Below the pieces are notes generated by a model. The model was not told the DNA's origin. It worked only from the letters and a program-made list of their open reading frames with translations, and ran no database searches. Made by a program: the position numbers and the translations under genes. From the NCBI GenBank assembly GCA_017541145.1, contig JAFXZT010000047.1:1-50350 (forward strand): a stretch of 50,350 nucleotides of DNA. Reading direction: 5' to 3'. Below are positions 1 to 50,350 of the stretch, piece after piece; within the stretch, counting starts at the first letter, position 1, and each line of letters starts with the position of its first letter. Source of the stretch: Bacteroidales bacterium. GTDB lineage: Bacteria; Bacteroidota; Bacteroidia; Bacteroidales; UBA3824.

Positions 1-51
1 ATTCAAGACTTGATTTTCGAATTTAGGACAGCTTATTCGGCAAAAGATTAA
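1..51 (+). CDS. C-terminal tail of an unidentified gene (partial)
   Basis: Frame 1 is open from the window edge to TAA at 49-51 and encodes IQDLIFEFRTAYSAKD, which has the composition of a real protein end. Only 16 residues are visible, so the product cannot be named. It could also be a chance open frame; nothing upstream is available to test this. Confidence 0.35.
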   Translation: MQDLIFEFRTAYSAKD

Positions 52-76
52 CCCTTTGCAATTTATAATCAAAAAA

Positions 77-104
77 AAGCCCTCCAGGTATGTGTAGAGG
101 GCTT
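77..104. terminator. Hairpin, possible terminator
   Basis: An 8-bp perfect inverted repeat (AAGCCCTC / GAGGGCTT) with a 12-nt loop lies between the partial gene and the caspase-like gene. The A-run (71-78) is on the left side, so the T-run that an intrinsic terminator needs is present only for leftward transcription, although the genes on both sides read rightward. It may still end the upstream transcript weakly. Confidence 0.45.
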
Positions 105-165
105 GGGAGCGTATTGTCAAATTTTTCTCGGACACTAATATTTGCAAATAAATTAAAAGATATTT

Positions 166-1041
166 ATGCGTTTCATAAAATCTTATATATTAACCTGTTT
201 GCTTATTTTAACTATCGCTTTGACAGCAACGGCGCAAGAAAAACGTGCCTTGTTTGTCGGTATTTCCAACTATCCGGAAAATTCAGGATTTGGAAAAATT
301 CACGGTGCAAATGATTTTGAGATTGTCGGCAAAATACTTAACAATCAAGGTTTTAACACTACTAAACTTTTAAACAATCAAGCCACTGCCGCTAATATCC
401 GTTCTGAAATTAAAAATCTTGTAACAAATTCTGTAAAAGCTAGTTACGTTTATATTCATTTTTCGTGTCACGGACAGCCGGTTGAGGATTTGCCGCCAAT
501 TGATGAGGACGACCTTTGGGATGAATCCGTTGTTGCTTATGATGCTAAAATCAAATATCAGTCAGGCGTTTACGAAGGTGAAAATCATATTCTTGATGAT
601 GAACTTTTCGTTTATTTCAATCAAATCAGAGAAAAAATCGGAGAAAATGGTTTATTGTGTGTTGTAATTGATGCTTGTCATTCCGGCACTTCGTCACGGG
701 ACGAAATTGAGGAGAATGATGTTGTTCGCGGAACGAAATTAGGATTTAGCGAGTCGGGTAAAATTTTTGCACCGAGAATCAACACGAAAAGTAATTTTCA
801 AATAGAGAAAAAGTCAGGTTTAGGCGATATCGTTATTCTTGAAGCCTGCCGTTCTTATCAGTTCAATAAGGAGGTTTTCAAAGACGGAAAATATTACGGT
901 TCATTGTCGTATTATGTCAGCAAAGTTATTGAAAAACAAAATATTGCGAAAAATTTAGATTGGATTCTAAAAGTCAGGGAATTGATGTCGGAAGACGGTA
1001 CTCTGACAAATCAAAATATGGTTTACGAAGCAAGTTTTTAA
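166..1041 (+). CDS. Secreted caspase-like (C14 / metacaspase-type) peptidase
   Basis: Predicted cysteine peptidase of the caspase-haemoglobinase fold, probably exported. Residues 1-24 form a signal peptide ending in ATAQ. The fold begins at ALFVGISNYP (res 28-37). The catalytic histidine is H102 in IHFSCHGQ, and the catalytic cysteine is C171 in VVIDACHSG. A second strand-rich part with ILEACRSYQ and GSLSYYVSKVI matches the small-subunit region. The length of 291 aa suits a single catalytic domain with no extra C-terminal module. A promoter-like TAATATTTG lies at 136-144 with TTG at 114-116. The gene converges on the DUF5131 gene with only 11 nt between stops and no visible terminator. Substrate and physiological role are unknown; bacterial members often process other proteins or act in stress responses. 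Confidence 0.85.
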   Translation: MRFIKSYILTCLLILTIALTATAQEKRALFVGISNYPENSGFGKIHGANDFEIVGKILNNQGFNTTKLLNNQATAANIRSEIKNLVTNSVKASYVYIHFSCHGQPVEDLPPIDEDDLWDESVVAYDAKIKYQSGVYEGENHILDDELFVYFNQIREKIGENGLLCVVIDACHSGTSSRDEIEENDVVRGTKLGFSESGKIFAPRINTKSNFQIEKKSGLGDIVILEACRSYQFNKEVFKDGKYYGSLSYYVSKVIEKQNIAKNLDWILKVRELMSEDGTLTNQNMVYEASF

Positions 1042-1052
1042 CAATACATGTT

Positions 1053-1856
1053 TTAATCGTGATAATCCTCGTTGCTCCATTCAAATTTTACTGTTTCGGG
1101 AACCATATATTTGCGAATTTTGTAGTCAATATTTGCTTTGTGCGCTTGGCTTAGTTGATAGCGACGCGGAATTCTGTACATCTTGCCGTCTTTTATAAAA
1201 CGCGCTCCTGTCTGATGAAAACGGAACGGAATTTCGCGTTCAATGCACTGCCGTCTGATGTTAAGAATCCAATCATAATTACATGGACGAGCGTCAATGC
1301 CCGATTCTCCGCTTGTTGCCACTTCCTCAATTTCTGGCGTGAGGTACGGTGAAAGGTTGATGTCGGTAAGCATCGGGGCAACCATAATACTTTTGTGTTT
1401 GATTGGAACTGATAAAAATATCGGCAGACGATAATCCGCCATAGCCTGATTTTCTACGGTGCAACCCACGAGAACATTGTTGTAACCGTCGCCCCAATCA
1501 TCGGGAAGGCATTCCATAAAACGGTCGATGCGTTTGGTGAAGAAATAGAACCAAAGGTCACTTCGCTGTTTTATCATCCGCCAACATTCGGGACGCCATT
1601 CGTCGGCATCTTTCAACAGAAAATCCGAAGTAAAACAAGTGAACACCACACGTCCGGATGGAATCTTCCAACTCTTGTCGCGGCGGCGTTTTACGGGCAG
1701 ATTGAAATTGGCTGTTTTTCTACATTCTTTGCTCGAAATTTCGCTGCCATACATCTCGTCCTGACGATAGACGTAACAATATTTGCAGCCCGAACTTATT
1801 TTTGTACAGCCGTGCCACGGGTTCCAATCAGCGTATATTTCCCATTGTTCTGACAT
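1053..1856 (-). CDS. DUF5131 family (phage Gp37/Gp68-like) protein
   Basis: 267 aa from the ATG at 1856, which begins MSEQWEIYADWNPWHGC; a longer frame reaches 1916 but adds an unconvincing leader. Family features are the N-terminal NPWHGCTKISSGCKYCYVY cluster, with a C-x6-C-x2-C spacing that resembles a radical-SAM-type metal site, then VFTCFTSDFLL, FFTKRIDRF, VLVGCTVENQ and the late GESGIDARPC and RFHQTGARF blocks. These proteins occur in phages and bacterial islands, sometimes beside three-Cys-motif partner proteins; no partner is seen here. The biochemical activity is not established. It lies 40 nt downstream of the DUF4421 gene on the same strand and may be co-transcribed with it. Confidence 0.8.
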   Translation of the reverse strand: MSEQWEIYADWNPWHGCTKISSGCKYCYVYRQDEMYGSEISSKECRKTANFNLPVKRRRDKSWKIPSGRVVFTCFTSDFLLKDADEWRPECWRMIKQRSDLWFYFFTKRIDRFMECLPDDWGDGYNNVLVGCTVENQAMADYRLPIFLSVPIKHKSIMVAPMLTDINLSPYLTPEIEEVATSGESGIDARPCNYDWILNIRRQCIEREIPFRFHQTGARFIKDGKMYRIPRRYQLSQAHKANIDYKIRKYMVPETVKFEWSNEDYHD

Positions 1857-1896
1857 CGTGATTATTTTTGTTGTTGCTGTAAAATTGAAATTTTTG

Positions 1897-2841
1897 TTAA
1901 AACCAAAATCCGGCAAAAAATCTGGTGATGTTTCTTACAAAACTTGTTGATACTTCGTTGTAATCGCCTAAAATTGTGGAATATAACACGTAATCTGTTC
2001 CAACAAAAATCCGTTTGAAATTGTATGATGCGGCAGCGCGTCCCCAGATGCAAAGATCTGTGACTTTGTATTTCATGCGATGCCGTTGTGATGATGTTTC
2101 AAGCTGATTTTTTTCCCACAAAACAAAGGTCGGAATTACAGAGGCGTGAAACAAAAACCTTTTTTTGGTAACATAATTGTAGCCGTAGCCTGCGCCAAAT
2201 CCTACACTGCGTGATGTAATATTGAAATCGCCTTTTTCCGTCTGCATTTTTGCGGCGGTGTACGATGAGCCCAGTAACACGCTTCCGCAGCTGTGTATTT
2301 GTGTGTATGACTTGTCGAATGCCGCCGGAAACGAGAATTTTTTGTTGTTGAAAACATAGTAAACCGAAAACATCTTCATGCCAAAATCGATGTCACCGCG
2401 TTGCAATGTTACCAAAGTGTCGTTGTTGTAAATTTCAGCCGAAAACGAGTTGGCACGGCAAAAATCGGTTTCAATTCCAAATCTGCGGCAAAAAAATCTG
2501 AAATTAAATTCCTTGTCGTTTTTGCGTCCTCGGTTTGGTTTTATGCTGTAGCCGAATCCGTATCCCCTGTAAGTGGCGTATATTCCGGATTTGTTGCTGA
2601 GATTTGTATAAAAATTGGCTCGGTTATCGTTTTTGTTAATCATAATTCCTATTGACGAAAAATCAGGGTGCAATGCCGCCATAAAACGTTTTTCCGGACG
2701 GCTAACGTAGTTCGTATCAAATCCTGAATTGAAGTAAAATGCTGATACTAAGCTGTCTGCCTTCATTATAAACCGTTTTTGGGCATACAGAGATACACTT
2801 GTTATCAATAATAATATTGTAAAAACTAATTTTATCATCAA
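1897..2841 (-). CDS. DUF4421 family outer-membrane protein
   Basis: 314 aa with a signal peptide (res 1-20, ending in LYAQ). The segment DTNYVSRPEKRFMAALHPD after the N-terminus and the alternating aromatic/glycine strands that follow (GYGFGYSIKPN, VGFGAGYGYNYV, and the terminal FFAGFWF with a final aromatic residue) match DUF4421 proteins of the Bacteroidota, thought to be small outer-membrane beta-barrels. Two start codons are adjacent (2841 and 2838). No catalytic residues can be pointed to, and its function is unknown. It is followed at 40 nt by the DUF5131 gene, an unusual pairing that may be accidental. Confidence 0.75.
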   Translation of the reverse strand: MMIKLVFTILLLITSVSLYAQKRFIMKADSLVSAFYFNSGFDTNYVSRPEKRFMAALHPDFSSIGIMINKNDNRANFYTNLSNKSGIYATYRGYGFGYSIKPNRGRKNDKEFNFRFFCRRFGIETDFCRANSFSAEIYNNDTLVTLQRGDIDFGMKMFSVYYVFNNKKFSFPAAFDKSYTQIHSCGSVLLGSSYTAAKMQTEKGDFNITSRSVGFGAGYGYNYVTKKRFLFHASVIPTFVLWEKNQLETSSQRHRMKYKVTDLCIWGRAAASYNFKRIFVGTDYVLYSTILGDYNEVSTSFVRNITRFFAGFWF

Positions 2842-2912
2842 TCGGTTTAGGTAATTTCTTTTGGGAAACTACAATGAATATGCCAATAACTTTATATTTT
2901 ACTGTAAATAAA

Positions 2913-2943
2913 AGAAGCATCAATTTTGTAGATTGATGCTTCT
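2913..2943 (-). terminator. Intrinsic terminator of the GH3 gene
   Basis: A perfect 12-bp inverted repeat (AGAAGCATCAAT / ATTGATGCTTCT) with a 7-nt loop starts 20 nt beyond the GH3 stop codon. In the leftward direction it is followed by a T-rich tract. Confidence 0.8.
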
Positions 2944-2963
2944 GATTTTCAATTTGTTGTTTG

Positions 2964-5312
2964 TTATTTTTTTATAACTTCAAAATTTTGTTTCGGACGC
3001 AAAACATCGCTGCATTTTTCTGTGAATGTATTGTTGATTGCAACGGTTTTTACTTGTGCAAAATTTTCGGAAGAATTGCCGGCTTTGAATTGATATTCAC
3101 CTTTTTCCATTTTCCAACTTGAAGTTTCTGAATCAAACGAAGCCATTTCTTTGTACGAAATTTCCATTTCCAAAGTTTGTTCTTCGCCGGGGTTCAAAAG
3201 TTTGGTTTTCTTGAATGCTTTCAATTCTATTTCCGGTTTATAAAGTTCTGATTTCGGTGCTGTTACATAAATTTCTGCAACTTCTTTTCCTGCTGTTTTT
3301 CCGGTATTTTTTACTTTGATTTTTACAGTAATTTTGTCGTTTTGATCAGCAACTTCCAAATCAGAAAATTCAAATGTTGTATAACTCAAACCGTAGCCGA
3401 ACGGAAATTTTGTCTTTTTGCCAAAACTGCTGAAATATCTGTATCCTACAAAAATGTCTTCGTAATAATTTGTAAAATCAAGATTTTCATCGTTGTGACG
3501 TTCTGTACCGCGTCCGAACATCGATTTGTTGTTGGCTTCGTAATCGTAAGGGAAATTTTTCGCTGACGGATAATCGAAATAATCTTCGGCAAATGATACC
3601 GGCAATTTTCCTGACGGATTGTCTTTGCCAAGTAAGATGTCAGCAACGGCATTGCCGCCTTCTTGACCGCCCATCCAGCTGAGTATCACTGCATCAGGAG
3701 TGTCAACCCAAGATTTGGTTTCTATTACGCCGCCGGTATTGAGTATTACGATTACTTTTTTACCGAGTTTTGAAAATGCTTTTTGTACCGAATTCAGCAA
3801 TTTTTTCTCGTTGTCTTGAAGATAAAAATCCGCAATTCTTCTGTCGCGAAATTCTCCGCTGCATCGTCCTATTGTGATTACTGCTGCATCGTTTTTTTTC
3901 GCAAATTCAGTTAAATCCTGATCGGAAATTTCAAAGTTTTCCGGCATGAATTTGTAAACAAAAGCATTGTTAATTGTTGTGTCGGCATCGTGAATTTTGC
4001 GTTGTTTTTCAATCTCTTGTGTGTAACGGTTTTCAAGATTTTCATCGATATTCAAGCCCGCATTTCTCAATCCTTCGGTAAGCGATACGGTGTGTTCTTC
4101 GTTGACATCGCCCGAACCTGTACCGCCCGAAACAAATTCGTAACTGATTGTACCGAAAACTGCTACATCTTTAACGTTTTTCAGCGGCAAAGCATTGTTT
4201 TTGTTGGTGAGCAAAATTATACCTTCAGCGGCTGATTGACGGGTGATTTTTGCGTGTGCCGGCATGTCGGGTTTGTTGCTGAATTTGTAACCTTGAAATC
4301 TCGGTGTTTTGAGAATCAGTTCCAAAATGCGTTTTATATTTTGATCCATGGCTTGTTTGTCAATTTTACCGTTTTTCAAGCCTTCTTTTATTTGATTGTA
4401 CTGATTATCAGTTCCCGGCATCAGCAAATCGTTGCCTGAATTTACTTGCGCTGTTGCATCAAGTCCGGCAAACCAATCGGTCATTACCAAACCTTTGAAA
4501 GCCATATCTTTGCGCAATACCGAATCGTTCAATTCTTTGGATTCCGAAGTGTAAGTGCCGTTCAGATAATTGTAAGAAGTCATTACTGTCCAAGGATTTG
4601 CATCGTTGATTGCGATGTCAAACTGTCGGAAATATATTTCTCTCTGAGCGCGGGTGGATACTCTGGAATCGGTGCTGTTTCTGAAAGTTTCCTGATTGTT
4701 GCATGCAAAATGTTTTATCGAAGTTCCCACGCCGTTGCTCTGAATTCCTTTGATAATTGAGGCGGCGATTTTGCCTGCCAACAGTGGATCTTCCGAGTAA
4801 TATTCATAATTTCTGCCGCATAACGGATTTCGGTGAATATTAACGCCCGGACCGAGAATTACGTCCACTCCGTATTCCTTAACTTCTTGACCCATAGCTT
4901 TTCCAACCTCTTCCACCAAATCCTGATTCCAAGTGCTGGCAAGCATTGTTGCCACCGGAAACGCTGTACAATAGTAAGTTTCGGTAGAATCGTTTCTTTT
5001 TGGCGAAATTCTCAAACCCGCAGGTCCGTCTGCCAAAACTATCGACGGAATTCCCAAACGCGGTATTCCGTGAGTTGTGCCGGCTGCTCCGGGTATGATA
5101 TCGTCGTTTGCGCCTACCACGCCTACCGGTTCTTCGATGTTTTTCATTCCGCAGCCCAGAAGCAACATTATTTTCTCGTCTTCTGTCATGGCTGCCACTA
5201 CGTCGTCAAGTTTGTCAACACCAAGTTTCGGAGCTTTGTCGCCGCCGCAACTTGTTGAAAATAACGTTGTTGCTGATATTATTCCCATGATTAATTTTTT
5301 GACTCTTTTCAT
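2964..5312 (-). CDS. Glycoside hydrolase family 3 beta-glucosidase-like lipoprotein
   Basis: 782 aa. A short hydrophobic leader ends in FSTSCGG, so the protein is probably lipidated at C22 and anchored in the envelope. The GH3 N-terminal barrel covers about res 35-350, with HGIPRLGIPSIVLADGPAG, substrate-binding KHFACNNQE (200-208) and the likely nucleophile D279 in GLVMTDW. The GH3 C-terminal domain (about 380-610) contains AVITIGRCSGEFRDR, VIVILNTGGVIE and ILSWMGGQEGGNAVADIL. A fibronectin-III-like domain closes the protein (about 680-755). It should release glucose or related sugars from beta-linked oligosaccharides; the exact linkage cannot be read from sequence. No SusC/SusD pair is nearby, so this is not a typical polysaccharide utilisation locus. 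Confidence 0.92.
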   Translation of the reverse strand: MKRVKKLIMGIISATTLFSTSCGGDKAPKLGVDKLDDVVAAMTEDEKIMLLLGCGMKNIEEPVGVVGANDDIIPGAAGTTHGIPRLGIPSIVLADGPAGLRISPKRNDSTETYYCTAFPVATMLASTWNQDLVEEVGKAMGQEVKEYGVDVILGPGVNIHRNPLCGRNYEYYSEDPLLAGKIAASIIKGIQSNGVGTSIKHFACNNQETFRNSTDSRVSTRAQREIYFRQFDIAINDANPWTVMTSYNYLNGTYTSESKELNDSVLRKDMAFKGLVMTDWFAGLDATAQVNSGNDLLMPGTDNQYNQIKEGLKNGKIDKQAMDQNIKRILELILKTPRFQGYKFSNKPDMPAHAKITRQSAAEGIILLTNKNNALPLKNVKDVAVFGTISYEFVSGGTGSGDVNEEHTVSLTEGLRNAGLNIDENLENRYTQEIEKQRKIHDADTTINNAFVYKFMPENFEISDQDLTEFAKKNDAAVITIGRCSGEFRDRRIADFYLQDNEKKLLNSVQKAFSKLGKKVIVILNTGGVIETKSWVDTPDAVILSWMGGQEGGNAVADILLGKDNPSGKLPVSFAEDYFDYPSAKNFPYDYEANNKSMFGRGTERHNDENLDFTNYYEDIFVGYRYFSSFGKKTKFPFGYGLSYTTFEFSDLEVADQNDKITVKIKVKNTGKTAGKEVAEIYVTAPKSELYKPEIELKAFKKTKLLNPGEEQTLEMEISYKEMASFDSETSSWKMEKGEYQFKAGNSSENFAQVKTVAINNTFTEKCSDVLRPKQNFEVIKK

Positions 5313-5364
5313 TATAATCAGTATATTAAGTTAAAAAAAAATTATTAGTAGTTTCGTGCGGTTT

Positions 5365-6441
5365 TTACTTTAATTTGTAAAAAGTTTTGTCACCGTTGTT
5401 TTGCACTTTGTAATTATTTTTGTATGAATATTTTGTAACTTCCGGGTTTGAGATATTTGTCTTGCCGTCGGGAGTTGTGATTTTTACACTGTGTTTTGTT
5501 TCACGGTTGTTTTTATCGTACTCATATTCATCTATTTGCAAACTTTTTATCGTGTCTGCATCAAACTGTTCCAAAGTGATTTTTATTAGTTGGTTTTTGG
5601 CGTTATAATTTCTTGTTTCGGTTAAAATCTTTTTGCTGTCGTCCACCGTTTTCTTTATCAAATTGCCTTTCTCGTCATAATCTAAAGTTATGGTTTCCAG
5701 ATTGATAACTTCGTCTTCTGAATTTATTTTGTATTCATGTTTTGAGTAGACTAACTGATATTTTTCGCCGATTTTTTCGTATTTTCCCGACCATGTTGAC
5801 AGCCATTTGTAGTAAGAATTGTTAGGTTTGTTTGTAACATTATCTTTTGTAATTTGCTGTTCCAAGGTTTGAATCAATGTATCGTTACCCAAATTATCAT
5901 CGTAAATAAATTGGGTTTGAATTGCAGTAATTTCGCCGTTTTTCGATTTTTGTTCTGCAATTTTTACCAACACCGTATCTTTGTATTCGTATTTTGTCGT
6001 ATAGTTTTTTACGTCGGGATTGTTAGTCTGAAAATCACAGCTAAGTAACTTTCCGTCAGCGCTGTACGTGTAGGCAAATTGTTCTTCGTAATTGTCTTTT
6101 GAATTTCTTTTTGTTGATACCAATTTGCCTTGTTCGTTGTAAATATTATGTTCGGCAAATATTGTTTTTCCACTGTCAATAATTTCGTGCAAAGTAATAT
6201 TTCCGTCGGGATTGTAAATCCATTTTTCTTTCACATTGCCTTCCTTGTCGTAGCTTTTTAGCGGCGTGTCCCAATCCACTTCATTTGGTTTGGCTTTTAT
6301 TTCATCGTTTTTGGGATCGTTTTGGACGTAAATCTCTGTTGAATCTTCTGTAGATTTCGTCGTTTTGTTGTAGTTTCCGTTGGATTCGCAGGCTGCAAAA
6401 GCTACAGCAAAGACTGCAATCGTCAAAATTTTTTGTTTCAT
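5365..6441 (-). CDS. YD-repeat-like lipoprotein, paralogue 1
   Basis: 358 aa; the leader ends in AFAAC, so the mature protein is lipidated at C18. After a polar linker the sequence consists of about 20-residue units of the kind YDEKGNLIKK, YDKNNRETKH, YNEQGKLVST and YTYSADGKLL, the pattern of YD (Rhs-like) repeats that build extended beta-sheet. VDWDTPLKSYDKEGN at about res 54-68 marks the start of the repeats, and the end KYSYKNNYKVQNNGDKTFYKLK resembles the end of its neighbour. It has no toxin or catalytic domain. It shares layout and C-terminal motif with the next gene upstream, 127 bp away, so the two are a tandem duplication. The role is unknown. Confidence 0.7.
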   Translation of the reverse strand: MKQKILTIAVFAVAFAACESNGNYNKTTKSTEDSTEIYVQNDPKNDEIKAKPNEVDWDTPLKSYDKEGNVKEKWIYNPDGNITLHEIIDSGKTIFAEHNIYNEQGKLVSTKRNSKDNYEEQFAYTYSADGKLLSCDFQTNNPDVKNYTTKYEYKDTVLVKIAEQKSKNGEITAIQTQFIYDDNLGNDTLIQTLEQQITKDNVTNKPNNSYYKWLSTWSGKYEKIGEKYQLVYSKHEYKINSEDEVINLETITLDYDEKGNLIKKTVDDSKKILTETRNYNAKNQLIKITLEQFDADTIKSLQIDEYEYDKNNRETKHSVKITTPDGKTNISNPEVTKYSYKNNYKVQNNGDKTFYKLK

Positions 6442-6568
6442 TTTTTGTTTTTTGACTGTGAAATATTTTGTGTTTACTTTTTATTTTATCATTCTTTCCT
6501 ATTTTTTTTTGAGTTATTAATTTTTTTTGACTTTTTGTTGACATCAATTATTGATTTTTTGCGGTTTG

Positions 6569-7447
6569 CTATTTAAACATGAAAAATGTTTTTTCGCCGG
6601 TGTTTGCTATACGGCAATTTTGGTCGTAAGTATAAGTTTCGATGTTCTCTATCAGCGCGTTAGCCGCAAAATCTTTATTGATAGTTTTGTGTTTGATTAT
6701 TCTGTTGTATTTGTCGTATTCAAATTCGTCAGACGAAATCAATCCGTCTTCAGGATGTTCGATTTTTATTTGTGTAACATTTCCGTTCTCGTCGTAATCG
6801 TATGTAGTTGAGCTTGTTAGCCAAGGAGCTTGCTCGCCTTTATACTTCATTTTGTGAACTGCTTTCAGTTTGTTTTTTCCGTTTACAGTTACATATTCCA
6901 TTTTTTGCAATTCGCACATAATTCCGGGGTCGGATACTGATTGTATCAATGTATCGTTGCCGTTTTCGTCTGAATAATAATTCTTTACAATTGGCTGAGC
7001 TGAACTTGCAATTTTCAACGATTCTGTTTTTTTGTTACCGTTGTATTCATATTTTGCAGTGCTCGATTCTTTGGTTTCGTTTTCCAAATATGTGCGGCTT
7101 GTTATACGGTTTTGCTTGTCGTAACCGTATTTTATCAAGGCTTTTTTGCTGTCTTTTACAAACATCTTGCGTTCGCAAATCATATTGTTCAACGAATCGT
7201 AAGTATATGTTTTTTCGAGAGTTAAGTTTCCGTTGCTGTATTCATCGGTTTTTATCAACTGGTTTTGTTCGTTGTATTCTTGAACTATCGAAGTGTCACC
7301 ATTTGATAGAATTTTGCAAATTTCTTTTTCCCAGTCAACATCTTCCGGTGAATGGTAAACTTTTTCTGTTTTTACCGTGTTGGAATTTGTGCATGCTGAA
7401 ATTCCAAACGTAACAATTGTTATTGCTGTCAATACTGATTTTTTCAT
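6569..7447 (-). CDS. YD-repeat-like lipoprotein, paralogue 2
   Basis: 292 aa with a lipoprotein leader ending in GISAC. It follows the plan of its neighbour at 5365-6441: a polar linker, VDWEKEI near res 39, then repeats such as YNEQNQLIKT, YDSLNNMICE, YDKQNRITSR, YDENGNVTQI and YDKYNRIIKH, and a closing block RIANTGEKTFFMFK that parallels NNGDKTFYKLK in the other copy. A good Bacteroides-type promoter lies at 7519-7526, so both paralogues may be read from one transcript. It has no enzymatic motif. It could be a surface adhesin or scaffold, but this is only inference from the repeats. Confidence 0.7.
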   Translation of the reverse strand: MKKSVLTAITIVTFGISACTNSNTVKTEKVYHSPEDVDWEKEICKILSNGDTSIVQEYNEQNQLIKTDEYSNGNLTLEKTYTYDSLNNMICERKMFVKDSKKALIKYGYDKQNRITSRTYLENETKESSTAKYEYNGNKKTESLKIASSAQPIVKNYYSDENGNDTLIQSVSDPGIMCELQKMEYVTVNGKNKLKAVHKMKYKGEQAPWLTSSTTYDYDENGNVTQIKIEHPEDGLISSDEFEYDKYNRIIKHKTINKDFAANALIENIETYTYDQNCRIANTGEKTFFMFK

Positions 7448-7518
7448 GGTTGTTGTTTATAAAATTTTTTCTAATAATTTGTTTTTATTTTTCTGGTAAA
7501 AATTATTTGTTATCGAAG

Positions 7519-7526
7519 CAAATTTA
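7519..7526 (-). promoter_or_regulatory. Promoter -7 element of the YD-repeat lipoproteins
   Basis: On the minus strand this reads TAAATTTG, an exact match to the Bacteroides -7 consensus TAnnTTTG. A TTTG -33 element lies 21 nt upstream at 7548-7551 (minus strand). The predicted leader is about 65 nt. Confidence 0.65.
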
Positions 7527-7616
7527 ATCAAAAAATCTTTTATAATCCAAAAAAAATTGTAATAAAAAATTTTGTTTTGAGGTTGAAATTTGATTTGTAA
7601 AGATGTTAAAAAAAAA

Positions 7617-7649
7617 AACTCCGGACAACATCTCTGTTTTTCCGGAGTT
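7617..7649 (-). terminator. Intrinsic terminator of nadD
   Basis: A perfect 9-bp stem (AACTCCGGA / TCCGGAGTT) is followed in the leftward direction by a run of ten T residues. It lies 25 nt past the nadD stop codon. Confidence 0.88.
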
Positions 7650-7673
7650 GAGTAAATATTTTTGTAGTAAAAT

Positions 7674-8267
7674 CTATTCTTCTTTTTTCTTCTTTTTCTT
7701 GTAAAAATTCATTTCATCGAGATATTCCCATGCTTTTTCCGGCATGAAAAATCTTACGTCGTTGCCGTTTTGAATGGATTCGCGGATAAATGTGCTTGAT
7801 ACTTCGATTATAGGTGTGTTTACCAGCGTAATATTCGGATGATTTTTCATCGGTCCGCCGTCGCTGCCATTTCTCGGAAAAACAATAATATGGTAATTTT
7901 CAACTATTTGCTCCGAATTTTTCCATCTGTCCAAACGTTCCAAATTGTCGGTTCCCATTATCAGATAAAACTCTCGAGTCGGATATTTTTCTTTCAAATA
8001 AGTGAGTGTATCGATAGTGTAAGATGGTTTCGGCATTGAAAATTCGATGTCGCAGGCTTGAAACTTTTTGTAACCTTCAATTGCTCGGTTTACAAGTTCA
8101 AGTCTTTGATAATCGGGTAGGAGAGACTCTTTTTGTTTGAACGGGTTTTGCGGGCTGATTACAAACCATAGATAGTCCAATTCTGAATATTCCACCAGAT
8201 AGTTTGCAAGCATCAAGTGTCCGTTGTGTATCGGATTAAAAGACCCGAAGTAAAGTCCTGTTTTCAT
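7674..8267 (-). CDS. nadD: Nicotinate-nucleotide adenylyltransferase NadD
   Basis: Cytoplasmic enzyme of NAD synthesis that transfers AMP from ATP to nicotinate mononucleotide. At 197 aa it has the usual length. The nucleotidyltransferase signature GLYFGSFNPIHNGH (res 4-17) has both histidines of the (H/T)xGH motif region. PQNPFKQK, IMGTDNLERLDRWKN and the C-terminal VSSTFIRESI (the ISSTxIR motif) are all present. The C-terminus is a lysine-rich tail KKKKKKEE. It stands alone, between its terminator and the hairpin at 8377-8452, and no clear promoter was found in the 109 bp before it. Confidence 0.96.
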   Translation of the reverse strand: MKTGLYFGSFNPIHNGHLMLANYLVEYSELDYLWFVISPQNPFKQKESLLPDYQRLELVNRAIEGYKKFQACDIEFSMPKPSYTIDTLTYLKEKYPTREFYLIMGTDNLERLDRWKNSEQIVENYHIIVFPRNGSDGGPMKNHPNITLVNTPIIEVSSTFIRESIQNGNDVRFFMPEKAWEYLDEMNFYKKKKKKEE

Positions 8268-8376
8268 TTTTTTTAGACATTTGTTTTTGTGAATTTATAT
8301 TGCTTTTTGTGACGGTTAAATCTTTGTTTTACAGTTATTTACAGTAATAAAAGATGTTAACGTTCGAGCACAAAAA

Positions 8377-8452
8377 AAGGATTGAAACTTTGATTAGAAA
8401 TTTCGCTGCGAAAATAAAAATTTCCGTAGTAAAAATCAAAGTTTCAATCCTT
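8377..8452 (-). terminator. Long 19-bp hairpin, terminator of the SPOR-like gene
   Basis: Arms 8377-8395 and 8434-8452 are a perfect 19-bp inverted repeat, and the arm nearest nadD is preceded by seven A residues (a T-run for leftward transcripts). The 38-nt loop holds further small inverted repeats (TTTCGC/GCGAAA and GAAATTT/AAATTTC). The stem is much longer than those of the other terminators here. It begins 9 nt beyond the stop codon of the gene at 8462-9079. Confidence 0.7.
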
Positions 8453-8461
8453 GAAAGTTGA

Positions 8462-9079
8462 TTATTCGTTCAATCTGTAGATTGCTTTTGCTTCCTCAGC
8501 TCTGGTGTAGTCCCAAAATGGACCGACAGAAAGTCTGGAGAATGTCAGACCTTCGTACAACGCATCCACAAATTGGCTTGCTGAGCCTGATGATACAGCC
8601 GCAGGGCTTCGAGTGTACTCGTAACTGCCTAATCTCTTGAGTTCTACAAACGAAACTTGAAACCAGTGCATTGTGCTTGGTGCAGTAGCTTGCGGCAACT
8701 CGTTGATTTTGTCTTTTGACTTTTTGTAATAAATCTTTGAGTTTGTGGCTTCGGCTTCGCTATAGAACGGACCTATTGTTACTTGTCTGTGAGCGATTCC
8801 CCACCAAACGGCTTTTGAAAATCCTTTGATTGAGCCGATTACAGCTTTTGTACCGGTTCCCATAATTTCTATTTCTTTGCGTTTGCTGTCGATTCTCATG
8901 CGGATAAAATACCAGTAAACGTCAGGTTCCGGGTCGCCGTCTTCATTTATTAAATCCGGATTCGGTGACTCCATTTTGGTCGATTGTTGCTTTTCCGGGT
9001 CGATGTCAATTGCCATCAACGTATTGCAAATGAGCATCATCCCCATCATTAGCATCAATATTCTTGAAATTTTCTTCAT
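8462..9079 (-). CDS. Secreted protein with two SPOR-like segments, function unknown
   Basis: 205 aa with a signal peptide (res 1-23, cut after LMA). Two segments look alike: VTIGPFYSEAEATNSKIYY (about res 100-118) and LSVGPFWDYTRAEEAKAIY (about 183-201). The pattern V-G-P-F-x-x-x-x-x-A-x-x-x followed by Y/L is the core of SPOR domains, which bind denuded peptidoglycan glycan strands. Each is preceded by a strand-forming segment (YWYFIRMRIDS and HWFQVSFVELK). If this reading is right, the protein is a periplasmic double-SPOR protein; the match is too weak to be sure. It is monocistronic, with its own long terminator hairpin. Confidence 0.6.
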   Translation of the reverse strand: MKKISRILMLMMGMMLICNTLMAIDIDPEKQQSTKMESPNPDLINEDGDPEPDVYWYFIRMRIDSKRKEIEIMGTGTKAVIGSIKGFSKAVWWGIAHRQVTIGPFYSEAEATNSKIYYKKSKDKINELPQATAPSTMHWFQVSFVELKRLGSYEYTRSPAAVSSGSASQFVDALYEGLTFSRLSVGPFWDYTRAEEAKAIYRLNE

Positions 9080-9223
9080 GATGTTAATTTTTTAATAATA
9101 ATCGATTTTTTGTTGGCTTTAATATGTCTGTTTGAAAAACAAAATCCATACCACACAATTTTTTATACTTTAATTTGCTGCATAAATATCATAAGAATTT
9201 TTAGCGTAAAATTACAGATTTTG

Positions 9224-9231
9224 TATATTTG
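9224..9231 (+). promoter_or_regulatory. Promoter -7 element of the small lipoprotein gene
   Basis: TATATTTG matches TAnnTTTG and leaves a leader of about 34 nt before the ATG at 9272. The -33 region is only TTTAG-like. Confidence 0.55.
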
Positions 9232-9271
9232 CAAAGAAAATAAATTATATAAATCATAAAATTTTACAAAA

Positions 9272-9874
9272 ATGAAGAAGACAATCCTTTTAGTTTCGTT
9301 GTGTTTCAGCATGATGTTTACTGCTTGTTTTGATAACGGCGGCTCAAACAACAATGGCGGTTCTAAAAATTCAACTACCACTACCACAACTGATAACGGA
9401 AAAAAATCAACTACTGAAACCCGTAACAGTTTCAGCTCAAATGATGGAAAATTCAGTATTAATTTCCCTGCACCTCCTGCCGGTCCTGAAAGTTCTATTG
9501 AAAAAAACAAAGCCGGTTTGATGCAAACTTTTACTTACACTCTTTCTGTTAGCGACAATGCATATTATTTCGCATATTACAAAGATTATCCTGTTGGCGT
9601 AATTACTGATTCCAACACTGAAACTATGCTTAAAAAAGAGGCTGACAATTTTATGAAAAACTGCGGTTCTTCTGTTGCAAAATCTACCGAAGAACGTCTT
9701 AACGGCAACAAAGGTCTCTCATTCTCAGGCGTTTTGAATGATACAATTAATATCAATATGAGAGCTTTCTTTGTTGGTAAACGTTATTATCAATTTGGTA
9801 CAATGGCTTCTGACGGCGCAATTTCTGACAAGGATTCTAAGAAATTTATCAATTCTTTTGAAATCGTAAAATAA
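9272..9874 (+). CDS. Small PsbP-like lipoprotein
   Basis: 200 aa. The leader ends in MFTAC, giving a lipidated C19, followed by a low-complexity linker rich in Gly, Asn, Ser and Thr (about res 23-55, with six consecutive Thr). The folded part starts at GKFSINFPAPP and ends with FINSFEIVK. The order of FSINFP, a central FAYYKDYP strand, MRAFFVGKRYYQF and the final KFINSFEI is that of PsbP-like / DUF1795-like domains, which are common in lipoproteins of the Bacteroidota. Function unknown. It is monocistronic between its own promoter and a strong bidirectional terminator. Confidence 0.7.
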   Translation: MKKTILLVSLCFSMMFTACFDNGGSNNNGGSKNSTTTTTTDNGKKSTTETRNSFSSNDGKFSINFPAPPAGPESSIEKNKAGLMQTFTYTLSVSDNAYYFAYYKDYPVGVITDSNTETMLKKEADNFMKNCGSSVAKSTEERLNGNKGLSFSGVLNDTININMRAFFVGKRYYQFGTMASDGAISDKDSKKFINSFEIVK

Positions 9875-9890
9875 TCGACACTTTTATTAT

Positions 9891-9928
9891 AAAAAAAGAG
9901 ATTGTTCAGACTAACAATCTCTTTTTTT
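9891..9928. terminator. Bidirectional intrinsic terminator
   Basis: A 16-bp perfect stem (arms 9891-9906 and 9913-9928, core AGAGATTGTT/AACAATCTCT) with a 6-nt loop and A/T tracts on both sides. It separates the lipoprotein gene (+) from the DUF58 gene (-). Confidence 0.92.
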
Positions 9929-9940
9929 GGTTGACATCTT

Positions 9941-10855
9941 TTAATGTAACACGCTGCGTTTCAATAAATAAGGAATCAGTATTTCTTTGAAACTTTTGCT
10001 GATATCCGCCGCTACATAATCAATATCAAACATCCCGCAGCGGTTTTTTAAATCGTTACAAAATTCACCGGAAAGTTTTCTGTAAATTTCCTTGTAATCC
10101 ATTGGATTTAGCGAAATTTGTGCACCGGTTTCCATATCAACAAATTTGTAAGGACGGTTCTCAAAATCGAAATCCAATTCGGTCTGCTTGTCCATTACAT
10201 GAAAAAGTATAACATCGTGTTTCGCGTGTCTGAGATGCTGAAGTGCAGAGAAAATTTCGTTGTTGCTGCCGGTGTCCAGCATGTCGCTGAAAATTATTAC
10301 AAGGCTGCGTTTATGAATATTTTCTGCAATTTGATGCAAACAATTTGCGATAGTTCCGGTTTCGGGTTCGGTTGTGATATCGCGGTTTGCAATTGCCTCT
10401 TGAAGCTTGGTAAACAGCATCTTAGCATGTACCGGCGAAATTTTTGCATCGGAACTGAAATCGATATTTTTGTCGAAAAGAGTCAGAGCTACGGCATCGC
10501 GCTGTTTTCTCAACAGATTGATAATTGCTGCGGCACAAACGGCTGAAAATTCCAACTTGTTGAACTTCGCGCTTTTGGGATATTTCATGCTTGACGAAGT
10601 GTCAATAAGAATATGACAGCGTAAATTGGATTCGTCTTCGTAACGTTTTATGAAAAGTTTTTCGCTACGGGCATACAATTTCCAGTCAATATGTCTTGTA
10701 CTTTCGCCTTTGTTGTAAAGTCTGTGTTCGTTGAATTCCGACGAAAATCCGTGGAAAGGACTTTTGTGCAATCCTGTGATAAAACCTTCTGTAACGTGAG
10801 CCGCTACAAATTCGAGGTTGTTCAAATCGGATATTTCTGACAGTTTGTCAAGCAT
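9941..10855 (-). CDS. DUF58 family protein with von Willebrand A-like fold
   Basis: 304 aa, predicted cytoplasmic. Contains the DUF58 hallmark GESTRHIDWKLYARSEKLFIKRY (about res 50-71) and a MIDAS-type metal site DTSSSM (D85-M90), then the VIIFSDML strand. In the Bacteroidota these proteins are usually encoded with a MoxR ATPase and BatA/BatB-type membrane proteins. Here the gene stands alone, which is less common; the partner genes may be elsewhere. The end KSFKEILIPYLLKRSVLH is intact. The gene is bounded upstream by the terminator at 10875-10906 and downstream by the one at 9891-9928, so it is a single-gene unit. Confidence 0.85.
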   Translation of the reverse strand: MLDKLSEISDLNNLEFVAAHVTEGFITGLHKSPFHGFSSEFNEHRLYNKGESTRHIDWKLYARSEKLFIKRYEDESNLRCHILIDTSSSMKYPKSAKFNKLEFSAVCAAAIINLLRKQRDAVALTLFDKNIDFSSDAKISPVHAKMLFTKLQEAIANRDITTEPETGTIANCLHQIAENIHKRSLVIIFSDMLDTGSNNEIFSALQHLRHAKHDVILFHVMDKQTELDFDFENRPYKFVDMETGAQISLNPMDYKEIYRKLSGEFCNDLKNRCGMFDIDYVAADISKSFKEILIPYLLKRSVLH

Positions 10856-10874
10856 TTATGTAAAATAATAAAAA

Positions 10875-10906
10875 AAACTACGTCAACTTTGTTGTCAACG
10901 TAGTTT
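10875..10906 (-). terminator. Intrinsic terminator of the response-regulator gene
   Basis: AAACTACGT / ACGTAGTTT stem (9 bp, with a small internal pairing above it). In the leftward direction the stem is followed by a T-rich tract. Confidence 0.8.
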
Positions 10907-10942
10907 GATTCATGGAAGAATCTATTTGTTGAACAAAAAAAT

Positions 10943-12106
10943 CTATTTGATAGGTGAAGCGTAATCTCTAACATCTTTGCCGGTGATTTCGTTGCCGCAA
11001 AGAATAATCAGACGTTCCAAAACGTTTCTAAATTCACGGATGTTTCCTGTCCAGTTAATTTTTTGAAGTTCTTCAACAGCCTCAGCAGTAAACGATTTAG
11101 GAGCTGTGTAATATTCGCCGCAAATCTGATTGTTGAAATAATCTACAAGCAACGGAATATCTTCCAAACGGTCGTTTAATGCCGGAACATGTATGATGAT
11201 AACGCTGAGTCTGTGATAGAGGTCTTCACGGAAACGGTTAGCTAAAATTTCTTCTTTGAGATTTTTGTTGGTAGCCGCAATTACGCGAACATCAATTTTT
11301 ATTTCCTTGTCGGAACCTACTCTTGAAATTTTGTTTTCTTGCAATACTCTCAACACTTTGGCTTGAGCTGCAAGTGACATATCTCCAATTTCGTCAAGAA
11401 AAATTGTACCGCCGTTGGCAGCTTCAAATTTACCTTTCTGTTGTTTCATTGCAGAGGTAAATGCACCTTTTTCGTGACCAAAAAGTTCGCTTTCAATTAG
11501 TTCTGACGGAATGGCAGCACAGTTTACTTCAACAAAAGGTCCTGATGCTCTGTTACTTTTTTCATGAAGCCATCTTGCTACAATTTCTTTACCTGTACCG
11601 TTTTCGCCTTGGATAAGAACTCTTGCATCGGTAGGAGCAACTCTTTCAATCATTTCTTTCACATGACGGATAGCTTCTGATTCGCCGATCATTTCGTATT
11701 TGCGGTTGATACGCTGTTTCAATACTTTGGTTTCGGCGATAAGTTCTTTTTTCTCGGTAGCATTTTTTATGATAACAAGCAATCTGTTGAGATCCAATGG
11801 CTTTTCAATAAAATCGTATGCGCCTTTTTTGATTGCTTCTACCGCAGTATCCACAGTACCGTGACCCGAAATCATTACAACCGGAGTTTCAATTCCCATT
11901 GCCATGATTTTGTCTAGTACTTCCAAACCATCCATTTTTGGCATTTTGATGTCGCACAATACGATATCAAATTTTCCGGCATTAATTTTTTCCATGCCTT
12001 CAAAACCGTCTTGAGCAAGCTCAATCTCGTGATTTTCGTATTGTAGTATGTCTTTCAATGTGTTACGAATAGATCGTTCGTCGTCTATTATGAGTATTTT
12101 TGCCAT
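10943..12106 (-). CDS. NtrC-family sigma-54-dependent response regulator lacking a DNA-binding domain
   Basis: 387 aa. The receiver domain is res 1-120, with acidic pocket DDE (8-10), phospho-acceptor D52 in [11 protein letters not shown] and K102 in IEKPLD. The AAA+ sigma-54 interaction domain is about res 138-370: Walker A GENGTGKE (167-174), Walker [12 protein letters not shown] (233-243) and sensor/arginine motifs around [10 protein letters not shown]. The sigma-54-contacting loop reads GAFTSA (214-219), not the canonical GAFTGA. The protein stops soon after [14 protein letters not shown], so the usual C-terminal Fis-type helix-turn-helix is absent and it should act from solution. No histidine kinase gene is adjacent. 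A good promoter lies at 12134-12141. Confidence 0.93.
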
Positions 12107-12133
12107 TATCTTGTGTCTAAAAAATTGATTTCA

Positions 12134-12141
12134 CAAATTTA
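12134..12141 (-). promoter_or_regulatory. Promoter -7 element of the response-regulator gene
   Basis: The minus strand reads TAAATTTG, with TTTG 18 nt upstream at 12160-12163. The leader is about 20 nt. Confidence 0.6.
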
Positions 12142-12207
12142 CGATATTTATTGAATTTACAAACAAAAAAATTACTATTTTTAGAAAAAATTTTTTTAGC
12201 TACTTTT

Positions 12208-13143
12208 ATGAAAAGAAAAATTTACACATCAGGAGAGACTGTCTTCGACATCATCTTCAAAAACAGCCGTCCACAAGGTGGAAATCCGGGCGGTTCGGTG
12301 CTCAATTCTGCTGTTTCGCTCGGCAGACTTGGGCTTGCGCCGGTGTTCCTTTCCGATTTTTGCAACGACATGATTGGTGAGGTGATTAAGAATTTTCTTA
12401 AAGAAAACGGTGTGAAACCAAAGCAGGTAATTGCTGATTCGTGTTTGCAAACTTCGGTTGCTTTGGCTTTTTTGGATGCCGACAATAATGCTAAATACGA
12501 GTTCTACAAATCTCGACCTAAATTTTCTGATACTCAGCTTTTTACTGCTGATTTCCATGAGGACGACATCTATTTGTTCGGCTCGTATTACGGTATTATG
12601 CCAGAAATTCGTGACGGTATTTGCAACATGATTTCTCAGGCTAAGGACAATAATGCCATTGTGGTTTATGATCCTAATTTCCGCCGTCCGCATCTTAAAG
12701 ATTTACCGCATGTGTTGCCTTTTATTATTGATAATTTTGAGAAGGCTGACATCATCAAGGGTAGTCACGAGGATTTTGAACTGATTTTTAATACTGACAG
12801 TCAGGAAGAAACTTTCTACAAGTTGATGCGGATTAATCCTAATGCTCATTTGTTTTATACAAAAGGTAAAAACGGATGTTCGTATTGTTTCAAAGGTGAG
12901 ATTCAGGAATTTGTTGCACCAAAAATAGTTCCGATTTCTACTATCGGCGCGGGTGACAATTTTAATGCCGGCATTGTTTACGGCGTTGTAAAACACAATC
13001 TTACTAAATCTGCTTTATCCGGCAAAATTGAGAAGGATGTCATTAAGGATATTGTGGAAGTTGCAACTAAATTTGCACAATTTGCTTGTATGAGTAACGA
13101 TAATTATATCTCTCAAGAGTTTGCTAATTCTTACAAGATTTAG
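12208..13143 (+). CDS. PfkB-family carbohydrate kinase
   Basis: 311 aa from the ATG at 12208 (MKRKIYTSGE); an upstream in-frame start at 12151 would add a leader that does not fit the family. This is a ribokinase/fructokinase-type enzyme that phosphorylates a sugar or nucleoside with ATP. The N-terminal substrate region has PQGGNPGGSVLNSAVSLGRLG (res 22-42). The C-terminal PfkB signature STIGAGDNFNAG (244-255) carries the anion hole and the catalytic base D250. YDPNFRRPHL is the central motif. Fructokinase is the closest guess, but substrate specificity cannot be decided. It diverges from the response regulator and converges on a PorP/SprF gene. Confidence 0.9.
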   Translation: MKRKIYTSGETVFDIIFKNSRPQGGNPGGSVLNSAVSLGRLGLAPVFLSDFCNDMIGEVIKNFLKENGVKPKQVIADSCLQTSVALAFLDADNNAKYEFYKSRPKFSDTQLFTADFHEDDIYLFGSYYGIMPEIRDGICNMISQAKDNNAIVVYDPNFRRPHLKDLPHVLPFIIDNFEKADIIKGSHEDFELIFNTDSQEETFYKLMRINPNAHLFYTKGKNGCSYCFKGEIQEFVAPKIVPISTIGAGDNFNAGIVYGVVKHNLTKSALSGKIEKDVIKDIVEVATKFAQFACMSNDNYISQEFANSYKI

Positions 13144-13187
13144 TTTTTCAGCCTATTATCCGAAATTTTAGTTAACTACAAAAAATT

Positions 13188-13229
13188 AAAACGCAACCCG
13201 TAAAGAAATTTTCTTTTGAGTTGCGTTTT
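13188..13229. terminator. Bidirectional terminator between convergent genes
   Basis: AAAACGCAAC / GTTGCGTTTT, a 10-bp perfect stem with a long (22-nt) loop and T-tracts in both directions. It serves the kinase gene (+) and the PorP/SprF gene (-). Confidence 0.78.
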
Positions 13230-13264
13230 TTTGAAACTAAATTAATGAATATATGTCAAAAAAA

Positions 13265-14290
13265 TTATAATCTTGGACAAGCGATAACTTGATGACGTTT
13301 TTTCGCTTTTGCTTTTGGTGCAAATTCGTATGACAGAGAAATTTCGTGGCTGCCGCCGGTTGAGCTCAAGAGTTCTCCGATAGAAAAGTCGTAGCTATAG
13401 CCGATGTTGAGGTTGTAAATTTTGTAACCGATTAATAATACAATTGCATCGAGGTTGCCGTATGATTCCTCTCTGATTGCAATCGGAATACCTCGTACCC
13501 ACGCACCGAGTGTAAACGGATTTTTCGACCAGTAGGCTCCAATGCTGAATTGGTCTGAAAGTTTGGAATATTCGTACAATGCAGCAAATGTTACATTCTG
13601 AAGGTCGTCTTTGTTTCGTCTGCCACGGCTTGTAGTTGGCGCACCAACATAAACTTTTGCACCTCCAAATATTGATACTTTCATATCTTCGTGATATTCG
13701 TCGCGATCGTAAAGTGATGCTTTCGGTTTCAAAAGGTGGTCAACCGAAATGCCTCCCCAATATTTTTCGGAGTAGAATAGTGCAGAAACTTGCATATCCA
13801 AATATGGTTTTGATGCAAGAGGTTGGTATTCAGAAGTTTGTTTTGTTACCAAACCTTTGTCGTCAATCATATCGCCGAAGATTAGTTTTTCAAAATTGAG
13901 GCTTCGTCTGTTGTATTTAAACGAGATGCCGGGTCTGAAAACCCAATCTCTTGTAATTTTTGTGTACCAAGAATAGCAGATATCAATTGTAGTGAGAGCT
14001 AAATCTCCGTCGCCTGCGTCATCGCGCAATATCATTGCACCTATACCGCTGTTCACTTTGTAGAGGTTTTGGTCGTATGCTACTGCATAGGTATTAAACA
14101 TACCGATTTCCGGCCATTGATTTCTGTAGTTGGCAGAAATACGGCTTCCGTTGCAAACACCTGCGTATGAAGGTGCTAAAAATAGCGGTGCTGCGTAATA
14201 TTGCGAGAACTGGATTATCTGTGCTCCAGCTTCTTGCATGTATAAAAATAATGCAAGAAATATTTGGATGAATAAAAATTTTCTGTACAT
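13265..14290 (-). CDS. PorP/SprF family type IX secretion outer-membrane protein (copy 1)
   Basis: 341 aa. The signal peptide (res 1-24) ends in AGAQ, followed by the family start QFSQYYAAPLFLAPSYAG and NYRNQWPEI. The rest is an outer-membrane beta-barrel with repeated GISFKYNRRSL, GGISVDHLLKPKAS and IGYSYDFSIG strands and the late SHEISLSYEF. The last residues are IACPRL; the other PorP/SprF protein in this window ends ILCPAF, so a C-P-x-hydrophobic end is shared. Such proteins bind PorE/SprE-type partners and help hold the type IX secretion and adhesin-attachment apparatus at the outer membrane. It is about 3.4 kb from the second copy and on the other strand. Confidence 0.93.
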   Translation of the reverse strand: MYRKFLFIQIFLALFLYMQEAGAQIIQFSQYYAAPLFLAPSYAGVCNGSRISANYRNQWPEIGMFNTYAVAYDQNLYKVNSGIGAMILRDDAGDGDLALTTIDICYSWYTKITRDWVFRPGISFKYNRRSLNFEKLIFGDMIDDKGLVTKQTSEYQPLASKPYLDMQVSALFYSEKYWGGISVDHLLKPKASLYDRDEYHEDMKVSIFGGAKVYVGAPTTSRGRRNKDDLQNVTFAALYEYSKLSDQFSIGAYWSKNPFTLGAWVRGIPIAIREESYGNLDAIVLLIGYKIYNLNIGYSYDFSIGELLSSTGGSHEISLSYEFAPKAKAKKRHQVIACPRL

Positions 14291-14428
14291 AGTCTCTCCA
14301 ATGTCTTTTTTTACAAAACGTACTCTTTGTTGTTATTATTATGTAATGCTCACATAAAAAGTGTTGTTATTTTCGCTCTGCAAATTACTGAAATTATTTT
14401 ATATTTTTAAAATTTTTTTCAATAATTT

Positions 14429-16348
14429 TTATTCATTACACAAGTTTGGCATTTTTTTGCAAATTTGTTCCAAAATCTTTGCCAAGTCTTGTGTTTCGTA
14501 ATTTATTTCGTCAGCTGCGAGATCTTTTTGTGTGGTATTTTGGTCGGAGAAATCTTTTCTGATTTTTCCTTGCAAATTTTCTCTGTTTTGTTGCATTTTC
14601 AAATAGTCTTCGTGAAGATATTCCGCGTCGGGAGGTAATGTATCTCCGTAATCTTCTTTGAAGTGTTTGTCGATATTCCTTTCTTTTTGTAACGTTATGA
14701 ATATCTGATCTTTGGCTGCTTGTATTGCGTTGTTCAGTTTGTTTTGGGCTTGACGGTTGTTTTCTGCGTCAAGGCGTTGCAAATAGTCGGTAACGCTTAC
14801 ATTTGCTTTGTCTCTGCACGAACGGCAATATGTTGTATTCAGCTCATTTTTAAGCGTTTCGCAATATGCTGTTGCTTCGGCAGAGGGTTGCATGGTGTTC
14901 AGTTTGTTGGTTTTGGTTTGGAAAACTTTTTTGTATAATTCGGTTTCGAGTTTGTATTTCAGTTTTTCCAATTCCAAAAGTCCCTCGGCATCGGGTCTGT
15001 CTTTCGGAAAATTTATTGAATGTAATACTGACAAATCTTTTTCGTAGCGTTTTGCATCAAATGTCGGCGGTACTTTGCCTGATGAATGTTCTATCATTGT
15101 TAGTACGATGTTCTTGATATTCTTCAAGTTGTTGTCACCTTCCAAATATACTTCAGCGTTGGTCATGATAGAATTGTAGGTTGGTGCAAATTCGTTTTTA
15201 AAGATGTTGTCTTTTATAAATTCTTTGTTGCGGGCTGCTTGCAAGTTCTTGAGAGCGCGGAAGTTATTAAAAATCAATAAAAACATCCTGCTGAAATCGT
15301 CGGTTGTACGGTTTTTATAATTCAGGTTGTAATTATTGATACTTGATTTCAGTTCCACAAATGTTCTCAAATATTCTATCAACTTGATTTCGTGATTATA
15401 AATCTCTGTACTCAACAATCCCGATTCATATTGTTTTTTTACTTTTGCAAGTCTGGAATCTATTGTTTCTGAGGTAGTTTCGTCGCCAACTACTGGTTCT
15501 GAAACGTATTTCGACTTGTAGTTTACAATTATGATATACGGATATTGCATATATTTAATAAGTGTAGCAATTTTGTTTTTGTCGAGTTTCGGATTTTCGT
15601 TGCTGTTGAGATATTTTGCAATTTCGGTAGAATCGATGTCCGCTAAGTGAACTCTCGATGGTATGAAACTGTAACAACTGACGGATGCAATTTTTTTGCT
15701 GAAATCTTGGTCTTCGTAAAGACGGATTGTTGAATTGAATTTGTATTCCTTGTTGGCAGTTTTGCAAGTGAGTAGCGAACTGAGTTCCCCGGCAAATGTC
15801 TGAGCCGCAGCCAGCGGTGCTGTTGTCCATTCCGAGATTGATTTCAATTGGGTTGCAACGTAATCAATCAGCTTATTTTCTTTGTCTTGCGTTATTACAT
15901 CCACATCAATATTACAGTCTATTTTACCATTTGACAGCGTTGACAGCGGCAGATTGTCTATAATTCTTATGGCTTCGTAATTGTCAGTGGTATAGGTTTT
16001 TAGTCCCGATTCGTCGCTTGTGATATTAAAGTTGAAAATCGGATAACTTAGATTTCCAAGCGAAGTTCCGTCTATTTTGGCTGTAATAAGGATGTTTTTA
16101 GGATTGTTGAGATTTGTTTTCTTTTTCTTACTTTGATTTACATACAACTCATTTAATAATGTCTGAAATCTTGACCCGTTAAACAAATACAAGTCAGAAG
16201 ATAAATAATGCCATTCGCCGTTGAACTCATAATCCACAGTTTTGGTAAATTCTTGATTTACAACCAAAACATCCTGTGCTTGAGCGTTTAGGCTACAAGT
16301 TGCAACGGCTGCGATTATTAATTTCTTGATGGTTTTTTGTGTTATCAT
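14429..16348 (-). CDS. Large secreted protein of unknown function
   Basis: 639 aa. A clear signal peptide (res 1-25, ending in NAQAQ) is followed by a protein rich in Lys, Asn, Glu and Leu with no domain I recognise. The first third (to about res 250) looks beta-rich and contains pairs such as YHFNGEW-like strands; the last 300 residues are strongly helical with many charged heptads and may form coiled coils. Cysteines cluster in YCETLKNEL and TYCRSCRDK (about res 515-530) and at the very end (KKMPNLCNE). It lies 32 nt downstream of the DUF4105 gene and is almost certainly co-transcribed with it, which suggests a joint role in the envelope. Confidence 0.7.
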   Translation of the reverse strand: MITQKTIKKLIIAAVATCSLNAQAQDVLVVNQEFTKTVDYEFNGEWHYLSSDLYLFNGSRFQTLLNELYVNQSKKKKTNLNNPKNILITAKIDGTSLGNLSYPIFNFNITSDESGLKTYTTDNYEAIRIIDNLPLSTLSNGKIDCNIDVDVITQDKENKLIDYVATQLKSISEWTTAPLAAAQTFAGELSSLLTCKTANKEYKFNSTIRLYEDQDFSKKIASVSCYSFIPSRVHLADIDSTEIAKYLNSNENPKLDKNKIATLIKYMQYPYIIIVNYKSKYVSEPVVGDETTSETIDSRLAKVKKQYESGLLSTEIYNHEIKLIEYLRTFVELKSSINNYNLNYKNRTTDDFSRMFLLIFNNFRALKNLQAARNKEFIKDNIFKNEFAPTYNSIMTNAEVYLEGDNNLKNIKNIVLTMIEHSSGKVPPTFDAKRYEKDLSVLHSINFPKDRPDAEGLLELEKLKYKLETELYKKVFQTKTNKLNTMQPSAEATAYCETLKNELNTTYCRSCRDKANVSVTDYLQRLDAENNRQAQNKLNNAIQAAKDQIFITLQKERNIDKHFKEDYGDTLPPDAEYLHEDYLKMQQNRENLQGKIRKDFSDQNTTQKDLAADEINYETQDLAKILEQICKKMPNLCNE

Positions 16349-16380
16349 ATTTATTCAAGTATTATATTTTCTAATTTTTT

Positions 16381-17550
16381 TTATAGCTGGCGTTTACAAA
16401 ATGCTATTCTTATTAGTCTTAATAAAATTATACAAATTATCGGATAAAATGCGATGTCGTATTGTTGCGGCATTATTGGTCCGAATATCAGCATTATAGC
16501 TGTAATTCCAGCCGTTATTTTGAAATAGTTTTTCCAAAATCCTGTCGCTTTTTTAACATTAAACGCTGCTACTATATGTAACGGATTTGCCCACAAAATG
16601 TTCAGATTCCAAGCCGTAACTGTGTGTTCTGTGAGAAACCACATCACTAAAAACAGTATACCGAAAAGCCCTGTTATAAAGAGCATAACTTTGTCACCCA
16701 CAGCATGATATCTTTGTTTTTTAACTTCAAAATATGTTATCGTAGCCCATATAATAAAAATTAACCAAAAAACTAATGAAGGCGAGATGTAAGTGCTCCA
16801 AGTTTTGAGGTTTACGGGGTGTTGGGCATCTATCGCAATATTTTCTGAAGCTACAATCGGATGATGTTCTCCGTTTTTTATGATTTGGGTTTCGTTGAGT
16901 ACAGAATAGATATAATCCGGTAAAAATTGAATAGTAAAAGTATTTGCTTTTTTGTCAACCGGAAGTCCCATCAAGAGAGAAACGCCGAGTCTGTACCAAG
17001 GCATGTCGGCAATTCTGATGTTGATTTGATCTCTTAAACTAAAATTATAAGTGCTGTCGGGAAAAACTACTTCGTTGCCGCAAACATTTTGTATGATATC
17101 GCGGATTTTGGTAGCGCAATTGTCTTCCAAAAAATTGTATTTATAATACTTGTTTTCGGGGAGTGCGTTCCATTCCAAAAAGTCATAAAGTGCTTGAGTT
17201 TGAGAAGCATTCAGATTTAGAATTTGCTCTTTTACTTTTCGTCCTTCGTGAGAATATTCGCGTTGGAAATAACTGTAATTGTAGGCGGCCAAAGAATAAT
17301 CCAAAAATCCTCTTACAAATTTCAGTACAAAATAATTTTGCTTGTAACTGAATACGCCGTAATTGTATACTTTATCGATGTTTTGAGATTTGCAGACAGC
17401 TCTGAATGCGCAATGTCCGAAAGCTGTGTAAATTTGGTCGCCATTGGCGCATGTCAATACGCTAATTTGCAAACTGTCGTTGTTGTTTTGTGCAGATAAT
17501 GACAGTGTGCAAAATACCAATGCAATGATTGTCAATATTTTATGTATCAC
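16381..17550 (-). CDS. DUF4105 (Lnb N-terminal-like) membrane protein
   Basis: 389 aa from a GTG at 17550. This start places the signal-like segment VIHKILTIIALVFCTLSLSAQ at the N-terminus and leaves room for a divergent promoter; the alternative ATG at 17616 adds 22 basic residues. The DUF4105 part covers the N-terminal half, with LTCANGDQIYTAFGHCAFR, NYGVFSY, LDYSLAAYNYSYFQREYS and LEDNCATKIRDI. Cys and His in these blocks suggest a papain-like (NlpC/P60-related) fold facing the periplasm. About five transmembrane helices follow in the C-terminal third. Activity is unknown. It is followed at 32 nt by the large secreted protein, so the two form an operon. Confidence 0.85.
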   Translation of the reverse strand: MIHKILTIIALVFCTLSLSAQNNNDSLQISVLTCANGDQIYTAFGHCAFRAVCKSQNIDKVYNYGVFSYKQNYFVLKFVRGFLDYSLAAYNYSYFQREYSHEGRKVKEQILNLNASQTQALYDFLEWNALPENKYYKYNFLEDNCATKIRDIIQNVCGNEVVFPDSTYNFSLRDQINIRIADMPWYRLGVSLLMGLPVDKKANTFTIQFLPDYIYSVLNETQIIKNGEHHPIVASENIAIDAQHPVNLKTWSTYISPSLVFWLIFIIWATITYFEVKKQRYHAVGDKVMLFITGLFGILFLVMWFLTEHTVTAWNLNILWANPLHIVAAFNVKKATGFWKNYFKITAGITAIMLIFGPIMPQQYDIAFYPIICIILLRLIRIAFCKRQL

Positions 17551-17643
17551 TTCTTTTATGTTTTTTCTAAATGTAAATCTAATTCTTATTTTGCTAATTC
17601 TATAATAAATTGGCATATTTTTTTTTGAATTAACAGATTTTAA

Positions 17644-17651
17644 TAATTTTG
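17644..17651 (+). promoter_or_regulatory. Promoter -7 element of PorP/SprF copy 2
   Basis: TAATTTTG matches TAnnTTTG. A TTTG lies about 16 nt upstream (17624-17627), a little closer than usual. The leader to the ATG at 17714 is about 57 nt. Confidence 0.55.
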
Positions 17652-17713
17652 CAGCGTAATTGTGCGTTTATACAATGTAAAAAAAACACATGTATAATTA
17701 CCTGAAACAGGTT

Positions 17714-18685
17714 ATGAAAAGATTTGTTGTTGCGATTATATTTCTGACAATTGTGTTTCGTGTAGCGGCACAGGATTACATTTTTTCGCAATATTATTTG
17801 GACAAGTTTTCGATAAATCCTGCATTTGCGGGCATTGGGGCTTATTCGGAAGTAGGAACAATTTTTCGCGACCAGTGGCCCGGTATCGAAAAAGGTTACA
17901 AAATTTACAGTGCATATTACAGACAAAAATTACCGTCGGTACAAAGCGGTCTGGCATTGCGTGTTAACGGAAATGTAAGCGGTGGAGCTTATTCTCAAAA
18001 TGCAGCTTCTGTAATTTATGCTTATGATTTCCATTTAACTTACGGCGTAAAATGTAGTCTTGGCATCGAAATTGGTTTTCTTAACAAAAGTCTGAACCAA
18101 TCGCAACTCGTGTATTACAGCATGATAGACGCCGCCACGGGCAATACATCGGCACTCAACGAATCGGTGGAATATGACAGCTATAATTCTTTGCATTTTT
18201 CTACCGGAGTTTGCGTTTATACCAAGCATACAATTGTAGGTTTGGGAGTTCACAGACTTACAAAAATGGTGATAACGGGTGTTGACAATTATATGCCGGT
18301 TTTGTTGACCGGATTTGTCAATCATAAAATTGTACTTAACACTGTAACAATTAAACAAAAGGTAGAAGATATTTATATTTTGCCGTCATTGTTGTACACA
18401 CATTCACCCGTAGCCGATATGATAATGCCGGGCGTATCGTTTAGCGGTTACAAATTGAGATTGGGACTTGCTTATCGCTATCAACGTTCTGATTATCAAA
18501 GTAGTGCAATAGTTACGAGCATAGGATTCAGTTTCGGAAATTTAGAATTAGGATTCGGACATGATTTCGATTTAGGTGCAATTTCCGGTATATCCAAAGG
18601 CTCAAACGAAGTAGGATTAAAATATAATTTTGAAAATTCGCAAAAAAATAAGGGTTCAAAAACAATATTGTGTCCTGCTTTTTAG
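17714..18685 (+). CDS. PorP/SprF family type IX secretion outer-membrane protein (copy 2)
   Basis: 323 aa from ATG 17714 (MKRFVVAIIF); an in-frame ATG at 17690 would put eight polar residues before the signal peptide. The signal peptide ends in RVAAQ, and the mature part begins DYIFSQYYLDKFSINPAFAG, with FRDQWPGI a little later, both hallmarks of the family. The barrel strands end with NEVGLKYNFE, and the last residues are ILCPAF. It is followed after 38 nt by gldJ. A PorP-type gene beside a GldJ/GldK-type lipoprotein gene is a known arrangement in type IX secretion loci, but porL, porM and porN do not follow here. Confidence 0.93.
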   Translation: MKRFVVAIIFLTIVFRVAAQDYIFSQYYLDKFSINPAFAGIGAYSEVGTIFRDQWPGIEKGYKIYSAYYRQKLPSVQSGLALRVNGNVSGGAYSQNAASVIYAYDFHLTYGVKCSLGIEIGFLNKSLNQSQLVYYSMIDAATGNTSALNESVEYDSYNSLHFSTGVCVYTKHTIVGLGVHRLTKMVITGVDNYMPVLLTGFVNHKIVLNTVTIKQKVEDIYILPSLLYTHSPVADMIMPGVSFSGYKLRLGLAYRYQRSDYQSSAIVTSIGFSFGNLELGFGHDFDLGAISGISKGSNEVGLKYNFENSQKNKGSKTILCPAF

Positions 18686-18686
18686 T

Positions 18687-18694
18687 TATATTTG
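18687..18694 (+). promoter_or_regulatory. Promoter -7 element of gldJ
   Basis: TATATTTG starts just after the stop codon of the preceding PorP/SprF gene, so gldJ may be transcribed both from its own promoter and by read-through. Confidence 0.5.
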
Positions 18695-18723
18695 TGAAAT
18701 TTTGTTTAAAACTCAAATACAAT

Positions 18724-20259
18724 ATGAAAGTGCGATTGAAGATAATTTTGCTCGCTTGCATATTATCTGGGGGAGCGATGATGATGATGTCGTCTTGCGG
18801 ACCCAAGATATCAAAGCGTAGCGGGTCATCCAGCAAAACTGGATGGGGCTACAACGATGACAAAATGGGAGGATTCGAGGTTGCCGAATATGTAGAACAA
18901 GACGCCGGACCAGGTCTCGTACTTGTAGAAGGCGGTACATTCACCATGGGTAGCGTAGAGCAAGATGTTATGTATGACTGGAACTCTATGAGAAAACGTG
19001 TTACAGTTTCGTCTTTCTATATGGATGAAACCGAAATCTCTAACGTTGACTACCGCGAATATTTAAACTGGGTATACAGAGTATTCTATGACGAATATCC
19101 GGAGCTTTATTTCAAAGCATTACCAGATACACTCTGCTGGCGTAGACGCTTGGCATTCAACGAACCATACGTTCAGTTTTACTTCCGTCACCCGGCATAC
19201 AACGACTATCCTGCTGTTGGTGTAAGTTGGGAACAAGCTTCTGAATATTGCTTGTGGCGTACTGACCGTGTTAATGAAAAAGCCCTTATCGATTACGGCG
19301 TTCTTGAGTATGACGCTGAACAGAAAGGTTCTAACAACTTTAACACTGAAGCTTATATCGCCGGTAAGTATATCGGTACTGTAAAACATAATATTCCTTC
19401 ACCTTCATCTCCTGATGGTGAGCGTCCTGCTAAGATGGAAGACGGTATCATGCTTCCTTCTTACCGACTCCCTACCGAGGCTGAATGGGAATATGCTGCT
19501 TTGGCTCTTATCGGTAACTCACAAACTTCTCCGGAACGTATTGTAAACCAAAGACTTTATCCTTGGAACGGACATTATGTTCGTAACGACGAAAAAGCTA
19601 ACCGCGGTTTGTTTATGGCAAATATCCAGAGAGGTCGAGGCGACCTTATGGGTGTGGCCGGTTACTTGAACGATAACGCGGCTCCTACTGCTCCTGTTGA
19701 CAGCTACTGGCCAAACGATTACGGTTTGTATTGTATGGCAGGTAATGTTAACGAATGGGTTTTGGACGTTTATCGTGCTTCATCTAATATGGACGTTGAA
19801 GAATTCAACCCTTTCCGTGGTAACGTTTTCCAAGTTCTTGAAACAGATGCTAACAACGAATTTGTTCTTGACGATACTACCGGTCGTTTGAAATACAGAA
19901 ACATGACTCCGGAAGAATCTGTTGACCGTATCAACTATCAACAAGCTGACAATATCAACTATCGCGATGGTGATATGCGTTCTTCTTCAGACAAAGCTGA
20001 TTGGCTCGGCGGTGAAACTGAAGATAAAGGTTCTGAAAGAATGTATCACAATAAACACTCTGAAGACAGCCCGATGACCTCTTTGGTTAACGACCGTGTA
20101 AGAGTTTACAAAGGAGGCGGTTGGAGAGACCGTGTTTATTGGATGGTTCCTGGTACAAGAAGATTCTTACAACAAGACAAATGTTCTGATGACCTCGGAT
20201 TCCGTTGTGCTATGATCCGCGTTGGTTCTCCGGGCGGTGTTGGCGGTTCTAAGAAATAA
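18724..20259 (+). CDS. gldJ: GldJ-like gliding-motility / type IX secretion lipoprotein (SUMF1 fold)
   Basis: 511 aa from ATG 18724; a longer frame from 18670 adds 18 residues that overlap the preceding gene. A lipoprotein leader ends in MMMSSC (C25). The formylglycine-generating-enzyme (SUMF1) fold starts at GPGLVLVEGGTFTMGSVEQD, followed by VSSFYMDETEISNVDYREYL, YPAVGVSWEQASEYCLWR, YRLPTEAEWEYAAL, YCMAGNVNEWVLDV and, near the end, RVYKGGGWRDRVYW and DLGFRCAMI. The large insertion between the EWEYAAL and GNVNEW blocks and the VEQDVMYDWN motif point to GldJ rather than to the enzyme or to GldK. GldJ is an outer-membrane-associated lipoprotein needed for GldK stability in flavobacteria. GC and codon use are more regular than in the neighbours, typical of a highly expressed gene. 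Confidence 0.88.
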   Translation: MKVRLKIILLACILSGGAMMMMSSCGPKISKRSGSSSKTGWGYNDDKMGGFEVAEYVEQDAGPGLVLVEGGTFTMGSVEQDVMYDWNSMRKRVTVSSFYMDETEISNVDYREYLNWVYRVFYDEYPELYFKALPDTLCWRRRLAFNEPYVQFYFRHPAYNDYPAVGVSWEQASEYCLWRTDRVNEKALIDYGVLEYDAEQKGSNNFNTEAYIAGKYIGTVKHNIPSPSSPDGERPAKMEDGIMLPSYRLPTEAEWEYAALALIGNSQTSPERIVNQRLYPWNGHYVRNDEKANRGLFMANIQRGRGDLMGVAGYLNDNAAPTAPVDSYWPNDYGLYCMAGNVNEWVLDVYRASSNMDVEEFNPFRGNVFQVLETDANNEFVLDDTTGRLKYRNMTPEESVDRINYQQADNINYRDGDMRSSSDKADWLGGETEDKGSERMYHNKHSEDSPMTSLVNDRVRVYKGGGWRDRVYWMVPGTRRFLQQDKCSDDLGFRCAMIRVGSPGGVGGSKK

Positions 20260-20284
20260 ATCAAGTCTTAATATTTTTTTCAAT

Positions 20285-20318
20285 CAAAAGGCTGTTCCTT
20301 TTTCGGAGCGGCCTTTTG
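20285..20318 (+). terminator. Intrinsic terminator of gldJ
   Basis: CAAAAGGC / GCCTTTTG, an 8-bp stem with an 18-nt loop, 26 nt after the gldJ stop codon. Confidence 0.7.
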
Positions 20319-20386
20319 TGTTTGTATTAGGGGAAAGTTTCCTATATTTTATTTATGTTAATAATTTTAAAAAAGTGATTATTTGT

Positions 20387-20417
20387 GTTGTTAACTTTCT
20401 AAAATAATTTATATTTG
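20387..20417 (+). promoter_or_regulatory. Promoter of the two-helix membrane protein pair
   Basis: TTG at 20388-20390, 19 nt, then TATATTTG at 20410-20417: an exact fit to the Bacteroides promoter. The leader is about 33 nt. Confidence 0.7.
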
Positions 20418-20454
20418 CGAGCTGAATAATAACCTTAAAATTAATTATTGAAAT

Positions 20455-21168
20455 ATGGGACATGCTGGTAGATTGAAACATCTTAGGATATTTGTCTTGT
20501 TATTTTGGGCGGTGTATGTTGCGTTTGCTGTTGAAAGTATCATAAAATCAAAAAGATACAACATCTGTAGTGCACAGCTGATTATATCAGAAACCGATTT
20601 TGAGAAAGCCTTTAATGCTTCGGAATCAAAAAATTATATCGTAGGTTTCCCCGTGAAAAATGCTCCGCGATTGAAATCTGTTTCCGAAGAATTAAAAAAT
20701 CCCGGTAATATTGTTTATCTAAAAGTTTATGATTTTAATGGAATTGATTCCAGTTTGTTTTTTTCAGATATTGCGGGAGATACATGTTTCAACATCCAGC
20801 CGGTCAGCGTTTACGGAATTGCAAAAATGGATCTCAAACATTCCGATTGTAAAGGTCGCAGCGATATTTCTCATTTTGTAATTCCGGAGTTAAGGTCTTT
20901 TTTGTGTGGAAAGAACAAAATTTTTACCCCTATCGGTTACAGAACATATAGTTATGTGCTTGACTGTGATTCAATTTATGTATACGCGTCGGTCGGCAAC
21001 AAAAGTTTTGTACCATTGATAGATTCTGATAATCTGCCATGCGCAATTTCGGCGCAGATGGTGGAAGGCAACAGCAATTGCGGAAAATTAATCCTCATGA
21101 TTTCCGTTGGTGTTATTTTATTACTGCTGTCGTTGCCTTTGTTTTTAGTTCACAAAATAGAAAATTAA
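20455..21168 (+). CDS. Two-helix membrane protein of unknown function, copy 1
   Basis: 237 aa. One transmembrane helix lies near the N-terminus (about res 11-28, IFVLLFWAVYVAFAVES) and one at the C-terminal end (about 209-231, KLILMISVGVILLLLSLPLF), enclosing an extracytoplasmic domain of about 180 residues. Within it, GNIVYLKVYDF, DLKHSDCKGRSDI and CDSIYVYASVGNKSFVPL can be compared with NGDTLYFQAKIGRGTIVP in the next gene. Overall plan and the last block recall GIDE-type (mulan-like) membrane proteins, but the similarity is faint. It begins a two-gene unit downstream of gldJ. Confidence 0.62.
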   Translation: MGHAGRLKHLRIFVLLFWAVYVAFAVESIIKSKRYNICSAQLIISETDFEKAFNASESKNYIVGFPVKNAPRLKSVSEELKNPGNIVYLKVYDFNGIDSSLFFSDIAGDTCFNIQPVSVYGIAKMDLKHSDCKGRSDISHFVIPELRSFLCGKNKIFTPIGYRTYSYVLDCDSIYVYASVGNKSFVPLIDSDNLPCAISAQMVEGNSNCGKLILMISVGVILLLLSLPLFLVHKIEN

Positions 21169-21209
21169 TTAAATTATTTTATTATAACTGTTTAAAATTT
21201 TTGTACGTT

Positions 21210-21911
21210 ATGACTAATAAGAATGTAGTTTATTTAAAAACTTTTGTAGTTAGCTTCTTTATTGTTGTCGGGTTGTGTGTGTATTTTATTTCAAGAAACA
21301 GAACCAAGGATACATTTTTGGAAAAAATCAACACCAAAGAGCAACTTGTAGAGGCTATGAGAGACAGTGTAGTTCGCTCGTATTTTGTAAACGGAGCTCC
21401 TGTGGTTGGTGATTGTATTGAAGATACAATTGAGGAGATAATTTACGGTTCGCCATTGATTTATCTTCAAGTTACCAACAGTATATTTTGTGCGGCGTGT
21501 AGTACAATTGATTCTTTGCAGTGGAAAGTTGCAGGAAGTCAACATTACTATTCTAAAAATGTGCATTTGTTTGACACATTGGAATTTTCTTTTTTCCATG
21601 CACAAATTTACGGGCGTTGTGACAATAATTTTTCGCAATATGTTGCACCTTCGTACAAGTCCAGTTTCAAAAACGGAGAATGCAATTTAGACAAAATAAA
21701 TAAGAAAACATTTCATTATTTCAAAAATGGAGATACATTGTATTTTCAGGCGAAAATTGGCAGAGGCACGATTGTTCCGGATGGAAGTTTTGCATACAAG
21801 CCGTCAGAATCATTTCTTTCGTGGCTGTTTCCGATGTTGTTTATCATTTTGGGAATAGCGATGATTGCAGTATCTTTCGCATTGATTAATTACTATTTCC
21901 GTGAAGATTAA
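21210..21911 (+). CDS. Two-helix membrane protein of unknown function, copy 2
   Basis: 233 aa from ATG 21210; the frame is open further upstream but that part overlaps copy 1. The layout is the same as copy 1: an N-terminal helix (about res 8-26, LKTFVVSFFIVVGLCVYFI), an extracytoplasmic region with GSPLIYLQVTNS, FFHAQIYGRCDNN and NGDTLYFQAKIGRGTIVPDG, and a C-terminal helix (about 205-227). The gap to copy 1 is 41 nt, so they are co-transcribed. The match in size, topology and final motif suggests an old tandem duplication. After the stop comes an A-run and an AT-only hairpin (21948-21970, 9 bp) that may end the transcript. No function can be assigned. Confidence 0.62.
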   Translation: MTNKNVVYLKTFVVSFFIVVGLCVYFISRNRTKDTFLEKINTKEQLVEAMRDSVVRSYFVNGAPVVGDCIEDTIEEIIYGSPLIYLQVTNSIFCAACSTIDSLQWKVAGSQHYYSKNVHLFDTLEFSFFHAQIYGRCDNNFSQYVAPSYKSSFKNGECNLDKINKKTFHYFKNGDTLYFQAKIGRGTIVPDGSFAYKPSESFLSWLFPMLFIILGIAMIAVSFALINYYFRED

Positions 21912-22098
21912 AAAAAAAGTGGTTAAAATATTGAAATTGAGTTGTAAAAACATTTTGAGAAAAAATGTTTCAAAAAAATTTGAGAGTTTGAAAATCTTGA
22001 ATTAATTTTACAGCAGATAAATTATTTAGGAAAAATATGATAAAAAAACGGCGAAGAGACGTCGTTGAAATAATCTAACTAACATATTATAAGAAATT

Positions 22099-22107
22099 TA
22101 GCGTTTG
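22099..22107 (+). promoter_or_regulatory. Promoter-like box in front of the structured RNA
   Basis: TAGCGTTTG is TAnnTTTG with one extra base in the spacer, the same variant as in front of the caspase-like gene. It would place the transcription start at about 22112-22114, exactly at the foot of the long hairpin. No -33 element is obvious. Confidence 0.4.
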
Positions 22108-22111
22108 CTAT

Positions 22112-22271
22112 TTATTCAGCACTGCTTCAAAACCTGAGAAATTTTGAAATGTATCAGTCGTGAATAAGTCTGCGAATGTCTACGCCTTTGCGTGGACGTT
22201 GACTTATCGACTGATACGGGCAATTCTCAGGGCCTTGAAGCGTGGATAATGTTAAGTCCGCGCTTTTTTTT
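22112..22271 (+). ncRNA. Structured rod-like RNA with intrinsic terminator (6S-like or leader RNA)
   Basis: This 160-nt non-coding stretch folds into one long rod. From the foot upward the paired arms are: CAC 22120-22122 with GTG 22242-22244; GCTTCAA 22124-22130 with 22235-22241; CCTGAGAA 22133-22140 with 22224-22231; an open bubble (22141-22150 and 22218-22223); GTATCAGTCG 22151-22160 with 22208-22217; ATAAGTC 22164-22170 with 22201-22207; and AATGTCTACGC 22175-22185 with 22190-22200 around a CTTT loop (two G-U pairs). That is about 46 base pairs. A promoter-like box precedes it and a T-tailed hairpin ends it. The rod with an asymmetric central bubble recalls 6S RNA, which binds RNA polymerase; this identity is inference. 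The alternative is a regulatory leader of the restriction genes, whose first ATG is 65 nt beyond the end. Confidence 0.65.
22239..22271 (+). terminator. Intrinsic terminator of the structured RNA
   Basis: AGCGTGGA (22239-22246) pairs with TCCGCGCT (22257-22264) including one G-U pair, followed by eight T residues (22264-22271). Its left arm overlaps the foot of the long hairpin (TTGAAGCGTG), so the two structures are mutually exclusive at their base, as in attenuators. Confidence 0.8.
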
Positions 22272-22336
22272 ATGCCTTGAAAATTCCCGTAATCCTGAAA
22301 TGATAAGCCAAACGCCATAAAAATCGCGTAGTTAAT

Positions 22337-24448
22337 ATGGCAAAAAGCATCGAAGAAAAAATCGAGGATATTGCAAAACAGCAATTAGATCGGTTTGGTG
22401 TGAAGTATCATATCAAAACCGACAATATAAATGAAGAAATTAACCACGCTCTCACTACCGAAAAAAGCAAATCAGGCGGAGAGGGTGGCAATTATCCCGA
22501 CATCAAATGTTTAATACAATTACCGCAAAGCCTTAGTTATATTCCTGTTATGATTGAGGTAAAAGGAACATTCGGCGATTTGATAAAACTGAATGACGAC
22601 GGACAGATTGCGAACCAAGACGAAAAAGGCAAGCCCATATATAAAAACATAAAAAAGTACGCTGTAAATGGGGCTGTACATTATTCATACGCCGTTGCCA
22701 GAATTACAAAGTCTTACAACAATGTCATTGCAATTGGCTTCAATGGTTATAATGTACAATCACAGAGCGAGCCTATAACCGAAATGGGCGTTTTCTATGT
22801 GAGTAAGGCTAATATGTACCGTCCAAAGAAAATTGCTGACTATACAGACTTCTCGTTTCTTAAAGACGACAATCTTTCAGCCCTTGAAGAAAAACTAAAA
22901 AATATTTTCCTTACTGACGCTGAAAAGGAGTCGCAGACTCGCGAACTTGAAGACCAGATTGAAAATGTTCTTACCGACCTCAACCAAGATATGCGCGACA
23001 AAATGCAAGTTTCTGAGCCAAAAGACCGTTTAAAACTTGTTTGTGCGTTGATAATGGCAGGTCTTGGTGTGGAAGGAAAAATTCAGCCTCTCGAAATCAG
23101 CGATTTGAAAGGACTTGTAACAGATGAAGAACACGACGGTGCAATTATTCTGAGAAAGATTAAAATTTTCCTCACCGAAAAACACCTTCCAAAAGAAAAA
23201 CTTGATAATATTAACTCTCTGTATAAAGGTATTTTAAATGATGTACTATATTATCGCCCTGTTAATGGCGCAAGTACAATCAAAAATGCTTTTATTCAGA
23301 TTAAGGAAGATATTATGCCCATTTTCACTATGGGAGAAGAAGTGCATATTGACTTTACGGGAAAACTGTTGAATGTGCTTACCAGTTGGATTCGTGAACG
23401 CGCAAGCGACGACGAGAAAAACGATGTTGTGCTGACGCCTCGTTATGTAACTGAGTTAATGGCACGTCTTTGCAAAGTCAACAAAGATAGTTATGTTTGG
23501 GATTGGGCAACAGGTAGTGCAGGGTTCCTTGTTTCGGCAATGAAATTGATGATTGAAGACGCAAACAATACTATAACGAGCGAGGAGGAACGCAAATTAA
23601 AAATTGCCAATATAAAAATCAATCAATTGCTTGGTGTGGAAATGCGGCAAGACATCTACATCCTTGCTGTTTTGAATATGATATTGATGAAAGACGGCTC
23701 GTCGCATATTCTCAACAAAAACTCTTTGTCGGAATACTACGGCAAATATGAGCAAGGCGAAAACAAAGACAATGATTTTCCCGCCGATGTATTTTTGCTT
23801 AATCCTCCTTACTCAGCCGAAGGCAAAGGGATGGTTTTCGTTGAAAAAGCGTTGAACTATATGCACAAAGGTAGAGCTTGTGTGATTATCCAGGAAAATG
23901 CAGGTAGCGGACAAGGAATAGTTGAAAATCAAGGTAAAACAAGAACAAACAGAAACGCTCAGCCATTTTGTAGAAGGATATTGATGAATAATACTCTCTT
24001 GGCTTCCATTCGTATGCCGATTGATTTGTTTATAGGCAAATCAAGCGTGCAAACGGCAATTTATCTTTTTGAAGTTGGTGTACCTCACAACCAAGACAAT
24101 CTTGTAACATTTGTTGATTTTAGCAATGATGGATATCAACGAATGAACCGCAAAAAATCAAGTTCAAAAGTTAATCTGAGGGATGCCGACCACGTGAAAG
24201 AACGTTATGCGGAACTTGTGGATATTGTTTTGAATCGAAAAACAAAAACCGGTTATTACACCATCACAAACGGTCTTCTTGTAAAAGATACGATAACACT
24301 CAACGGTAATGATTGGACATACAATCAGCACCGCGAAATTGACACCATTCCCACCGAGGCAGATTTTCGTAAAACTGTCTCCGAATATTTGAGTTGGAAA
24401 ATTGGTTCTCTTATCAAAGGAGAAGAAGAATTTGTGGATTTTCAGTAA
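22337..24448 (+). CDS. Restriction-modification subunit: N-terminal nuclease fused to N6-adenine methyltransferase (BcgI A-like)
   Basis: 703 aa. The N-terminal part (about res 1-170) has a PD-(D/E)xK nuclease pattern: PD at 54-55 and E74-V-K76 in VMIEVKG. A helical linker is followed by the methyltransferase core, with HIDFTGKLLNVLTSWI, the SAM-binding DWATGSAGF (389-397) and the catalytic NPPY (489-492), and by the target-side segments MNNTLLASIRMPIDLF and TAIYLFEVGVPH. HsdM proteins lack the nuclease, so this resembles BcgI subunit A: cleavage and methylation in one chain, with specificity in the next gene. It should methylate adenine and cut unmodified DNA, probably on both sides of its site as Type IIB enzymes do. 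The stop overlaps the start region of the specificity gene. Confidence 0.85.
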   Translation: MAKSIEEKIEDIAKQQLDRFGVKYHIKTDNINEEINHALTTEKSKSGGEGGNYPDIKCLIQLPQSLSYIPVMIEVKGTFGDLIKLNDDGQIANQDEKGKPIYKNIKKYAVNGAVHYSYAVARITKSYNNVIAIGFNGYNVQSQSEPITEMGVFYVSKANMYRPKKIADYTDFSFLKDDNLSALEEKLKNIFLTDAEKESQTRELEDQIENVLTDLNQDMRDKMQVSEPKDRLKLVCALIMAGLGVEGKIQPLEISDLKGLVTDEEHDGAIILRKIKIFLTEKHLPKEKLDNINSLYKGILNDVLYYRPVNGASTIKNAFIQIKEDIMPIFTMGEEVHIDFTGKLLNVLTSWIRERASDDEKNDVVLTPRYVTELMARLCKVNKDSYVWDWATGSAGFLVSAMKLMIEDANNTITSEEERKLKIANIKINQLLGVEMRQDIYILAVLNMILMKDGSSHILNKNSLSEYYGKYEQGENKDNDFPADVFLLNPPYSAEGKGMVFVEKALNYMHKGRACVIIQENAGSGQGIVENQGKTRTNRNAQPFCRRILMNNTLLASIRMPIDLFIGKSSVQTAIYLFEVGVPHNQDNLVTFVDFSNDGYQRMNRKKSSSKVNLRDADHVKERYAELVDIVLNRKTKTGYYTITNGLLVKDTITLNGNDWTYNQHREIDTIPTEADFRKTVSEYLSWKIGSLIKGEEEFVDFQ

Positions 24449-25560
24449 GCCCCCGTTTGCAAGAACTTGAACGACAATTCAAGGCAGACGGGGGCACGTT
24501 CAAAGAGTACAAAATTGGGGATTTGTTTAAAGTATCAACTCCTTTGAAGAAATTCAATGCAAATGCTATTCAATTTGGCACTAAATATCGCTATGTTGTA
24601 AGAACGAGCCAAAATAATGGTATTCGCGGTTATTTGGATGAAGATGAAAAATATTTGAATCCTGCCAATTCAATATCTTTTGGACAAGATACTGCCACAA
24701 TCTTTTATCAAGACCAACCATATTTTACAGGTGATAAAATAAAGGTAATGGAGTTTTTGAGGTCTGAATTGAATCCGATTATTGCTTGTTATTTATTGGC
24801 GGTAATGAATAGAGCATTTAGTACGTTTCAATGGGGACAAAGTTCTTTTAATGAGAATATATTGAGAAGTGTATGTGTTGCTCTACCCACATCTTTCAAC
24901 GGAGAAATTGATTTTGATTATATGGAATCATATATCCACGAACTCCAAAATGAAAGTATAATCAAACTGAATGATTATTTAAAATCAAACGGATTAGAAA
25001 AAACGGAACTTACACAAGAAGAAAAAGATGCAGTGCTTCAATTGAGAAGTGGTGAGGTTGAATGGAAAGAGTTTCGATACAATGAAATTTTCAACCATAT
25101 TGAACAGGGTAGGCGTTTGAAAAAAGACGACCAAATGCCCGGCGATATTCCTTTTGTGATGTCAGGTGTAACAAATACTGGTGTAGTGAATTATATTTCT
25201 AATCCAGTTGCATCGTTCCCTGCAAATTCAATTACGGTTGACATTTTTGGAAATACATTTTATCGTGATTTTGCGTATGGTCTTGGTGATGATACAGGCG
25301 CATATTATAATGATGAAAAACAATATACAAAAGAACAGATGCTTTTTATAGCGTCTGCAATGGGAAAATCGCTTGAAGGAAAGTTCTCTTACGGCAATAA
25401 ATTGCGTAGTTCTCAGAGTTTTGACTTGAAAATGTTCCTTCCCATTACTACCAACGGCGAAATTGATTGGGCTTTTATGCAAAATCTCATTACTGCCGAA
25501 AGCCGCCTTGCTATTCGTGGTGTTGTTGAATGGAAGGACAAAATTTTGGATAATTTTTGA
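24394..25560 (+). CDS. Restriction-modification specificity subunit (BcgI B / HsdS-like)
   Basis: 388 aa if the ATG at 24394 is used, which overlaps the methyltransferase gene by 55 nt; the first convincing family residues are SPRLQELERQF (about res 19-29), so a non-ATG start near 24448 is also possible. Two target-recognition halves are visible: the first starts at TFKEYKIGDLFKV and ends near res 185, the second starts at VEWKEFRYNEIFNHIEQGRR and ends near MFLPITTNGEIDWAFM. Each ends with the same signature (NGEIDFDYMESYI and NGEIDWAFMQNLI), followed by a helix that spaces the halves. Two such domains imply a bipartite recognition sequence. No separate hsdR lies nearby, in agreement with the nuclease being in the partner subunit. 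Confidence 0.88.
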   Translation: MENWFSYQRRRRICGFSVSPRLQELERQFKADGGTFKEYKIGDLFKVSTPLKKFNANAIQFGTKYRYVVRTSQNNGIRGYLDEDEKYLNPANSISFGQDTATIFYQDQPYFTGDKIKVMEFLRSELNPIIACYLLAVMNRAFSTFQWGQSSFNENILRSVCVALPTSFNGEIDFDYMESYIHELQNESIIKLNDYLKSNGLEKTELTQEEKDAVLQLRSGEVEWKEFRYNEIFNHIEQGRRLKKDDQMPGDIPFVMSGVTNTGVVNYISNPVASFPANSITVDIFGNTFYRDFAYGLGDDTGAYYNDEKQYTKEQMLFIASAMGKSLEGKFSYGNKLRSSQSFDLKMFLPITTNGEIDWAFMQNLITAESRLAIRGVVEWKDKILDNF

Positions 25561-25660
25561 TTCTATTACAAAAAAACAGTATGTGAAATCTTTTCAAGAA
25601 ATTAATATGGTAAATGCGAAGATTTAAAAAAAGTTGAATGTCAAATTATTACAAAAAAAA

Positions 25661-25689
25661 CTGTCCGAAAAATCTTTTTCTTCAGACAG
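25661..25689. terminator. Terminator between convergent genes
   Basis: CTGTCCGAA / TTCAGACAG, a 9-bp stem with one mismatch, with an A-run on the left and seven T on the right. It serves the specificity gene (+) and the GH2 gene (-). Confidence 0.75.
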
Positions 25690-25703
25690 CTTTTTTTGTG
25701 TGA

Positions 25704-28550
25704 TTAATTATTCGGATTTATTTTCAGTTCATTGCCGATTATATTTTCGGAATTTGCTTTCAAAACAATCGGTTCTTTGGAATCCGGATTGGTTTTTATT
25801 ATTACTAAAGCTTTGCCGGCGAACAAGTTACGACTGTAATTTTTCTCCTGACTTTTTACTCCTATTACGCCCGGATCAGTGTTCGGTTCGTCCCATTGAT
25901 ATGACTTTCTGATTTTTTTACCGACGTAGTAAATCTCGTTTTTACCTTTTTTCAAAATGTTTGATTCAATTGTAAAAGCCTGAGGTTCATCGCGATTTAT
26001 ATTTTTTTTTATGAGTTTGCCGTTGATATAAATGCTCTGTACCGCGAGAATACTTTTTGAAAATAATGTATAAACATCCTGACTGTTAACATCATCGAGA
26101 TTGAATTCTGCTTTTATGGCGAGCAAAGTGTCGTGATAATAATCCCAACGCTCGTTGCGGTCGTAAGTTAAAGCATCTCTCCAATCTGAACTTTGAGCTT
26201 GAGATACTTCGTTTTGCCAATCGTTCAAATCTTTGATTGTCAGTTCTTTTTCAGTATAAATCTGAATACCTTTTGAATTTGCAAATTCACGGTCGTTTTC
26301 CAATGACGACGGGTCGCCGTTGCCAACTCCGATAATGTTGCCGTTGCCTGAAATCGAAAATTTGATATTGTTGTTTGCGTCGGGAACTGAATTGCCTTTG
26401 TCGTCAACTGTAGAAACCGTAACCAAAATGATATCTTTTTTGCGTGTTTGGTAAGTCGTTTTGTTTGGGGTAAGTACAATTTGAGCGGCTTTGTTTGAAG
26501 TTGCAATTATCTTATTTACAACCAATTTGCCGTTTTTGAAACCTTTAGCTTCAAGAGTTCCGGGTACATATTTTACTTTCCAAGAAAGGTGACCGTATTT
26601 TTCCGGTTTTTGTTTGCCTTGTGATTTTTTGTTAACCAAAAGTTCTACCTCGTCGCAATTTGTGTAAGCCCAAACATCAATTATTTTGCCTTCGTTTCCT
26701 TTGTGATTCCAATGCGGAAATACATGAACCATAGGCTTTTCAGTATTGTTGGCAAGGATATAAAACGCTTCGTCTTTCGGGAAACCGCACATATCCAAAA
26801 TTCCGAACTGACTGCCAATTGCGGGATAAGCAAACGGTGTCGGTTCGCCTCTGTAATCGAAACCTGTCCAATAAAAAAGTCCCGACATCCATTCTCTTTC
26901 GAGGCAAAATTTGTAACCGCGCTCTATTGAAACGCCGTTTGCTCTGTCCATTTGTACCATGTGACAATTTGCTGAATCTGTTGTGTAGCAACCTCTTGTG
27001 CCGCAGCCTGAAGTTTCTTCGGTTAGCCAGCCGGGTTGATTGAGATGTTTTTTGCGGTATTTGTCGATATCGCATTGAGCCAAATAGTTAAAACCCATAA
27101 GTTCAATACTTTCAGAGCTTCCGTAGCCGCAACCTCCGCTTACTGCCACGGTGTACATCCTTGTAGAATCCAAAGTTTTGGCATAAGCTTGAATTGTTCT
27201 TGTAATTCTTTCGCCGTAGATATTGGATTCAATATTCCATTCCTCGTTTCCAACCGACCACGCAATTATGCTCGGATGGTTGCGGTCGCGGTAAATCATT
27301 CGTTTTAGTTGACTTTTATGATATTCGTTGATGCCTTCAAGACGAGTTTCCTCCAAAACCAGCATCCCGAGCGAGTCGCAAACATCCAGAAGATCCGGAT
27401 TTACAGGATTATGCGAAGTTCTTATGGCATTAAAACCGTAAGATTTCAGCATTTTAACACGTTCAATTTGCAATTCTTTTGGAACGGCACAACCCACGCC
27501 CGCAAAGTCCTGATGGATATTACTTCCGACAATTTTTACATGTTTGCCGTTAAGAAAAAATCCTTTATCGCTTGTAAATTTTATATTTCTAAAACCGACT
27601 TTTACTTTTTGATAATCGCAAGCAATATGATTGTTGAAAACTTCAATTTCCAAATTATATAATTCCGGATTTTCTAATTCCCAAAGATTCAGACCGTTGG
27701 CATGAAATTTTATAAAAAAATCATGTTCTGACATCGCTTTGATTTCTGTGGTTGACGTTTTGGCAGAAGTAATAATCTGACCTTGAGAATTTTTGAGATT
27801 AAGATTTACAGAAGTGTTTCCGGCTGTTAAATCTTCATTCTTAATTTTCACTCTTACAGATACTTCCGCGCTTGAACCGTTGATATCAGAAGTTACAAAA
27901 ACACCGTCTTTGTCGATATGAACCGGATTGGTTTTCATGAGCCAAACATCGCGGTAAATTCCTGCGCCCTCATAAAACCAGCCTTCCTCCAAAGTCGCAT
28001 CGGCTTTTACAGTAATTATATTTTCGTGACCGTAATCAATATAATCCGTTATATCGTATTGAAAATCAAGATATCCGCTTTGCTCTTGACCGAGATAAAA
28101 TCCGTTGATCCAGACTTCGGAATTTCTGAAAACGCCGTCGAAAAGCAGCGAAATTTTCTTGCCGTAATCCGAATTTGGGATATTGACAGATTTTCTGTAC
28201 CAGCCGATACTTGTTTCAGGGAAATGCCAACCGACAGTTTTGTAGCCGTGACTGTGACTTGCCTCGCCGGAAAACGGAACTTCCACCGCCCAATCGTGCG
28301 GAAGGTCGAGTTCGCGCCACGCTCTGTCGTCAAAATCCTTGTTTGCAGGTCCGTCGCCGTAGCCCGTTTTGGTGAGATAATTGAAATAACGTGTGCCGGT
28401 CATGAAATTTTTTTCAAAAGAAAGTGAATTTCCGAAAGCAAATTTCCAATTGTTGTTAATCGAAATCTTTTCTCGCAATTGGGCGTCTGTTTCCAGCCAT
28501 GACAAAGATAGCGATAATGCCAATATTGCACTTAAATATTTGGTTTTCAT
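25704..28550 (-). CDS. Glycoside hydrolase family 2 enzyme (beta-galactosidase-like), secreted
   Basis: 948 aa from ATG 28550 (MKTKYLSAIL), which gives a normal signal peptide ending in TDAQ; the frame is open to 28625. Domains in order: sugar-binding jelly roll (about res 30-205, with LPHDWAVE and WYRKSVNIP), immunoglobulin-like (about 210-320), catalytic TIM barrel (about 325-620), then C-terminal DUF4982-like and Ig-like parts. The acid/base is E436 in AWSVGNEEW, and the likely nucleophile is E511 in WLTEETSG, in the position of the T-E-T-T-S motif of Bacteroides GH2 enzymes. Other landmarks are GSNIHQDFAGVGCAVP and AIRTSHNP. The activity is probably beta-galactosidase or a related beta-glycosidase. 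No PUL partners are adjacent. Confidence 0.92.
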   Translation of the reverse strand: MKTKYLSAILALSLSLSWLETDAQLREKISINNNWKFAFGNSLSFEKNFMTGTRYFNYLTKTGYGDGPANKDFDDRAWRELDLPHDWAVEVPFSGEASHSHGYKTVGWHFPETSIGWYRKSVNIPNSDYGKKISLLFDGVFRNSEVWINGFYLGQEQSGYLDFQYDITDYIDYGHENIITVKADATLEEGWFYEGAGIYRDVWLMKTNPVHIDKDGVFVTSDINGSSAEVSVRVKIKNEDLTAGNTSVNLNLKNSQGQIITSAKTSTTEIKAMSEHDFFIKFHANGLNLWELENPELYNLEIEVFNNHIACDYQKVKVGFRNIKFTSDKGFFLNGKHVKIVGSNIHQDFAGVGCAVPKELQIERVKMLKSYGFNAIRTSHNPVNPDLLDVCDSLGMLVLEETRLEGINEYHKSQLKRMIYRDRNHPSIIAWSVGNEEWNIESNIYGERITRTIQAYAKTLDSTRMYTVAVSGGCGYGSSESIELMGFNYLAQCDIDKYRKKHLNQPGWLTEETSGCGTRGCYTTDSANCHMVQMDRANGVSIERGYKFCLEREWMSGLFYWTGFDYRGEPTPFAYPAIGSQFGILDMCGFPKDEAFYILANNTEKPMVHVFPHWNHKGNEGKIIDVWAYTNCDEVELLVNKKSQGKQKPEKYGHLSWKVKYVPGTLEAKGFKNGKLVVNKIIATSNKAAQIVLTPNKTTYQTRKKDIILVTVSTVDDKGNSVPDANNNIKFSISGNGNIIGVGNGDPSSLENDREFANSKGIQIYTEKELTIKDLNDWQNEVSQAQSSDWRDALTYDRNERWDYYHDTLLAIKAEFNLDDVNSQDVYTLFSKSILAVQSIYINGKLIKKNINRDEPQAFTIESNILKKGKNEIYYVGKKIRKSYQWDEPNTDPGVIGVKSQEKNYSRNLFAGKALVIIKTNPDSKEPIVLKANSENIIGNELKINPNN

Positions 28551-28681
28551 AGGTTTTTGATGTAAATTGGTAATTATTTTAATTGCGGCTAAATTAAATA
28601 TAATCTGTATAATAAAAAAGTGCAAAACTTTTTTTCAAAACATGAATTTTAAACGAAAATGAAAAAAAAATTACGGGAATT

Positions 28682-28712
28682 TTTGTCTTTAATTTGCTGT
28701 TTTATAAATTTG
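28682..28712 (+). promoter_or_regulatory. Promoter of the LysE-esterase unit
   Basis: TTTG at 28682-28685, 19 nt, TAAATTTG at 28705-28712: an exact match to the Bacteroides promoter. The predicted start of transcription is about 36 nt before the TTG start codon of the next gene. Confidence 0.72.
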
Positions 28713-28754
28713 CACTCTGATTTAAAAAAATAACATGTAATAAAACATTAGAAA

Positions 28755-29423
28755 TTGGATTTGGATTTTTTACTTATATGTCGTGGTGTGATGATTGGTT
28801 TTTTGGCAGCTTGCCCGGTGGGAGCAGTTGCAATTTTGTGTATTCAAAAAACCATTCAAAAAGGTTTCCTTCAAGGTTTTTTGATGGGAGTTGGTTCTGC
28901 ATTTGGCGACTTTTTTTATGCGGTAATCACCGGATTCAGCCTTTCTTTTATCTCGGATTTTATTGTAAGTCACCGTACTTTGTTGGGAATTATCGGTGGT
29001 TTACTTATGATATATCTCGGTTTTAAGATTTTTACAAAAAATGCAGTAGAAGAATGGCGCAAAAACAAGTCAATCAGACACAAAGCCACTTCTAAACGCA
29101 AAATTTTGGGCGATTTCGCATCTACATTTGCTCTTACAATTTCCAATCCGCTTACAATTCTGGTTTTTACATTATTGTTTACAAGTTCGGGCGCTATCAG
29201 CCGCGAAACTCCTCCGTTGCAAACCTCAATACTTTTGCTCGGTGTTATCATCGGCGCGTTTGCGTGGTGGGCGTTGCTGGCGTTTGTCGTTAACTGTTTC
29301 AGAAGTTACATCGGTCCGCGTTTAATCATGTGGATCAACAAGATAACAGGTCTTTGTGTTATTATTTTCGGTATTACAATTACTGTAATGGTAGTTTTTT
29401 TCCCGCAGTATTTTGAGCAATAA
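28755..29423 (+). CDS. LysE/RhtB family exporter, TTG start
   Basis: 222 aa integral membrane protein with six predicted helices. The N-terminal helix with GFLAACPVGAVAILCIQ (res 14-30) carries the PxG motif of LysE-type amino-acid exporters, and the ISNPLTILVF segment in the fourth region is a second family motif. No ATG is available early enough: the next in-frame ATG is residue 13 and would remove half of the first helix, so TTG at 28755 is the likely start. The stop overlaps the start of the downstream esterase gene. Substrate unknown; amino acids or small metabolites are usual. Confidence 0.88.
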   Translation: MDLDFLLICRGVMIGFLAACPVGAVAILCIQKTIQKGFLQGFLMGVGSAFGDFFYAVITGFSLSFISDFIVSHRTLLGIIGGLLMIYLGFKIFTKNAVEEWRKNKSIRHKATSKRKILGDFASTFALTISNPLTILVFTLLFTSSGAISRETPPLQTSILLLGVIIGAFAWWALLAFVVNCFRSYIGPRLIMWINKITGLCVIIFGITITVMVVFFPQYFEQ

Positions 29424-30312
29424 CAAAATCAAAAAATATGTTAAAAGCGTGATAATCATAATATTTGTCACGTTTTTATTTTATATATCCCTTGGGCGGA
29501 AGGATATAAAAAATCCGTTTGCTCCAACAGAACTTGTGTACAAAACTGTGGACGGCAAGTACTTGAAACTTGATGTGTATTTTCCGAAAGACACATTGAC
29601 AAAGCACAAAACAATTATTTATTTTCACGGCGGCAGTTGGATTAGCGGTACAAAACTCAAAGTTTTGGAGCGTTACAGATTGCATGCTGTAGAGCAGTTG
29701 TTGAAACAAGGTGTTGAAATAATATCAGTGGATTATCGTTTGATACGTAGCAATTCGCACCTTAATCAGTGTCTTGAGGATTGTCATGATGCTGTAAAAT
29801 TTTGTTTGGAAAATGCTGATTATCTGAAAGTTGATACATCGAGAATCGGACTTTGGGGCTCGTCGGCAGGTGCACATCTGGCGATGCTTGTTTACGGTAA
29901 ACGAAATAGTGATAATTATTGTAACTTCAAGAATATCAAGTTTTTGATAGACGATTTCGGACCAACCGACATCTATACGATGTGGAGTATTTCTCCCGAT
30001 TGGTTTAAAAAGTTGATTGCTACTGATTTTTACGATATCAATACTTCGGAAATATCTGTGTTTGATTCACTTAGCCGGGAATTTTCGCCGAATAAATATT
30101 GTAACGAATTGCGAAAAATTCCGATTTTGATTTCGCACGGCGGTAATGATAAAATTGTAAATTTCAAGCAGTCGGAATCTTTGCACGATTCTCTTGCTGA
30201 AAATTCAGAATATTATTTTTACGTCGGTCAGCCTCACGGTTTCAATACCTTGGATTCAGCCGGAATAAAATTGTATGCTGCGAGGTTGTTGGAATTTGTT
30301 GCAGATAATTAA
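29413..30312 (+). CDS. Membrane-anchored alpha/beta-hydrolase (carboxylesterase family), TTG start
   Basis: 299 aa. An N-terminal membrane helix (about res 10-27) anchors the protein outside the cytoplasm. The hydrolase fold has the oxyanion motif IIYFHGGSW (68-76), nucleophile elbow GSSAG (149-153, S151), acid D in SHGGNDKIV and the histidine in GQPHGF. This is the pattern of hormone-sensitive-lipase/BD-FAE-type esterases. The first possible codon is TTG at 29413, 11 nt inside the LysE gene; no ATG lies near, so translation is probably coupled to LysE. Substrate is not predictable; small esters or acetylated sugars are likely. Confidence 0.88.
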   Translation: MSNNKIKKYVKSVIIIIFVTFLFYISLGRKDIKNPFAPTELVYKTVDGKYLKLDVYFPKDTLTKHKTIIYFHGGSWISGTKLKVLERYRLHAVEQLLKQGVEIISVDYRLIRSNSHLNQCLEDCHDAVKFCLENADYLKVDTSRIGLWGSSAGAHLAMLVYGKRNSDNYCNFKNIKFLIDDFGPTDIYTMWSISPDWFKKLIATDFYDINTSEISVFDSLSREFSPNKYCNELRKIPILISHGGNDKIVNFKQSESLHDSLAENSEYYFYVGQPHGFNTLDSAGIKLYAARLLEFVADN

Positions 30313-30326
30313 TTTTATTAACTTTG
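30295..30326 (+). promoter_or_regulatory. Promoter of the MORN-like gene
   Basis: TTTG at 30295-30298, 20 nt, TAACTTTG at 30319-30326. The -33 box is inside the end of the esterase gene. The leader before ATG 30344 is only about 11 nt. Confidence 0.65.
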
Positions 30327-30343
30327 TCCAAATTTTATTAACT

Positions 30344-32107
30344 ATGGTTAGAAAAATATTTATGCTTTTGATTGTTGCTACAATTTCACAAATTGTTGTA
30401 GCTCAGAATCAAAGCGAAAATTCTGTAACATATTACGAAAATACTGAAATCAAGCAATCGGAGGGAAAACTCAATAACGGTCATCCCGACGGACGCTGGA
30501 AATATTACTCAAAAAGTGGTAAAATTTACAAAGAAGTTGACTATTTTATGGGTGTAGTTAACGGTCGTGTGGCTTATTATTACGAAAACGGTAAATTGAA
30601 AAATGAAGGTAGTATTTTCAACAACAAGGCAACCGGCAGTTACAAAGAATATTACGAAAACGGTACAATCAAATCGGAAGGAATTTACAATCAAAATGTA
30701 AAAGATTCGGTTTGGAATTATTACAATGTTTTGGGAAAATTGATTCTCCGTGAGGATTGGACAAATGGAAATTGCAAAGTAACAGATGCTTACGATAATC
30801 AAGGCAATCAACTTGTAAAAGCCGGAAACGGAAAATTTGTTTCATATTTTTCTGACGAGAAAACTGTAAAAGAGCAGGGCATTTACAAAGAGGGTGAAAA
30901 GGATGGCAATTGGACAGTTTATTATACTAACGGCAAAACTGCCTCAAAGATAACTTATACCGACGGAAATCCTACAGGTCAGATTCTTACATTTTACGAA
31001 GACGGCAGCAAACGCAGCGAAGAGCATGTAGAAAACGGAGTTTACAAACTTTGGTTTCAAAACGGAAATCTTCAGACCGAGGGTTTTATGAAAAACAACG
31101 AGCGTGACGGTCATTGGTTGGCTTACGACGAATCCGGCACGAAACTTTCTGAAGGCGATTACGTTCAAGGTAAAAAAAACGGACTTCACACTATATATTT
31201 CTACAACGGTGAAAAAGAATCCGAAATCAATTATAAAAACGGAGAAAAAGATGGTCATGCTGTTTGGTATCGTCGCGATACTACTAAAAAAAGTGCTGTA
31301 AAAATGGTAAAACATATTGAAGGAAATTTTGTTGGAGATGTTCAAAACGGTCATTGGATTTATTACCAAATAGATGGAACGATTGGCAACGAAGGTGAAT
31401 ATCTCAATGGCAAGATGTCAGGACTTTGGACATGGTATTATGACGGTAAAAAAGTCTGGAAAACAGCGAATTACAAAAATGGTGAACGCAACGGTTTGTA
31501 CACTGTTTATTACGAAAACGGTCAAGTTTATTACACCGGAAATTACCGAAATAACAAGGAAGAAGGCTTTTGGAAACGTTTTCATGAAAATGGCAAGCCG
31601 GAAATACAAGGTTGTTTTCATGACGGAAAACAAGATTCAATTTGGAAAGAATGGTTTGATAACGGTGTGTTGAGATACGAAATAAATTACGTACAAAATA
31701 AGAAAGACGGTGTTGTGATTTATTACGACGAAACCGGAATGAAAACCATGATAGTTACCTATAAATTAGGCGTTTACAATGGAAAATACATCCAGTTTAA
31801 TGAAACCGGAGTTGCCGTGGTAGACGGTCAGTATGTTGATGACAAGAAAGACGGTGAATGGCTTTACCGTCAGCGAGATAGCCGTGTAATTCGTAAAGAA
31901 AATTACAAAGAAGGCAAACCGTCTGGCACATGGACGGAATACTACGAAAACGGTAATATCCGTCAACAAAAATCTTACAACAAAAAAGGTAAGTTGGAAG
32001 GAAAATTTATAAAGCAAGACCGTTATGGCAAAGTAACTTACGAGGCTGTTTATTCCAACGGTGTTGTTGTAAAAGTAATTCAAGAATCAGGAAATTCCAA
32101 TTTTTAA
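30344..32107 (+). CDS. Secreted MORN-like repeat protein (YwqK family)
   Basis: 587 aa from ATG 30344; a signal peptide ends in IVVAQ. The mature part is almost entirely tandem repeats of about 21-24 residues with the pattern G-x-W-x-Y-Y-x-x-N-G-K followed by an E-x-x-Y-x-x-G spacer, for instance GRWKYYSKSGKIYKEVDYF, GHWLAYDESGTKLSEGDY and GTWTEYYENGNIRQQKSY; I count roughly 22 copies. This is the MORN-2 / YwqK repeat. Such proteins form long beta-sheets and are often annotated as antitoxin-like without proof. There is no toxin next to it. It lies 22 nt before cmk, so the operon reads MORN - cmk - ispH. Confidence 0.88.
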   Translation: MVRKIFMLLIVATISQIVVAQNQSENSVTYYENTEIKQSEGKLNNGHPDGRWKYYSKSGKIYKEVDYFMGVVNGRVAYYYENGKLKNEGSIFNNKATGSYKEYYENGTIKSEGIYNQNVKDSVWNYYNVLGKLILREDWTNGNCKVTDAYDNQGNQLVKAGNGKFVSYFSDEKTVKEQGIYKEGEKDGNWTVYYTNGKTASKITYTDGNPTGQILTFYEDGSKRSEEHVENGVYKLWFQNGNLQTEGFMKNNERDGHWLAYDESGTKLSEGDYVQGKKNGLHTIYFYNGEKESEINYKNGEKDGHAVWYRRDTTKKSAVKMVKHIEGNFVGDVQNGHWIYYQIDGTIGNEGEYLNGKMSGLWTWYYDGKKVWKTANYKNGERNGLYTVYYENGQVYYTGNYRNNKEEGFWKRFHENGKPEIQGCFHDGKQDSIWKEWFDNGVLRYEINYVQNKKDGVVIYYDETGMKTMIVTYKLGVYNGKYIQFNETGVAVVDGQYVDDKKDGEWLYRQRDSRVIRKENYKEGKPSGTWTEYYENGNIRQQKSYNKKGKLEGKFIKQDRYGKVTYEAVYSNGVVVKVIQESGNSNF

Positions 32108-32129
32108 AATACTAATTATTATTGCAGAA

Positions 32130-32813
32130 ATGAAAAATATCAAAATTGCTGTTGACGGTTTTTCGTCATGCGGCAAAAGTACATTGGCAAAGCAACTTGC
32201 AGCTCATTTCGGCTTCGTATTTATCGACAGTGGAGCGATGTATCGGGCTGTAACGCTTTTTGCAATCGAAAACAACATCATTTCAGAAGACGATGTTGTT
32301 GATATCAACAAACTGAAAAAAGAAATCAAAAACATCAAAATAACATTTCAAACTATTGACGGTAAGAATCATACATTTCTCAATGGTAAAGATGTAGAAA
32401 CCGAAATCCGTCAAATTCGTGTGTCAAAACGTGTATCGATAATTGCTACATTGGATTTTGTACGCGAGGAAATGGTGAATCTTCAGAGAAACCTTTCGGA
32501 AGAAAATTCCGTTATTATGGACGGACGCGACATCGGAACCGTAGTATTCCCTAATGCAGAATTGAAACTCTTTGTAACGGCAACTCCCGAAGTAAGAGCT
32601 CAGCGCCGTTACGACGAACTGAAAGCAAAAGGCGAAGATGTAAATTTTGATGAAATAAAAGCAAATCTTATTAATCGCGACAGAATAGATTCTACAAGAG
32701 AAATCGCTCCGTTGAAACAAGCTGACGATGCTGTTGTTCTTGACAATTCAAACATGACAAGAGAACAGCAATTTGATTTTGCTGTAAAACTCATAGAAAA
32801 AATCTTAGCTTAG
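32130..32813 (+). CDS. cmk: Cytidylate kinase Cmk
   Basis: Phosphorylates CMP and dCMP with ATP in the cytoplasm (pyrimidine nucleotide recycling). 227 aa, the normal length for the long (type 1) form. P-loop DGFSSCGKST (res 9-18), FIDSGAMYRAVTL, the CMP-binding insert with GKDVETEIRQIRVSKRVS, MDGRDIGTVVFPNAELK and the lid region LINRDRIDSTREIAPL are all present. It is followed without a gap by ispH, a gene order common in Bacteroidales. Confidence 0.97.
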   Translation: MKNIKIAVDGFSSCGKSTLAKQLAAHFGFVFIDSGAMYRAVTLFAIENNIISEDDVVDINKLKKEIKNIKITFQTIDGKNHTFLNGKDVETEIRQIRVSKRVSIIATLDFVREEMVNLQRNLSEENSVIMDGRDIGTVVFPNAELKLFVTATPEVRAQRRYDELKAKGEDVNFDEIKANLINRDRIDSTREIAPLKQADDAVVLDNSNMTREQQFDFAVKLIEKILA

Positions 32814-33686
32814 ATGATTATCGATATTGATAAGAATGCCGGATTTTGTTTTGGTGTAACAAATGCCATAAAAAAAGCAGAAACCGAAATTGCACAAAAA
32901 GGAACACTCGTTTGCCTTGGCGAAATGGTTCATAATCAGGAAGAAACCAATCGACTCGCACAACTTGGCATGACTACGGTTTCGTATCAGGAATACGAGA
33001 ATCTCAGGGATTGTACAGTGTTGATACGTGCTCACGGTGAGCCTCCTCATACTTATCAAACTGCGGAAAAAAACAATATTTCGCTAATCGATGCCACTTG
33101 TCCGATTGTATTGCGTTTGCACAAAATTATTTACAGCAATTCGCAGCAATATCCTCATGCTCAGACTGTAATTTACGGAAAAAAAGATCACGCCGAAGTA
33201 ATAGGACTTGTAGGACAAGTAAACGGTAACGCCATTGTGATTTCTTCAGAAGATGAAATCAATAAAATTGATTTTAACAAAGGAATACTTTTGTATTCGC
33301 AAACCACAATGAATGCTCATAAGTATGAAGCGATAGCATTGAAAATCAAAGAAAAACTAAGCGAAAAATCAGCCGGAGCAATATTCTTGAAATTTGATAC
33401 GGTATGTCGGTCGGTGGCATTGCGCGAACAAAATTTGGCAAAATATGCCGGACAATATGATGCTGTGCTTTTTGTGGCAGGTAGAAATTCCAGCAATGGT
33501 AAATACCTGTATTCCACATGCAAAAAAGCCAATGAAAGAACATATTACATCAGTTCGCCCGATGATTTTGAAACAAAGATGTTTGACGGAGTAGAAAAAC
33601 TCGGAATCACCGGAGCAACGTCAACACCCGACTGGTTATTGCATAAAATAGCAGAAAAAGTTCAAAAAATTAAATCAAATCAGTAA
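32814..33686 (+). CDS. ispH: 4-hydroxy-3-methylbut-2-enyl diphosphate reductase IspH
   Basis: Last enzyme of the MEP isoprenoid pathway; reduces HMBPP to IPP and DMAPP with a [4Fe-4S] cluster. 290 aa. The cluster cysteines are C12 (NAGFCFGV), C96 (IDATCPIV) and C198 (FDTVCRSV). Substrate-binding histidines lie in GEMVHN (H40), RAHGE (H74) and GKKDHAEVIG (H126), the last with its essential Glu two residues on (E128). SGATSTPDWLL-like ITGATSTPDWLLHKI closes the domain. The start codon abuts the cmk stop codon. The final position of the MEP pathway genes outside this locus is unknown. Confidence 0.97.
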   Translation: MIIDIDKNAGFCFGVTNAIKKAETEIAQKGTLVCLGEMVHNQEETNRLAQLGMTTVSYQEYENLRDCTVLIRAHGEPPHTYQTAEKNNISLIDATCPIVLRLHKIIYSNSQQYPHAQTVIYGKKDHAEVIGLVGQVNGNAIVISSEDEINKIDFNKGILLYSQTTMNAHKYEAIALKIKEKLSEKSAGAIFLKFDTVCRSVALREQNLAKYAGQYDAVLFVAGRNSSNGKYLYSTCKKANERTYYISSPDDFETKMFDGVEKLGITGATSTPDWLLHKIAEKVQKIKSNQ

Positions 33687-33726
33687 TAAAAGGTAAATTG
33701 CATTTTTTATTGTCAATTTAATTACC

Positions 33727-33734
33727 TAATTTTG
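33727..33734 (+). promoter_or_regulatory. Promoter -7 element of gpsA
   Basis: TAATTTTG fits TAnnTTTG, with a leader of about 19 nt to ATG 33759. The upstream half is weak. Confidence 0.5.
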
Positions 33735-33758
33735 CACTCGACTATAAAAGATATAAAT

Positions 33759-34766
33759 ATGTGCGGACAACATCGAATAGCAGTTGTGGGTGGCGGAAGC
33801 TGGGCCACAGCGTTAATTAGTGTTTTGACAAACAATGTTAAGGACGGAAACAAAATAAACTGGTATCTGCGCAAAAAAGAGCACATCGATTATGCAATGA
33901 AGCATGGTCAAAATCCAAAATATCTTAATTCGCTAATTTTGGATACCAGCAAACTGGATTTTTACAATGATCTGACTGCAATCATAAAAAACTCTGATAT
34001 ACTTGTTTTTGCAGTGCCTTCTGCATTTATCGAAAGTACAATGAGTCAATATGAAGGAACATTGGAAAATCACGTAGTAGTTTCCGCAATCAAAGGCATG
34101 ATTCCTGAAAAAAATACTATTATGGCCGACTTTTTCCATGATAACTACAAAGTAGACTTGGAAAACAATTTTTGTGTTTTAGCAGGTCCTTGCCATGCCG
34201 AAGAAGTTGCACTTCAGAGACTTTCGTACCTTACAATAGCTTCAAAAAATCTCAAAACTGCCGAAGACATCGCTAATTGTCTCGAATGTAGATTTTTGAA
34301 AACGTCAATTACAGATGATATTTACGGTACAGAATACGCAGCTGTATTAAAAAACATCTTTGCAATAGCATCCGGAGTATGTTCAGGTTTGGGATACGGT
34401 GACAATTTCCTTGCAGTATTGATGTCAAACGCAATACGAGAAATGAAAAGATTTGTAGATACAGTACATCCGATTGACCGTGATATCAAATCATCGGCAT
34501 ATTTGGGCGATTTGCTTGTAACTGCATATTCTAAATTCTCAAGAAACAGAACTCTCGGCGTAATGCTCGGACAAGGTTATTCGCTTCAAAGTGCATTGTT
34601 GGAGATGAAAATGGTTGCTGAAGGTTTTTATGGAAGTAAGTGTATTCATGATGTTAACAAAAAATACAATATCGACTTGCCAATTTGTAATGCTGTATAT
34701 AACATTATTCATTTGGGAAAACCCGCTGGCTTCGAGATAAAACTTCTTATTGACAAAATCAGATAG
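33759..34766 (+). CDS. gpsA: Glycerol-3-phosphate dehydrogenase [NAD(P)+] GpsA
   Basis: Makes sn-glycerol 3-phosphate from dihydroxyacetone phosphate, the backbone for phospholipids. 335 aa from ATG 33759 (MCGQHRIAVVGGG). The Rossmann motif VVGGGSWATAL (res 9-19) has Ala in place of the Gly seen in the usual GSWGTA, as in many relatives from the Bacteroidota. Substrate-site motifs: FAVPSAF, SAIKGM, LAGPCHAEEVA, the lysine in AAVLKNIFAIASGV, and the C-terminal YSKFSRNRTLGVMLGQG and VAEGFYGSKC. It ends with its own terminator; the acyltransferase gene that follows uses the product. Confidence 0.95.
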   Translation: MCGQHRIAVVGGGSWATALISVLTNNVKDGNKINWYLRKKEHIDYAMKHGQNPKYLNSLILDTSKLDFYNDLTAIIKNSDILVFAVPSAFIESTMSQYEGTLENHVVVSAIKGMIPEKNTIMADFFHDNYKVDLENNFCVLAGPCHAEEVALQRLSYLTIASKNLKTAEDIANCLECRFLKTSITDDIYGTEYAAVLKNIFAIASGVCSGLGYGDNFLAVLMSNAIREMKRFVDTVHPIDRDIKSSAYLGDLLVTAYSKFSRNRTLGVMLGQGYSLQSALLEMKMVAEGFYGSKCIHDVNKKYNIDLPICNAVYNIIHLGKPAGFEIKLLIDKIR

Positions 34767-34792
34767 CAAATATTAAAAAATATTAAAAAGTT

Positions 34793-34824
34793 GCGGTCAA
34801 ATGAACTTTTTTGACCGCTTTTTT
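34793..34824 (+). terminator. Intrinsic terminator of gpsA
   Basis: GCGGTCAA / TTGACCGC, an 8-bp stem (34793-34800 and 34811-34818) with a 10-nt loop, followed by TTTTTT. Confidence 0.85.
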
Positions 34825-34854
34825 GTTTTATATCATTGATGTTGTTTAAATTTG
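34822..34854 (+). promoter_or_regulatory. Promoter of the acyltransferase gene
   Basis: TTTG at 34822-34825 (in the terminator tail), 21 nt, TAAATTTG at 34847-34854. Leader about 28 nt. Confidence 0.65.
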
Positions 34855-34888
34855 CGGTACAAAAACTCCTATAAAAACTTCATGATAA

Positions 34889-36031
34889 ATGATGGAAATA
34901 ATAGAAACAGAATTTGACGAGATACGACCATATTACGATAGTGAGGTCGATGCAGCAATTGAACGTTTGCTTGCGGAACCGGGTTTTAGAAAAACAATCA
35001 AATATTTCTTCCCGAATTCCTCATTCGAGCAAGTGGCAGAGATGTTAAAAAACGTTCACACTATCAGAGATTTTCAAACTCAGTTCATTGCCAAATTGGT
35101 AAATGCTATCGAAAAGAAATACACTAAAGGCGTGTCTTTCAATGGTTTGGAAAATATTCCTGAGGGTAAGGGTTATTTGATTGTATCTAATCACAGAGAT
35201 ATAATACTTGACTCTGCATTCCTTAATACATATCTTGCTCAGCACGGCAGAAAAACTTCGGAAATCGCAATTGGTTCCAACTTGTTGATTTTCCCGTGGA
35301 TTACGGATATGGTAAAATTAAACCGTACTTTTGTAGTTCGTAGAAATCTGTCTGTAAAAGAGTTGATGGTAAGTTCGATGTTGCAGTCGAAATACATCAG
35401 ACATACCATTATTGATAAGAAAACTTCTATTTGGATTGCTCAGCGCGAAGGTCGTACAAAAAATGGTGACGATAAAACTCAAGGAAGTGTATTAAAGATG
35501 TTTAATATGGCGGCTACCGGCGATGTTATCAAATCTCTTATGGAAATGAATATCGTTCCGATGACTATTTCTTACGAGTACGATCCTGTTGATATTTACA
35601 AAGTTGCTGAACAATATCACAAGAAAATAGATTCTACATTCAAGAAAAACAAAGTGGACGACGTTTCGGGAATGCGCAATGGTATCACTTGTGACAAAGG
35701 TCACGTTACAATTACATTGGGCAAACCTATCAACGACGAACTTGCTAACATGCCTAAGGCTGCAAACAAAAATCTTCAGTACGACGAAATCGCAAAACTT
35801 CTCGATACTAAGATTTATGAAGGTTATCATCTTTATCCGATTAATTATGTAACAGCGGATTTGATAGAAGGCGGCGATCGTTTTGCAAGCTATTACACCG
35901 CTGAGGACAAGGAGCGAGAAATTGCTTATATTGAAAAACAATGTAAGTATTTTGAGGGCGATGTCGAAATGCAGAAAAAAATGCTTTTGGAATTGTACGC
36001 CAATCCGGTTTTCAACAAAATGGGACGATAA
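34889..36031 (+). CDS. Glycerolipid (1-acylglycerol-3-phosphate-type) acyltransferase
   Basis: 380 aa, longer than classic PlsC (about 240 aa). A helical N-terminal part (res 1-80) precedes the acyltransferase core: FNGLENIPEGKGYLIVSNHRD with catalytic N101-H102-R103-D104 and a further D108, so both H-x-D and H-x5-D spacings are present but not the textbook H-x4-D; then AIGSNLLIFPWI, motif III WIAQREGRTKNG (182-193; the usual FPEGTRS) and motif IV VPMTISYEYDP. It should transfer a fatty acid to glycerol phosphate or a related lipid at the inner face of the membrane. Its position next to gpsA fits phospholipid synthesis. Confidence 0.85.
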   Translation: MMEIIETEFDEIRPYYDSEVDAAIERLLAEPGFRKTIKYFFPNSSFEQVAEMLKNVHTIRDFQTQFIAKLVNAIEKKYTKGVSFNGLENIPEGKGYLIVSNHRDIILDSAFLNTYLAQHGRKTSEIAIGSNLLIFPWITDMVKLNRTFVVRRNLSVKELMVSSMLQSKYIRHTIIDKKTSIWIAQREGRTKNGDDKTQGSVLKMFNMAATGDVIKSLMEMNIVPMTISYEYDPVDIYKVAEQYHKKIDSTFKKNKVDDVSGMRNGITCDKGHVTITLGKPINDELANMPKAANKNLQYDEIAKLLDTKIYEGYHLYPINYVTADLIEGGDRFASYYTAEDKEREIAYIEKQCKYFEGDVEMQKKMLLELYANPVFNKMGR

Positions 36032-36056
36032 ATTTTTACAAAATATTGAATTGTTG

Positions 36057-36093
36057 AAAAGCATAGATTATTTTAGTGATAATCTATGCTTTT
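36057..36093. terminator. Bidirectional intrinsic terminator
   Basis: A perfect 15-bp stem (36057-36071 and 36079-36093; core GCATAGATTAT/ATAATCTATGC) flanked by A and T tracts, 26 nt past the acyltransferase stop codon. Confidence 0.92.
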
Positions 36094-36132
36094 TCGTTTT
36101 GTAACAGTTAGTTACTATTTATATACAAAAAT

Positions 36133-36168
36133 TGTGGACAGATGATGCAATTGGCATCGCTGTCCACA
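36133..36168 (-). terminator. Terminator of the EVE-like gene
   Basis: TGTGGACAG / CTGTCCACA outer stem with an inner GATGC / GCATC pairing, followed in the leftward direction by ATTTTTG. It lies 8 nt beyond the gene's stop codon. Confidence 0.7.
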
Positions 36169-36175
36169 GTTTCTT

Positions 36176-37129
36176 TTATTCCATGATTTTCATAAACTCT
36201 TGATATTCATTATCAGTGAGTTGCAAACATTTCTTACGTTTGAATTTTATGCTGACAGCCTGATTTTGCATCAGGCATTTATTGTTTTTGAGGTCGTCAA
36301 AATATATTGGCTTGATTTTTTGTGCTTTACAAAGGATTGTCCTTGTTTTGAATTTATCAAACGGTGTATAAATTGCGTCAGTTTTAGCGCGACAGATGGA
36401 ATAAATACAGTAGTAAGGTTTTGTTACATAAATCAATATAACATCGCCTTGTTTAATTTGTTCGTTGCATACACAAGTAAAATCATTTTGTTTGTGAGAA
36501 CAAAATTTCTCCAATTTCTCATAATCATTATTTTCGCCGTCACAACCTATTAACCAATAATTTGTAGGGTCTGGTAAAACTGTTTCATCTTCCTGTTGTT
36601 GATTATAACACTCTGTTGCAAAGCCATATAAACAACCGCAAAACTCTTCAAACGTCAAAGAGTTTTTCTTTTGAAACTCGTTCCAAATTTCACAAATGTC
36701 GTAATAATAAAGAAATAAATTTTTATAATCATCAGAACTTGGTATCGGTGGTAAATCTATTCCCAATATTTTGCTGTTTCTCAGTGTAATATCGACTCTT
36801 TTCCTATATAAGAATGGTTTGAAAAAACTGTTTACGGTTGACAAAAAAATAGATATTGAATCAATATGATAAAGTTTGTTTTCTAATTCATCTGCCATCA
36901 AGTATTTATCTCCATCAATGAGTATAGGATTTTCATCAAAATCTACACAACAATAATGATCCAAATCAAATTCACAAATAAATTTCCAAAACTCATCTCT
37001 GTTCATTTTATTTGGAACAAAATTATCTTTGTTAATTCTGTTTTGAATCATCTGCCACGTAAATGTATCATCATAATTTTCGTCGCAAAAAGTATCACAT
37101 ATTTCTGCCGAATAAATAATACCCATCAT
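36176..37129 (-). CDS. EVE/PUA-like domain protein, probably with a broken N-terminus
   Basis: 317 aa from ATG 37129. The N-terminal 180 residues are unrecognised, acidic and rich in Phe, Tyr, Asp and Cys. The C-terminal 120 residues start with TNYWLIGCDGEN and contain IKQGDVILIYVTKPYYCIYSICRAK, the arrangement of EVE (YTH-superfamily) domains, which bind modified bases in DNA or RNA and often sit in restriction and phage-defence proteins. The same frame continues upstream of 37129 for 20 sense codons to a TGA at 37190-37192, and five codons before that is an ATG (37207) placed 37 nt after a good promoter box. The full-length gene may therefore have begun at 37207 and be interrupted by a nonsense codon. 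More AT-rich than its neighbours. Confidence 0.6.
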   Translation of the reverse strand: MMGIIYSAEICDTFCDENYDDTFTWQMIQNRINKDNFVPNKMNRDEFWKFICEFDLDHYCCVDFDENPILIDGDKYLMADELENKLYHIDSISIFLSTVNSFFKPFLYRKRVDITLRNSKILGIDLPPIPSSDDYKNLFLYYYDICEIWNEFQKKNSLTFEEFCGCLYGFATECYNQQQEDETVLPDPTNYWLIGCDGENNDYEKLEKFCSHKQNDFTCVCNEQIKQGDVILIYVTKPYYCIYSICRAKTDAIYTPFDKFKTRTILCKAQKIKPIYFDDLKNNKCLMQNQAVSIKFKRKKCLQLTDNEYQEFMKIME

Positions 37130-37250
37130 TTCATCATCAGTAAATAAATCTATGAAGTATCGTCCTTCTGATGAATTTTTGTACTTGTTTCAAAGTTGCT
37201 TGTCCATATCGTTTTGGTGTTAAAAAAAATAATCGGAATCTTTTCCCTCG

Positions 37251-37258
37251 CAAATATA
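37251..37258 (-). promoter_or_regulatory. Promoter -7 element of the EVE-like gene
   Basis: The minus strand reads TATATTTG, an exact TAnnTTTG. Predicted transcription start near 37244 gives a 37-nt leader to the ATG at 37207, a better fit than the 115 nt to ATG 37129. Confidence 0.55.
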
Positions 37259-37437
37259 AGAAAAGTTTCTATAAGAATGTGTTTTATTATTTAACATGAT
37301 TTATTATCATCATTTTCAGACAAGATGATTGTTTGAACTTTAGCGTGATTGTTGGTAATAGAGGTTGTGATGTTGCGTTTTTTTGTAAATGAAATGATTT
37401 TTGTTGATTGTAGTTGATATTTTGAACAAATTTTCGC

Positions 37438-37445
37438 TATTTTTG
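37438..37445 (+). promoter_or_regulatory. Promoter -7 element of the GyrI-like gene
   Basis: TATTTTTG matches TAnnTTTG with a TTG about 21 nt upstream. Leader about 24 nt. Confidence 0.55.
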
Positions 37446-37474
37446 CCAATTGTTAAATTAAAAAAAAAGACATC

Positions 37475-38110
37475 ATGCCATTTGATTTCAAGAAAGAATA
37501 CAAGGAATTTTATCTTCCGAAAACTACGCCTGCAATAGTAACCGTTCCAAAGGCTAACTTCATAACTATCAGCGGAAAGGGCGACCCTAACGATGAAAAC
37601 GGCGATTATCAAAAAGCACTCGGTGTTTTGTATGCAGTGGCTTACACCTTGAAAATGAGTTACAAAACCGATTACAAAATTGACGGCTTTTTTGAATATG
37701 TTGTTCCGCCGTTGGAAGGTTTTTGGTGGCAGGACGGCGTTGAAGGTGTTGATTATAACAACAAATCAGAGTTTAATTGGATTTCGGCAATCCGTCTGCC
37801 TGATTTCATAACGAAAAAAGATTTTCAGTGGGCTGTGGCGACAGCGACTAAAAAGAAGAAAATTGACTGTTCGGCGGCAAAATTTGTTGAAATAGATGAA
37901 GGTTTGTGCGTTCAGATAATGCACATCGGTTCGTATGATTCAGAGCCTGAAAGTGTTGCGTTGATGGATAGTTTTATTGAGGCTAACGGTTATTGCAACG
38001 ATTTCAGCGACAAACGTTTACATCATGAAATCTACCTTTCCGACCCCCGCAAACTTTCGCCCGAAAAGTGGAAAACTGTTATCCGCCATCCGATAGTTAA
38101 AATCGGATAG
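37475..38110 (+). CDS. GyrI-like small-molecule-binding domain protein
   Basis: 211 aa, a stand-alone GyrI-like (SOUL/BRE-related) domain with no DNA-binding part. It starts FDFKKEYKEFYLPKTTPAIVTVP and has the landmarks FITISGKGDPND, LYAVAYTLKMSYK, the ligand-pocket segment PPLEGFWWQ, WISAIRLPDFI and the C-terminal VQIMHIGSYDSEPESV, HHEIYLSDPRKLSPEKWKTVIRHPI. Such proteins bind or hydrolyse lipophilic or cytotoxic compounds and sometimes act as regulators. It is monocistronic; its stop codon lies inside the left arm of a terminator. Confidence 0.88.
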   Translation: MPFDFKKEYKEFYLPKTTPAIVTVPKANFITISGKGDPNDENGDYQKALGVLYAVAYTLKMSYKTDYKIDGFFEYVVPPLEGFWWQDGVEGVDYNNKSEFNWISAIRLPDFITKKDFQWAVATATKKKKIDCSAAKFVEIDEGLCVQIMHIGSYDSEPESVALMDSFIEANGYCNDFSDKRLHHEIYLSDPRKLSPEKWKTVIRHPIVKIG

Positions 38111-38153
38111 CCAACCAAATCATATATTTTTTATGGGGATTTGGTTGGCTATC
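38106..38153 (+). terminator. Intrinsic terminator of the GyrI-like gene
   Basis: A perfect 16-bp stem (38106-38121 and 38138-38153; core AGCCAACCAAAT) followed by GTTTTGT. The left arm includes the stop codon. Confidence 0.8.
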
Positions 38154-38247
38154 GTTTTGTCGCGATGTTTTAAACACCTAAACGATATTGGGCGTATTCT
38201 TGCAAAAGTCATGTATTCCCTTGTTGTGCAGACAGCGTATGTGGAGT

Positions 38248-38339
38248 AAAAGTTGTAGTCTATACACTGCATATTTTCAGAAAACTTGTAGTGTATAGAC
38301 TGTAAGTTTTCTAAAAAGTTGTAGTCTATACACTGCATA
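38248..38339. repeat. Repeat cluster: two direct copies and one inverted copy of a 26-bp unit
   Basis: The same 26 bp (core GTTGTAGTCTATACACTGCA) occurs at 38248-38273 and 38314-38339, 66 bp apart. Between them (about 38283-38310) lies an inverted, slightly diverged copy sharing the 12-bp core AGTGTATAGACT. The last copy ends 3 bp before the -33 box of the AAA/DUF4143 gene. On the minus strand the cluster translates as a repetitive pseudo-peptide (MQCIDYNF units), which I do not believe is a gene. It may be an operator array, a remnant of a mobile repeat, or both. Confidence 0.75.
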
Positions 38340-38342
38340 AAT

Positions 38343-38373
38343 TTTGCTTGTTAAGAAAAATTATATAAATTTG
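38343..38373 (+). promoter_or_regulatory. Promoter of the AAA/DUF4143 gene
   Basis: TTTG at 38343-38346, 19 nt, TAAATTTG at 38366-38373: an exact Bacteroides promoter, directly adjoining the repeat cluster. Confidence 0.7.
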
Positions 38374-38394
38374 CTCCGTAAAAAAACTTTGACT

Positions 38395-39651
38395 ATGGAC
38401 AGAAACGTAATAAAAGAGATAATAGTTAGACAGCAGGAGCTTGTAACGTCGATGCCGTTTGTGGAGCGTGATTACAATTTGGAAGACAACGCCAATTACG
38501 TGTTGGTGGGGATGCGTCGTGCGGGCAAAACATATTTGCTTTATCAACATATTAATCGTCTTTTGCGGTCTGGTGTCCAAAAGGAACAGATTCTGTTTGT
38601 GAATTTTGAGGACGAGCGCATCAACAACATCACAGTTGGCGATTTGCACCTGATTTTAGAGGTGTATCAAGATATGTTCGGACTGAAACCTGTAATATTC
38701 CTTGACGAGATACAAAACATCGACGGTTGGGAACATTTTGCGAGGCGGCTTGCCGACGAGAAATGTCGAGTTTTCATTACAGGCAGCAACGCACACATGC
38801 TTAGCCGCGACATTGCCTCTACCCTTGGCGGTCGTTATCTAATACGCGAGGTTTTCCCGTTCTCTTTTGCAGAATATCTGAATTTCAACGAGATAAAACT
38901 TGCTAAAAACTGGCAGTATGGCAAACAGCGTGGCGATGTCAGGCGACTGTTCGACAATTATTTCTATTATGGCGGACTCGCCGAGTGTTTTCAATTGATA
39001 GACAAAAGGAACTACCTCACGGGACTTTATCAAAAAATATTGCTTTCTGACATTGTAGTACGCAATGGCATACGAAATGACAGAAGCCTCAATTTGTTGG
39101 TCAAAAGGTTGGCAGATAGTGTTTTACAACCATCGTCTATAAGCCGTCTGCAAAACATCCTTTCGGGCGCAGGTCAGAAGATAACGCGAGAAAAAGTGGA
39201 TGATTTTCTCGACTATTTGCATGATGCATACGTTACGTTTTACATCGGCAATTTGACCAATGAAGACGGTGAGCGCGAGGGTACGAAGAAACGATATTTT
39301 TATGACAACGGCATTCTCAACCTCTTTTTGTATCAGCCCGAAACGAAACTCCTCGAAAATCTTGTTGCCATCAAACTGTACAAAACATACGGCGACCGTC
39401 TGTTTTTTTATAGGCGCAATATCGAAGTTGATTTTGTGATTCCTGACGCTGATATGGCCGTGCAGGTTTGTTATAAAGTGTCGGAGCAACAGACTTTTGA
39501 CCGTGAAGTTTCTGCGCTTGTATCACTCAATGGTTACCGCAAGTTTGGTCGCAATCTCCTTGTCACCCTCGATGAAGAAAACATCATCGAACGTGAGACT
39601 TGCACGATAGAAGTCTTGCCGGTTTGGAAATGGTTGTTGGGGGAAAATTAA
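38395..39651 (+). CDS. ATPase of the AAA_14/DUF4143 family
   Basis: 418 aa from ATG 38395 (MDRNVIKEI). The N-terminal AAA domain has Walker A GMRRAGKT (39-46), Walker B VIFLDEIQN (D103, E104), sensor VFITGSNAHML and the FPFSFAEYL motif typical of this family. The C-terminal DUF4143 domain covers about res 200-415 and contains YFYGGLAECFQL-like YYGGLAEC, and FYRRNIEVDFVIPDADMAVQVCYK, a PD-(D/E)xK-like core. These ATPases are present in many copies in genomes of the Bacteroidota and spread as accessory genes; function is unsettled. The 3' end overlaps, in antisense, the fragment of another gene (39655-39831). Confidence 0.9.
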   Translation: MDRNVIKEIIVRQQELVTSMPFVERDYNLEDNANYVLVGMRRAGKTYLLYQHINRLLRSGVQKEQILFVNFEDERINNITVGDLHLILEVYQDMFGLKPVIFLDEIQNIDGWEHFARRLADEKCRVFITGSNAHMLSRDIASTLGGRYLIREVFPFSFAEYLNFNEIKLAKNWQYGKQRGDVRRLFDNYFYYGGLAECFQLIDKRNYLTGLYQKILLSDIVVRNGIRNDRSLNLLVKRLADSVLQPSSISRLQNILSGAGQKITREKVDDFLDYLHDAYVTFYIGNLTNEDGEREGTKKRYFYDNGILNLFLYQPETKLLENLVAIKLYKTYGDRLFFYRRNIEVDFVIPDADMAVQVCYKVSEQQTFDREVSALVSLNGYRKFGRNLLVTLDEENIIERETCTIEVLPVWKWLLGEN

Positions 39652-39654
39652 GAG

Positions 39655-39831
39655 CGTAACACCAATGGCTTTGGCGATTGCTGTCAATGAAATTGTGTCG
39701 CCTGATTTTATCAGATTGACGATGTCTTCACGTCGATTGATGATGTCATTTTGGGTATCATCCTCCCTATACGCCTTGATTTTCAGCCTGATAAAATGCG
39801 GCATAAATTCGTAACTGTTGTTTAGTGACAC
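39655..39831 (-). pseudogene. Truncated fragment of a helix-turn-helix protein
   Basis: The minus-strand frame from about 39831 reads sensibly for about 59 residues and ends with REDIVNLIKSGDTISLTAIAKAIGVT, the first two helices of a winged helix-turn-helix as found at the C-terminus of AlbA-type ATP-binding proteins. At that point the frame runs into the antisense of the AAA/DUF4143 3' end. No recognition helix and no N-terminal domain remain. The preceding gene (AraC type) stops 6 nt before it. Most simply, the AAA gene was inserted into, or replaced part of, an older gene. Confidence 0.5.
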
Positions 39832-39836
39832 AGAAA

Positions 39837-40727
39837 TTACAATTTTTTTTCTCGGTATTCATTCGGATTGTAGCCAAGATGCTGTTTTACAAATTTCCCG
39901 AAAAACGATGGTGAACTAAATCCTAATTCGTCAGAAATTTCTTTGGCTGATTTTGAAGTGTGAAGTAAGTAAAATTCAATTTTTTCGATGGCATGTTTGT
40001 TGATTACGTCAATTGTTTTTTTGTGTGTGAGTTTTTTTACAATTCTTGACAGATATTTCGGTGAAATACACATCTTTTCCGCGTAATAGTTTACAGTTCT
40101 GTGTTTCCCTGAATCTTTGGCAAGAAGTTCGCAAAATCTCTTTAAAATGCCGTTTACAACTCCTTGATTTCCGATTGGTTCTTCGATATTTTCGGTGTAA
40201 TTGTTTTCAAATTTTTTCATTAAAATACATAACATCAGAGCATTTATCAGATTTGTGATGATTTTGTTCCTAAAATAATCGTCGTGAAGATTGCTGCTGT
40301 TTATAATTAGTTTTGTAAAATAGTCCATATTTATATTCAGCTCGTCAGTTAGATTAAGAATCGGTTCTTTTTTGATGTTTTGAATTGCGCTGTAAATTTC
40401 TTCGCCCGGCGGTAACATCATACTCATGAACGATTCTGTAAAACACAAAAAATAAATTTCGCAATGTGGTGATAATAGTATATTTTCAATTACAGAATTG
40501 GGCATTGATGAGAATATCATTTTGTCTTTCAATGTAAAGTTTATGTTGTTGTGACAAAACGAAATTTTACCTTTTTTGCAATACATGATATACGGAAATT
40601 CCAAACGAAATGCCTTTTCGATGTCGATATTTGGTATCTCGTTGGTAATTAGAAATTTGTCCTGCTGAATTATCGGATTGGTCAGATGCTCTTTTAAGTA
40701 TTCAAATGAAATATTCTTTGTTGCCAT
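39837..40727 (-). CDS. AraC-family transcriptional regulator
   Basis: 296 aa. The N-terminal part (about res 1-180) is a cupin-like sensing domain with FPYIMYCKKGKISFCHNN. The C-terminal 100 residues hold two helix-turn-helix motifs: NYYAEKMCISPKYLSRIVKKLT and the family signature AKEISDELGFSSPSFFGKFVKQHLGYNPNEYR. It is divergent from the RND efflux operon across 294 bp and is the obvious candidate for its regulator. The inducer is unknown. Confidence 0.93.
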   Translation of the reverse strand: MATKNISFEYLKEHLTNPIIQQDKFLITNEIPNIDIEKAFRLEFPYIMYCKKGKISFCHNNINFTLKDKMIFSSMPNSVIENILLSPHCEIYFLCFTESFMSMMLPPGEEIYSAIQNIKKEPILNLTDELNINMDYFTKLIINSSNLHDDYFRNKIITNLINALMLCILMKKFENNYTENIEEPIGNQGVVNGILKRFCELLAKDSGKHRTVNYYAEKMCISPKYLSRIVKKLTHKKTIDVINKHAIEKIEFYLLHTSKSAKEISDELGFSSPSFFGKFVKQHLGYNPNEYREKKL

Positions 40728-40944
40728 TTTAATTATGTGATTTTTGTGTTAAAAGCTTTTCTTCGTTTGTTGATTATGATATAATTTGTGTAAAATTAAA
40801 TAATACCATATTTTGTCACAAAAATAACAAATTTTTCAAAAAGATGACTGTTTTAGATTAAGTTAACAAAAAAATAAATACTTTCGGGAAAAATTTACCA
40901 TTATTAGTGGGAAATTTGTGACCTGCTTGTGGGCGATTTGTTTG

Positions 40945-40952
40945 TAACTTTG
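40945..40952 (+). promoter_or_regulatory. Promoter -7 element of the RND efflux operon
   Basis: TAACTTTG matches TAnnTTTG in the region divergent from the AraC gene. The -33 region lacks a clear TTTG at the right distance, consistent with activator dependence. Leader about 63 nt. Confidence 0.5.
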
Positions 40953-41021
40953 CATTGAAAATAAATTTTAGTTTTTTGTATTGACAATTAGTAAAAAACA
41001 AAACCATAATAGAAAGAAAAA

Positions 41022-42164
41022 ATGAGGAAAAATTTAATGTTTTTTGTGCACTTGTTTACTATTGCAGGAAGTGTATTGTTTAGTTTTAATTCGTGTAACA
41101 ACAGCGGTTTCCCGCAAGTACAAGCCGCACAAATTCCTTCGGCTCCATCCGGATCTACTCTTTATGATTTAGATACCGTAAAAACATCTGATAAAGAATT
41201 TCAAGTTGTTTATACAGCAACAATTCGTGGGATTCAAGATGTTGCAATTATGCCGCAAGTTAGCGGAACTATCGAGAAAATTTGTGTAACGGAAGGTCAA
41301 AAGGTAAAAAAAGGTCAGTTGCTTTTCGTGATTGAACAAGTTTCGTTTCAGTCGGCAGTTCGTACGGCAGAAGCAAATGTTAAATCCGCTAAAGCTCAGC
41401 TCGCTACTGCAAAATTGAATTATGAATCCAATAAGGAACTTTTTGAGAAAAATGTAGTATCGAAATTTACATTGCAAACTGCTGAAAATTCGTATTTATC
41501 TGCTGAGGCCGGTTTGGCACAGGCTGAAGCTCAGGCTGTTAATGCTAAAAATTCGTTGTCGTACACCGAAATTAAATCACCGTCTAACGGTATTGTCGGC
41601 AACTTGCCTTACAAAGTCGGCGCATTGGTATCGCCTCAGATGCAAGAGCCGCTTACTACTGTTTCTGACAACAGTTCTATGAATGTTTATTTCTCAATGA
41701 CTGAAAATCAGTTGCTTGCACTCGCAAGAGAGTTCGGAACTTTGGATGATGCTATTCGCAAAATGCCAAAAATAAAATTGCAATTGAAAGACGGTTCTGT
41801 TTATGAATCTGAAGGAAGAATTGAATCTATCTCCGGCATTATTGACCGTACTACAGGTACTGTAAGTGCGCGTGCCGTTTTCCCAAATAAAGGCGGACTT
41901 TTACATTCAGGAGCTTCGGGTACAATTTTGATGCCTGCAAGTTATGATAATGTAATCGTAATTCCTCAATCCGCAGCCGTAAGGATGCAAGATAAATATT
42001 TGGTTTACAAGGTGGTAGACGGTGTTGCCGTTTCTACTTTGGTTCAAGTAACAAATCTTAGCGACGGCAGAGATTTTATTGTAACTGACGGTTTGAAAGT
42101 TAACGATGTAATTGTTGCCAAAGGAGCGGGTTTGCTTCGTGAAGGCACACAGATTATTAATTAG
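41022..42164 (+). CDS. RND efflux periplasmic adaptor (AcrA/MexA type) lipoprotein
   Basis: 380 aa. A lipoprotein leader ends in SFNSC (C25). The lipoyl half-motif AIMPQVSGTIEKICVTEGQKV is at about res 75-95, followed by a helical hairpin (about 110-180, rich in Ala, Glu and Lys), the second lipoyl half YTEIKSPSNGIVGNLPYKVG and beta-barrel and membrane-proximal domains (DRTTGTVSARAVFPN, VIPQSAAVRM). It bridges the inner-membrane pump and the outer-membrane channel encoded by the next two genes. Confidence 0.95.
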   Translation: MRKNLMFFVHLFTIAGSVLFSFNSCNNSGFPQVQAAQIPSAPSGSTLYDLDTVKTSDKEFQVVYTATIRGIQDVAIMPQVSGTIEKICVTEGQKVKKGQLLFVIEQVSFQSAVRTAEANVKSAKAQLATAKLNYESNKELFEKNVVSKFTLQTAENSYLSAEAGLAQAEAQAVNAKNSLSYTEIKSPSNGIVGNLPYKVGALVSPQMQEPLTTVSDNSSMNVYFSMTENQLLALAREFGTLDDAIRKMPKIKLQLKDGSVYESEGRIESISGIIDRTTGTVSARAVFPNKGGLLHSGASGTILMPASYDNVIVIPQSAAVRMQDKYLVYKVVDGVAVSTLVQVTNLSDGRDFIVTDGLKVNDVIVAKGAGLLREGTQIIN

Positions 42165-42214
42165 GAACAATTTATATATAAATTGATTTTAAGACTGGTT
42201 TTTTGTACATCCAA

Positions 42215-45200
42215 ATGAAAAATAAAGGAAATGTATTTATAAAAAGACCCGTCATGGCGGGAGCTATGTCCGTAATTCTCCTGCTTGTGGGTTTTATATC
42301 TTTGAAAACTTTGCCGGTGGAACAATATCCTGATATTGCACCTCCAACAGTTTATGTATCTGCTACTTATACCGGTGCTGATGCTTCGGCTGTTATGAAT
42401 TCCGTAATTATGCCGCTTGAGGAAGCAATCAACGGTGTGGAGGATATGCTTTACATCACGTCAACTGCAACCAATTCCGGCACGGCTGAAATTCAAGTTT
42501 ATTTCAAACAAGGTGCCGACGCAGATATGGCAGCGGTAAATGTTCAAAATCGTGTTTCTCGGGCTCAAGGTCTTTTGCCTTCTGAGGTTACAAGAATTGG
42601 TGTGAGTACTGTAAAACGTCAGAATTCGATGTTGCAGATTTCTGTTTTGTCGAGTCCTGATGACAGATACGATGAATCTTTTTTGGCAAATTATCTTGAT
42701 ATCAATGTTGTACCTCGTATCAAACGTATTCCCGGAGTAGGAGAGGCTACGATTATGGGCGATACATATTCGTTAAGAATTTGGCTCAATCCCGATTTGA
42801 TGGCTCAGTACGGACTTGTTCCTTCGGATATTAGCAATGTTTTGGCGGAACAAAATGTAACTGCACCGTTCGGAAGTTTGGGTGAAAATTCGCCGAACAC
42901 TTATCTCTACACCATGAAATACAAGGGACGTTTGAAAAGCGTTCCGGAATTTGAAGAAATTGTAATTCAGTCTCGTGACGACGGTTCTGTGTTGAAACTC
43001 AAAGATGTTGCAAAAGTGGAATTGGGACGTTTGTCTTACGCTTTTGAAGGTAAAATGAACGGGCATCCGAGTTGTCAGTTTATGATAATGCAAACCGCCG
43101 GAGCAAATTCTACCGAGGTAAATTCGCAAATTGATGCTTTGAAAGCCGAAATTCAGAAAAATGAACTTCCGGCGGGTTGTGAATTTCAAACTATGATGAC
43201 AACAAACGATTTCTTGTACGCATCAATTCACAATGTTGTTGAAACTCTTGTAATTGCGATTTTGCTCGTAATTTTGGTGGTTTATTTCTTTTTGCATGAC
43301 TTCAGGTCAACATTGATTCCGGCAATTTCTATCATTGTTTCGCTTGTCGGAACATTTGCTTGTATGTATATTGCGGGCTTCAGTATCAATATCTTAACAT
43401 TGTTTGCACTCGTTTTGGCGATTGGAACAGTGGTAGACGATTCAATTGTTGTGGTGGAAGCCGTTCAAGCCAAATTTGACGCCGGATATACTTCGCGATA
43501 TTATGCAACAAAAGATGCCATGAGCGATGTTACAATGGCTGTAATTACTTGTACAGCTGTGTTTATGGCGGTATTTATTCCGGTAACATTTATGGGCGGA
43601 ACTTCCGGTAAATTTTATACACAATTCGGTATCACAATGGCAGTTGCGGTAGGATTGTCGTGCTTGAATGCCTTAACACTTTGTCCGGCTCTTTGCGTGA
43701 TTCTTATGCATCCGAAATTTAATCTCAGTCACAAGAGTTTCAAGTACAAAGTAACACAAGTTTACAACGTAGCTTTTAATGCTACAATGGACAAGTACAA
43801 ACGTGCGTTGCGAGTATTTTTGAAACGTCCGGCGGTTTCGTTTGCGCTTTTGGCTGTGGCAGGAATCTTTTTGGTGTTTTTTATGATGAATACCAAAACT
43901 TCGCTTGTACCGCAAGAAGACCAAGGTGCTATTATGATTGATATCAATACAGTACCGGGTTCTACAGTGAAAGAAACTTCGGAAGTTGTTACAAAAATTG
44001 CTGATAATTTAGGTAAATTTCCTGAAGTGCTTGCCGTTTCGCAAGTATCGGGTTACGGTATTATTTCCGGTCAAGGTACGTCTTACGGTATGGTGATTTT
44101 GAAATTAAAACCTTGGGGCGAGCGCAAAGGTAAGGAACATTCTTCAGATGCAATTTTGTCACGGGTAAATCAATATCTTAATACCATTAAAGAAGCGCAA
44201 TGCCTTGCAATTCAGCCGTCTATGATTCCGGGTTACGGCTCGGGAAGTTCAATTTCGGCATATATTGAAGACCGTCAAGGCGGAGATCCCGAATTGTTGT
44301 ACAAATATTCGATGCACGTGATTGGCGCATTAAATCAACGTCCTGAAATTATGGCAGCTTACACTTCTTATTCCCGCAATTTCCCTCAGTACGATGTTGA
44401 TATCGATGCGGCAGAATGTAAACGTGCAGGAATTTCGCCGACACAAGTTTTGGACGTTGTCGGAGCATATTGCGGCGGTTCGTACGTAAGCAATTACAAC
44501 GAATTTGGAAAAGTTTACCGCGTGATGATTCAAGCCGCTCCTGAGTATCGTCTTGATGAACCTTCGCTCAACAATATGTATGTTAGAAATGGTAACTCAA
44601 TGGCACCGGCAAGTCAGTTCGCAAAATTAAAACCAGTAGCCGGACCGGAACAAGAAAACCGTTTCAACCTCTATTCATCGATTGCGTTACAAATAATGCC
44701 GGCTGTCGGATATTCCACCGGCGAGGCAATGAAAGCATTTGAAGAAACTGCAAATCAGATACTTCCGCAAGGTTACGGTTTCGAATACGGAGGCATGTCA
44801 CGCGAAGAAGCTCAGATGTCGGGTTCTAATCAGACATTGTTGATTTATGCACTTTGTATATTCTTGATTTACTTGTTGTTATCTTGTTTGTACGAAAGTT
44901 GGTTGGTTCCGTTGTCAGTGATACTTTCAGTTCCGTTTGGAATCATGGGATCGTTTTGGTTTGCGTGGATGATGGGATTGGAAAACAATATTTATCTTCA
45001 AACCGGTATCATCATGTTGATAGGATTGCTCTGTAAAACAGCGATTTTGATTACAGAATTTGCACTTGACCGTCGTCGCAAAGGTATGGATATACTTCAC
45101 GCTGCATACGCCGCAGCCAAAGAGAGATTGCGTCCTATTTTGATGACAGTTTTAACAATGATTTTCGGTATGTTGCCGTTGATGTTCTCTACCGGTGCGG

Positions 45201-45418
45201 GTTCCAATGGTAACAGTTCGCTCGGAACCGGCGTTGTAGGCGGATTGTTGGTCGGTACTTTGGCATTATTTTTTGTAGTACCGGTATTCTTCATTGTGTT
45301 TGAAAAAATTCAAGAGCGAATCCGCAAGCCGTTGGAAGTGGAAGAAGATCTTCAAGTAAGCAATGAACATCTTGCTGCCAACATCGAGATAAGTGCATTT
45401 AACCCCGAAAATAATTAG
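42215..45418 (+). CDS. RND efflux pump, HAE1 family inner-membrane transporter
   Basis: 1067 aa from ATG 42215 (MKNKGNVFIKRPVMAG); a TTG upstream at 42203 is open but unlikely. Twelve transmembrane helices and two large periplasmic loops are expected. Family motifs are LPVEQYPDIAPPTVYVSATY near the N-terminus, VQNRVSRAQGLLP, the proton-relay pair in helix 4 (VVDDSIVVVEAV), GFVMTT-region equivalents and the C-terminal GLLCKTAILITEFA. It exports hydrophobic or amphiphilic compounds using the proton gradient. 50 nt after the adaptor gene. Confidence 0.96.
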   Translation: MKNKGNVFIKRPVMAGAMSVILLLVGFISLKTLPVEQYPDIAPPTVYVSATYTGADASAVMNSVIMPLEEAINGVEDMLYITSTATNSGTAEIQVYFKQGADADMAAVNVQNRVSRAQGLLPSEVTRIGVSTVKRQNSMLQISVLSSPDDRYDESFLANYLDINVVPRIKRIPGVGEATIMGDTYSLRIWLNPDLMAQYGLVPSDISNVLAEQNVTAPFGSLGENSPNTYLYTMKYKGRLKSVPEFEEIVIQSRDDGSVLKLKDVAKVELGRLSYAFEGKMNGHPSCQFMIMQTAGANSTEVNSQIDALKAEIQKNELPAGCEFQTMMTTNDFLYASIHNVVETLVIAILLVILVVYFFLHDFRSTLIPAISIIVSLVGTFACMYIAGFSINILTLFALVLAIGTVVDDSIVVVEAVQAKFDAGYTSRYYATKDAMSDVTMAVITCTAVFMAVFIPVTFMGGTSGKFYTQFGITMAVAVGLSCLNALTLCPALCVILMHPKFNLSHKSFKYKVTQVYNVAFNATMDKYKRALRVFLKRPAVSFALLAVAGIFLVFFMMNTKTSLVPQEDQGAIMIDINTVPGSTVKETSEVVTKIADNLGKFPEVLAVSQVSGYGIISGQGTSYGMVILKLKPWGERKGKEHSSDAILSRVNQYLNTIKEAQCLAIQPSMIPGYGSGSSISAYIEDRQGGDPELLYKYSMHVIGALNQRPEIMAAYTSYSRNFPQYDVDIDAAECKRAGISPTQVLDVVGAYCGGSYVSNYNEFGKVYRVMIQAAPEYRLDEPSLNNMYVRNGNSMAPASQFAKLKPVAGPEQENRFNLYSSIALQIMPAVGYSTGEAMKAFEETANQILPQGYGFEYGGMSREEAQMSGSNQTLLIYALCIFLIYLLLSCLYESWLVPLSVILSVPFGIMGSFWFAWMMGLENNIYLQTGIIMLIGLLCKTAILITEFALDRRRKGMDILHAAYAAAKERLRPILMTVLTMIFGMLPLMFSTGAGSNGNSSLGTGVVGGLLVGTLALFFVVPVFFIVFEKIQERIRKPLEVEEDLQVSNEHLAANIEISAFNPENN

Positions 45419-45427
45419 AGAATAAAG

Positions 45428-46813
45428 ATGATAAAACAAATTATAGTCGCAGCTTTGGGCTTGGGAATGCTCTCAAGCTGCGGCATTTATTCAAAATATG
45501 AAGAAGTAAAAACCGTTGACCAAAATATTTTCGGCGAAATATCACTTGATACTACTGATACAGTGAGCATTGCTGATCTTACTTGGAAACAGTTTTTTAC
45601 CGATCCTCAACTTCAGCAGCTTATACAACGTGCATTAGAAAATAATGTTGACATCAAAACTGCACAATTGAGAGTTAAAGAAGCAGAAACCTCGCTCAAA
45701 ACTTCAAAATTATCGTTTTTGCCCGGATTTTACTTTTCTCCAAACGGCTCTATTACAAAACTTTTTTACGAAGATTACGGAAATCCGTCTTCGCAAACAT
45801 ATTCTATTCCAATTACTTGCGAATGGCAAATAGATTTGTTCGGCTCGTTGCGAAATCAAAAACGTAAAAACAAAGCTGCGTTTGAACAGATGAATGATGT
45901 AAAACAAACTGTTGAAACTCAGATAATTGCAACTACAGCAACACTTTATTATACATTGTGTATGCTTGACCGTCAGTTGGAAATTGCGCATCAAACCGAG
46001 TCAACATGGGCAAAAACAGTAGAATCAGCCCGCGCCCTCAAAGATGCCGGTTTAACAAATGCTGCCGGAGTTTATCAGATGGAAGCTACTTATTTTCAGA
46101 TACAAACAACGGTTTTGGAACTTGAACAATCATTAAATTCTACCGAAAATCAGTTGTCGTTGTTGCTTGCACAAACTCCTAAAACAGAATCACGCAGCAG
46201 TTTGGAAAGTTTTCAAGTGCCGGAAAACATCAAGACCGGATTGCCGTTGAAAATACTGTCAAAACGTCCGGATGTACGTTCGGCACAGCATCAGTTAGAA
46301 GCCGCATTTTATGATGTAAATGCTGCTAGATCAGCGATGTATCCGAATTTAACATTGTCAGGAAGTGCCGGATTTACCAACAATGCGGGCGGAATGGTTT
46401 TCAATCCCGGAAAAATTTTCATGTCGGCAGCTGCAAGTTTGGTGCAACCCTTATTTGCAAACGGCGGACTTCGTGCCAATCTGAAAGTGTCAAAAGCAGA
46501 ATACGAAATCGCGAGTCTAAACTTTTCTAACACCCTTTTGAAAGCCGGTGTTGAAGTAAACGATGCGTTGGATTTGTGTCAAAAATCGCAAGCCAAAGCC
46601 GAATTGTATTCAAAACAAGTGGAAAGTTTGCAACAAGCTTTTGACGCAACATCGCTATTGATGGAGCACGGAAATACAACATATCTTGAAGTTTTGACAG
46701 CGCGTCAAAGTCTGTTGTCAGCAGAATTGTCGCAAGCAGCTAACAAATTTCAAGAAATTTCGGGGTTGATTCAATTGTATTCAGCCCTTGGTGGTGGTTC
46801 ATCACAAAATTAA
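45428..46813 (+). CDS. RND efflux outer-membrane lipoprotein channel (TolC/OprM/NodT type)
   Basis: 461 aa. The leader ends in GMLSSC (C18). The two TolC-like repeats are visible: TWKQFFTDPQLQQLIQRALENN starts the first, and KRPDVRSAQHQLEAAFYDVNAARSAMYP with LTLSGSAGF starts the second; LVQPLFANGGLRANLKVSKAEY and LLEHGNTTYLEVLTARQSLLSAEL-type helices close it. It forms the outer-membrane exit duct. 9 nt after the pump gene; the operon ends at the terminator at 46865-46897. Confidence 0.95.
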   Translation: MIKQIIVAALGLGMLSSCGIYSKYEEVKTVDQNIFGEISLDTTDTVSIADLTWKQFFTDPQLQQLIQRALENNVDIKTAQLRVKEAETSLKTSKLSFLPGFYFSPNGSITKLFYEDYGNPSSQTYSIPITCEWQIDLFGSLRNQKRKNKAAFEQMNDVKQTVETQIIATTATLYYTLCMLDRQLEIAHQTESTWAKTVESARALKDAGLTNAAGVYQMEATYFQIQTTVLELEQSLNSTENQLSLLLAQTPKTESRSSLESFQVPENIKTGLPLKILSKRPDVRSAQHQLEAAFYDVNAARSAMYPNLTLSGSAGFTNNAGGMVFNPGKIFMSAAASLVQPLFANGGLRANLKVSKAEYEIASLNFSNTLLKAGVEVNDALDLCQKSQAKAELYSKQVESLQQAFDATSLLMEHGNTTYLEVLTARQSLLSAELSQAANKFQEISGLIQLYSALGGGSSQN

Positions 46814-46864
46814 TCCCTGTTTTTTCTTATAATTATTGTTGTTTTTTTGATTTTTAAATTTTAG

Positions 46865-46897
46865 AACAGGTTGTTCAGAAATTGAGCAGCCTGTTTT
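46865..46897. terminator. Terminator of the efflux operon
   Basis: AACAGGTTGTTC / GAGCAGCCTGTT, a 12-bp stem with two G-U pairs (46865-46876 and 46884-46895) and a TTT tail. It overlaps the stop codon of the convergent membrane-protein gene. Confidence 0.7.
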
Positions 46898-47396
46898 ACT
46901 TTTCGATTTGTTCTAACTTTTTTATCCATTTCAGGCAAATCAGCAGAGGAATTACGCCGAAAACTCCGAATGAACAATCTATAAACCTCCAATATAGAGG
47001 AATTTCTCGAATCGGACCGCAAATAAAAGCGAGCGGCATAACGGCAACACAAGCAATTATTCCCCATTGAATTACCCATTTGTTTTGTACAGGATTTTTA
47101 AAAGGTCCGATAAAAAGTATTGCGATAACCAAATGTGCAAACGCCAACCAATCATAACCGTATGCAAATTGAGGTGTTTTTTGGTTGATTTCGGTTAAAT
47201 TGTCTTTGATATGTAGTAAAAATCCGAAAATTGCCGGAGAATCTTTTACCGAATTAGAGTCTATTTTTGCGATTGAACATATCGTATTAAGTTCAGTTTC
47301 AACGGGAAATGCTGTAACGCCGGACACAATAAGTGCCAGCATAAAAAATGCAATAATAAAACGGATTTTTCTTAAAATATTTTTCTGTTCAGACAT
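46896..47396 (-). CDS. Small four-helix membrane protein of unknown function
   Basis: 166 aa from ATG 47396 (MSEQKNIL). Four hydrophobic helices: about res 12-31, 80-98, 107-127 and 136-157. The first loop (about 50 residues) has TELNTICSIAKID and KTPQFAYGYDWLAF; the second holds GPFKNPVQNKWVIQWG, and GPIREIPLYWRFIDCSFGVFG precedes the last helix. I do not recognise a named family. It is single, convergent with the efflux operon. Confidence 0.65.
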   Translation of the reverse strand: MSEQKNILRKIRFIIAFFMLALIVSGVTAFPVETELNTICSIAKIDSNSVKDSPAIFGFLLHIKDNLTEINQKTPQFAYGYDWLAFAHLVIAILFIGPFKNPVQNKWVIQWGIIACVAVMPLAFICGPIREIPLYWRFIDCSFGVFGVIPLLICLKWIKKLEQIEK

Positions 47397-47446
47397 AGGA
47401 AATTGATTCTGTTGATTGTTATGAAACAAAGTTTAAAATTAGAAAA

Positions 47447-47500
47447 AAAGTCATAATCCTCAAAATAACACGTGAAGTTGAGAAGATTTTGAATATCTAA
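47447..47500 (+). pseudogene. Remnant of the 3' end of an Rpn-type gene
   Basis: The frame ending at TAA 47498-47500 reads KVIILKITREVEKILNI, which parallels the end of the intact Rpn gene downstream (ILNISQYQVEKILNG). The DNA shares a perfect 20-bp block: 47475-47494 equals 48485-48504. An older copy of the gene probably stood here and was lost or exchanged. Confidence 0.5.
47475..47494 (+). repeat. Direct repeat flanking the Rpn gene (left copy)
   Basis: 20 bp identical to 48485-48504 at the end of the Rpn gene; after a three-base difference, CTAAGTG is shared too. The two copies are 1010 bp apart and enclose the whole gene with its promoter. Confidence 0.75.
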
Positions 47501-47539
47501 GTGTTTGAAAATTCAGACGAAAAAGTAAAAAAATATATT

Positions 47540-47570
47540 TTTGATATTTAATAAAAATCCGTTATTTTTG
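47540..47570 (+). promoter_or_regulatory. Promoter of the Rpn gene
   Basis: TTTG at 47540-47543, 19 nt, TATTTTTG at 47563-47570: exact Bacteroides consensus. Leader about 19 nt. Confidence 0.68.
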
Positions 47571-47595
47571 CAGAAACAATTAAAAGATTACAAAG

Positions 47596-48510
47596 ATGGC
47601 GCAAGTTGTAAATCCCATATATGACACCGTGTTCAAATACTTGATGCAGGACGAGAAAGTCGCAAAAGTGTTGATTGGCAACATCTTGAAAACCAAGGTT
47701 GTTTCTATTCAGATGAATAACAACGAATATTCGGCGATGCTGCCCGACGGCAAAAAGATTTTCAAATTGGATTTTTCTGCCACAATTTTGGATAATAGCG
47801 GCAACCGTCAACTTGTGCATATTGAAGTTCAAAAGGCGTTGGAAGAGGGCGAAATAATGCGATTCCGCTCATATCTCGGTGCTATCTATATGGATCAGAC
47901 CAAAAAATATCAGGAAACAATAAAAGATTCCAAGACCCAAACCGAGACCACCGTAGAGCATCCGCTTCCTATCCATTCAATTTATATCTTGGGACATGAA
48001 TTAGGCGACGGTTTGCAACAGTCAGTGATGCACGGAGAAAATATTTTCAAGGATCAAGATGGTAACATCATCAAAATTCCTGACAACAACGATTATATCA
48101 ACGGTCTTACTCATACAGTAACCTTTGTGATTGCGCCGTTGACCAAAAAGAATGTCAAGACACATCTCGATAAATTGCTCACCATTTTTAGTGAAACAAC
48201 GCCCAACAGTCAAATAATTGAATTGGACGAATATTATGACGATTCTGAGGATTACCGTACCATTATGCGTGTTCTTCAGAAAGCCTCAGCCGACAAGCAA
48301 CTGCGCGGCAACCTTGACTTGGAGCAATACGCTTGGAACAACCAACTGAAAATGGAACGACGAATCAATGAAATGGGTGCAAAACTGTCACAGTTGGATG
48401 CAAAACTTACAGCCGCTATCAAAGCCCTTTCTTTGACAAGTTCGGCGGCGCAAATAGCTCAAATCCTAAATATCAGTCAATACCAAGTTGAGAAGATTTT
48501 GAATGGCTAA
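47596..48510 (+). CDS. Rpn-family recombination-promoting nuclease / PD-(D/E)XK transposase-like
   Basis: 304 aa. Starts NPIYDTVFKYLMQDEKVA, the typical first motif of Rpn/PD-(D/E)XK 'transposase' proteins. The nuclease core is D59 in FKLDFSA and E77-x-Q79 in VHIEVQK, followed by RFRSYLGAIYMDQ. After a middle part (LPIHSIYILGHEL, THTVTFVIAPL) comes a coiled-coil segment (KLSQLDAKLTAAIKAL) and a short C-terminal helix-turn-helix-like region (IAQILNISQYQVEKIL). E. coli RpnA-type proteins cut DNA and stimulate RecA-independent recombination. All catalytic residues are present. The gene has its own promoter and is flanked by a duplication of its 3' end. Confidence 0.9.
   Translation: MAQVVNPIYDTVFKYLMQDEKVAKVLIGNILKTKVVSIQMNNNEYSAMLPDGKKIFKLDFSATILDNSGNRQLVHIEVQKALEEGEIMRFRSYLGAIYMDQTKKYQETIKDSKTQTETTVEHPLPIHSIYILGHELGDGLQQSVMHGENIFKDQDGNIIKIPDNNDYINGLTHTVTFVIAPLTKKNVKTHLDKLLTIFSETTPNSQIIELDEYYDDSEDYRTIMRVLQKASADKQLRGNLDLEQYAWNNQLKMERRINEMGAKLSQLDAKLTAAIKALSLTSSAAQIAQILNISQYQVEKILNG
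48485..48504 (+). repeat. Direct repeat flanking the Rpn gene (right copy)
   Basis: 20 bp identical to 47475-47494; here it encodes residues near the C-terminus (VEKILN). Confidence 0.75.
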
Positions 48511-48827
48511 GTGGATGAAAAAAATGTTAAAGAGTAACTTTTTTGTACCCCATCGCCACCATCGAATAATCATCCAATGTAACTAAAATATTATTGTAAG
48601 TTCTTGGAAGATATCGTGTTAGATTGTAATCTGATATAAAAAAGTTTTTTGATAACAATAATTTTTTGGGGTAATGTTGACGACGCCGCAGGGATGTAAT
48701 TTGAATATTTGGTAGCGGCTTTTATTGTTCACTTCAACTCGTTGGTAAACTAATCTTTGTTCGTTTCTCTGCTAATATAAGGATTTTTTATGGCAACGAA
48801 ACAAATGAAAGAATTTGAGATAATCCA
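48511..48827. other. Intergenic region without recognisable gene
   Basis: 317 bp between the Rpn gene and the hsdR end. It has an imperfect palindrome around TTAGATTGTAATCTGA (about 48624-48639), a TTTTTTGGGG tract and a short GC-richer patch GACGACGCCGCAGGG (about 48680-48694) that stands out from the AT-rich surroundings. No convincing terminator for hsdR and no open frame with coding character were found. Confidence 0.5.
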
Positions 48828-50350
48828 TTATGGCTGTTTGCCGTATGCTGTTTTGGGTTCGGCGGCCATGGCGAAATCTGTGTCGGATTGTGGTGCCGAG
48901 GCAAATTTGACGGTTTTAGATTTTGAGGAGTCGCCGGTCTGGTGTTTCCTGAAATTCTCTGCCTGCTCGAATATCGCTTGGAATACGTCGTCGCGAGTGG
49001 CGGGCGGGTATTTGTGTTTGGCAAGAGTGAGGATTATCTGCACTTTAAGTTGTGCTTTGATGTCGGCTTTCTTGTCCCAATCGATGTATTGTGTCTTGTC
49101 GTCCACTACTTCTTTTACGTCTTTGGCTAGGGCAATGTATTGTTCCTCAGTATATTCGTGCAAGAATCCGTAGCGCTCGGCAACAGATTTCAAGATGTCG
49201 TAAAATGCCTTGACTTCGATATTTGGGATGCCGTCGGGCAATACGCTGTCTTTCTTGATTTCCTCAAAGAGGTCGGCAAGTTGTTTGGCTACTTCGGTTA
49301 CAATTTCGTCGGCCAAGACAATGTCGTCGGAACGGTCGTTGTACTTGTCGATGATGGCGTTGAGACGGTCGGTAAAATTGACAGACTTTACTTTGTTGAC
49401 TTTCTTTACGCTGTCGATTACTCTTTTGAGCAACCGCTCCATCAACTTGACTTTTGTGTTATGGTAGGGAAGGCGTTTAAGTTTTTCCATATACTGCGAC
49501 GCCAACATATCAATCTGTTCGGTGTTGTCGAGCCGCATACTGTTGATGGCAACCACTTCTTCTGAAATCAAAGCCTCGTTTACCAAATTGAGCACGTGGC
49601 GGTTCATTTGCATGGCATCGGGAGATTCGCCCGTGGTGGTTTTGTAAATGATGGAACGGACGCCCGTGAAAAAATGAACATCGTTGACTTCCTCTTTCGT
49701 TATGCGCTCGTCGTTATTGCACATATTGTAGGCGGACTTCATTATGGTGGTGTGCTTCATAAAGCGTTTTTCGGTCTCGTCGGTCTGCTGCATACGCTCG
49801 GCGGCTTGCTGTAATGTGTCCAATTGTTCAAGCGGCTTGCCTGTAAAAAACTTTGAGTAATCGAACCCGTGAAACATCCGTCGCAACAAGTCTAACTCGT
49901 CTTTAAACAAGTTGACAGCGGCGTCGATGGTCTCAACAGGAGTTTCGTTCTGACCTCCGTTGGCGTATTTTTTCATCGCCTGATTGAATTTCTTCTTGAT
50001 TCCAAGATAATCAACTATCAATCCCTTGTCCTTGCCCGGATAATTGCGGTTGACACGGCTGACTGTCTGAATCAATGTGTGCATCTGCAACGGCTTGTAA
50101 CAATACATTGTGTCGAGGCAAGGCACATCAAAACCCGTTATCCACATATCAACAACGATGGCTATTTTGAAAGGCGATGTTTCGTCTTTGAACTCCGTGT
50201 CGAGATTTTTGCGAGATTCGTCGCTGCCCAATAGTTTTACAAATTCGGGGTTGTCGTCTTTTTGGCTGATACATACCAATTTGATAGTTTCCTGTGCCCA
50301 TTGCGGACGAATGGAAGTAATCTCCTTGTAAATAAGGAAGGCAATCTGAC
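48828..50350 (-). CDS. hsdR: Type I restriction enzyme R subunit, C-terminal part (runs off the right edge)
   Basis: The frame is open from its stop at 48828 to the window edge (about 507 residues visible). It starts inside the helicase motor, with IVVDMWITGFDVPCLDTMY (motif V region) and LIQTVSRVNRNYPGKDKGLIVDYLG (motif VI region, arginine finger in RVNR). The rest is the helical C-terminal part that contacts the methyltransferase, ending near AAEPKTAYGKQP. The nuclease and the first helicase lobe must lie to the right of the window, as should hsdM and hsdS. This is a second restriction system, about 23 kb from the BcgI-like one. No frameshift is seen in the visible part. Confidence 0.93.
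   Translation of the reverse strand, partial: QIAFLIYKEITSIRPQWAQETIKLVCISQKDDNPEFVKLLGSDESRKNLDTEFKDETSPFKIAIVVDMWITGFDVPCLDTMYCYKPLQMHTLIQTVSRVNRNYPGKDKGLIVDYLGIKKKFNQAMKKYANGGQNETPVETIDAAVNLFKDELDLLRRMFHGFDYSKFFTGKPLEQLDTLQQAAERMQQTDETEKRFMKHTTIMKSAYNMCNNDERITKEEVNDVHFFTGVRSIIYKTTTGESPDAMQMNRHVLNLVNEALISEEVVAINSMRLDNTEQIDMLASQYMEKLKRLPYHNTKVKLMERLLKRVIDSVKKVNKVKSVNFTDRLNAIIDKYNDRSDDIVLADEIVTEVAKQLADLFEEIKKDSVLPDGIPNIEVKAFYDILKSVAERYGFLHEYTEEQYIALAKDVKEVVDDKTQYIDWDKKADIKAQLKVQIILTLAKHKYPPATRDDVFQAIFEQAENFRKHQTGDSSKSKTVKFASAPQSDTDFAMAAEPKTAYGKQP

Follow-up and report, generated by a model that had tools for sequence, protein, structure and literature searches.

A multicopy family of leader RNAs with two alternative folds before restriction-modification and other genes of Bacteroidota

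We analyzed a stretch of 50,350 nucleotides from a Bacteroidales bacterium (contig JAFXZT010000047.1, hereafter the window) and found that a rod-shaped RNA element lying before a restriction gene, at positions 22099 to 22271, is one copy of a large multicopy leader family of the Bacteroidota. In addition to the rod, the copies conserve a second fold, composed of two hairpins with complementary loops, the second of which abuts a U-run. A structured leader acting in cis is well supported, it probably switches the genes behind it on and off, and we cautiously favor the view that it works as a transcription attenuator with a 1:2, 2:3, 3:4 pairing logic. The family is apparently previously undescribed, as the open-access full-text literature yielded no description of it; one may exist elsewhere.

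Folding of positions 22090 to 22275 yielded a single long rod, bulged and capped by a CTTT loop, with a minimum free energy (MFE) of -73.9 kcal/mol. None of 200 dinucleotide shuffles was as stable (mean, -42.02; SD, 3.68; z = -8.66). The long hairpin drawn in a preliminary description of this DNA is thus borne out by the fold and passes the comparison with shuffled sequence which that description had put forward as a check. The two G-U pairs that it singled out, 22181-22194 and 22177-22198, are both present in the MFE fold; the former sits in helix P6, where 84 copies include C-G (44) and U-G (37) forms.

The element is encoded on the forward strand, and we divided it into four strands and two arm regions. 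Strand s1 (22101 to 22117), with the conserved sequence GCGTTTGC-T-ATTTATTC, pairs with strand s2 (22162 to 22179) in hairpin H1, and s2 has strand s3 (22190 to 22208) as its other partner, in helices P5/P6 of the rod. Strand s3 pairs either with s2 or with strand s4 (22244 to 22263), with which it forms a terminator-like hairpin, H2; in some copies, s4 also contains a short local hairpin (74.3% of cells paired). Between s1 and s2, region L1 (22118 to 22161) supplies the 5' arms of the rod helices, comprising P2 (22124 to 22129), P3 or loop X (22133 to 22139), and P4 (22151 to 22159). The 3' arms of P4, P3, and P2 are in L2 (22209 to 22243), which includes within P3 the loop X' (22225 to 22231), with the nearly invariant dinucleotides GG (22219 to 22220) and CC (22233 to 22234) at its flanks. 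A run of eight T residues (22264 to 22271) follows directly 3' of H2. The preliminary description had placed the element at 22099 to 22271; it is larger than that, since complementary segments continue toward the ATG. One of them, complementary to L2, lies past the U-run (22272 to 22289), and another, GATAAGCCAAACGCC, complementary to s1, is located 5' of the start codon (22302 to 22316), the limits of both being set by eye. Upstream of the rod is, by eye, a small putative hairpin (CGGCG-loop-CGTCG, 22049 to 22064), the stem sequence of which varies among the copies of the genus.

The genes behind the leader are on the same strand and encode a type IIG restriction enzyme-methyltransferase (22337 to 24448; PADLOC PDLC03616, E = 5.5e-167) and, as the next gene, a specificity subunit (24394 to 25560; PADLOC Specificity_II, E = 2.3e-28). 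Upstream of this operon, positions 17690 to 20259 hold a PorP/SprF-like gene and a formylglycine-type lipoprotein gene, which by eye we take to be type IX secretion system-like.

We then looked into the distribution of the element. A DNA search detected a second copy in the window's genome, with 80% identity. Of 59 genomes searched from the genus and order, 17 (the window's among them) had matches, some of these short only. A motif search gave matches in 6 of 247 genomes of the order, and the reversed pattern had no match among the matches listed. In named contigs, the motif was found in at least 118 stretches; among the 80 titles listed, 68 are from Bacteroidota, by eye mostly of the rumen and gut, and the other 12 (Bradyrhizobium, Pelagibacter, etc.) look like chance matches. 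Since this search was seeded with the exact motif, its invariance among those copies holds by construction. We built a covariance model (R1), which gives rough E values, from an alignment of 85 copies (A2, see below). Including the window's own genome throughout, it had matches at E ≤ 1e-3 in 19 of the 29 genomes searched in the genus and order; in the order at large, 51 of 159 were positive at E ≤ 1e-7, and across the phylum 30 of 296 at E ≤ 1e-6. At E ≤ 1e-3, the window's genome has 11 matches; of 17 genomes of the genus, 12 have between 10 and 29 each, and two incomplete ones have none. Ten genomes from outside the phylum gave one weak match (27.1 bits, E = 1.1e-4). In G033, G095, G163, and G081, several copies lie 200 to 550 bp from contig ends, as if the repeated leader and gene start had broken the assemblies. 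Neither a viral nor a plasmid origin of the window copy was retained: the four motif matches in viral contigs appear by eye to be due to chance, and the copy had no blastn match in plasmid and phage collections.

For covariation analysis, we started from 112 motif copies and dropped 13 (chance matches, six of them judged by eye, a truncated copy, short forms, and poor ends), which left 99. Alignment A2 comprises 85 of these, less than 80% alike and aligned with plain MAFFT. Alignment A3 was fitted to the rod and has 102 distinct rows, from 107 matches in 100 sources of our choice. In A3, 93.0% of the cells of the 42 modelled rod pairs are paired, compared with 64.5% in shuffles, a control that, like the mismatching of strands used below, leaves some effect of relatedness. 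Compensatory changes on both sides were found in all 42 pairs, and the covariation score of 0.712 compares with 0.207 for shuffled and at most 0.086 for slid alignments. The same rod pairs were recovered in A2 and another plain MAFFT alignment, neither of which was fitted to the structure. In the unfitted column statistics, pair 22136-22228 takes the forms GC, AU, UA, and CG, with 97% paired. Helix P4 has an identity of only 0.29 between genomes, which is near random, and 90.5% of its cells are still paired. The preliminary description was right to suggest selection at the RNA level, and the covariation that it named as a check is very strong.

To evaluate the alternative pairings, we compared the duplex energies of matched strands of one copy with those of strands mismatched between copies (101 copies; one of the 102 rows, with short segments, was left out here and in the prefix folds). 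The z values were -37.5 for L1:L2, -10.9 for s2:s3, -15.6 for s1:s2, and -21.0 for s3:s4, and the controls L1:down, s3:down, L1:up, and L2:up gave +1.3, -0.8, +3.1, and -0.1, respectively. The s1:s2, s2:s3, and s3:s4 pairings hold when the 52 close copies and the 49 distant ones are analyzed separately. An s1:s4 pairing suggested by column statistics was discarded, as it reached only -1.6 in this test. Downstream of the U-run, L2:down had a z value of -13.2 (-13.7 in close relatives and -1.2 in distant ones) and s1:down -5.8 (-4.8 and -2.7), and s4:down had -6.6 in the distant copies versus +1.5 in the close ones. In A3, a rod-fitted alignment, 87.7% of the cells of the s1:s2 and s3:s4 pairs are paired (84.0% in shuffled and 40.6 to 54.2% in slid alignments), and both-side changes occur in 20 of the 30 second-fold pairs, compared with 14.7 in shuffles. 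Pairing between loops X and X' is common to both folds. In H1 and H2, the two loops can be closed by AA/UU and GG/CC pairs that are nearly invariant; the loop-closing pair 22221-22232 covaries (UA, 61; CG, 25), and these closing bases are unpaired in the MFE rod of the window. With the rod forbidden in the folding, 58 of the 102 copies formed the AA:UU closing pair and 86 the GG:CC pair; 48 formed both.

The energies place the rod first for RNA alone. Without a kissing term, the rod was the more stable fold in 99 of 101 copies, and by a mean of 12.0 kcal/mol overall, so that the second fold would need kissing, kinetics, or a partner. With a term for X:X' kissing (mean, -10.1), the gap shrank to 2.1 ± 5.8 kcal/mol, with 63 of 102 copies within 5, although this term is a bare duplex energy with no loop penalty and thus favors the second fold. 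Prefixes ending at s2 contained s1:s2 with at least eight pairs in 97 of 101 copies. In prefixes ending before s4, the rod pairing s2:s3 was already in the MFE fold in 101 of 101, and s3:s4 was in the final MFE fold in 2 of 101, which indicates that naked RNA at equilibrium should be a rod.

We next examined the signals around the fold. The preliminary description had read a TAnnTTTG-like promoter box at the foot of the rod. That sequence is the conserved strand AGCGTTTGCTATTTATTC, base-paired inside the element, and a better box, TAATTTTA, is found at 22003 to 22010 on the forward strand, about 90 nt upstream of the strand at the foot of the rod. It is of the TAnnTTTG type, which we take to be the consensus of a -7 promoter box, and it probably starts a transcript at about 22016 to 22018. 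A TAnnTTTG or TAnnTTTAC box was present 15 to 130 nt upstream in 68 of 99 copies (7.6 in shuffles), at a median distance of 76 nt (71 copies). At the other end, a run of at least five T residues follows the helix in 85 of 102 copies, compared with 9.6% of upstream control windows; such a run is absent from 17 copies, and a run of at least five A residues occupies the same place in a single one of the 102. As to the intrinsic terminator proposed for the window, the eight-T run is present, 65 bp before the ATG at 22337, and termination there is a prediction. Copies like the window's own carry a short hairpin at the U-run and could terminate in the rod state too.

The longest nearby ORF was co-oriented with the element in 89 of the 98 copies with enough sequence, a raw count with no orientation control, and its ATG was located a median of 67 nt downstream; seven of the nine exceptions carry a shorter co-oriented ORF. 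In L135, near position 4436 of the stretch that also bears L011, the core of the leader is deleted and both ends are kept, still before an hsdM-like gene.

An ORF of at least 90 aa was found behind 92 of 106 motif copies, taking the longest nearby ATG frame, which may be wrong in a few cases. According to Pfam, these first ORFs contained N6_Mtase (25), N6_N4_Mtase (18), Eco57I (16), HSDR_N_2 (11), MethyltransfD12 (5), C5 DNA_methylase (4), DUF1016_N (4), and Acyl_transf_3 (4) domains, the counts being overlapping. They fall into 33 BLAST clusters, and the leader is thus common to nonhomologous genes. Among 49 ORFs behind other, mostly more distant copies, 26 have secreted- or lipoprotein-like starts by eye, and Pfam identified Por_Secre_tail (4), Flg_new_2 (3), LRR_5 (2), and N6_Mtase (2). 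Some further copies appear by eye to precede short XRE-like regulators, and four from other orders of the phylum (L262, L268, L270, and L129) lie near a secreted protein with an RRYEYF..GYKQYN-like motif, also by eye. Reading the neighbors revealed no obvious common pathway or metabolite for the genes behind the leader.

Comparison of eight locus pairs by blastn gave clues to the evolution of these loci. In three of them, the junction between alike and unlike sequence lies exactly at the start codon. The window and L172 have genes that are 96% alike from the A of the ATG, preceded by a 146-bp leader piece only 71% alike; conversely, L172 and L025 match at 97% as far as the ATG and have different genes thereafter, and L167 and L052 are likewise alike (92%) to the ATG before their genes differ. 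In L170/L169, the homology extends 31 bp into the gene, in L023/L058 it ends within the 5' block, and three pairs have no such junction. Judging from these alignments, leader and gene modules recombine. The rod arms can also be replaced between alike flanks. L105 and L118 have flanks with identities of 0.99 and 0.85, 0.33 in P2, 0.11 in P4, and 0.86 in loop X. In L242 versus L231 (the same as L243), both from G163, the flanks are at 0.91 and 0.91 and the s-strands are 88% alike, P2, X, and P4 are at 0.50, 0.29, and 0.25, and the pairing is kept. Among 11 pairs with alike flanks, P4 identity was at most 0.33 in three and 0.44 to 1.00 in the rest. Such replacement may have come about by gene conversion, or copy-specific arms may have been selected for. 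These comparisons do not show that the arms within a genome are orthogonal: arm identity is higher within genomes (0.47) than between them (0.38), an argument against strong selection for difference, and loop X is common to the window copy and L166, both from one genome. A different arrangement is seen around L165 (G035:C31), where positions 4165 to 8032 hold a tandem series of four DUF1016/YhcG-like nuclease genes. Three start 20 to 30 nt behind a short 5' block, AGCGTTTGCT with a AACTAACAT-like lead, with no rod; the fourth is a shorter frame behind the same block, and a full element before a restriction-like gene comes next.

We then compared the element with known RNAs. At gathering scores, Rfam 15 gave no match in the window, and within 21912 to 22340 at E ≤ 10 there were nine weak matches (E = 1.4 to 9), far below gathering and without 6S among them. 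No match fell within the element in 19 further loci scanned at gathering scores or in nine distant loci scanned at E ≤ 0.5; only 5S rRNA and tRNA were matched, outside it. The 6S identity that the preliminary description inferred from the shape did not hold in the tests applied. RF00013 had no match in the own genome (the positive control matched 6 of 14 genomes), nor did RF01685, for which the test is weak (its control matched 1 of 14, below the cutoff), and the genome has 11 R1 matches rather than one or two. The element resembles 6S RNA (RF00013) and 6S-Flavo (RF01685) in being a long bulged rod that runs from a promoter to a terminator-like end, but it differs by its multicopy nature, its place before co-oriented ORFs, and its alternative two-hairpin fold. 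The description was nonetheless right about a functional RNA with a promoter, a rod, and a terminator-like end, although a better promoter box lies farther upstream and the RNA is not 6S by these tests.

In the textbook trp-type attenuator, four strands pair as 1:2, 2:3, and 3:4. The leader family has the same strand order, with the U-run directly after 3:4, and is distinguished by complementary loops that give a long rod, by nonbiosynthetic genes, and by its many matches, 10 to 29 in each of 12 genomes out of 17 in the genus. A conserved leader peptide seems unlikely, as, by eye, the frame of a small upstream ORF changes among the copies of the genus. Riboswitch-type leaders with an expression platform are also conserved and structured, with mutually exclusive folds before ORFs; here, however, few bases are conserved outside the s-strands (AA, UU, GG, and CC, maybe for loop closure), and the gene set has no obvious common metabolite. 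The JUMPstart/ops leaders of RfaH-controlled operons provide a precedent for one element before unrelated, horizontally acquired operons. That family is named in the part of PMC2864571 covered here. Our leader likewise precedes unrelated genes, but its fold is much larger, and the Rfam scans gave no JUMPstart match. Within the same phylum, the portion of PMC9723704 covered describes 64 structured 5' regions of Flavobacterium psychrophilum, some with no Rfam match and including Flavo-1. These regions could include the leader family; Flavo-1 and all other Rfam models had no match within nine copies from the class and phylum. The parts of PMC2965389 and PMC2864571 covered name nothing like the family.

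We propose the following mechanism. Once both strands are transcribed, s1 would pair with s2 to form H1. When s3 and L2 have been made, s2 would swap s1 for s3 and L1 would zip with L2 into the long rod, which would leave s4 free and allow the polymerase to read through into the gene. If H1 persisted, s3 would pair with s4 instead, and the resulting H2, which ends at the U-run, would cause termination; in this H1-plus-H2 state, loop X of H1 and loop X' of H2 could kiss. A protein, a small molecule, or the speed of transcription might bias the choice toward H1. Near the start codon, the segments past the U-run that are complementary to L2 or s4 may give the read-through RNA a new fold.

Among the readings of these data, attenuation in cis is the one to which we lean, as mutually exclusive, conserved pairings of four strands are present together with a U-run behind the fourth. 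The leader might instead act after transcription, on translation, RNA stability, or ribosome access, with a U-run that is no working terminator. The complementary segments between the U-run and the ATG (L2 in close copies, s4 in distant ones), the 17 copies with no run of five T, and the rod rather than the terminator hairpin as MFE fold in 99 of 101 copies fit this proposal, which we nevertheless consider rather unlikely, since the U-run next to H2, present in 85 of 102 copies, would otherwise be hard to account for. We find it less probable still that the element is a stand-alone small RNA of about 165 to 250 nt, from promoter to U-run, 6S-like or otherwise acting in trans. Its own promoter box, its terminator-like end, and a rod shape that recalls 6S are what one would expect of such an RNA, but there is no 6S match (with a weak RF01685 test), most genomes of the genus have 10 or more matches, and the fact that 89 of 98 copies stand before co-oriented ORFs suggests a leader acting in cis.

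Two further explanations would place the function in the DNA or dispense with it. A recombination or gene-capture site, attC-like or mobile, with the RNA fold as a by-product, would explain why, in three of the eight locus pairs (window/L172, L172/L025, and L167/L052), homology breaks precisely at the start codon and why P2 and P4 have diverged between the alike flanks of L105 and L118. It is an improbable one given that T-runs are strand specific (85 copies, versus A-runs in 1) and promoter boxes lie upstream, that copies precede unrelated genes in several orders, and that plasmid and phage collections held no blastn match of the window copy. Very improbable, finally, is a miniature mobile repeat that landed before genes with no function for them: mean identity is indeed higher within a genome (0.63, 67 pairs) than between genomes (0.54, 923 pairs), but the orientation and the distance to the ATG speak against this reading, as does the pairing kept in nearly saturated sequence such as P4.

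Together, the rod and the kissing hairpins would make a switch. A leader before unrelated restriction-modification genes has implications for the safe expression of incoming methylases and nucleases after transfer. More tentatively, and as a possibility that we hold to be doubtful, a phylum-wide bistable leader RNA may be a common control device for accessory genes of the Bacteroidota (restriction-modification, surface and secreted proteins, and small XRE regulators), with the rod arms as copy-specific addresses. Such addresses would make sense of arms that change almost beyond recognition with pairing kept, even between some duplicated loci, and the many paralogous leaders of a cell would then fold only on themselves or answer only their own partner. 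Bacteroidota are prominent in the gut and rumen, and a structured RNA with up to 29 R1 matches per genome of the genus, found in several orders and absent from Rfam 15, would represent a large unread layer of gene control.
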